32,014 nucleotides of DNA. Source: a virus. The position numbers were made by a program, and so were the translations under genes. Of the stretch, positions 1 to 32,014 are shown piece by piece. The stretch lies in IMG/VR virus record IMGVR_UViG_3300037247_000327, positions 1 through 32,014 of that record. One strand, written 5' to 3'. Within the stretch, counting starts at the first letter, position 1. Each line of letters opens with the position of its first letter. The notes under the pieces were generated by a model. That model saw nothing but the letters and a program-made list of their open reading frames with translations. It searched no databases and was not told the origin of the DNA.

Positions 1-1857
1 CGCAATCGGTGCGGCTACATATGTCACTCCGTCTGGTGTGAACGATACGGGATCTACTTCCCAAAATCCGGTTCCTGTCGTGGCCGTCGCCACAGTGTCA
101 GTGATCCCTATCGGGTCAGTGATGGTGCGTGCATACCCGATAGCGGTCTGTGTGCCGTCGGTGAGCCCCACCGCATCCGTGACGACACGGACATACGATA
201 CGGTGCGTGTCGTCGAGTCTCCGATCCCGATCGGGTCGGTGACGGTGCGTTCACTCGTCTTCGCACCTGTCGTCTGATCGGTGACACCGATGTCGTCAAC
301 AACAGTTACGGGTATCGTCTTGGCTGTCGTCAACTGGTCTGTGAACCCGACCGTGTCGACGACAGTTCGCGCAGCATCCAACACACGAGCCACAGTGTCG
401 GTGACTCCTATCGGGTCGGTGATGGTGACGGTGATGTCACCGCTTTTCACATCCGCAACCACATCTGTCACGCCGACAGGATCAGTGACGGTTTGCGCTA
501 TGTCTTTCACTGCCGCCACAACATCAGCCACACTGATCGGATCGGTGATCGTTATCTGCCTGTCCACAGTGCGCGACACCACATCGCCTACACCGACAGG
601 ATCGGTGACGGTGACACTGATCGAAAGGGTGATTGCCACAACATCCGTAACCCCAACAGGATCGGTGACAGTGACGGGAACCGTTTTCGCTGCCGCCACA
701 GTATCGATGACGCCTACAGGGTCGGTGACGGTGCGGTTCGCATCGGCGACACGTGCGACATCATCGCCGATGCCTATCGGATCGGAGATGATACGGGGGA
801 TCGTCTTCGCTGCCGCAACTACATCGGTGGCTCCGATGTCATCAGTGACAACACGAGACGTTTCTTTCACACTGCTCGTCTGATCGGTCACACCAACCGG
901 ATCGGCGACGGTGCGTGCAGCAGTCACGGTGCGTGCCACATCATCTGTGACACCGACATCATCTGTGACAGTGACCGGAACCGTTTTCGCTGCGGCTGTC
1001 TGATCTGTGACCCCAACAGGATCGGTGACAGTGCGTTCAACCGTCTTGACTGGGGCCACAACATCAGCCACACTGATCGGATCGGTGATCGTTATCTGAA
1101 TCGTCTTACCGGGCGTCACAACATCTGTGACCCCGACAGGATCAGTAACGGTGCGGGTTGCTGATACAGTACGAGTTGCTGCATCAGTTAGGCCGATGTC
1201 ATCGGTGACAGTTTCAGCAATATCGCCGCCAATTGCAACCTTGTACGCAACGATCATGCCTGTACCGGCAGTGCCACCAGACCATGAAGCCGTAGACGAA
1301 TACGACCCTGTTGAAGTCACAGCACGAACAGCTACAGCAATCGACACATCAGTGCCGGACGATTTCGTGGTTTGCTGATCTGCCTGCTGTATGAACGAAT
1401 TCGTCCAAGAATCTATTGGCGCAGGCCGACCTGAAGCCGTGGATGACCCGCCGATAGAACCGATCAGATACGTCTCGTCAACAGTTGTGGTGACCGACTC
1501 TGTTGAACGTGACTCGACCTGTGACGAGCTACCGGCCGAGTTCACCTGATCGACAGGCGAAGCGTCAAGGCCTGAAATCTCGGCAACCCACCACGCAGTA
1601 GACGACGACCCGCCAGGGTCAATCGTCCATGACGATTCACTGTCAGCGGTCGCTTTCCTAAACGTGTAATGCCCGTTGTTGTTGACCTGTTCACGGTCAA
1701 CGGTGAACCCGGACGGTGTAGCCACCGTCGCATCCGAAGACACAACGATGACAAGCATGTTGCCGGCAACCGTATCTGATCCGAGCGTAACGGAATATGT
1801 GTCCGACGTTCCCGCACCCGAATCGTCAGCATTCTGTTGAACTATCGCGGCAGCCAC
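1..1857 (-). CDS. Repeat-rich virion protein, probable tail or head fibre (partial, C-terminus off the left edge)
   Basis: The frame is open from a GTG at 1857 to position 1 (619 codons) and runs off the window. The GTG is preceded by GAGGCGG, about 14 bases after the stop of the upstream gene. Residues 1 to about 213 look like an all-beta domain: hydrophobic strands, many Ser/Thr/Gly and paired Trp, ending in MIVAYKVA. From residue 215 to about 597 there are nineteen units of about 20 residues with consensus TVTDPVGVTDVVAAAKTVPV, then a short non-repeat tail beginning FWEVDP. No enzyme motif is seen. Position after the head genes suggests a surface fibre or a host- or particle-binding protein; this is inference. 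The plus-strand ORFs over this region are antisense shadows of the repeats. Confidence 0.85.
   Translation of the reverse strand, partial: MAAAIVQQNADDSGAGTSDTYSVTLGSDTVAGNMLVIVVSSDATVATPSGFTVDREQVNNNGHYTFRKATADSESSWTIDPGGSSSTAWWVAEISGLDASPVDQVNSAGSSSQVESRSTESVTTTVDETYLIGSIGGSSTASGRPAPIDSWTNSFIQQADQQTTKSSGTDVSIAVAVRAVTSTGSYSSTASWSGGTAGTGMIVAYKVAIGGDIAETVTDDIGLTDAATRTVSATRTVTDPVGVTDVVTPGKTIQITITDPISVADVVAPVKTVERTVTDPVGVTDQTAAAKTVPVTVTDDVGVTDDVARTVTAARTVADPVGVTDQTSSVKETSRVVTDDIGATDVVAAAKTIPRIISDPIGIGDDVARVADANRTVTDPVGVIDTVAAAKTVPVTVTDPVGVTDVVAITLSISVTVTDPVGVGDVVSRTVDRQITITDPISVADVVAAVKDIAQTVTDPVGVTDVVADVKSGDITVTITDPIGVTDTVARVLDAARTVVDTVGFTDQLTTAKTIPVTVVDDIGVTDQTTGAKTSERTVTDPIGIGDSTTRTVSYVRVVTDAVGLTDGTQTAIGYARTITDPIGITDTVATATTGTGFWEVDPVSFTPDGVTYVAAPIA
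67..1215 (-). repeat. Tandem 60-bp coding repeats (19 units)
   Basis: The repeat unit is about 60 bases, with the core ACCGATCCTGTCGGTGT (leftward strand) recurring in register. Copies have diverged, but some distant units are still identical: 515-558 matches 1055-1098 exactly over 44 bases, an offset of nine units, and about 661-693 nearly matches 961-993, an offset of five units. This suggests unit duplication by recombination or slippage inside the fibre-like gene. Confidence 0.9.
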
Positions 1858-1871
1858 CAGTTACCGCCTCG

Positions 1872-2444
1872 CTACGCGCCGAGCTTATCCAGCTGCCATG
1901 TCACGACGAGTTCGTCCCCAGCCTGCTTGTCAATCGTCGATGAAAACACGAACCGTGCAGGAGTGTTACCAAGAGCACCAGCCACGTCAGTAATAGGGTT
2001 TTCGTTCGTCAACACCACCTCCGCGATGGCACTGTTCGTCACGTCAGCAGCGACCCAGGTACACACATACTGTGTCCGGTGACCGGAACCTGCACCCTTG
2101 TCCGAGTCGGTGGCGGCAGCATCCAACGCCTCCTGTGAACCCGAAATGTAGGTGACGATCGCGCCACCAGCACCCGCCTTCGCGGCAGCCGTTGCACCTG
2201 TCCCGAGCCGCATACCGGTAATGATGTCTGTCGCGTCCAGATATTCGCGTTCAGCTACGAACTGGTCGCCATAGTCTGTGACCAGATTCGAACCCCATTC
2301 CTCGTACTTGATCTCACCGTCAGCATCAGTGAGGACGACATGCACGTTGTCACGGATCGGCATCTTCGAATTCACGGTGCGGCGTTTCGTCATTGCCGTA
2401 GTGATTCGGTCTCTGATACCCATCTTGTCGGGTGGAAGACGCAT
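1872..2444 (-). CDS. Putative virion structural protein, 190 aa
   Basis: I chose the ATG at 2444 (protein starts MRLPPDKMGIRDR) because AAGGA lies just upstream and the ATG overlaps the stop of the 49-residue gene before it (TAATG). Longer readings of this frame would run back through that gene. Residues 55-100 contain NLVTDYGDQFVAER followed by MRLGTGAT. This style (an LVT...G..FVA stretch, then LGTG) is common in small phage tail or baseplate-type proteins of unknown role. The rest is beta-rich, with an Ala/Gly/Asp-rich middle. Its place in the structural operon, directly before the repeat protein, suggests a virion component, perhaps the base onto which that fibre docks. Function is not identified. 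Confidence 0.75.
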   Translation of the reverse strand: MRLPPDKMGIRDRITTAMTKRRTVNSKMPIRDNVHVVLTDADGEIKYEEWGSNLVTDYGDQFVAEREYLDATDIITGMRLGTGATAAAKAGAGGAIVTYISGSQEALDAAATDSDKGAGSGHRTQYVCTWVAADVTNSAIAEVVLTNENPITDVAGALGNTPARFVFSSTIDKQAGDELVVTWQLDKLGA

Positions 2445-2593
2445 TATTGTTCCTTCTTTCCACAGATGCGGCACCGTGACTCTGTCGGGACGGTCTTCGC
2501 TACCCGCGAACCGCACTCGACACACGCCTCATATTCGACATCGTCGTCGGTGTTTGCGACTGTCGGCCCGTATACGTGTTCATGTTTCTTCAT
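2444..2593 (-). CDS. Small zinc-ribbon protein, 49 aa
   Basis: This ORF starts at ATG 2593 behind a strong GAGGAG and ends with a TAA sharing one base with the next ATG. The protein is short and charged, with two Cys pairs, CVEC (residues 24-27) and CRIC (41-44), separated by 13 residues. That is a typical four-cysteine zinc ribbon. Tight packing and the good ribosome binding site argue it is real despite its size. A role cannot be assigned. Small zinc ribbons in phage structural operons could be assembly cofactors or transcription-linked proteins; both are speculation. Confidence 0.75.
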   Translation of the reverse strand: MKKHEHVYGPTVANTDDDVEYEACVECGSRVAKTVPTESRCRICGKKEQ

Positions 2594-2603
2594 GGTTGTC
2601 TCC

Positions 2604-2918
2604 TCAGACGTTAGCAAGCCGATAGATGATCTTCGTGAACATGTTGACTGCCCCTGTCGATGTGAGTGTCAGGTTCTCGTTCTCCGGCAGAACGTCCCAC
2701 GGCTGCGAACCTGGCGGCAGAGGATGTCCTCGTTGGTTTGAGATGAGGTAACGAACATGTAGCAAAGTAGTGCCGTTATCGGCATACAGCGATGCCACGG
2801 TAGTGTCGTCAGCATTGATATCGACACCGTAAATCTCGATGCGTTTGCCTCCACCGGGAGCGACGACAAGCACCTTGTCAGTCTCCGCGGCAGTAGATAG
2901 GAGACGTGCGATAGCCAT
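2604..2918 (-). CDS. Small beta-rich virion protein, 104 aa
   Basis: The ATG at 2918 overlaps the TGA of the preceding gene by one base. The protein has alternating hydrophobic strands (VLVVAPGGGKRIEIYGVDIN near residues 17-36; ENLTLTSTG near 83-91) and no cysteines, as in jelly-roll or Ig-like capsid accessory proteins. Size and location downstream of the major capsid gene would suit a head decoration or head-tail joining role. I do not recognise a specific family, so this assignment is inference from fold-like features and position only. Confidence 0.7.
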   Translation of the reverse strand: MAIARLLSTAAETDKVLVVAPGGGKRIEIYGVDINADDTTVASLYADNGTTLLHVRYLISNQRGHPLPPGSQPWDVLPENENLTLTSTGAVNMFTKIIYRLANV

Positions 2919-3154
2919 CAGCCGTCACCCTTATCCTCGTCAGCGACAAGTTCCTTCGCCACTGGAGCGTCCTGCTCCTTCTGCTTTTTGCCCTTCTTCG
3001 GATTGCCGGCCTGTGTCACAAACTTGGTGTGGGTGCGTGGCACGACACGGCCTTTCCGTACCAGCAGGAAGGCGGCGTCACCCGACTTCAGCGAGACGCA
3101 TTCGTCCTGGTCGGCGTTCATGTACAGGTCCTGTGCAGCGACAATGTCGCTCAT
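2918..3154 (-). CDS. Small unknown protein with charged tail, 78 aa
   Basis: The start at 3154 has an excellent ribosome binding site (AGGAGGAACAG then ATG). The first half is compact (SLKSGDAAFLLVRKGRVVPR). From about residue 51 the protein becomes a Lys/Glu/Asp-rich tail (PKKGKKQKEQ then ELVADEDKGDG), probably disordered. It overlaps the next gene by one base. The family is not recognised. It lies in the head gene cluster between the beta-helix protein and the beta-rich 104-residue protein, so a minor virion or assembly role is plausible. Confidence 0.7.
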   Translation of the reverse strand: MSDIVAAQDLYMNADQDECVSLKSGDAAFLLVRKGRVVPRTHTKFVTQAGNPKKGKKQKEQDAPVAKELVADEDKGDG

Positions 3155-3172
3155 CTGTTCCTCCTATCGCTC

Positions 3173-3198
3173 AGGGGCTCCCCGTGTGGGGAACCCCT
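3173..3198 (-). terminator. Strong 11-bp hairpin between structural genes
   Basis: On the leftward strand the stem AGGGGTTCCCC pairs with GGGGAGCCCCT around an ACAC tetraloop. All eleven positions pair, one as a G-U wobble. It sits in the 55-base gap after the beta-helix gene and before the ribosome binding site of the next gene. No U-tract follows, so it may be a partial terminator, an mRNA stability element or a processing site rather than a classical intrinsic terminator. Confidence 0.55.
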
Positions 3199-3209
3199 CA
3201 AGCGCTCCG

Positions 3210-4121
3210 CTAGTTGTTGAATCCGGAGCCGTCAACTAGGCCGACAGCATCATAGTTGCCTACGAACATCATGTTCGGCTGGCCGCTGATCGCGATCTGT
3301 GTCCCTGTGATCGCCTCATCAGCGAAAAAGCATCCGATGATGAGCGCCTGGTTCACTGCCAGGTCGCTACCGTTGCCCTGATCCAGATCCATGTAGACAT
3401 GGGCTCCGCCCACGTCTAGGAACCGGCAGCCGGCGATGATGGTGGTCAGGAACAGCCCTGAATTGCCACCTGACACATCCGTCGCCGACAAGAAGTCGGG
3501 TCCGGTGTTGCCCTTGAATGTGCAGTCACGGAACTCGTTATCCGAGGGTGCGATACCTGACGGCGCCAAGGCGTACTGGAATTCGACACCGGCACCCGAG
3601 TTCTCCCAAAACATGCACTCGTTCGCCAAGCCTTGAGCCGCGCCGTACGAGTCGTCGTCGGCGTTCCCTTTCAGGAACAGACCGTCGCCGCCTGATGCCA
3701 GGAATCGGCAGTCGTCGAATCCCCACCCGTTCGAGTCGACTTCGACAGCGTTGTCGTCTGCTGAGAAGTAGAACACCCGTTCCGAGTAGAAGCCCTGCGA
3801 CAGTGACACGACCAGACCGACACCCGTACTGGGTGAAATGTCTGGGCGGCCCCAGTCGGAGAGTCCGACACCGATGATCGACACGTAGTCTTTCGACGTG
3901 ACTGTCACGTTCTCGTCATACGCTCCTGACGCAGTCGCTACATAGACACGGTCGTGACGACCGGACACTGTCTTGTCGACCGCTGCCTGGACAGTCAACA
4001 GCGCGTCGGTCCACGACAGCCCCGAAGCTGAGTCGGCACCGTTGTCGCCGTCGACGTAGTACTCGACACCCGGATTCTTTACGAACTGCCCTCTTTGGAG
4101 GGCTCCAAAGATGATGCTCAT
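3210..4121 (-). CDS. Right-handed beta-helix (pectate-lyase-like) virion protein, 303 aa
   Basis: The start at ATG 4121 follows AGGAGGCTGAT. Residues 21-50 carry the signature that often opens parallel beta-helix domains: YYVDGDNGADSASGLSW, then a TVQAAVD helix. After it come short strand-turn repeats (VSIIGVGL, DDCRFLA, NECMFWENS, FRDCTFKGNTG, IIAGCRFLD, IIGCFFAD), as in right-handed beta-helix proteins. Catalytic residues of a polysaccharide lyase are not evident. It lies directly downstream of the major capsid gene, which is unusual for a tailspike-like fold. A capsid-surface fibre or carbohydrate-binding head decoration is my inference; an enzymatic tailspike remains possible. Confidence 0.8.
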   Translation of the reverse strand: MSIIFGALQRGQFVKNPGVEYYVDGDNGADSASGLSWTDALLTVQAAVDKTVSGRHDRVYVATASGAYDENVTVTSKDYVSIIGVGLSDWGRPDISPSTGVGLVVSLSQGFYSERVFYFSADDNAVEVDSNGWGFDDCRFLASGGDGLFLKGNADDDSYGAAQGLANECMFWENSGAGVEFQYALAPSGIAPSDNEFRDCTFKGNTGPDFLSATDVSGGNSGLFLTTIIAGCRFLDVGGAHVYMDLDQGNGSDLAVNQALIIGCFFADEAITGTQIAISGQPNMMFVGNYDAVGLVDGSGFNN

Positions 4122-4130
4122 ATCAGCCTC

Positions 4131-5378
4131 CTATATGCCTGTGACGGTGCAGAACGCTGCCGCCCGGTAGATGGGTAGTGCCACACGCATGTCGGCACGG
4201 ATCGCCTGCTTCCCCTTGATGAAGAAATCGTCATGGGAGTCAGACACCTTCACTGTGACGCCACGCTTGATACGTAGCTCGATGAAGTTCGCGTAGTCGC
4301 CGACGATGGCAGTGTTCTCCGTCATGACTTCATTCACGACAACGGGGAGACCCCACAGTGTCAGCGGCCCAACCTCGGTCGGTGGACCAAGAATGTAGAT
4401 CCCGTCCGCTGTACGGACAAGCCTGATCGCCTGCCAGTCGTTGGAGTGGATCAGGATCGCTGATGCCACGGCACGGCCTGTCACGTTCACGAGGGTGATG
4501 CCCTTGTGGATCGCGTCGAGTGCTGGTTCCCCAGCCAAGGCGTATGTTTGAATACCGGAGAACGCCATCAGGCCGTCAAGGTTCGGGGCGTTGCCGTCGC
4601 CTTGAACGATCTGTAGATCGAGTCTCTGCTCCACGCCGAAGCGCATCCGACGATCCAGATAGCCGCCAGCGGACGCTTCGTCCTCCAGCTGCTCATCTGT
4701 CGCAGGCACGAAATGCGTGATCTTCCGAACGTTCGATGTCCGTTCAGTCAGTTCGAACTGCGCCTCGGGAAACGTCCCGCCCTCAGCCGTCTCAGCGGCA
4801 GCAGGAGAGTACGTCGTTTCCTCCATGAACACGATCGCTGACTGGTTCGTCGGCGAAGTCGGGATCACCTGCGTGATCTGGATCGGCCTCGTCACAGCGT
4901 CCACGACCCTACCTGTGCGGGTCGTCTCAGGCTCCCAGCCGGCTGTCGTCTCAAATAGCGTCTTGGCGTCGATGTCGAGCTCAAACTCTGAGTCTTTCAT
5001 CTCCGGCTTGTACGCCTTCGTGAACGACTCCCAAAACCCTGGAGTCGCTGACTTGTCGCCCTTCGCCGCTTCGACAGCGGCAGCGATCATGTTCGTCGGC
5101 TGATCCAACAGCCCCAGCACAGATATGAGCTCCGAACTGTGATCCCGTGTCTTCTCCAACGCGAGACGCTCAGCCATCGCGGTGTTCAGGTCGGCGAGTT
5201 CCTGCTCACGTTCCTGCACCCATTTGACTTTGTCCTCATTGGATTTGATGTCGTCACCCTTCAACGTGGTGACCTTGTCGAAGTCCAGATCGGGCCCGGC
5301 CTCGGCGAAGACTTGCGCCATCTCCTCAGACTTTTCCTTGATCTCTTCGACCATTTTCTTCAGCGTTTTCGCTGGCAT
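4131..5378 (-). CDS. Major capsid protein, HK97 fold, 415 aa
   Basis: Starts at ATG 5378 after GGAGGATAAATC. Residues 1-85 are strongly helical and charged, matching the scaffold-like delta domain of HK97-type capsid proteins. A longer linker leads to the mature region from roughly residue 115. The later part has the usual pattern (SAIVFMEETTYSPAA, AEGGTFPEAQFELTERT, KITHFVPATDEQLED), then a C-terminal WGLPVVVNEVMTENTAIVGDY stretch close to the conserved end of this family. The prohead protease gene is three bases upstream, the normal order, and would remove the delta domain. Length fits the family. Confidence 0.93.
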   Translation of the reverse strand: MPAKTLKKMVEEIKEKSEEMAQVFAEAGPDLDFDKVTTLKGDDIKSNEDKVKWVQEREQELADLNTAMAERLALEKTRDHSSELISVLGLLDQPTNMIAAAVEAAKGDKSATPGFWESFTKAYKPEMKDSEFELDIDAKTLFETTAGWEPETTRTGRVVDAVTRPIQITQVIPTSPTNQSAIVFMEETTYSPAAAETAEGGTFPEAQFELTERTSNVRKITHFVPATDEQLEDEASAGGYLDRRMRFGVEQRLDLQIVQGDGNAPNLDGLMAFSGIQTYALAGEPALDAIHKGITLVNVTGRAVASAILIHSNDWQAIRLVRTADGIYILGPPTEVGPLTLWGLPVVVNEVMTENTAIVGDYANFIELRIKRGVTVKVSDSHDDFFIKGKQAIRADMRVALPIYRAAAFCTVTGI

Positions 5379-5381
5379 GAT

Positions 5382-6200
5382 TTATCCTCCGCTGTATTCG
5401 ATGGATCTTGCGAGAGTGCGGCGAGCCGACAGGAACAGCAGCGTGTTGTCAACGACTGGCGCCTCATACGTCAAGTCGGTGAGCATCGTCGCCACATTTT
5501 CGAGTCGGGTTTTCACAACTACGAGACGAGCCAAGGCTTCGTCACCCAGTGTGGAACCTTTCTCTGCACGCATCTGCTTGATTTCTTCGGCGCGGGTGAA
5601 CAGCAACTCTGCTGCCTGCGCCACCTTCTCGGCCTGATCCACGAATCGGAGGCCATCAGATTTGATAGACGTAGTCCCGGTGCCTACACCGGAGCCACGC
5701 AAAACTGTTGAGACTTCATGCACATCGACACCCGCAGTGCCGTCGGCTTTCGGCTGCAGGAACCGTACGTCCTCACCGTTGTCCTGGCCGAGGCGTACCC
5801 CGCCTTCAAGGATGCGGTACCCGTATGACCATTCCTGCAGGTCACCCATCGCCTTCGTAGTGAGGTAGGCTTCTTTGCCTTTCGACGTTTCGAGGAAGTA
5901 GCGGCCTGTCAACACAGCGACGTCTAGCTGTTCGGTGATGGTGCCACGGCCAACAATCTTCGACCGGTCATGCGAATCAGCAATCGCGACATGCTGCTTC
6001 CCGAAGTAGCCTGCCAATGTCACGTCACCGTCAGCGTCTTTCACATTGAAACGTGCAAACACTGCGGTGACGGTGCCTTCGGCGTCGTCAAACTTGAATT
6101 CGGTTGGGACGAATCCTTTGATCGCGAGTTCTGCTGTTTCCACAGGAGCCTCCAAGTGGTCCTGTAAAGCATAGTCGTGTAATTCGCGATGTGACGGCAT
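5382..6200 (-). CDS. HK97-type prohead protease, 272 aa
   Basis: This is a serine protease of the HK97 prohead class (peptidase family U35), which cleaves capsid delta domains during maturation. Candidate active-site features are His77 in ADSHDRSK, Ser125 in EWSYGY and the HEVSTV segment at 161-166. N-terminal FARFNVKDADGDVTLAGYF matches the conserved early strands. Residues from about 182 on form a helical, charged extension that may act as a scaffold or targeting tail. The start ATG 6200 is the only ATG after an in-frame stop, but its ribosome binding site is weak. It stops three bases before the capsid gene. Confidence 0.9.
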   Translation of the reverse strand: MPSHRELHDYALQDHLEAPVETAELAIKGFVPTEFKFDDAEGTVTAVFARFNVKDADGDVTLAGYFGKQHVAIADSHDRSKIVGRGTITEQLDVAVLTGRYFLETSKGKEAYLTTKAMGDLQEWSYGYRILEGGVRLGQDNGEDVRFLQPKADGTAGVDVHEVSTVLRGSGVGTGTTSIKSDGLRFVDQAEKVAQAAELLFTRAEEIKQMRAEKGSTLGDEALARLVVVKTRLENVATMLTDLTYEAPVVDNTLLFLSARRTLARSIEYSGG

Positions 6201-6242
6201 AGAGAAACGCCACGACCTCGGGGGAAAGAATCGCGGCGTTCC

Positions 6243-6461
6243 TCAGGAGTGTGAAACAATCTGACTATCGTCGCATCTAGTCTCCTCGCGTTGTGGATCG
6301 TTCATTATGCTCGTCAATGAGAGCATGACCAGTTTGTCCAGCTTCTCCGCTGCCTTGACTAGTTCCTCAGCCTCTTTCCTGGCCTTCCACAGAACCACGT
6401 TCAGAACAGCAAATCCGACAAGCAAGGCAGTGAGATTGATAGTTGCCAGTACTTCACTCAT
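6243..6461 (-). CDS. Small single-pass membrane protein, 72 aa
   Basis: I chose the ATG at 6461 (MSEVLATINLTALLV) because GAGGAG lies eight bases upstream and it overlaps the end of the previous gene; a longer reading would use unrelated upstream codons. Residues 7-26 form one hydrophobic segment, then a Lys/Glu-rich helix (KARKEAEELVKAAEKLDK). It is the last of four small accessory genes placed between the MuF-like and protease genes. No family is recognised. Its start is a copy of the EENND junction cassette. A cell-envelope role, such as superinfection interference, is possible but unsupported. Confidence 0.7.
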   Translation of the reverse strand: MSEVLATINLTALLVGFAVLNVVLWKARKEAEELVKAAEKLDKLVMLSLTSIMNDPQREETRCDDSQIVSHS

Positions 6462-6645
6462 CGTTGTTCTCCTCGGATAATTCTTGGGCGAGCCATCCAT
6501 AACCCAATCTTCCTCCATCAAGTTGCACTCCGTATTCCGTTGGTGACCCATCCTTAAAGGTTTGCACCTGCGTTACAGTTCCGGTGTAGGGCTTCAGATA
6601 CTCGGCGTTCAGCTTTACCCGATCACCAACCTTATAGCGAGTCAT
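6454..6645 (-). CDS. Small KOW/SH3-like protein, 63 aa
   Basis: Starts at ATG 6645 behind CCGAGGAGAACAACG, inside the end of the upstream gene. The sequence opens MTRYKVGDRVKLN and continues YTGTVTQVQTF, a five-strand SH3-barrel or KOW-like pattern seen in small nucleic-acid- or protein-binding domains. It ends LSEENNDE, the junction cassette that supplies the next gene's ribosome binding site. No catalytic residues are seen. It belongs to the accessory block 6243-7260 inside the head operon. Confidence 0.75.
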   Translation of the reverse strand: MTRYKVGDRVKLNAEYLKPYTGTVTQVQTFKDGSPTEYGVQLDGGRLGYGWLAQELSEENNDE

Positions 6646-7000
6646 CGTTGTTCTCCTCGGTGAGAGCGCAACAAGCATCCGTGTCGTCATGGCACAAGGC
6701 GCAGTACGGGTCTATCTGTTCGCATGGATGATTCCCGTCCAAAATTGGTGCGGTGTTTTCCTTGGTGAGAGCATCCAACAGGGCAGCCAATCTAGGCGTT
6801 ACAAAGCACTCCCGTTTTGCTATGGCATCGGTTGCGTTCCATGCGTCTGTGATGGCCTCCAGACGGATATCAGGAACCAGCACGCCAGCGAACTTCAGGT
6901 CCGATAGGAAGTCGTCATGTATCTCAACAGCGATAGTGGGGGGCGGTCCCATGTCCCGTGTGTGTTCGGAGCTGATTCGCCAGCCTGGTTCAACTGTCAT
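6632..7000 (-). CDS. MTVEP/LLDALTEEN-family small protein, 122 aa (late-operon copy)
   Basis: Starts at ATG 7000 with GAGGAGGACCG directly upstream and an ATGA overlap. Three segments match genes on the other strand: the N-terminus MTVEPGWRI, the core IRLEAITDAWNAT (residues 45-57), and RLAALLDALTKEN (about 70-82). Unlike its relatives, it continues past that end with a Cys/His segment (NHPCEQIDPYCALCHDDTDACC) and a second partial cassette, ALTEENNDDS. This looks like a fusion of the family end with a small metal-binding piece. Function is unknown. The same family occurs at 13815, 20972 and 21666 in the early operon. Confidence 0.75.
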   Translation of the reverse strand: MTVEPGWRISSEHTRDMGPPPTIAVEIHDDFLSDLKFAGVLVPDIRLEAITDAWNATDAIAKRECFVTPRLAALLDALTKENTAPILDGNHPCEQIDPYCALCHDDTDACCALTEENNDDSL

Positions 7001-7260
7001 CGGTCCTCCTCAATGTTGAGGATTCCTCTGAACGGGACTTCTTTCTCAGGGTCACCCATTGCGTCGGCAACGAGTCGGGTTATCTTGTCATCCCTGATGA
7101 GTTCACGGCTGAGGGCGATCCACTGCGCCTCAGTCATCAGAACATCACCCGTTCCAGCACGAGCGATGAATGCGTCACCTACATCACAGTTTGTGTGAAG
7201 AGCTACATGTCGCTTTTCGACAACTTGTTTGTGTCCGAAGCAATATCGTTGCAGGCTCAT
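6997..7260 (-). CDS. Unknown small protein, 87 aa
   Basis: Starts at ATG 7260 after CCAAGGAGAGTACGACC, a good ribosome binding site. The N-terminus has scattered Cys/His residues (YCFGHKQVVEKRHVALHTNCD) that could bind a metal. The rest is helical and acidic (TEAQWIALSRELIRDDKITRLVADAMGD). It is the first gene of the four-gene accessory block and may have its own weak promoter in the gap upstream. No family is recognised. Confidence 0.7.
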   Translation of the reverse strand: MSLQRYCFGHKQVVEKRHVALHTNCDVGDAFIARAGTGDVLMTEAQWIALSRELIRDDKITRLVADAMGDPEKEVPFRGILNIEEDR

Positions 7261-7292
7261 GGTCGTACTCTCCTTGGTGGGTCGCTACTCTG

Positions 7293-7298
7293 AGCATA
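7293..7298 (-). promoter_or_regulatory. Possible extended -10 promoter for the accessory block
   Basis: On the leftward strand the gap 7261-7325 contains TGCTATGCT, an extended -10-like sequence about 30 bases before the ATG at 7260. No convincing -35 is seen. Weak support; it would give the accessory genes expression independent of the head operon. Confidence 0.25.
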
Positions 7299-7325
7299 GC
7301 ACATCATCATTACCGACGCGGCCAT

Positions 7326-8132
7326 CTATCGGGGGAACCGTGTCGGTGTCCGCGGCTGTGCCTGCTGCTGCCTTACGCGTCTGTACTCCATGAAACAACG
7401 ACACGAGATGACTTCCTTCGGCGGCCCAGCCGGGTCACGGGGATGTTTCAATAGGGCCCCGCCGACAAGGAATTTGCCGGGCCTCCCGCCCCATCCTTGA
7501 TGGTTCACAAAGCGGGATGTGCCGTTCGCTTTCTGATGCGTTGGTCGTACAAGGTGGTCGCCTTGCGTGAACCACACTTTCCGCATCCGATACAGGGCAG
7601 TCTCCGACGACAAGCGCGACGCTTCGTAGCGGACCGTTTCTGATGCCTGCAACGCTTCCACAAACGCCAGATGAGAAGCACGGTTCGCGACCTGTTCGAC
7701 GTAGAGGGCGTTCAACTGGCGGCGCATCGTAGACCTGAATTTGCGGTCCTTCGGTGTACCCAACGTGACAAGAATCGACCGCTGATTCTCTGCCGCTTCC
7801 CTGCCGTGTGCAGTCGCTATGACGGTGAGGCGTTTCCGCACTGCCGGATTCATCCTGATATCGGGTGTACCCAACGACGCCTGCTGCGCATCCCACAGGT
7901 CAAGAATCGGTTTCGACAGCCACAACATCACATACGTCGCTACCCATGTTGAGTCTTTCACCGCACCTGTAGCAGCCTGAATCCATGCTGCCGGTGTGTC
8001 AGAGGTGGCGGTGGCACGCAGAATAGCTTGCCGTTCCGCCTTCAACACACGCCTGATGGGTTGCTCAAACGCCGCGGCGATAGCACGATCCAGGCGGGCT
8101 CTGACTTGGCGTCTAGCTTGAAGGTTCGCCAT
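7326..8132 (-). CDS. MuF-like (SPP1 gp7-type) head morphogenesis protein, 268 aa
   Basis: The gene overlaps the portal end by 20 bases. The long helical N-terminal half (MANLQARRQVRARLDRAI onward) is followed by the family signature in the last third: VWFTQGDHLVRPTHQKANG (about residues 189-207), GGALLKHPRDP and a final ISCRCFMEYRR. These His/Arg/Cys motifs mark the Mu gpF/SPP1 gp7 minor head proteins, which bind the portal and enter the capsid in a few copies. Length is usual for a stand-alone MuF domain without a toxin extension. Position immediately after the portal agrees. Confidence 0.88.
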   Translation of the reverse strand: MANLQARRQVRARLDRAIAAAFEQPIRRVLKAERQAILRATATSDTPAAWIQAATGAVKDSTWVATYVMLWLSKPILDLWDAQQASLGTPDIRMNPAVRKRLTVIATAHGREAAENQRSILVTLGTPKDRKFRSTMRRQLNALYVEQVANRASHLAFVEALQASETVRYEASRLSSETALYRMRKVWFTQGDHLVRPTHQKANGTSRFVNHQGWGGRPGKFLVGGALLKHPRDPAGPPKEVISCRCFMEYRRVRQQQAQPRTPTRFPR

Positions 8133-9408
8133 CAGCTATGACAGTCGGGTCTTCAGCCTCTCCGACAGGGAACGTCGAAATGTTGCGCAAGAACACGTCA
8201 TGCGATGGTTGAACAGGAAGCCCGATCAGCGTCCTAGCTTCACCGACTGTCGCCCAGCCGCCCGTGACTGCGGTGTCGATCTTGTCCACCTCGTCCTTCT
8301 CATCCTTCTTCAACGCCCGCACCTGGGTCAGATCCATTTGGAGACTGTGGTTCAGTTTCGGCGGTCCGAACGACTTCTCATCATGAAGCAACTGTCGGGT
8401 GAGTTGCCTGCCGGCGAGTTTCCACAACGGGATCAGAGTCGACTCGATAGCGTCCTCCCTCAACGTGGATGATTCGCCACGACCAGACGTCGCGGTCAAA
8501 CCTGCACCCAAGCCAGCGAGGATAGCTGGCCAACCCAACACGGCACTGATGCGTTCCTCCGGCACCCTACGCAGCGCAGTCAGGTCCATGTCTTTCGGCG
8601 AAAACGACACCGTCTCCACATTCAACGCAGCGCCACCCACGAACGGTTCACCCCTCTTCGTGCCCGTAAACTTGGATTGGAAATCCGCGGCCACCTGCTT
8701 CGGATCGGAGATACGGTCGTCCGGGTCTTTCGGTGACAGCACAACACCAGGCACACCCAGATTCGTCAACAGTGCTGTAGAGAATTCTGCCGCCTCATGA
8801 TCCTGCAACACTTCCAACAGTACGTCCTGCAAGGGTGCGTGACCGAGACGGAAGTCGTGACGGGCCATCTCCCACCTAAGTTGGATCATGTCTTCGGCCG
8901 GTACGTCGTGCTGCTGTCCGCCGGGTGGCGTGTACTTCCAGCCACTAAGGAATTCGGAGCCGTCTTGTGGTGTGACCGGTGTCACAAACTCCGGGTAGAG
9001 GGGCCACAGTTGGATAATGTCACCCATCAGGTTGCGGACCTTGTGCAGATAGCCTGCCCCTGTAGTAGAGATTGCGGCGACAGCATACAACCACACCATT
9101 TCGGGTTCCATATGCGGATTCGGGTTCGCGATCAGGGCAGTCACTTCGGAATCCTCGACGATACGGTCCTGCCCGTCGACACGCTCATACTCGCGCATCG
9201 TGGGTTCACCATACGCCCGACCCATCGACCTAATAACTGCGGACACTGCCGAGTTGGTGAGGCCGTCACCGATTTTGCGAAAGTTGAGGATCTTCTGATT
9301 CGGGAGAAACCTGAACAGGCCACTAGGTTGGGTGGGGAACGGAAGGTCGTTCACACCGGCTGCTTTCAATGCTACGCCGGTCATGAATTCTTTGACAGGG
9401 TTCAACAT
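8113..9408 (-). CDS. Portal protein, HK97 gp3-like, 431 aa
   Basis: This protein forms the dodecameric ring through which DNA is packaged. Recognisable stretches are SAVIRSMGRAYGEPTMREYE near the N-terminus; NPNPHMEPEMVWLYAVAAIS..GAGYLHKVRN; LWPLYPEFV; VPAEDMIQLRW; and LGHAPLQDVL...AAEFSTALLTNLGVPGVVLSP, the typical phage_portal order. I chose ATG 9408 (MLNPVKEFMTG), which has GGAG just upstream; a TTG nine bases earlier is also possible. The C-terminus overlaps the MuF gene. Confidence 0.92.
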   Translation of the reverse strand: MLNPVKEFMTGVALKAAGVNDLPFPTQPSGLFRFLPNQKILNFRKIGDGLTNSAVSAVIRSMGRAYGEPTMREYERVDGQDRIVEDSEVTALIANPNPHMEPEMVWLYAVAAISTTGAGYLHKVRNLMGDIIQLWPLYPEFVTPVTPQDGSEFLSGWKYTPPGGQQHDVPAEDMIQLRWEMARHDFRLGHAPLQDVLLEVLQDHEAAEFSTALLTNLGVPGVVLSPKDPDDRISDPKQVAADFQSKFTGTKRGEPFVGGAALNVETVSFSPKDMDLTALRRVPEERISAVLGWPAILAGLGAGLTATSGRGESSTLREDAIESTLIPLWKLAGRQLTRQLLHDEKSFGPPKLNHSLQMDLTQVRALKKDEKDEVDKIDTAVTGGWATVGEARTLIGLPVQPSHDVFLRNISTFPVGEAEDPTVIADGEPSS

Positions 9409-9460
9409 CCACTCCAATCAGGTGTCGTGTACGGTAACAGGCGACTGTCCGGTTTCTGTG

Positions 9461-9937
9461 CTACCTGAGATTTGCTTCGAACCATGCAAAGTCATCCTCA
9501 TCGAGATCAATGTGCCCCCATCGGTCGACGTAATCAGGTATGAGCCATGCCGTGAACGCTTCAGCGAACCCTTCGTGTAGGTCCATCGCGGCATACTGAC
9601 CGATGGGAATGCATATCCGATCGAAACCTGTCATCCAATCCGCGACATGGCCGAGCTCGTGAACAATCGTGTCAATGTCATACTGTCGCCCACCGACATA
9701 CGGATTACCTTCAGGAGGTTCCGGTAGCATTATCGTCATCAATTGCCGATCGGCGGGACCACGCATAGCAGGCGGATACCACGCTGATGCTGTGTCACTG
9801 AAACTCCGACCGTCTCCGTAAGAGCCGTCATCTACAATTCCAGCAAAGACGGGGTCGCGTAGGAACCATTCACAGTCGGGTATGAACGGCACAATGTCTA
9901 GTGCTCTGCGTATCGGCTCAGCCCAGCTCATCCCCAT
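9461..9937 (-). CDS. Small HELGH zinc metallopeptidase, 158 aa
   Basis: Residues 93-97 are HELGH inside DTIVHELGHVADWMTGF, a canonical HExxH zinc site. Residues 121-128 (HEGFAEAF) supply a plausible gluzincin third ligand (E125 or a neighbour), about 28 residues on. Start choice: ATG 9937 (MGMSWAEP) has GAGGAAAG upstream and overlaps the large terminase end; ATG 9931 or a much longer frame are alternatives. No signal peptide is visible, so it probably acts in the cytoplasm or within the virion. Placement between terminase and portal is unusual. It could process a head protein or be packaged and act on the host; neither is shown by the sequence. Confidence 0.82.
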   Translation of the reverse strand: MGMSWAEPIRRALDIVPFIPDCEWFLRDPVFAGIVDDGSYGDGRSFSDTASAWYPPAMRGPADRQLMTIMLPEPPEGNPYVGGRQYDIDTIVHELGHVADWMTGFDRICIPIGQYAAMDLHEGFAEAFTAWLIPDYVDRWGHIDLDEDDFAWFEANLR

Positions 9938-11265
9938 GTGAATTCTTTCCTCTTCGACAGCTCCGTGATAGCCCACACCAACGCATCCAGGCGGTTCGGT
10001 GACCACTCCGATTCGCCGGGAATCCACGTTACCATCTCACCCTCCATTGCTCCGAATGCCTTAACGTGATGGACACGTCCGCGTTCATACAGTGCGAAGA
10101 CCGGTTCGGCCCGCACCTGTTTCCCACGGGTGGCGCGCACATTCTTGTACGGCACATCAGGATCGATGTTGCGAATATTCGATTCGACCATGTCACCACC
10201 GAAGTTCGACTCAGCGACGATGCGATCAGCTGACCATTTCCTGTACGCATCAACAGAACGGTTGCCCCACTTGTTTGGCGACAGCTTCCCTGACACATCT
10301 TCGAGGACTGCGAAGTGCGGCAGGTTTGGTCCTTTACATGGGCAGTCGCTCAACGTCCCTGCGATGACGATCCCTGCTTCTGTGGCACCGCCGGGAGGGT
10401 CAACAGCGACCACGACACGGCTGAGATGCCCGATGTCTTGACCGTCCACAATCGTCGCATCCTCATCGTCAGGTTTCAGCAAGTCATAGTTCTGTGCCTT
10501 CGTAACGAGTGCCATCGTCCAGATCGCGCCGTCAGCCTCCTCAATCAGTTTCCCCTTCAGCTCCTGCTCACCGATCGACGTACCCTCATACAGGTCATAC
10601 AGCCTCTTGCGATGCTCGGGGTTGAGGTTCGGATTGTCGTCAGTCTCAGCGGTCGTAATGTGATCCGCTTGCAAACGCACCTTCACATATTCAGGCCTAG
10701 GTTTCGGTGTCGTCGTCGCAATCACACGCGGATGAGGTCCGATACGCAAACCGAGCATCATATGTTTCCACGCCTCATCCAACTGTCGCCACGTCGCCAA
10801 CTCCTCGGCCCACACCAAGCAGCGGTTTCCTCCAGCCCTCAGCCGTTCAATGTCTTGCCGGTTGAGTGTCCCGAATAGTCGCACTTGGGAACCGTTCGGC
10901 CACAACACAGTCGACCCACCAGCAGACATAGAGAATTTCGCGTCTGGATGCAGCCTCACAAGTGCGTCGTCGTCGGTGACCGCAGACTCGATGGCATCAC
11001 CCAATGTGGGTGCTATGAGTGCGACCCTGTGGGGCACTTCAGGAGAGAAGCATGGCGGCCCGTTCAAATGCTTTGCCACATACTGCGCACCGCCAGCGGA
11101 TTTCCCTGCACCCCGACCCTCTTCGAGGAGCCAGAAAAACCAGTCGCCTTCGGGTGGGATCTGATGCGGATACGCTTTGCGGTCCCACCACCATGAATCG
11201 ATCTTTGCGCGGACCTCGGCCGTGCGTCGACGTTTCTCCGTGACACGCTGCTCAGCGGTCAGCAT
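9928..11265 (-). CDS. terL: Terminase large subunit, 445 aa
   Basis: This is the packaging motor ATPase plus nuclease. The Walker A variant EEGRGAGKS is at residues 48-56, Walker B is CLVWAEE at about 149-155, and a coupling-type ATTTPKP follows near 183. The RNase H-like nuclease half carries acidic sites in VVVAVDPPG (about 288-296), VAESNFGGDMV and SPNRLDALVWAI near the end. It overlaps the genes on both sides. The order TerS, two small genes, TerL, peptidase, portal is a modest departure from the usual TerS-TerL-portal order. Confidence 0.95.
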   Translation of the reverse strand: MLTAEQRVTEKRRRTAEVRAKIDSWWWDRKAYPHQIPPEGDWFFWLLEEGRGAGKSAGGAQYVAKHLNGPPCFSPEVPHRVALIAPTLGDAIESAVTDDDALVRLHPDAKFSMSAGGSTVLWPNGSQVRLFGTLNRQDIERLRAGGNRCLVWAEELATWRQLDEAWKHMMLGLRIGPHPRVIATTTPKPRPEYVKVRLQADHITTAETDDNPNLNPEHRKRLYDLYEGTSIGEQELKGKLIEEADGAIWTMALVTKAQNYDLLKPDDEDATIVDGQDIGHLSRVVVAVDPPGGATEAGIVIAGTLSDCPCKGPNLPHFAVLEDVSGKLSPNKWGNRSVDAYRKWSADRIVAESNFGGDMVESNIRNIDPDVPYKNVRATRGKQVRAEPVFALYERGRVHHVKAFGAMEGEMVTWIPGESEWSPNRLDALVWAITELSKRKEFTWG

Positions 11266-11519
11266 GGTCGACGGTTCACCGCACCAACCAGGACACGATC
11301 ATCCAAGCAGATGGATGCGCCATGCAGCTTCAACACACCGATCGGCAAGTCCGCTTCGGTGATACGGTCAAACACGCCCGGATGCTTGTCACCAGTCGGT
11401 GTACCGTTCAAGATTGCTACCAGTGTGTCGGTGTGCATCACCAACTGATACAAGCCTTCACGTTTCACAGCAGCTTCACACTGGTGATCTTTCGCCTGCT
11501 GCACCGGTGTGCGTCTCAT
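11259..11519 (-). CDS. Unknown protein between terminase subunits, 86 aa
   Basis: The start ATG 11519 (MRRTPVQQAKDHQCEAAV) overlaps the preceding stop in an ATGA. The protein is predicted to be mixed alpha/beta: a helical first third, then YQLVMHTDTLVAILNGTP and PIGVLKLHGASICLDDRVLVGAV. No known motif is recognised. It overlaps the large terminase start, so it should be co-translated with packaging genes. A longer start at 11558 is unlikely because it would lie inside the upstream gene. Confidence 0.65.
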   Translation of the reverse strand: MRRTPVQQAKDHQCEAAVKREGLYQLVMHTDTLVAILNGTPTGDKHPGVFDRITEADLPIGVLKLHGASICLDDRVLVGAVNRRPC

Positions 11520-11929
11520 AAGTCTGCCTCTAGACCTGTACCAGCAAGAACAAAGCATGCCTCATCCGATTCCGTAATCAGGCTGCGAGACTCCCATCCT
11601 ATCCACCAACGGCCACCAGCATCGTCACGATGAAACGTTGACTGCACATAACCCAACGTCACCATCGCCACACCCTGATCCGGATCGGTAGATATCAGCG
11701 GCGGCTGTGTGTTGTGACCGCAACACGAACCCACCGTTACGATGCCGCGCTCGTTGAGCCACATGATCTCAAATGCTATGCAACGATCAATCGGATGTGG
11801 TCGCGTCGAACCGTTCAGATTGCCGATCACCACTTGCTCGGCATAGACGAGTGCTGAGCCAGTCGTATGTTCGGGTCCGCATGTGCAACGAAGACGGATC
11901 GGGAAATCGGTTGTCGTTTGGTCACTCAT
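11516..11929 (-). CDS. Cys-rich SCCGH-motif protein, 137 aa
   Basis: ATG 11929 overlaps the end of the small terminase; the SD-like GAGGAG is very close to it. The protein has RCTCGPEH (residues 14-21), then IDRCIAFEIMWLNERGIVTVGSCCGHN around 47-73. That Cys-Ile-Ala ... SCCGH pattern occurs in small phage and host hypothetical proteins and suggests a metal-binding fold. The last part has W-rich strands (GGRWWIGWESR). Role unknown; the position suggests co-expression with DNA packaging. Confidence 0.7.
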   Translation of the reverse strand: MSDQTTTDFPIRLRCTCGPEHTTGSALVYAEQVVIGNLNGSTRPHPIDRCIAFEIMWLNERGIVTVGSCCGHNTQPPLISTDPDQGVAMVTLGYVQSTFHRDDAGGRWWIGWESRSLITESDEACFVLAGTGLEADL

Positions 11930-12434
11930 TCTCCTCAGCCTTCTCCTCGGCTTCCAACGCCTCATATTCCTCCACTACCTCCGCGAACTCCTGATCCAGC
12001 CGATCTGTAGCCTGCTGATATGTGATCTCAGCCCTCAATGTGGACTCGCCCATCTCCAACCGGTACTTGTCAATCAGCACAGCGACAGACACCGCATAGT
12101 TTTTCACATCGCCCGATGTCGCAACCGGATATGTCACCATCTGAGCATCTTTGCCCTTGAAATCGACATGCGGCAGATTCATGCGACCCAACAGGTCCTC
12201 AATCTTCTCCAACAGTTGCGTCTTGATGCGCTCCCTGCGTTCCGCGTTCCGACGTGCGAGCTCGGCTCGTGCAGTATCCGTTTTGGTTCTGGCCTGGGCC
12301 ACGACATCGGAGTCTTTCGCCCATCGTTTGATGGACCTTGTGGAGATGCCGGATCGTCTGGATGCTTCGGCGGTGCCGTGTTGGATGTAGAGGTTGACGG
12401 CGTTGCGTCTCTGATCGTCAGTGTATTTCGTCAT
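11922..12434 (-). CDS. terS: Terminase small subunit, 170 aa
   Basis: This is the DNA-recognition subunit of the packaging enzyme. Residues 1-45 form a homeodomain-like HTH (YTDDQRRNAVNLYIQHGTAE, then SRRSGISTRSIKRWAKDS). A long coiled-coil stretch (TDTARAELARRNAERRERIK) and an oligomerisation/C-terminal part follow, with a very acidic end (EEYEALEAEEKAEENE). Length and location four bases after the adenine methyltransferase and upstream of TerL support the call. A transposase-type or unrelated HTH protein is the alternative, but the tail and location disfavour it. Confidence 0.85.
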   Translation of the reverse strand: MTKYTDDQRRNAVNLYIQHGTAEASRRSGISTRSIKRWAKDSDVVAQARTKTDTARAELARRNAERRERIKTQLLEKIEDLLGRMNLPHVDFKGKDAQMVTYPVATSGDVKNYAVSVAVLIDKYRLEMGESTLRAEITYQQATDRLDQEFAEVVEEYEALEAEEKAEENE

Positions 12435-12438
12435 CAGG

Positions 12439-13107
12439 TCAGCTTATCAGATCGAGTAGTGTCGGTTCTGGATGCGAGTACCAGACGAGCTCCTGTGACC
12501 CCGTGTTCCTTAGATTCGTGTTCTGTATGCGATGATGTCGGAATGGCAACCAATCGCCCGGCGAGGCCTCGCAGACGATTACTTGTCCCTTGCGTGTCTG
12601 GCACCAATCAGACAGGGCCGTATAGTTGATGGCATCGTTACCAGCCTCGTAGTGATGGCCCTGATGCTGATATGGAGGGTCAACGAACCATGACGCTTCG
12701 ATATCTGGCGCTTGCGTGTAGTCGCCTTCGATGACGACCACTCGTCCGTCTGTTGCTGCTCGTGTCCTAGCCCACCGGTACTTTGCTGAGTAGAAGTTCG
12801 CGACGATGCGGTCGTTCGCGATCTTGTTGTGCCCGCCATAGTTGGCTTTGTCGATGTAGTCGTTGATTGGGTCTCCGACCTGCATTTCCCATCGCACGAT
12901 TTCGTCTGGTGTAGCTGCAAGCATCCGGTTCCATGACTTGATCACCATCGGATCGGTGTCGTATAGGATGCATGTGATGTCGCTGCGTTGACGCATCCAA
13001 TACATGGCGTACTGTGCCGAGCCTGCGAACGGTTCAACAATCACATCGTGCTTTGGTGTCTGATACGTCTTGGCGAGCAGGAACTTCGATCCGAAATAGT
13101 TGAACAT
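12439..13107 (-). CDS. Dam-like (D12 class) DNA adenine methyltransferase, 222 aa
   Basis: Transfers a methyl group from SAM to adenine N6 in DNA. Motifs are NYFGSKFLLA (residues 3-12), VEPFAGSAQYA (24-34, motif I), EGDY (127-130) and the catalytic DPPY at 143-146 in WFVDPPYQHQG. The order matches the Dam/D12 class. I chose ATG 13107, after GGAGGTACG; longer readings start in the intergenic control region. It is the first gene of the leftward late operon. The window is full of GATC, so GATC is not avoided. Target sequence cannot be read from the protein. A protective role against host restriction is the usual expectation. Confidence 0.88.
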   Translation of the reverse strand: MFNYFGSKFLLAKTYQTPKHDVIVEPFAGSAQYAMYWMRQRSDITCILYDTDPMVIKSWNRMLAATPDEIVRWEMQVGDPINDYIDKANYGGHNKIANDRIVANFYSAKYRWARTRAATDGRVVVIEGDYTQAPDIEASWFVDPPYQHQGHHYEAGNDAINYTALSDWCQTRKGQVIVCEASPGDWLPFRHHRIQNTNLRNTGSQELVWYSHPEPTLLDLIS

Positions 13108-13366
13108 GAGTGTCGTACCTCCAATCTGTCGCCCGATAAGGAGTCTACGGTCTCCGAACCGGATGCACCCGAATACCCGTAGGTAAGTGACGGTCTCGGT
13201 ACGACCCACAGACCGCCCCGTAGAATGTTTCAGGCTATGACGACATTGACCCCAGCAACAGGGGCAGGGCATAATCGTAGCAGAATCCTGAATGAGCTTG
13301 ACAGATGCTAACCTGTAGGTATATACTGTGGGTATGGACACAGCAACCAGCAACAAGAGGAACACC
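13108..13366. promoter_or_regulatory. Divergent intergenic control region
   Basis: This is the largest non-coding gap (259 bases), between the leftward late operon and the rightward early operon. It holds the rightward promoter described separately, an ACCTGTAGGT inverted repeat (13311-13320) and an 8-base palindrome GTATATAC between and over its elements. On the leftward strand it has a possible extended -10, TGCTACGAT (13274-13282 region). No gene is supported here. It is the likely switch point for phage transcription. Confidence 0.6.
13298..13327 (+). promoter_or_regulatory. Sigma70-like early promoter
   Basis: TTGACA at 13298-13303 and TATACT at 13322-13327 are separated by 18 bases, a near-consensus vegetative promoter. 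Transcription would begin near 13334, about 33 bases before the ATG at 13367 and its AGAGGAA ribosome binding site. The spacer contains the inverted repeat ACCT-GT-AGGT, a possible operator. This would drive the whole rightward gene run. Confidence 0.65.
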
Positions 13367-13651
13367 ATGACATTGACGTTTACCCTCACCGACACCGAAT
13401 ACACCGCCGTGATGGACTCACTCCACGAAGCCGTCATAGCGTTCGGAGGCTACCGGACACGCTCCAACCGTGAACGCTCCGTACATGCATTGGAGTTGGA
13501 GCATCTACGCACACTCCTAGCCGAAGCAGCCGCACCGCCGAAGCCACGGAGTATCAAGGGCTGTCGCGAGTGTGACTCCGTACTGCAATCCGGCTACAGC
13601 GGAGACTCCACGCGATGCACCTGCGGCCCACCCGAAAATGAGGACTCATGA
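13367..13651 (+). CDS. First early gene: helical protein with zinc-ribbon end, 94 aa
   Basis: I chose ATG 13367 (MTLTFTLTDTEYTAVMD) because AGAGGAACACC precedes it; an in-frame GTG at 13328 would lie at the promoter's -10. The N-terminal 55 residues are a strand and helices (YTAVMDSLHEAV, HALELEHLRTLLAEAA). The C-terminus has CRECDSVLQSGY then CTC, a CxxC...CxC cluster that probably binds zinc. Function is unknown. First position behind the early promoter suggests host takeover or regulation (inference). Confidence 0.7.
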   Translation: MTLTFTLTDTEYTAVMDSLHEAVIAFGGYRTRSNRERSVHALELEHLRTLLAEAAAPPKPRSIKGCRECDSVLQSGYSGDSTRCTCGPPENEDS

Positions 13652-13818
13652 GAACCGTCATCCGTGGCACCGAACACGCTATTGAACCGTCCGACGACTA
13701 CCTCTGCGACTTGTGCGAAGACAAGCCTACGACACGGGAAGGCATCGAATACCCCGAAACGTACAACACACCGGCGGAGTTGTTGGCTGTGTGTGACGAA
13801 TGTGCAGGCACACGATGA
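13648..13818 (+). CDS. Small zinc-ribbon protein, 56 aa
   Basis: The ATG at 13648 overlaps the previous stop in an ATGA and the gene ends in an ATGA with the next. The protein has CDLCED near residue 19 and CDEC near residue 50, two Cys pairs as in treble-clef or zinc-ribbon proteins. No ribosome binding site is obvious, so translation is probably coupled. Function unknown. Confidence 0.65.
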   Translation: MRTVIRGTEHAIEPSDDYLCDLCEDKPTTREGIEYPETYNTPAELLAVCDECAGTR

Positions 13819-14072
13819 CAGTTGAACCAAGCTACCGAATCGACAAAGAGCAGGATTGCGTCGAATGCGATGTTGCGCTTAGTCGACTACAGAATCACCA
13901 TGTTCGTCTGATCCCTGATTCCCGTCTGCAGGCCATCGCAGACGCACCAAGATGCGAACACGACATGATCGATCGGCATATCACACATGTCGAGGCGGCC
14001 GTAACCAAATGGTGTGAGGGCGCTCCCGAGTTGCGTGACTTGTTGGATGCTCTCACCGAGGAGGAACGATGA
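13815..14072 (+). CDS. MTVEP/LLDALTEEN-family small protein, 85 aa
   Basis: The gene opens MTVEPSYRI, shares PDSRLQAIADA (about residues 34-44) and ends ELRDLLDALTEEER. The first 29 bases from the G before the ATG are identical to those at 20971, and the stretch around 13915-13946 is nearly identical to 21784-21815. A CVEC pair follows the N-terminus. Its start overlaps the upstream gene (ATGA) and its final GAGGAGG codons form the ribosome binding site of the next gene. Member of the mosaic paralog family; function unknown. Confidence 0.75.
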   Translation: MTVEPSYRIDKEQDCVECDVALSRLQNHHVRLIPDSRLQAIADAPRCEHDMIDRHITHVEAAVTKWCEGAPELRDLLDALTEEER

Positions 14073-14278
14073 CTCTTGACGCCACAACTATCGAGGAAGG
14101 ATTGCAAGAACGGTGGGAACGGTACGGCCACACCATCACCTACCTCACGATGCTCACCAACAATTCGGCACTCTGGTGTGTCGACTGTCACCGACAAGTA
14201 ACAGTGCATGTCAACAATTTGGGTGGCTGGTGGCTATCCAACCATGACCTCGACAAGGAATGCGCAGGCCAGCGATGA
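14069..14278 (+). CDS. Unknown small protein with CxxC, 69 aa
   Basis: ATG 14069 lies seven bases after GAGGAGG in the tail of the upstream gene and overlaps its stop. The protein has a helical start (TIEEGLQERWERYGHTITY), LWCVDCHRQVTVHV near residues 35-48 and a Cys near the end (DKECAGQR), so a small metal site is possible. No family is recognised. It ends in an ATGA overlap with the next gene. Confidence 0.65.
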   Translation: MTLDATTIEEGLQERWERYGHTITYLTMLTNNSALWCVDCHRQVTVHVNNLGGWWLSNHDLDKECAGQR

Positions 14279-14454
14279 AAATGAAGCTGAACGCCGACAA
14301 CCTGCAAGACGCACAACAGGAGATAGAGGAGTTCGCGTCAACGCTTGTAAAGAGACTGCCAGTGGCCTCGGTCGAACTTGGTGAATGGTCCGATGACGGG
14401 TTGACGAACACGCTCCGTATCGTGATTCGGAAGGACAGCGATGAACAAGGTTGA
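14275..14454 (+). CDS. Unknown small protein, 59 aa
   Basis: ATG 14275 (MKMKLNADNLQDAQQ) overlaps the upstream stop; a longer in-frame ATG upstream lies inside the previous gene. The layout is alpha/beta: a helix DAQQEIEEFASTLVKRL, then strands VASVELGEW and NTLRIVIRK. It overlaps the next gene by 14 bases. I do not recognise a family. Confidence 0.6.
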   Translation: MKMKLNADNLQDAQQEIEEFASTLVKRLPVASVELGEWSDDGLTNTLRIVIRKDSDEQG

Positions 14455-14710
14455 GCGGAAAGCCGCCGACTATGTGAACGCCGGGAAAGTACATCTCGAC
14501 GTGTACACCGTTGACAAGGCCAGTGGCGCAATCGTTACCGCTTCCGGATTTGTGGACGGCACCTCACGTTGGACTGTCGCCGTCACACCTGCAGGTAGTC
14601 GTTGTGACTGTCCGTTCGGTGAAGCGCACGGCATCACCACCCAGACGCATTCGCATGATTTGGCGCTCAGGTTGGCTGCGTGGCAGATGGAGAGAATCAA
14701 TGAACAATGA
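14441..14710 (+). CDS. SWIM-like zinc-finger protein, 89 aa
   Basis: Residues about 55-75 contain CDCPFG, followed after a short loop by HSHDLALRLAAWQME. This is close to the CxC...(C/H)xH plan of SWIM zinc fingers, which mediate DNA or protein binding. Before it lie strands (HLDVYTVDKASGAIV, RWTVAVTPAG) typical of small SWIM-containing proteins. It overlaps the next gene by 11 bases. The domain call is by motif only. Confidence 0.65.
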   Translation: MNKVERKAADYVNAGKVHLDVYTVDKASGAIVTASGFVDGTSRWTVAVTPAGSRCDCPFGEAHGITTQTHSHDLALRLAAWQMERINEQ

Positions 14711-14906
14711 CCTGATCGGGATTGCAGGTGTTGCCCACCTGATCGGATTGACACCGGGTACGGTGAAAGTGATGCGTGCCCGTGGCGACCTGCCGGAGCC
14801 GGATGTGGTTGTGGACGGTCGCACGAAGCTTTGGGAGAAGTCCACGATCGTCGAATGGGATTCGCAGCGAGTGAAACGGTACGACAACAGAAAGAGCAAC
14901 ACATGA
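14700..14906 (+). CDS. AlpA/MerR-type helix-turn-helix protein, 68 aa
   Basis: ATG 14700 (MNNDLIGIAGVAHLIGLTPG) overlaps the SWIM-like gene. The sequence GIAGVAHLIGLTPGTVKVMRARGDLPEPD...GRTKLWEKSTIVEWDSQR follows the winged-HTH pattern of excisionase/AlpA/MerR-like DNA-binding domains, including the final W...IVEW. It probably binds DNA as a small transcription regulator or recombination directionality factor. No integrase is present in the window, so a regulator is the better guess. Confidence 0.75.
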   Translation: MNNDLIGIAGVAHLIGLTPGTVKVMRARGDLPEPDVVVDGRTKLWEKSTIVEWDSQRVKRYDNRKSNT

Positions 14907-15466
14907 CAGCAACAGACGACTACACGATCATGCGCAAAATCAGGCTCATTAGGAAACACGCCTCCGAACTGTCCAGGCTCGCACCGTCGGATGCCGGCAT
15001 CGCGGACGCCTGCGGACTCACCAGGGAAATCGAGGTGCTACTCGGCGAGACACGACGCAGCTGGGAACAAGTAGCAGCGGACGAGATGGAACCCATCCAC
15101 AACCACGACAGAAGTGAGCGTGTGAACCCGTACGACCGTGGAACGCCTGTAGCTGTCGGCAAACAGTACGAGCTGGTTCCGACATACAAGACAGACAGGT
15201 CGTACAACTCGCCTGCGATCCTTGCCGGGTTGGCCGGTGCGGACGGCACGATCCTACAGGCACTCCGGTTGGCGATGGACGTTGATGCTGTCCGCTTGAC
15301 GTGGCGGTTCACACAGTTGAAACGGCTACTGTCGGATCAGCGGGTTCCTCTGCGTATCGAATATCAGGAGATCAATGATGATGCTGGGACGGATGGTGCC
15401 ATGATTGGTGAGTACACGTACCAGTCGGGGATGAAACGGGTACCGGTCAAGGGAGAGGCATCATGA
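14903..15466 (+). CDS. Unknown protein, 187 aa
   Basis: ATG 14903 (MTATDDYTIMRKIRLIRK) overlaps the HTH gene by an ATGA; a longer frame would extend into that gene. The N-terminal half is helical and charged (residues 10-70). The second half contains SPAILAGLAGADGTILQALRLAMDVDAVRLTW and a strand pair (VPLRIEYQEI, IGEYTYQSGMKRV). No catalytic or nucleotide-binding motif is recognised. It is one of the longer unannotated early genes. Confidence 0.7.
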   Translation: MTATDDYTIMRKIRLIRKHASELSRLAPSDAGIADACGLTREIEVLLGETRRSWEQVAADEMEPIHNHDRSERVNPYDRGTPVAVGKQYELVPTYKTDRSYNSPAILAGLAGADGTILQALRLAMDVDAVRLTWRFTQLKRLLSDQRVPLRIEYQEINDDAGTDGAMIGEYTYQSGMKRVPVKGEAS

Positions 15467-15561
15467 GCGACGATGCGAAGAGTCTGATCCTCATCACCAT
15501 CATCCTCACACTCCTAATGATCGGTGTCCTGCTGGCGGCGCAGACAGAGTTGAAGATCTGA
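15463..15561 (+). CDS. Tiny membrane protein, 32 aa
   Basis: The ATG at 15463 overlaps the upstream stop, GGGAGAGG lies just before it, and the TGA shares one base with the next ATG. After MSDDAKS there is a single hydrophobic segment of about 19 residues (LILITIILTLLMIGVLLAA) and a short tail. Tight packing on both sides supports translation. It may be an accessory membrane protein; no function can be given. Confidence 0.55.
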   Translation: MSDDAKSLILITIILTLLMIGVLLAAQTELKI

Positions 15562-15791
15562 TGACGCACACGGAACGTGTCAAACAGATGCTCCGCACAA
15601 GACGCGCCGTCTGCGCCACATCGTTTCTTGCAGCGAACATGCCGGCAGCTAGGAACCGTGTCGGGGATCTCCGCAAACTCGGTTGGGTGATTGACTCTAA
15701 ACACCAATGCCAAGACGCTAATCATGCCCATGAGACGTGGCAGATTGAGTATCGGCTGATCGCAGAACCCGGCCAGTTGAGGTTGGGGTAG
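15561..15791 (+). CDS. Winged-helix DNA-binding protein, 76 aa
   Basis: The sequence has VKQMLRTRRAVCATSFLAANMPAARNRVGDLRKLGWVIDS (about residues 7-46), then WQIEYRLI. This is the small phage winged-helix plan, in which a recognition helix (ARNRVGDLRKLGW) is followed by a beta wing and a final Tyr-Arg-Leu strand. The start shares a base with the previous stop. It is a likely transcription regulator or DNA-binding accessory factor. Confidence 0.7.
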   Translation: MTHTERVKQMLRTRRAVCATSFLAANMPAARNRVGDLRKLGWVIDSKHQCQDANHAHETWQIEYRLIAEPGQLRLG

Positions 15792-15812
15792 CAATCTGTC
15801 CTACCATGAGGT

Positions 15813-15818
15813 TATAAT
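15813..15818 (+). promoter_or_regulatory. Possible -10 element
   Basis: A perfect TATAAT lies in the 53-base gap before the gene at 15845, but no -35-like hexamer is found at a usual distance. This could be a secondary promoter for the recombination genes or chance. Confidence 0.3.
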
Positions 15819-15844
15819 GACAGGAACCGGCAACAGGAGGAAGA

Positions 15845-16081
15845 ATGAAAAGCCAAGGACCACCGTTAACCAAAACCAAAACTAGCCCCAGCGCGTACGC
15901 TGCATTGGCGAAAGACGCCGTTGAAAATCCGCATGAATGGTTCGAACTTGAAATCCAAGGGGTTACTAGCGGCACAACTAATCGCATTGCCTATTCGCTA
16001 GCGAAGCTTCTCTGCGACATCGTACAGCGTGAAGGCGTCGTCTATGTCCGTTACAACGGAGGAGATGTTCGGCCCGACTGA
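15845..16081 (+). CDS. Unknown small protein, 78 aa
   Basis: Starts at ATG 15845 after GGCAACAGGAGGAAGA, a leader similar to those before 13367 and 16100. The N-terminal 18 residues are Lys/Pro/Ser-rich. The rest is a compact alpha/beta unit (WFELEIQGVTSG, NRIAYSLAKLLCDIVQREGVVYVRYNGG). It lies directly before the ERF gene, so a recombination-linked role is possible. No family is recognised. Confidence 0.65.
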   Translation: MKSQGPPLTKTKTSPSAYAALAKDAVENPHEWFELEIQGVTSGTTNRIAYSLAKLLCDIVQREGVVYVRYNGGDVRPD

Positions 16082-16099
16082 CCAGCAACAGGAGGAACC

Positions 16100-16738
16100 A
16101 TGACAGAGACTATCCACCAATCCATTCTGAAAGTGTCGGCAGCGATCGGTGCCATCGGGAAGGACAAGCGAGCAGACATCAAGACGCAGTCCGGCCAGAA
16201 CTTCTCATACCAGTTTCGTGGCATCGACGATGTGCTTGATGCGCTGCATCCGGCACTCATCGAATGTGGAGTCACGATCACACCCCAGGTGCAGGCTGTA
16301 CTGCCTATACAAGACGGAGTGCTGCTCACCATCGATTATCTGATCGGAAACGTTGCTGGTGAGACGATCGTCGCGACGTTTGTCGGTGAAGGTAGGGATC
16401 GTGGCGACAAGGCTGCTCAGAAGGCACAGTCGAATGCGTACAAGTACATGGCGTTTCAAACGTTCTGCATCCCTGTCGATGTGGCTGACAGTGACAACAA
16501 CCAGTATGAGCAGCCTGAGGACAAACCGCCTTCGTTGGCTGAGAAGCGGATGAAGAAGATCAAAGACGCAGCATGGATACACACGACTGGCACCGAAGAG
16601 GACCGGATTGCAGAGACGAAGAAGATCGTTGCTCAGGTCATCGCGTCGTATGGTGGGGAGCCGAGGAATCAGACGGATGTGGATGCGATCATATCCAACA
16701 TCGAAGAGATGTTCAACGAGGAGAACGACGATGGGTGA
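16100..16738 (+). CDS. erf: ERF-family single-strand annealing protein, 212 aa
   Basis: Promotes annealing of complementary single strands in phage recombination and genome circularisation. The family signature is present: an N-terminal helix (SILKVSAAIGAIGK), FSYQFRGIDDVLDALHPALIECGVTI (residues 35-60), strands around LLTIDY, then GRDRGDKAAQKAQSNAYKYM and FQTFCIPVD (about 98-127). The C-terminal third is a charged helical tail, probably for SSB or partner contact. It has a strong RBS (CAACAGGAGGAACC). It ends EENDDG, a junction cassette covering the next start. No accompanying exonuclease is seen in the window. Confidence 0.88.
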   Translation: MTETIHQSILKVSAAIGAIGKDKRADIKTQSGQNFSYQFRGIDDVLDALHPALIECGVTITPQVQAVLPIQDGVLLTIDYLIGNVAGETIVATFVGEGRDRGDKAAQKAQSNAYKYMAFQTFCIPVDVADSDNNQYEQPEDKPPSLAEKRMKKIKDAAWIHTTGTEEDRIAETKKIVAQVIASYGGEPRNQTDVDAIISNIEEMFNEENDDG

Positions 16739-16955
16739 GCGACAAGTGAATACGGAACGAATGAACATCTTGATTGGATGCGGCTTCCTGTTGACGATGG
16801 CCGTCGTGGTGTTCGCCGTTGTCGTTCTGCTCGTCAGGAAAGCAGTTGAGCACGGTTGGATGTACTCAGCGTCGCTGGTTGCAGGGGTTGTTATTCTCGT
16901 TGGAGTTGTCTATTGGCTGGTCGAAGTTTGGGCTTTTGGGGGCAGCGATGAGTGA
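16731..16955 (+). CDS. Two-helix membrane protein, 74 aa
   Basis: ATG 16731 sits behind GAGGAGAACGACG in the tail of the ERF gene. Two hydrophobic segments (about residues 12-34 and 45-66: ILIGCGFLLTMAVVVFAVVV and SLVAGVVILVGVVYWLVEV) make a small inner-membrane hairpin. The end overlaps the next gene. Size would suit a holin-like or exclusion protein, but a holin is present elsewhere, so function stays open. Confidence 0.65.
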   Translation: MGERQVNTERMNILIGCGFLLTMAVVVFAVVVLLVRKAVEHGWMYSASLVAGVVILVGVVYWLVEVWAFGGSDE

Positions 16956-17232
16956 CCTACCGACAAGAGAAGAAGCGTTGAATGTTCACGCCACCTTTGA
17001 GGGTGATAGGTTTGTTCTGTCTTTGGATGATTGGAGAATCGTTCAACACATCACCCATGAATACGGTAGCGAACGGTTGCAGACTCGTCAGGAGATCATC
17101 GACTCGACCGATTGGGAAATGATGTCTGCTGCTTTGTTTGAGTGGGCAGTAGATGAGATGGAGAACGTGTCATTGCCTGACGGCACCCAGTTGGCAAATT
17201 TGTTCGCTGCTGCGTTGGGTGAGCAACCATGA
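16948..17232 (+). CDS. Unknown acidic protein, 94 aa
   Basis: ATG 16948 (MSDLPTREEALNVHA) overlaps the previous gene. The protein is acidic and helical (DDWRIVQHITHEYG, MMSAALFEWAVDEMENV) and ends AALGEQP. The DNA of that end plus the next start (GGTGAGCAACCATGAG) is repeated at 17405 and 21655. Function unknown. Confidence 0.65.
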   Translation: MSDLPTREEALNVHATFEGDRFVLSLDDWRIVQHITHEYGSERLQTRQEIIDSTDWEMMSAALFEWAVDEMENVSLPDGTQLANLFAAALGEQP

Positions 17233-17420
17233 GGGACCTGACGTTTGAGTTCCGTAAAGCCCAGTCGTTCGGCATTGGTGTGTTTTGGAACCGTCGTTCG
17301 ATGCACGATTATGGATGGTTCGGTATCGAATTGCCGTTCTGTACTCTGGTGTGGGAGTGGCAACCGGATTGGGAAGCCTTTGATGCCGCATACGGAACGG
17401 GCAATGGTGAGCAACCATGA
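17229..17420 (+). CDS. Aromatic-rich small protein, 63 aa
   Basis: ATG 17229 overlaps the prior stop (ATGA). Rich in Trp/Phe/Tyr with alternating strands: LTFEFRKAQSFGIGVFW, YGWFGIELPFCTLVWEWQPDW. This is a likely compact beta fold. It ends GNGEQP, the second copy of the GEQP junction cassette. No family is recognised; similar aromatic-rich small proteins of unknown role occur in phages. Confidence 0.65.
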   Translation: MRDLTFEFRKAQSFGIGVFWNRRSMHDYGWFGIELPFCTLVWEWQPDWEAFDAAYGTGNGEQP

Positions 17421-17671
17421 GTGACCTCGAATTAGGATGCTGGTTCGATATGGGTGACGCCGTGTGCCTACTGCCCGATGAGCACGACGGCCCGCACCAG
17501 CCAACTCCCGACAGCGAAATCATGGTCAGCCTCGTATCGAAGCGGCTACGTCCGGATGTGACACCCGTCACACAGCCACCTATCGGGCTGAGAGGCGTCG
17601 TACTGTCTGTGACGCTGTCAATCCCTTGGTGGATCGGGGCGTATCAGATCATACGATGGATACTGCGATGA
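17417..17671 (+). CDS. Unknown protein with membrane-type C-terminus, 84 aa
   Basis: Starts MSDLELGCWFDMGDAVCLLPDEHDGPH at 17417, after the GEQP cassette. The spacing C...C...H..GPH resembles small metal-binding phage proteins. The last 26 residues (LRGVVLSVTLSIPWWIGAYQIIRWIL) are hydrophobic with Trp and could anchor in the membrane. The end overlaps the cytosine methyltransferase start by an ATGA. Confidence 0.6.
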   Translation: MSDLELGCWFDMGDAVCLLPDEHDGPHQPTPDSEIMVSLVSKRLRPDVTPVTQPPIGLRGVVLSVTLSIPWWIGAYQIIRWILR

Positions 17672-18342
17672 GGATTCTCGATTTGTTCTGCGGTGCCGGC
17701 GGTGCAGCGATGGGCTATCATCAGGCGCTGCCTTCGGCGCAGATAGTCGGGATTGACAACCAGGCTCAACCCAACTACCCATTCGAATTCATACAGGCCG
17801 ACGCGCTCACTCCTCCCGTCGATCTTTCAAGCTTCGATCTGATTCATGCGTCGCCGCCATGCCAGGCGTATTCGATCGCCGGTCGAGCGTTCCCGGTACT
17901 CCGCGACGGACGCTACCCAGATCTCATCCCAGCCGTCCGTAACCTCATCGGACATCTCCCGCACGTCATCGAGAACGTCCCCGGCGCTCCACTAATTGAA
18001 CCCGCGATTCTGTGCGGATCCATGTTCGGACTCTCCGCGTACGATCCCGATATGGGCAGGGTGATGCACCTCCGCCGTCATCGATTGTTTGAAATGTCGT
18101 TCCCGATTCTGACACCACCCGACACATGCGCCCTGCATCGTGGAAGCATCGCGGGCGTCTACGGTGGCGGCGGCAACGACAGGAAACGCACTCTCCGCGA
18201 CGGACGGACACAACGCGGCGGGTACACACCGAAGGCTGATGTGCGTCGTGCGCTGATGGGGATGGCGTGGGTGACGATGAAAGAAGTGAACGAGGCTATC
18301 CCACCGGCATATACCCGTTTCATCGGTGGCTTCTTGTCATGA
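17668..18342 (+). CDS. C5-cytosine DNA methyltransferase, 224 aa
   Basis: Methylates cytosine at C5 using SAM. Motif I is LDLFCGAGGAAMGYH (residues 4-18), motif IV SPPCQAYS has the catalytic Cys65, motif VI is ENV at 102-104, RRHRLFE matches motif VIII, and EAIPPAYTRFIGGF at the end matches motifs IX-X. It is short for the family, leaving a small target-recognition region (about 145-190, Gly/Arg-rich), as in other compact phage enzymes. The start is the ATG overlapping the upstream stop; earlier in-frame ATGs lie in the upstream gene. It overlaps an HNH nuclease gene directly downstream. Confidence 0.92.
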   Translation: MRILDLFCGAGGAAMGYHQALPSAQIVGIDNQAQPNYPFEFIQADALTPPVDLSSFDLIHASPPCQAYSIAGRAFPVLRDGRYPDLIPAVRNLIGHLPHVIENVPGAPLIEPAILCGSMFGLSAYDPDMGRVMHLRRHRLFEMSFPILTPPDTCALHRGSIAGVYGGGGNDRKRTLRDGRTQRGGYTPKADVRRALMGMAWVTMKEVNEAIPPAYTRFIGGFLS

Positions 18343-18608
18343 GTATCCGTTCCGTGTTGCGTGCCGAGGCAATCATCCGAGCCGACTACCGCTGCGAATG
18401 GCCGAGCTGCGACATGCCGGCATCACCTACACGGGGCCCGTTGGAGATGTCTCACATCATCCCGTTGGGTTCTGGCGGCGAGGACACGTTGGAGAATGTG
18501 TGGATGCTGGATCGATTTCACCACGACTTGTACGACGGTCGTTCCCCGTTCAAGCGTCGCGAGCTCCGTCTGTTGGTGATGGAGTTGATGAGGCTGCGTC
18601 GTGGGTGA
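18339..18608 (+). CDS. HNH endonuclease, 89 aa
   Basis: ATG 18339 overlaps the methyltransferase stop. The fold is a minimal HNH: RCEWPSCDMP (first Cys pair, residues 18-27), then LEMSHIIPLGSGGEDTLENVWMLDRFHHDLYDG with His (SHIIP), Asn (ENVW) and His (FHHDLYD) in order. These are the expected His-Asn-His metal and catalytic residues. A helical C-terminus follows. Tight coupling to a cytosine methyltransferase raises the possibility of a small restriction-modification pair. Alternatives are a packaging-associated or homing nuclease. Confidence 0.85.
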   Translation: MSIRSVLRAEAIIRADYRCEWPSCDMPASPTRGPLEMSHIIPLGSGGEDTLENVWMLDRFHHDLYDGRSPFKRRELRLLVMELMRLRRG

Positions 18609-18695
18609 ACTGAGTCCGCCGTGGGGTTTCCCTGCCACGACGGACCCTGCTACTATGGATGACAACTACATCACCTATCAGGAAGCGTAGCACGG
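18609..18695 (+). other. Short gap before the second HNH gene
   Basis: This 87-base gap contains no supported gene. It has a TACTAT hexamer near 18650 and an 11-codon ATG...TAG frame (MDDNYITYQEA) with no ribosome binding site. A promoter or leader is possible but weak. Confidence 0.3.
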
Positions 18696-19169
18696 ATGAA
18701 ACGAACCACCGCCAACCGGCTCCCCATAGAGATCACTGATACACTCACTCAGCGAATTAGCTCGCGGCTCTCCCCTCCTACAAATGCGGGATGTCTCCTT
18801 TGGCTTGGATCAAGACTTCCAGCGGGATATGGCCGGATCAGTGTCAAAATTGATGGGCAGTACCACAACATCTATACGCATCGATATGTAGCAACTGCAA
18901 CGTACGGCCCGATCCCAGATGACATGGTTGTTGATCACCTCTGCCACAACCCACCGTGCTGTGAGCCCACACATCTCGATATCACAACACACACCGAGAA
19001 CTCGGTATATCGATCCAACGGGAAGCATCCGGCGCTGGTTCGGCTTGCGTTGACACATTGCCGTAACGGCCACGAGTACACAGATGCAACCACAGGTAGA
19101 CGTGCCAACGGCAGCAGACGATGTTTGGAATGCAGACGTGAATGGCTACAGCGACAGAACCGATTATGA
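18696..19169 (+). CDS. HNH (homing-type) endonuclease, 157 aa
   Basis: N-terminal CLLWLGSRLPAGYGRISV (residues 29-46) and TH-RYVATATYGPIPDDMVVDHLCHNPPCCEPTHLDITTHTEN (about 67-108) carry the DHLCHNPPCCEPTHL form of HNH found in free-standing phage homing endonucleases. A C-terminal CRNGHEYT ... RRCLECRREW adds a second zinc cluster. It probably makes site-specific nicks or breaks that help the gene spread. Start at ATG 18696 with GGAAG upstream. It is inserted between the C5 methyltransferase/HNH pair and the replication genes, and ends in an ATGA overlap with the initiator. Confidence 0.88.
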   Translation: MKRTTANRLPIEITDTLTQRISSRLSPPTNAGCLLWLGSRLPAGYGRISVKIDGQYHNIYTHRYVATATYGPIPDDMVVDHLCHNPPCCEPTHLDITTHTENSVYRSNGKHPALVRLALTHCRNGHEYTDATTGRRANGSRRCLECRREWLQRQNRL

Positions 19170-19954
19170 GTGTCAAAGTCATGTCAATGGTGTGGGAATC
19201 CGGCCTCCCAAAGAACCAGAAAATGACACTCCTCGCCTATGCGGATCACGCCAACGACGACGGCACTTCCGTATATCCCGGTGAGGACAAGATGACTGAC
19301 AAGACTTCTGATTCTGCTGGCAACGTTCGCCGCGTCACGAAGCTGCTCATCAAGGACGGTTTGTTGATCCAGGTGAAGCGTGGACATCGAGGCCAACGCG
19401 CCGAGTTCCGTATCGAACTCGAACGGTTAGCCGCGCATATTGCGCGCCATTCTGAAGCGTTGAAAGGCGCGCGTGACGGGAAGGAAAGGCGCGCAGAATC
19501 GGGAGATAGGCGCGCGTCACAGTCAGGAAAGGCGCGCGGTGGGGCCACCCCAAACCATCAAGAGCCATCAGAACCGTCAGAGAACCATCAGTTAGCGCAC
19601 AGCGCGCCAGAGATCCGTGAACTGAACAAAGGTGAGTACCACACGGCGATGAAGAACGCTCTCGTCGTAGCGATGGGCTGGGAAGTCGATGAGATCCCAA
19701 AAGCACAGTGGGGCCGCATCGAAGCCGCTGCGAAGATGCTCACCGAGATCATGGCGCATCCTGACGAAGTGTGGCGCCGGGCCCAGGTGTATCGGGTGAA
19801 TATGGCTGGTGCGACGATGACACCGAACGCTATCGCCGTGAATTGGGCAGACCTTGCCACACCACGCGAACCGATATCGGCCAGACAGGTACGTCGGGCA
19901 GCGGTACGCGCAAGCTCTCGGGCTGCGATTGCTGCATTGAAGGAGTCCGAATGA
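19166..19954 (+). CDS. Replication initiator with N-terminal helix-turn-helix, 262 aa
   Basis: Residues 1-85 (MSVKVMSMVWESGLPKNQKM, YADHANDDGTSVYPGEDKMT, NVRRVTKLLIKDGLLIQV) form the winged-HTH typical of phage replication-organiser proteins. Residues 100-145 are a polar linker. From about 155 a helical domain follows (YHTAMKNALVVAMGW...), as in DnaD/lambda-O-like initiators. The DNA encoding the linker carries regularly spaced iterons. I chose ATG 19166 (ATGA overlap); 19142 is an in-frame alternative. It is followed by a probable helicase loader. Confidence 0.78.
   Translation: MSVKVMSMVWESGLPKNQKMTLLAYADHANDDGTSVYPGEDKMTDKTSDSAGNVRRVTKLLIKDGLLIQVKRGHRGQRAEFRIELERLAAHIARHSEALKGARDGKERRAESGDRRASQSGKARGGATPNHQEPSEPSENHQLAHSAPEIRELNKGEYHTAMKNALVVAMGWEVDEIPKAQWGRIEAAAKMLTEIMAHPDEVWRRAQVYRVNMAGATMTPNAIAVNWADLATPREPISARQVRRAAVRASSRAAIAALKESE
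19465..19537 (+). repeat. Four iterons, candidate replication origin
   Basis: AGGCGCGC occurs at 19465, 19487, 19508 and 19530, with surrounding consensus GAAAGGCGCGCG. Spacing is 22, 21 and 22 bases, two helical turns, so all copies face the same side of the helix. The copies fall in all three codon phases of the initiator gene, which argues for DNA-level rather than protein-level selection. Inverted GCGCGCC copies flank them at 19442 and 19602. Lambda's origin has the same arrangement inside gene O. Confidence 0.72.
19553..19591 (+). repeat. Short direct repeats next to the iterons
   Basis: GARCCRTCAG-like copies lie at 19562, 19571 and 19582, preceded by a weaker one at 19553. They encode a Glu/Pro/Ser/His-rich part of the linker. 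This stretch is less GC-rich than the iterons and could be the unwinding side of an origin; it could equally be linker low complexity. Confidence 0.45.
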
Positions 19955-20382
19955 ACGCATCCGATTGGGACGACATTGTCGGATTCGTGTCGAAACGGTA
20001 CCCCGACAACCAGTACACCTGTGAAGACACGATTGTCATGTTTGAGGATTTGAAAGATTTCGATGCGTCTGACGTGTGGTCAGCGATGAACCATTACCAC
20101 GAGGAGGGCCACAGCTTCCCACCGAACGCGTCGCTGCTGCTATCGAGGGCTATCGACGAGCGCCACAAGTCAGCGAGAGAGGACATGTACCGAGGCACAC
20201 CAGAGGCGAGAGGGAAACCGCTGCCGCAGCCAGAACCGATCGAATGGTCCGAATATGTTGTGAAACGGTTCGGTGAGAAGCTGTCATGGAACGACGCTAT
20301 TGCACGGATACATGCGCAGATGAGGCCGTGCAACACGAAGACATGCGATTTGCATTACCCAATGAAAGTAGGAGCAGAATGA
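19951..20382 (+). CDS. Probable helicase-loader-like replication protein, 143 aa
   Basis: Starts at ATG 19951 after AAGGAGTCCGA, overlapping the initiator stop. The N-terminal plan (WDDIVGFVSKRYPDNQYTCE, FEDLKDFDASDVWSAMNHYH, then FPPNASLL near residues 55-62) resembles phage helicase loaders and related G39P/lambda-P-type domains. A Pro-rich linker and a small C-terminal part with a CNTKTC pair follow. Its place directly after the initiator is the usual location. No helicase is seen in the window, so a host helicase would be the partner. The family call is by pattern and context. Confidence 0.55.
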   Translation: MNASDWDDIVGFVSKRYPDNQYTCEDTIVMFEDLKDFDASDVWSAMNHYHEEGHSFPPNASLLLSRAIDERHKSAREDMYRGTPEARGKPLPQPEPIEWSEYVVKRFGEKLSWNDAIARIHAQMRPCNTKTCDLHYPMKVGAE

Positions 20383-20606
20383 GTCACAAAAAGACAGCTC
20401 AGCCAAGCAAGCCTGCCAAACCCAATCCACCCAAGATGCCACCAGCAACCACAAAGCCGAGGAAGCCGCAGAAGATCACATATCCGCGTCTCTGCAACGC
20501 GATTGAGGAACTCATAGACACCACCGACCTCACGACACAATCCACGATTGCCGAGCTGTTCGACGCTTTGCAGACAGCGTACTTCAAGGATGCGAAAGCG
20601 AAATGA
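20379..20606 (+). CDS. Lys/Pro-rich basic protein, 75 aa
   Basis: ATG 20379 follows GTAGGAGCAGA. The first 33 residues are a disordered Lys/Pro stretch (KKTAQPSKPAKPNPPK and on). A helical end follows (RLCNAIEELIDTT, STIAELFDALQTAYF). The basic tail could bind nucleic acid or the phage replication complex. No family is recognised. Confidence 0.65.
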   Translation: MSHKKTAQPSKPAKPNPPKMPPATTKPRKPQKITYPRLCNAIEELIDTTDLTTQSTIAELFDALQTAYFKDAKAK

Positions 20607-20830
20607 CCAAGACAGAGCATCGTATTGTGTGCCGCCTGTTCGGCAAGAAAGGACTCGGCAACTTCCACACAAATCACGTCTGGCTGAAACGCGACAAGAA
20701 GAAGGCCATCCAATCGCTAATCGACTTAACCCATCATGCCGATACGGTGAGTCAAGACCATTTCTACAAGCGTGAAGCCCCATACAGGCGGCAGGAGCGT
20801 GAGGTCACAGAATGGGAGGACACCGAATGA
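20603..20830 (+). CDS. Unknown basic protein, 75 aa
   Basis: ATG 20603 overlaps the previous stop. Highly basic and polar: RIVCRLFGKKGLGNFHTNHVWLKRDKKKAIQSL, then a helix and a charged end (YRRQEREVTEWEDTE). No motif is recognised. DNA or RNA binding is possible from composition only. Confidence 0.6.
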   Translation: MTKTEHRIVCRLFGKKGLGNFHTNHVWLKRDKKKAIQSLIDLTHHADTVSQDHFYKREAPYRRQEREVTEWEDTE

Positions 20831-20982
20831 CCATCAATTGGTCGATCGATGTCGGCTACGTTGCCCCCATCCTCGTATCGTTCATCGTCGTCCCGTTGTT
20901 TGTCGCCGGATGTTGGATACTGCGACTGTCAGGGTTGAGGAACAGGGAGCAGGAACGTTGGGAGAACAACGATGACAGTTGA
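20827..20982 (+). CDS. Small membrane protein, 51 aa
   Basis: ATG 20827 overlaps the upstream stop. One hydrophobic span, residues 11-33 (VAPILVSFIVVPLFVAGCWIL), then a charged tail ending ENNDDS. The final codons GAGAACAACGATGAC are the junction cassette containing the next gene's start. Function unknown. Confidence 0.6.
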   Translation: MTINWSIDVGYVAPILVSFIVVPLFVAGCWILRLSGLRNREQERWENNDDS

Positions 20983-21349
20983 ACCAAGCTACCGAATCGT
21001 TGAGGATGACCCCGAGTTTGGGCAGTACCGTGACCTGACAGAGAACAAACATCAACCGTTACCTGATGGTGTGATGCGATGGTATTCCAGTCAGCACCAC
21101 AGTTACGCCACACCTGATGGCTACCTGGTTCCTGTCAGGCCTGAGACTGAAAACGATTGCGCTAGGGGTTGCGCGACTCATGCGATATGCCGTTTGCAGG
21201 CCATCGCAAACGCATGGAACAGCGCCACAGAGAATAGAGCCAATAGGTATGCGGACGGTCAGATGCTTGGTTGGCGTTTCTGTCTCCGCAATGGGTGGCC
21301 TGAGTTGGCTGTCCTGTTGGATGCTCTCACCGAGGATAACAACGAATGA
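20972..21349 (+). CDS. MTVEP/LLDALTEEN-family small protein, 125 aa
   Basis: Longest early-operon member of the mosaic family: MTVEPSYRI start, ICRLQAIANAWNSAT core (about residues 70-84) and ELAVLLDALTEDNNE end. Between start and core lies an insert with a His/Tyr/Pro-rich segment (HHSYATPDGYLVPVRPET) and Cys pairs (CARGCATHAIC) not found in the others. The end again doubles as the next ribosome binding site and overlaps the next ATG. Function unknown. Confidence 0.75.
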   Translation: MTVEPSYRIVEDDPEFGQYRDLTENKHQPLPDGVMRWYSSQHHSYATPDGYLVPVRPETENDCARGCATHAICRLQAIANAWNSATENRANRYADGQMLGWRFCLRNGWPELAVLLDALTEDNNE

Positions 21350-21669
21350 TCGCTGCCGTCATCATCGCCGCCCTACTGATTCTGTTGGCTGCTGCGGTCG
21401 CCGTCGCATACCAGCAGGCCGATGTGATTCGTGCTTTGAAGGCTCATGTTGTCCGGTTGGAGGAAGCCGTCACTAATGCCCACGAGGGTGACGACAGACG
21501 GGTGTGGGGGCTACGCCCTGATGCGGTGAATCCGATGATTCAACGTGGACGGCCAGATGTGTCACCGACGCGACAAGCAACGATACCTCCTGGTGAAGTG
21601 GTACGGGTTGGTGAAATGGATGTGTGGGACGGGGATGGGTATATGTCAGAGAGAGGTGAGCAACCATGA
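21346..21669 (+). CDS. Membrane-anchored protein, 107 aa
   Basis: ATG 21346 overlaps the upstream stop. Residues 2-22 are strongly hydrophobic (IAAVIIAALLILLAAAVAVAY), followed by a short amphipathic helix (VIRALKAHVVRLEEAV) and a polar domain with no cysteines. Probably one N-terminal membrane anchor. It ends SERGEQP, the third copy of the GEQP junction, leading into the MSD start of the next gene. Confidence 0.65.
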   Translation: MIAAVIIAALLILLAAAVAVAYQQADVIRALKAHVVRLEEAVTNAHEGDDRRVWGLRPDAVNPMIQRGRPDVSPTRQATIPPGEVVRVGEMDVWDGDGYMSERGEQP

Positions 21670-21920
21670 GTGACCAGTACCGAGAGTCCGAGCATTGCGA
21701 CAAGAACCCATATGACGGCAATCACGTCGCAACCTTTGATTCCGATTGCAAGAACTGCGGTATGGAGCAGATGTTCGTTGAACCTGATTCCCGTCTGCAG
21801 GCCATCGCAGACGCATGGGAGGCTTGCAACGAATATCAAAGAAGGGACATCTACGGCTATTGGCCTGAGTTCTCTGTCCTGTTGGATGCTCTCACCGAGG
21901 AGAATGATGATGAAACGTGA
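21666..21920 (+). CDS. LLDALTEEN-family small protein, 84 aa
   Basis: A chimera of the family. The start is MSDQYRESEHCDKNP (the GEQP/MSD cassette form) with a CKNCG metal-type pair. It then joins PDSRLQAIADAWEACNE (residues 42-58) and ends FSVLLDALTEENDDET like the MTVEP members. The core DNA around 21784-21815 nearly equals that at 13915-13946. Function unknown. It gives the ribosome binding site for the next gene. Confidence 0.72.
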   Translation: MSDQYRESEHCDKNPYDGNHVATFDSDCKNCGMEQMFVEPDSRLQAIADAWEACNEYQRRDIYGYWPEFSVLLDALTEENDDET

Positions 21921-22101
21921 CCTCAAAGAATGCATCTGCGGTGCCGACATCTATCAGGAGCAAGGTTCTGAGGATTGGTACAACGTGTCTGACACGATGG
22001 GAACTGCCTTGTACTGCTACCCCGACATGACAGGACCGGACGGAACGGCCATGCATGAGCCAGATTCTGAACCGCTGTTTGAGGAGAACAACGATGCGTG
22101 A
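21910..22101 (+). CDS. Unknown small protein, 63 aa
   Basis: Three in-frame ATGs (21904, 21907, 21910) follow GAGGAG; the third has the best spacing. The sequence has CICGADIYQEQ and several Tyr/Asp residues, and ends EPLFEENNDA, another junction cassette that covers the start of a 29-codon frame. No family is recognised. Confidence 0.6.
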   Translation: MKRDLKECICGADIYQEQGSEDWYNVSDTMGTALYCYPDMTGPDGTAMHEPDSEPLFEENNDA

Positions 22102-22183
22102 TCTGCGTGTCGTACCCGATCCGATTCCTAGAAGGCTCCGACTGTTGATATGGTGGCTGCGCCTAACAGCGTTCAGGGCGTGA
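22094..22183 (+). CDS. Possible tiny protein, 29 aa
   Basis: ATG 22094 follows GAGGAGAACAACG exactly as at the other cassette junctions. The frame (MRDLRVVPDPIPRRLRLLIW...) is Arg/Leu/Trp-rich and stops at 22183, inside the next gene. The conserved junction is the main support; it could be a relic of a lost gene. Confidence 0.4.
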   Translation: MRDLRVVPDPIPRRLRLLIWWLRLTAFRA

Positions 22184-22623
22184 CCTGCGGCACCATTTCG
22201 GGATACACCACCCACCATGTGAAAGGCGAACCGCGCTGCCAGGATTGCAAAGACGCGGTGGCAGCCTACGAACGTCGACGACGCCGGGACCGTGGCATCA
22301 ACCCGCCGGGTGTCGCCGAATGTGGAACCTACTCTGGGTTCACTTCGCACAACAAACGCAGAGAGGAACCGTGCAGGTCTTGCAAGGATGCGCACAACGA
22401 GTATCAGCGCCGTTACCGGGCGAAGGTAAGGTTGAGGGAGCGTCGTGGCACAATCATCGAAGTGATAGCTGACTATGCCGAAACGTACCGTCCTGTGTCT
22501 GTCAGCGAACTGGTGTTGCTGATCCGGTTGCGTCACGACCTGAAACCGTCAACGATTAAACGCACCGTATATAAGATGCTCCGCGACGGTCACTTATCGG
22601 ATACGGATGTGGTTAGACGATGA
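22150..22623 (+). CDS. Tandem zinc-finger protein with winged-HTH end, 157 aa
   Basis: Two similar units: CGTISGYTTHHVKGEPRCQDCKDAVAAYERRRRR (residues 13-45) and CGTYSGFTSHNKRREEPCRSCKDAHNEYQRRYR (58-90). Each has a Cys, a His and a CxxC followed by a basic helix, an evident zinc-finger duplication. The C-terminus (about 105-157) is winged-HTH-like (VSVSELVLLIRLRHDLKPST, IKRTVYKMLRDGHLSDT). It is probably a DNA-binding regulator and the last early gene, overlapping the converging holin gene by 11 bases. The start ATG 22150 has no clear ribosome binding site. Confidence 0.72.
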   Translation: MVAAPNSVQGVTCGTISGYTTHHVKGEPRCQDCKDAVAAYERRRRRDRGINPPGVAECGTYSGFTSHNKRREEPCRSCKDAHNEYQRRYRAKVRLRERRGTIIEVIADYAETYRPVSVSELVLLIRLRHDLKPSTIKRTVYKMLRDGHLSDTDVVRR

Positions 22624-22834
22624 GGGTCGGGTTGCCGCGGTCACCGAACGGTGCCGAAATCAGCGACGTGAGTACTGACAGGAACAGTCCGCCTAGTGCG
22701 AATCCTGCCGCAAGTTTCCAATCGACAGCGAAAGCGTTCAAGCCTTCACCCAACCCCAGGCCGAGTAGTACGGCTTGTGCCCCTGATTTGATTCCACGGT
22801 CAGCGGTCTCTTTCCAAAACACGATTGTGAACAT
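22613..22834 (-). CDS. r1t-type holin, 73 aa
   Basis: WKETADRGIKSGAQAVLLGL (residues 7-26) and FAVDWKLAAGFALGGLFLSVLTSLISAP (35-62) match the two-helix r1t holin plan, common in phages of Gram-positive hosts. It would perforate the inner membrane to release the endolysin. ATG 22834 follows GGGAGAAACTAAC, one base after the endolysin stop. The order endolysin then holin is reversed from many phages but occurs. Confidence 0.82.
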   Translation of the reverse strand: MFTIVFWKETADRGIKSGAQAVLLGLGLGEGLNAFAVDWKLAAGFALGGLFLSVLTSLISAPFGDRGNPTLIV

Positions 22835-22835
22835 G

Positions 22836-23717
22836 TTAGTTTCTCCCTGCCCAAATCTCTGAGCGTACAGTCACTGCGTCCCTCAAATCCTGCATCTCAG
22901 AACTGTTCGTTGCCACAGTAATCCAATATTTGTACTCGTTCTGTTTGAGGATTCCCACGTCAACCATTCGTTGAAAGTCGTCTGCACCTGTGTTGTCTCG
23001 GTTCGGATGTCGTAGGCGTGTGGCCCACCGTTCAAGGTTCATGTTTCCTCCGAGTTCTGTCTGTATGTCGTCTTGCAACTGTACCAGTCCACCGGGTGTG
23101 AACCACGGGTCAACCGGTTTACGCCTAGTCCAAGTGCGGTGTCCGAGGGTGCGTTCGGTCCATCCGAACATCTGATGCAGCACAACCCCCAATCCGACCA
23201 GATGGTCGAACACGTCGTCGTCGATTAGGGAACCGTCGTTGGGATGCGTGTTCTCCACATTGAACACATGCTTGTTTGCGTATCGCCACGGAAACGTTGA
23301 CCCTTCCGCGTCGAGTGGTGGCCGAATGTCGTTGCGCATCATGTCAAGGACCGGCTGATAGCCACGACCAGCGGAGTAGCGTGCAGGCCCTGCGGCGGTG
23401 AGGTAGATGGTGGGACGGTTGATTGACCCGACTATCGGATGGGTGGTGAGTGCGCCGTTGCCGTTGTCCAACCCGACCCACGCGTTCGCTTTCGACCACA
23501 CACCGAGCCGGGTGCGCACCACAGGGCGTGACACGGAACCAGCGGTGCCGTGGAATAGGACACCAGACGGAGGATTGTCATACGACTTTGATCCGTCGGG
23601 GAAAGTCCAACGGTAGAAGCCTTGCGCGGTGTCCCAACCGTCCATTGCGACAACGTTCAGACCGTAGGCGCGTAGCTCATCTGGCAGACCGAGAAGGGCC
23701 GTGTGTTGTATGGCCAT
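22836..23717 (-). CDS. Endolysin, N-acetylmuramoyl-L-alanine amidase, 293 aa
   Basis: Cleaves the amide bond between muramic acid and the peptide stem of peptidoglycan. Amidase_2/PGRP signatures: VLFHGTAG with zinc ligand His56, IYLTAAG and SAGRGY around 104-120, FNVENTHPNDGSLID (152-166), and LGHRTWTRRKPVDPWF with His193 and Asp203 near the expected zinc site. The C-terminal 75 residues have no recognised binding domain but contain an FQRMVDVGIL segment that could be a wall-targeting part. No signal peptide, consistent with holin-dependent export. Confidence 0.88.
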   Translation of the reverse strand: MAIQHTALLGLPDELRAYGLNVVAMDGWDTAQGFYRWTFPDGSKSYDNPPSGVLFHGTAGSVSRPVVRTRLGVWSKANAWVGLDNGNGALTTHPIVGSINRPTIYLTAAGPARYSAGRGYQPVLDMMRNDIRPPLDAEGSTFPWRYANKHVFNVENTHPNDGSLIDDDVFDHLVGLGVVLHQMFGWTERTLGHRTWTRRKPVDPWFTPGGLVQLQDDIQTELGGNMNLERWATRLRHPNRDNTGADDFQRMVDVGILKQNEYKYWITVATNSSEMQDLRDAVTVRSEIWAGRN

Positions 23718-23718
23718 G

Positions 23719-24027
23719 TCAGAGCTGCCCGACCCACATGGCTACGGTCCGCACCGTTGACCACGCCGACGACAGCAATCCGACTACGACGGGAGTACCG
23801 ATGCCGAATGCTGCAAGCTTCTGATTCCTGCTCCACGACGGTTTCGAGACAATCATGAGCGCCTCGATGCGTTTGAGGGCTTCAGCAGATTTGAGTCCCT
23901 GAGCCATCATGCCTCCTTGCCGTCCGGTGATGTCACCGTCGATGTTCACGATAGGTTCGCCTTCCAAGATGACGACGATACGTTCCACCTTCGTTTCCAC
24001 CTCAACGAGTCTCAGGTCATCGGTCAT
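23719..24027 (-). CDS. Small membrane-anchored lysis-region protein, 102 aa
   Basis: Begins MTDDLRLVEVETKVERIVVI, a charged helix with a heptad-like pattern, and ends in one hydrophobic helix (LAAFGIGTPVVVGLLSSAW, residues about 72-90). Location just upstream of the endolysin suggests a second holin, antiholin or anchor of tail/lysis proteins. Starts at ATG 24027 after AGGATTCTGAC and stops one base before the endolysin start. Confidence 0.6.
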   Translation of the reverse strand: MTDDLRLVEVETKVERIVVILEGEPIVNIDGDITGRQGGMMAQGLKSAEALKRIEALMIVSKPSWSRNQKLAAFGIGTPVVVGLLSSAWSTVRTVAMWVGQL

Positions 24028-24065
24028 GTCAGAATCCTACCCTGCTACCAGTCCGGTGTCGGTGT

Positions 24066-27000
24066 TTACCATGTTGCGAGGTCGCGCCAAGCCGCATCAG
24101 CGAAAACACGTATCTTGTTATCGAACGTGTTCACATATATCTGCCCCTCCACTGGTGAACCTGGATCGCCAGTATCCGTTTTGACGGGAACCACGCCCTC
24201 TATCGTTACTGTTCCGTCTAGGTCCGGCACAGTCCATGTCCTCGTCGTCCCTGTCAACACCCCGGACACGTCCAGGTCGACAGCCTTTGTAATGTCATCG
24301 ACGTTCACAACTTCCCACTGGTTATCCAGGAACGTGGTAGATACTGCTGCTGCTCCCCCTGCTGCAGACTGCGGCGTGGTACCACGAAGGTCAGTAGTCG
24401 ATTTGTATTCCCACGCAGCGGCCTTCTTCTGCACCGTCAACCGGCAGATCAGGAATCCTGTGGATGAGTCCTGCACGAACTGGCGCGGCATAGTGAAATC
24501 GTCGAACCCGGACAGGTCCGCCTCGGCAGCAGCCTGCGATGTGTACACATCGGAAGGCAGGTTGATAATCGTCGGTGAGTACCCACCCGTCTGGTTAGCA
24601 ACACCCCAAATAACGATGTTGAAGTACCGGTTATTCGGGATCGTCGTACCTGTGGAGTCGTCGACGATGTCGTACAGGTTCGTGATGTCGTGGTACGGAT
24701 CGCCGAACCAGTTCTTGACCAGCACCACATCCCCACCGGACGTGTCGAACGCTGGGACCGCATGTTTATGCAACTGATATACGACCCCTGCGGCGATCTT
24801 CAAATCGACAGTCGTGCCGGCAAGCGTCAGGTAGTCCGATGTCCCAGCACCTTCAAGCCCCTTATTCCACACAGCAGGTGAGGAGCGGATATGTTCAACG
24901 ATATGTGTCAGGTGGCCCTGGTCGTCTGTACCGGCCGCGTGGTCTGTCCAGTCCTGGTGTATCACGACACCGTTCGCTGCGACGAAGACAGCGGTCGGTA
25001 CGAAGAAGAACGCGACCTTGATGTGTTCCGCAGCGGGCCAGCCAGATGTGGATTTCGTGAGAATCTTGTCAGATTGCAAGATGTAGATGTAGTTCGTTGT
25101 TGGTGCTGCGTCGCTGCCAGTCGTTAATGCGATCGTCAACGCCGGGTCGGTGTCAAGGTTCGTTTGGCCGTCTGAGAATCGCATTGTCAGTTCACCGCCA
25201 CCGGATTTCTCCAATGACATGGTGACTGTCCCGCCAGCTTCCGAAATGGTGACCGATTGTGTCTCAAGGAATGTGCCGTTAAAGAACGGGTTCGCCAACC
25301 AGTCCGTAGTTTCAGTGTTCGTGCCACCGTCCACAATGTCGCTGCCGCCAGAACCCGTGATCAGATTGGAACCTAGCATCGTCTCGTTTGCCGAGGCTGT
25401 GATCTCTATACCGTCATCAGTGGCGTCCTGTATCCTGTTTCCCACAATGACACAGCGGTCGCCTTCGATGTTGATACCGTCCGGGTTTGAGTCCCTCGAT
25501 ACACAGCCAATCACAATGTTGTCGCTGCCGCCTATCAGGAACCCGTGACCTGACAACGTTTCCGACACACAACTGATGTAGATGTAGTTGAAGCCGAACG
25601 TTACGAACCCGTCACCGTCCACAGTGGATTTCGCTTTGCAGCCCTTGATCGTCACCGGCCCGCCCGACGATCCGTAGAACGCTTCGCCCTGCACCGCTCC
25701 GCCCACGATTGATGTTCCCGCCACTATACAGTCGTCCAAATCGAGATGCGCACCGGAGGTCTCGATACCGTATCCTTGGTTGCCGTTCGGTACACGCAGC
25801 CCTTTACAGGTGATGTCGGTGCCTGAGATGCTGAACGCTCCGAACCGTGTCGAATCTTCCATCTTCGCAGACACGTTGGTTAAATGTCCGCCGCCTGAGG
25901 CGTTGTGTCTCACCGCATAGTTCGCAGAACCGGCATCGACCACAATGACAGACAGCTCTTCGGCAGCGGCATATGTTGCCGAGTCGAGCCTCAAAGCTCC
26001 TGTACCTGACCCGCCTGGCATGGTGAACGTCAGGACAGTGACGTCGATGCCTTGTCCTCGTAGTACACAGCCACCGCTGATACCTACCAGCACAGGCGAT
26101 GTGCAAGCAAACGCCCCTTCAGTCAAAACTACACGACCGACACCTGCCGTTGCTGCTTCTGCTGCGTCTATCGCGGCCTGGATCTCCACATCGTCATCTG
26201 TGCCGGAACACACAAAATCTGCCAACGCTCTGATCTCAGCCCTCGCGTCTGACGCCGCAACCAGGTAGGTGACTTCTATCGGTCCCGTGAACACATCAGG
26301 GAAGGAATCCGCTACTGCTGCCGCTGCGATAGGTGCCTCAATACCGTCAAACTTGGAGAGGAGCCTCGTGACAGCTTCGTTCATCCCTGACGCCCCGACG
26401 AACACGTGCGCCCCGACATCGATGTCGAAGACGGAGTTGCCTTCCGCGATTACACCTGTGACGGCGACAACGCGATGATTCCCACGCGCCAAGTCTGGTG
26501 GCAGCTCGCCACGCACCCAATCACCCGGCTCGAAGTCGATGAACGGGGAGAACAGGTCGTCATCGACGATCGTCAAACTTGTCGCGGTGATTGCTGCGCC
26601 TCGTTCAGTGAGGGCGGTTGCTGCTACCTGAGCCAAACTGGACGAATCAAGTATCCCGGATTCCGCAAGGTACAGTTCACGGGCACCCCACGCTGTTACA
26701 CCGGCTGCGTCTTTCGCTACCGCGAACTGCAAGGCGTCACCCTCCGCGAGTGTTACGGTCCGAGATTTCGGTGTCTTCACCACAGGACCCTTCACAACCG
26801 AACCGCCGGAGAACCCGACCGAACCGACAAGATCGTTTGATGCGCCACCCACCCTCGTTGTCAGGTCGGCTGGGTTGAAGACTTGGAGAATGTGAGACTC
26901 ACTGTCGCCAGGGTATGACGGGTTCGGTTTCACCCGATATTCGTATCCGAGTTTCGCAAAGTCGTCACTCAGCACCTTGCCATACGTCTTGCCGCGCACG

Positions 27001-28514
27001 ATCGTCAACGACTCAGAAGCGCGCCACGCATTCCCTGCCGAATCCAACGATGCGGTGAAGTCTGCTTTCAACCACAGCAACGTGGCGCGTGCAAGGTCGC
27101 CTGCTTCCCCAACGTGGTCTGTCTGCGCATCTGCCAACAGTTGAAGCATGATGTCACCGATAGTTGCTGGTGCCTGCCCCGTGTAGAAATCTGCGGTATC
27201 GACATAGATGTTGCTCGCCGGTGCTCCCGTCTCGTCATAGCGGAGTTCAAGTTCAGTGGTTGTCGTCGTCGCTATCCCGGTCGCTGTTAGCAGGGTCCAT
27301 GTCGCTGTCGGCACCGACACTTGCACCGACGCGACGTTCTGCGTATTCGGGTTCACACCGGGGATGCGGAGCACGATACGGAAATCCTTGTTAGCGCCCT
27401 CGGTGTGATACACCTTTATTTCGCCGGTGACTTCCTGACCGGGAACAGTGGCTTGGGACAGGAACAGCGTGTCGTTGCCAGCGACACCAGAGTTCGGATG
27501 CCACGCCAAAGAGTGCGACCCTGAATCCACAGGCGGTGCAGGCACCGTAGTTGTCGGTACGACAGCGAACACGTCGACGTTGCCACGGATATCCCAGTCT
27601 TCGGTCCCGACACCGAACCCTTCGGCCCGAACCTTGTCCAACCGGAACGTGTTGCCATCTGTCTGTGACAGTACCGAGATGCCTCCCGGTCCGGCGTCGG
27701 CGATGAACGTGACTGTCACTGTCTGATATGCGTCGTTTCCTACAGCGTCAGCGTACGCGGCACCGTTGAACAGGCCCCCGACCGATACCGATTTGGCCGG
27801 TGTGACTTCCATGCGTGTCGTGTCGCCGGTAGCTACGAACAGGCGACACGACACGATATACGTCTCACCCTCAACTAGCGGCTTCGTCCAATCTTGGAAC
27901 ACGCCCTCACCGATGTCGGCGGTGATGTTGAAATACCAATCCCCGTCGTCGGCATCACCGGCGTCCTCGATCGCTTCGAACGTTTCGGGTGCGATAGCTT
28001 CCGAACGTGTCCCGGTGGTGGGCCACCCGTTCGTTGTACCGTCCTCAGCACCAGGGTTGATCAGCGAATACGGAATCTCTTCGAACCCTTGGTTCTGCGT
28101 GTTGAGCAACGATTCAAAACCCCACGTCCAATTCGGATCAACAGACGGGATCTCAGGCCAGTCGTGCGGATACACGACCGCCCACTCCAGGGCGTCCTCA
28201 ATTGACGGTGCAGTGAGTTGAACGATGTTGCCTGCGTCTCTGCGTGGCGTCGAGGTGCGACGTAACACATATTCGGCTTTGATCTGCGGGTCACCTGACC
28301 GGTCGGTTTGTATCACTCGCAGCAAAGAACCCACATCGTTGGCCGGATCCAAGATTTCGTCGAGCCGCCCCCAATCCTCCGGGATAGAAACGTTGATTCG
28401 TCCTACCCCTGACGCCGGTTGGGTAAACTCCACCTGCCCTGGGACGTCCATGACACGTCGTTGGAACGGTGACGCACCAGGAATCTCCCACGCCTCCACA
28501 GACCATTTACTCAT
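24066..28514 (-). CDS. Tail hub / tailspike fusion protein, 1482 aa
   Basis: Very large minor tail protein. Residues 1-150 resemble a tail hub N-terminus (MSKWSVEAWEIPGASPFQRR, LRVIQTDRSGD). Residues 153-300 (NPGAEDGTTNGW ... RLDKVRAEG) and about 336-440 are two jelly-roll, carbohydrate-binding-like inserts. Hub sequence resumes to about 740. Residues 755-1070 are a right-handed beta-helix (CSGTDDDVEIQAAIDAAEAA, then GCVLRGQG and short Cys/Gly turn repeats) of pectate-lyase type. The C-terminal 400 residues are fibre-like. It probably recognises or degrades a surface glycan. Starts by ATGA overlap with the Dit-like gene. Confidence 0.85.
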   Translation of the reverse strand: MSKWSVEAWEIPGASPFQRRVMDVPGQVEFTQPASGVGRINVSIPEDWGRLDEILDPANDVGSLLRVIQTDRSGDPQIKAEYVLRRTSTPRRDAGNIVQLTAPSIEDALEWAVVYPHDWPEIPSVDPNWTWGFESLLNTQNQGFEEIPYSLINPGAEDGTTNGWPTTGTRSEAIAPETFEAIEDAGDADDGDWYFNITADIGEGVFQDWTKPLVEGETYIVSCRLFVATGDTTRMEVTPAKSVSVGGLFNGAAYADAVGNDAYQTVTVTFIADAGPGGISVLSQTDGNTFRLDKVRAEGFGVGTEDWDIRGNVDVFAVVPTTTVPAPPVDSGSHSLAWHPNSGVAGNDTLFLSQATVPGQEVTGEIKVYHTEGANKDFRIVLRIPGVNPNTQNVASVQVSVPTATWTLLTATGIATTTTTELELRYDETGAPASNIYVDTADFYTGQAPATIGDIMLQLLADAQTDHVGEAGDLARATLLWLKADFTASLDSAGNAWRASESLTIVRGKTYGKVLSDDFAKLGYEYRVKPNPSYPGDSESHILQVFNPADLTTRVGGASNDLVGSVGFSGGSVVKGPVVKTPKSRTVTLAEGDALQFAVAKDAAGVTAWGARELYLAESGILDSSSLAQVAATALTERGAAITATSLTIVDDDLFSPFIDFEPGDWVRGELPPDLARGNHRVVAVTGVIAEGNSVFDIDVGAHVFVGASGMNEAVTRLLSKFDGIEAPIAAAAVADSFPDVFTGPIEVTYLVAASDARAEIRALADFVCSGTDDDVEIQAAIDAAEAATAGVGRVVLTEGAFACTSPVLVGISGGCVLRGQGIDVTVLTFTMPGGSGTGALRLDSATYAAAEELSVIVVDAGSANYAVRHNASGGGHLTNVSAKMEDSTRFGAFSISGTDITCKGLRVPNGNQGYGIETSGAHLDLDDCIVAGTSIVGGAVQGEAFYGSSGGPVTIKGCKAKSTVDGDGFVTFGFNYIYISCVSETLSGHGFLIGGSDNIVIGCVSRDSNPDGINIEGDRCVIVGNRIQDATDDGIEITASANETMLGSNLITGSGGSDIVDGGTNTETTDWLANPFFNGTFLETQSVTISEAGGTVTMSLEKSGGGELTMRFSDGQTNLDTDPALTIALTTGSDAAPTTNYIYILQSDKILTKSTSGWPAAEHIKVAFFFVPTAVFVAANGVVIHQDWTDHAAGTDDQGHLTHIVEHIRSSPAVWNKGLEGAGTSDYLTLAGTTVDLKIAAGVVYQLHKHAVPAFDTSGGDVVLVKNWFGDPYHDITNLYDIVDDSTGTTIPNNRYFNIVIWGVANQTGGYSPTIINLPSDVYTSQAAAEADLSGFDDFTMPRQFVQDSSTGFLICRLTVQKKAAAWEYKSTTDLRGTTPQSAAGGAAAVSTTFLDNQWEVVNVDDITKAVDLDVSGVLTGTTRTWTVPDLDGTVTIEGVVPVKTDTGDPGSPVEGQIYVNTFDNKIRVFADAAWRDLATW

Positions 28515-29299
28515 CGGTACTGCTCATACAGGTCGACAGTGACAGTGCCGCCACCCGCAACGGTGAACGTCACCGCACCGGGTTGCATCTCGATCCAATG
28601 CGGCACCGACTTTTCGACCTGGAATTCGGCTGAGGCGCCACCCGTCACGTTCGTAGACTGTCTCAACCCGCAGTCCACTAGGATGCCGCCCCCGGGTGTT
28701 GCACCTTCCACTTGGATGTAGTCACCGGTCTGGTCGTGGGTGACTTTCACATTCGTACCACCCACAATTTTGAACACTGCGTCGGCGACAGGTGCCGTAC
28801 CCGCCAACGTGAACGATGCTACTGCGATGGCGGTTCTCTGTGTTTCTTCGGACCAGAACGGCCACCTTGTCCGGAACATGGTGAACACCCTATGCCTCGG
28901 CACCGTCGTGACAGGTGCGAGCAGCACTTCTACAGGGATCTCCACAAGACCCGCGGACGGGTCGTCACGTCCCAGCCACAATTGGGATAGTCCGCCAACA
29001 ACCAACTGTTTCCAGAGGAGAAAGTTTTCATGAACATGCCCCGGCCTACCGTTCGGGTCTGTCACCGCCCCAGCCGAATCTGTGAACCTCAGGTCGCCTT
29101 CCGTTGGAATGTCAAACCCGGGTGACCACTTCTGTATGTCACCTATCTCGCCGTGCCTAAACGGGATCGTCGCGTTCCTACCACGCAATCCTGCAGCGGT
29201 TTCGGGTTGGTGACGGAACATGGTGAACAGGTCCAGCACCGCAGTACCAGACGATGCGCCACGCGAATCGTTCACCTTATAGTCGTAGTCCCAGCCCAT
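28511..29299 (-). CDS. Distal tail (Dit)-like protein, 262 aa
   Basis: Lies between tape measure and tail hub, the usual position of Dit, the hexameric ring at the tail tip. The N-terminal 60% (FRHQPETAAGLRGRNATIPFRHGEIG, FLLWKQLVVGGLSQLWLG, FRTRWPFWSEETQRTAIAV) fits a Dit belt domain. The C-terminal part (FKIVGGTNVKVTHDQTGDYI, ECD-like VDCGLRQST) fits the galectin-like domain. ATG 29299 follows GGAGAGTG and overlaps the tape measure by 28 bases. Confidence 0.8.
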   Translation of the reverse strand: MGWDYDYKVNDSRGASSGTAVLDLFTMFRHQPETAAGLRGRNATIPFRHGEIGDIQKWSPGFDIPTEGDLRFTDSAGAVTDPNGRPGHVHENFLLWKQLVVGGLSQLWLGRDDPSAGLVEIPVEVLLAPVTTVPRHRVFTMFRTRWPFWSEETQRTAIAVASFTLAGTAPVADAVFKIVGGTNVKVTHDQTGDYIQVEGATPGGGILVDCGLRQSTNVTGGASAEFQVEKSVPHWIEMQPGAVTFTVAGGGTVTVDLYEQYR

Positions 29300-31752
29300 T
29301 CCACACTCTCCGTAACACCACCGGCTATCAGACCGGCCTGCACCGCTGCCTGCACATCAACATCAGAACCGAAGACGGCGCCGTTGATTTCGACTGTCAC
29401 CGACCGCTGCGACGACTGGTTCAGAACATTGTTCGGCACGATCGTCCCTGACCGGTCAGGGACAAACAGTTCCGGGCCTCTCTCTCCGACAAGGAACGGC
29501 GACCCTGCGCTCACAGCACCGCCATGCGCCTTTTCACCGACCACAAAATCTATACCTGCTAGACCCGTCAATGACCGGCTCAACGGTCCTGTCACCCTCG
29601 TCTTCACTTCCACGACAGTCGTGATCTGTGTCCCGTCCAACACACCGAGCGTTTCGAGAAGGAGGATCGCTTCCTCCCTCGATTTACCCAACACGGTTTG
29701 GATGATCCCAATAGATGCTTCCAAATTCGCAGGATCGAACCCGAATGCGTCCAACGCACCCTGAGCCCTCAACGTCGCCTCAACCACAGCAAGTTCTGCT
29801 CTCGCAATCGCCTCCGCCTCTTCCACGGTGACACGTTTCCCGGCCGTCTTGCGTATCTTCTCCAAATCGGCTTCTGCCTTGTCCAACGCCTCGACTGCCT
29901 TCACCGCTTTGAACGTCGGATTTGTGAGCTCCAACATGGCGTCAGCCAGAGACCGGTTTGCAGCCTCAGCCTCCTCCAACGCGTCGCGCACAAGGTTCAG
30001 CGGCAACACGAACCCGTCCATTGCACCACTAGCACCGTCTGTTGCGTCTTCAAGATCTTCCATAGCTGACCGTGTGCGTCCTAACGGTGTGTGACCCTCA
30101 CGCAGCGCAGCATTGTGGAGTAGCAGTTGGGTCCGCACATTCTGTGTCGATTGCTCCAGCGATGATGCTGCCGAACCTGTCAGGCCGTACAGGTCGGCGT
30201 TGCGCAGAAGCTCAATTGCTGACATCGCCCATTCGTCGTTTGTGAGACTGAGTTGGCGTTGGATCGCAGCCAAATTGTCTGGTGTGTCGTTGAATGTCTC
30301 AGCTAAGTCACGCATCGCGAGTTTCGCTGTCTCCATCGGATCAACACCGTCGCTCATGGCGTTGTAAGTCTTGATCTGCACTTCGTTGAACGCCAACATG
30401 TTCGCTTCAGCATCGGAGAACACTTCAGCGAGGTTCGCCCAAGGTCCGAAAAGGATATCCATTACATGAACAGCGTCTTCGGAGACCCGCTGCGTTTTCA
30501 GCATCACAATGTTGACACCGATAAGGTTGCGTTGCAGATCTCTCAACGCACCAGACACGGCCGGTATCGCAGCAGACCCGATATCGACAAGTACGATCGC
30601 CAAGTCTCCGAATCCTGCAATCAGATCCGGGAGTAACGGCGCAATATCATCCACAGCGTCAGCGAGCTTCGGCAGAATCTTTTCACCGACTTCTAAGATG
30701 GCGTTCTCTATCCTCACCCTCGCCTGCTCAAACGCGAACGCACCCGTGTCAGCAGCAGCCCCGAACGCAGAGTCCAACGCCCCGGTAGAATCTGCAAGCT
30801 CACCGAAGATCTCCGCTGTCGCGTCGGCGTTCGATCCCATCAGTGACAGGACACCGGTGAGCGCACGCACGTTCCCGAACACACGAACGGTCGCGTCGTC
30901 CTGACCCTCAAACGCGGTGGTGATCGTTTGCAACGCGGACAGTAGACCCTTCTCACGGATCTCCTCACGCAAACCTCTCGCAGACAGGCCGACTTCGTCA
31001 AGTGCTTTCCCTGCGTCAGTGGTGGGTTTCAGCAGCGAGTTCATGATGCCCTTCAGGGCGGTCGATGCTTCGTTGGCATCCAGCCCGACACGGGTCATCG
31101 CTGCGATAGCGGCACCGACCTGATCAAAGCTGATACCCATCTGTGAAGCGATTGGAATCACCCGACCCATCGCTGACGACAGGGACGCTGCTTCGGCTTT
31201 ACCCTCACGGACGGTAGCTACAAGCACGTCGGTTGCGACTGCTGCGCCACCCATCGCAGGCCCGTAAGCGTTCACGGCTGATGTCACCACATCCGCGATC
31301 GTCGCCGTATCCCCCAAACCGGCCGCTGCGGCCTTCGCAGAGGCCTCCAGGGCATCCAGAGCGTCCTTACCTTCCAACCCGGCGGAGGTGATGAAGAACA
31401 GCGCCTCAGCGAGCTCCTGCGGCCCTCTGGCTGTCGCTACAGAGATCTTCTTGATCGATTCGGAGAACCCATCGACAACATCCTTCGAGATGCCCACCAG
31501 TCCGACGATGCGCGACATCGTCTGTTCGAACTTCGAGAACGCCTGCGCGGCTTCGACACCGACTTTGATTGCTGCTGCGCCGATAGCTGCGACACCGACT
31601 GCGGCACCCACCACCCCCAACTTCGCGGCACCAGTAAAAATCTGACCCAACGATTTTTGGACACCGGTAGTGGCGTTCTCAGCCTTTTTCATGGCGCGCT
31701 GATACTGTGCCGTCCTAGCTTTCAGGTCGATGAACACGGCGCGTGAAGTCAT
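29272..31752 (-). CDS. Tape measure protein, TP901 family, 826 aa
   Basis: Sets tail length. An N-terminal basic coiled coil (TAQYQRAMKKAENATTGVQK) precedes an Ala-rich hydrophobic stretch. The TP901 core at about 70-280 (FEQTMSRIVGLVGISKDVVD, TARGPQELAEALFFITSAGL, SQMGISFDQVGAAIAAMTR) follows. The long helical middle ends in AVSAGSPFLVGERGPELFVP, the conserved end of this family. Length would correspond to a tail of roughly 120 nm by the usual relation (estimate). ATG 31752 follows GAGGCTTAGCGA. Confidence 0.95.
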   Translation of the reverse strand: MTSRAVFIDLKARTAQYQRAMKKAENATTGVQKSLGQIFTGAAKLGVVGAAVGVAAIGAAAIKVGVEAAQAFSKFEQTMSRIVGLVGISKDVVDGFSESIKKISVATARGPQELAEALFFITSAGLEGKDALDALEASAKAAAAGLGDTATIADVVTSAVNAYGPAMGGAAVATDVLVATVREGKAEAASLSSAMGRVIPIASQMGISFDQVGAAIAAMTRVGLDANEASTALKGIMNSLLKPTTDAGKALDEVGLSARGLREEIREKGLLSALQTITTAFEGQDDATVRVFGNVRALTGVLSLMGSNADATAEIFGELADSTGALDSAFGAAADTGAFAFEQARVRIENAILEVGEKILPKLADAVDDIAPLLPDLIAGFGDLAIVLVDIGSAAIPAVSGALRDLQRNLIGVNIVMLKTQRVSEDAVHVMDILFGPWANLAEVFSDAEANMLAFNEVQIKTYNAMSDGVDPMETAKLAMRDLAETFNDTPDNLAAIQRQLSLTNDEWAMSAIELLRNADLYGLTGSAASSLEQSTQNVRTQLLLHNAALREGHTPLGRTRSAMEDLEDATDGASGAMDGFVLPLNLVRDALEEAEAANRSLADAMLELTNPTFKAVKAVEALDKAEADLEKIRKTAGKRVTVEEAEAIARAELAVVEATLRAQGALDAFGFDPANLEASIGIIQTVLGKSREEAILLLETLGVLDGTQITTVVEVKTRVTGPLSRSLTGLAGIDFVVGEKAHGGAVSAGSPFLVGERGPELFVPDRSGTIVPNNVLNQSSQRSVTVEINGAVFGSDVDVQAAVQAGLIAGGVTESVEWAGTTTIR
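29444..29463. repeat. Perfect 20-bp palindrome
   Basis: GTCCCTGACCGGTCAGGGAC is a complete inverted repeat with no spacer, inside the last part of the tape measure gene where VPDRSGT is encoded. A random perfect 20-bp palindrome would be expected well under once in 32 kb. It may be a protein-binding site or a coincidence of codon choice. Confidence 0.7.
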
Positions 31753-31755
31753 TCG

Positions 31756-32014
31756 CTAAGCCTCACGTGGGAAGAACCCGAATTTGATGCCGTGCTGTGT
31801 CGGGAGGTCTTTCTGCCGGTCGATTTGGCGTTCGATCTGTTCACATCCGTAACACATATACGTGTCTGCGACAAGGTCGGAGTCGACGCCTTCATTCGGC
31901 CATTGCCAATCAAACGTAACACAGGATTTGCACCTGCCTCTCTGCTGCAACGACCATGCCAGAGCCTTGCCCTGATCCTCATCGGACCAGGCGAGAAACA
32001 CAGAGTGCGCTATT
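31756..32014 (-). CDS. Conserved small tail-operon protein, N-terminus off the right edge
   Basis: The frame is open to the window edge. A GTG at 32001 could start an 81-residue form, but in-frame upstream codons read IAHS and continue, so the true start probably lies outside. Seen: FLAWSDEDQGKALAWSL, CKSC, W-W-P and CYGCEQIERQID, i.e. two Cys pairs. A gene with this DEDQ...KALAW and CxxC pattern commonly sits between tail chaperone and tape measure genes. It ends three bases before the tape measure start and is probably tail-assembly related. Confidence 0.7.
   Translation of the reverse strand, partial: IAHSVFLAWSDEDQGKALAWSLQQRGRCKSCVTFDWQWPNEGVDSDLVADTYMCYGCEQIERQIDRQKDLPTQHGIKFGFFPREA

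Follow-up and report, generated by a model that had tools for sequence, protein, structure and literature searches.

Where on this phage genome does replication begin, and does the origin lie inside the gene for the initiator protein itself? The window analyzed here, meaning the whole stretch of DNA under study, is a virus record of 32,014 bases, in which a sequence-only reading had proposed a lambda-O-like intragenic origin. That proposal is supported, at the level of sequence, by the layout of related genes and by the adjacent loader-like gene. We consider it very probable that the segment summarized in Table 1 is the replication origin of the phage, residing inside its own initiator gene, in the DNA that encodes a disordered linker, and built from lineage-specific iterons together with an array of GAACCRTCA units.

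Table 1. Coordinates of the candidate origin and its two flanking genes, numbered from the first base of the window.
Feature	Position	Strand	Basis or remark
Replication initiator gene, 262 aa	19166..19954	+	PHROG 391, HTH_36, AlphaFold2 model
Inverted iteron-like GCGCGCC	19442..19448	-	23 bp 5′ of iteron 1
Iteron 1, AGGCGCGC	19465..19472	+	window count
Iteron 2, AGGCGCGC	19487..19494	+	window count
Iteron 3, AGGCGCGC	19508..19515	+	window count
Iteron 4, AGGCGCGC	19530..19537	+	window count
GAACCRTCA array, copies 19552, 19562, 19571, 19582	19552..19590	+	candidate opening/helicase-loading element
Inverted iteron-like GCGCGCC	19602..19608	-	3′ of array
Helicase-loader-like gene	19951..20382	+	PHROG 2289; ATGA overlap with initiator stop codon

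The initiator gene likely starts at ATG 19166, which forms an ATGA overlap with the upstream gene, rather than at ATG 19142 of the listed open reading frame. Its product matches PHROG 391, “replication initiation O-like,” over residues 1-185 (profile match, E 2.9e-11), and its best Pfam match is HTH_36 (E 3e-4; 20.8 bits against a curated cut-off of 25), a domain matched at E<=0.01 by all 35 aligned relatives. The N-terminal domain of lambda O is absent among the listed Pfam matches of the initiator and its relatives; RepA_N is likewise absent among the Pfam matches, its similarity in fold being weak (E 4e-3 at best), and a single-protein search of viral contigs returned no homologue. AlphaFold2 models a confident winged helix over the first ~100 residues, a stretch of low confidence to ~150 and then a helical C-terminal part of moderate confidence. 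The iterons and the array correspond to about codons 99-141, which is the predicted disordered linker. Directly 5′ of the initiator, and overlapping its start, lies an HNH_3 endonuclease gene (18696-19169, E 1e-13), and a second HNH-like gene is found at 18327-18605.

Counted on both strands of the whole 32 kb window, AGGCGCGC occurs exactly four times, all inside 73 bp, with spacings of 22, 21, and 22 bp and in codon phases 2, 0, 0, and 1, so that all three phases are used. Nowhere else does the window contain a chain of even three identical 8-mers at 20-24 bp, and GCGCGCC has a single further copy there, at 27019. The main observations of the sequence-only reading are thus borne out: the four regularly spaced iterons are real, with the spacing that it had described, as are the inverted GCGCGCC copies on either side. 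The repeats do lie in the linker-coding part of the gene, judging by the model, and the neighboring gene does resemble a helicase loader, weakly by profile (PHROG 2289, E 7e-4) and with a counterpart of 35% protein identity in the nearest relative.

The same layout recurs in related initiators. Among the HTH initiators found first, every gene (16/16) has a significant repeat within the stretch that codes for the linker, the array itself being the top-scoring repeat in some Arthrobacter genes, and significant iterons were detected in 44 of the 48 genes of a sample collected by protein only. After pooling and reduction to <70% identity, 73 of 75 non-redundant HTH initiator genes carry clustered significant repeats, whose commonest spacings are 22, 17, 21, 18, and 23 bp, 22 being the most frequent. 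The DNA 5′ of the array has autocorrelation maxima at lags of 22 and 44, and no lag-22 peak appears in control segments from the HTH or C-terminal parts; the distance from the last iteron to the array is often 21-23 bp across relatives. Many relatives (e.g., L319, L303, and L349) have two tiers of iterons, the first 16-18 bp apart and the second 21-23 bp and adjoining the array, of which the window has only the second.

The sequences of the iterons differ from group to group. Across 90 initiators, iteron similarity follows HTH identity (rho 0.46), with means of 0.28-0.31 below 40% HTH identity and 0.76 above 75%, and shows no overall trend with C-terminal identity (rho 0.03), where these pairs are not phylogenetically independent and the contrast between the domains serves as an internal control. 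A few pairs have both similar C-terminal domains and similar iterons, as expected of close relatives. The HTH domains closest to that of the window (~41%) are paired with AAAGGGTGCAA, which has AAAGG in common with GAAAGGCGCGC of the window. No other initiator with AGGCGCGC was met among those compared, and a viral-contig scan for the window's own iteron gave GC-rich repeats and no other initiator among the matches listed. This covariation supports a reading of the iterons by the N-terminal HTH domain. It had been suggested that one look at whether the sites survive when the linker changes; across the relatives the layout persists, and the repeat sequences change with the HTH domain but not with the C-terminal one.

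The second component is the array. In the window its GARCCRTCAG copies are irregularly spaced (10, 9, and 11 bp), form the only such array, and begin 22 bp from the start of the last iteron, thereby continuing the iteron spacing; G+C drops only to 0.50 around them. These repeats had been pointed out as following the iterons, and they are present, but their importance was underrated, as they are the part shared across phage lineages. An array is found in 68 of the 75 non-redundant initiator genes, a set partly collected by the array motif itself, and in 41 of 48 genes of the protein-only sample. The spacing has a mode of 11 bp (114 of 159 spacings), and the array forms a local G+C minimum, the mean over its first 30 bp lying 13-19 points below that of the gene in relatives.

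A scan blind to protein content, in which 2.9 million viral contigs were searched for three GAACC-type units at 11 bp, returned 71 contigs, 52 of them with an HTH initiator frame running across the match (E<1e-3). With a looser cut the number becomes 55, of which a few are partial or weak; at 70% identity they form 25 groups. The matches in initiators are on the sense strand and usually 3′ of group-specific iterons. Control scans with a permuted motif and with a 13-bp period yielded two contigs each, one of the 13-bp matches also falling in an HTH initiator. An HTH initiator gene at L484:5954-6023 has an array of 13-bp period (GAACCATCAATTA), a natural variant of the 11-bp form. When genomes were scanned, 18 of 111 loci fell in HTH initiators, in records that include Amycolatopsis, Achromobacter, Diaphorobacter, Sphingomonadaceae, Opitutales, Verrucomicrobiia, Hydrogenedentota, and Roseithermus. 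Because the GAACCNTC triple pattern in bacterial genomes consists mostly of simple 11-bp tandem repeats, the claim for the array rests on the viral contigs and the relatives found by protein. Two or three GAACCGTCC-type units also follow other repeats in L218, L247, L249, L263, L281, L283, and L284, in whose fetched DNA no HTH initiator was found; TTGCGGGGG at 24 bp precedes these units in L218 and L247, and the L247 site lies just 5′ of a capsid-like gene.

Could the array serve a purpose other than opening DNA? It may be thought of as a conserved recombination junction, at which HTH-plus-iteron and C-terminal halves are swapped. The HTH and C-terminal domains indeed vary independently (rho 0.009), the array sits at their boundary, and the phage encodes an ERF-type annealing protein (16100-16735). 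However, such a junction needs neither the 11-bp period, nor the distance to the last iteron that many relatives share, nor the local minimum in G+C, and we regard it as unlikely.

The iterons, for their part, might be operators only, through which the initiator controls the transcription of its own gene while replication starts elsewhere. By fold, the PDB matches of the initiator model are weak, none at E <= 0.001, with RepA_N plasmid initiators and DnaD among them. Winged-helix proteins are commonly repressors, and MarR-type regulators are about as similar to this model as initiators are. Yet operators normally lie in promoters, not in the middle of a gene, and 22-bp repeats that recur at the same linker position in 75 diverse genes, ahead of a low-G+C array and a loader gene, fit origins, which makes this alternative very unlikely in our judgment.

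Still less credible is that the array reflects a protein motif, with EPS/NHQ residues of the linker preserved to contact a protein, and the DNA repeat as their by-product. In one protein alignment the columns holding the E and P of EPS hardly vary, and the window array stands only weakly above the synonymous null (214 of 5,000 shuffles reach it), so that it is weak alone and its weight comes from the relatives. In those relatives, however, the first copy lies in all three codon phases (27/18/23 among 68 genes), to be translated as EPS, NHQ, or RT[IT], and the 11-bp period is no multiple of 3. For the iterons, the claim that a protein repeat does not explain the copies stands, on the use of three codon phases and on nulls in which the protein was held fixed: four copies arose in none of 20,000 draws from phage codon usage and in 1 of 20,000 within-gene codon shuffles, and a chain of four identical copies of any 8-mer at 20-24 bp arose in 1 of 20,000 shuffles. 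GGCGCGC triples do arise by chance in GC-rich contigs, but these synonymous nulls, the uniqueness of the AGGCGCGC cluster in 32 kb, and the equal layout with other sequences in relatives leave a negligible probability that chance or tandem duplication in GC-rich coding DNA produced the pattern. The comparison across relatives indicates that iterons and array are constrained as DNA, not as protein.

The nearest relative, IMGVR_UViG_3300005253_000056 (39,961 bp), is probably complete, because it has a 121-bp terminal repeat. Many structural genes are common to it and the window, with ~72-82% DNA identity over long stretches; no named phage was matched when 14 kb of the window served as a nucleotide query. 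The relative keeps the loader and the gene after it (44%), but in place of the initiator it has a frame resembling the C-terminal domain alone (28% over 120 residues, weak), and HTH domain, iterons, and array are jointly absent. As it replicates without them, this phage group can do without the arrangement. It also keeps the second HNH-like gene, followed directly by the shorter initiator, and has neither the HNH_3 gene nor the HTH-plus-iteron part. Set against this complete relative (L206), ~5 kb are lacking from the window, whose end corresponds to ~13789 and whose start to ~18700 of L206, and the contig is therefore probably incomplete. Small genes on both strands of the window have a common tail like “LQAIADAW...LLDALTEEND” (6632-7000 on the minus strand, 13800-14072, 20972-21349, and 21666-21920), and short DNA stretches matching them recur within the phage and in the nearest relative. 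A long repetitive frame with repeats of ~20 residues occupies 1-1857 on the minus strand, the plus-strand open reading frames listed across it being its antisense, and a similar repetitive protein is encoded by the nearest relative.

Taken together, the most likely reading is an intragenic iteron origin with the array as its strand-opening or helicase-loading element. The iterons sit about two helical turns apart, and initiator molecules would bind them with their N-terminal winged helix, aligned along one face of the DNA. Strand opening may then take place in the array, where G+C has its local minimum and to which the C-terminal domain and the loader from the adjacent gene would bring the host DnaB helicase; both opening and loading are suggested by position and composition, and the order of these steps by analogy with lambda, Stx phages, and pSK41. 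The array would probably do the job of the AT-rich tract of lambda, by means of a sequence common to phage lineages. GC skew had been offered as a check that could refute the origin; when calculated, its sign follows the gene strand and does not mark the initiator site, and we dropped it as evidence in either direction for that reason.

The layout as such is already known from lambda, Stx phages, and pSK41. The family-wide GAACCRTCA array makes the present case a variant of it, and we found no description of the array, or of the intragenic origins of this group, in the open-access literature that was searched. The sequence of the array appears to change little between phages and prophages whose hosts belong to several bacterial phyla, among them actinobacteria, proteobacteria, and verrucomicrobia. 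We tentatively propose, rating it slightly below an even chance, that O-like phage origins carry two codes: private iterons matched to the individual HTH domain, and a common GAACCRTCA with a period of about 11 bp, acting as a sequence-specific opening or helicase-loading element read by something common to these replication systems. If so, the common element would be more than easily melted DNA, and as a conserved element adjoining the iterons it would have a partner of its own. Should this partner be the helicase, its loader, or the initiator bound to exposed single strands, the long-standing question of how DNA is opened by iteron initiators and passed to the helicase would become testable in simple phages. 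The repeats also offer a way to locate, from sequence only, the probable origin in many phages and prophages that have not been cultured, together with the iteron that belongs to each initiator.

Among known systems, the nearest solved relative by profile is the N-terminal domain of DnaD (E 2e-4), which has a similar winged-helix fold; DnaD differs in being a primosome component, for whose N-terminal domain a lack of DNA binding has been reported (PMC7145576). In the pSK41 rep system, the winged-helix N-terminal domain binds four central Rep boxes and the origin DNA codes for a linker (PMC5703833). The window resembles pSK41 in its central repeats within linker-coding DNA, and structures of that family (PDB 4pt7 and 5kbj) are the best, if weak, fold matches. 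The differences are that pSK41 belongs to a plasmid family with its own replication control, that no GAACCRTCA array is mentioned for it in the text consulted, and that the initiator has no sequence-level match to RepA_N. Gene O of lambda and Stx phages carries, midway along its length, iterons as well as an AT-rich tract that is crucial for unwinding (PMC7466680). Common to these phages and the window are an initiator with the origin inside its own gene, four iterons ~20-24 bp apart (39034, 39054, 39078, and 39101 in lambda), a presumed opening region after them, and a helicase-loader gene next. The window differs in its HTH_36-type N-terminal domain, in an iteron sequence unlike that of lambda, and in having the GAACCRTCA array where lambda has the AT-rich tract: no such tract lies beside the window iterons, and the O gene of lambda, with its iterons and AT-rich tract, has no such array. 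A further group are the HTH-type O-like initiators of PHROG 391, for example those in Bordetella phage PHB09, Arthrobacter phages Galaxy and Andrew, and Pseudomonas phage JBD68, which belong to the same protein family and have the linker repeat layout of the window, each HTH group with an iteron of its own.
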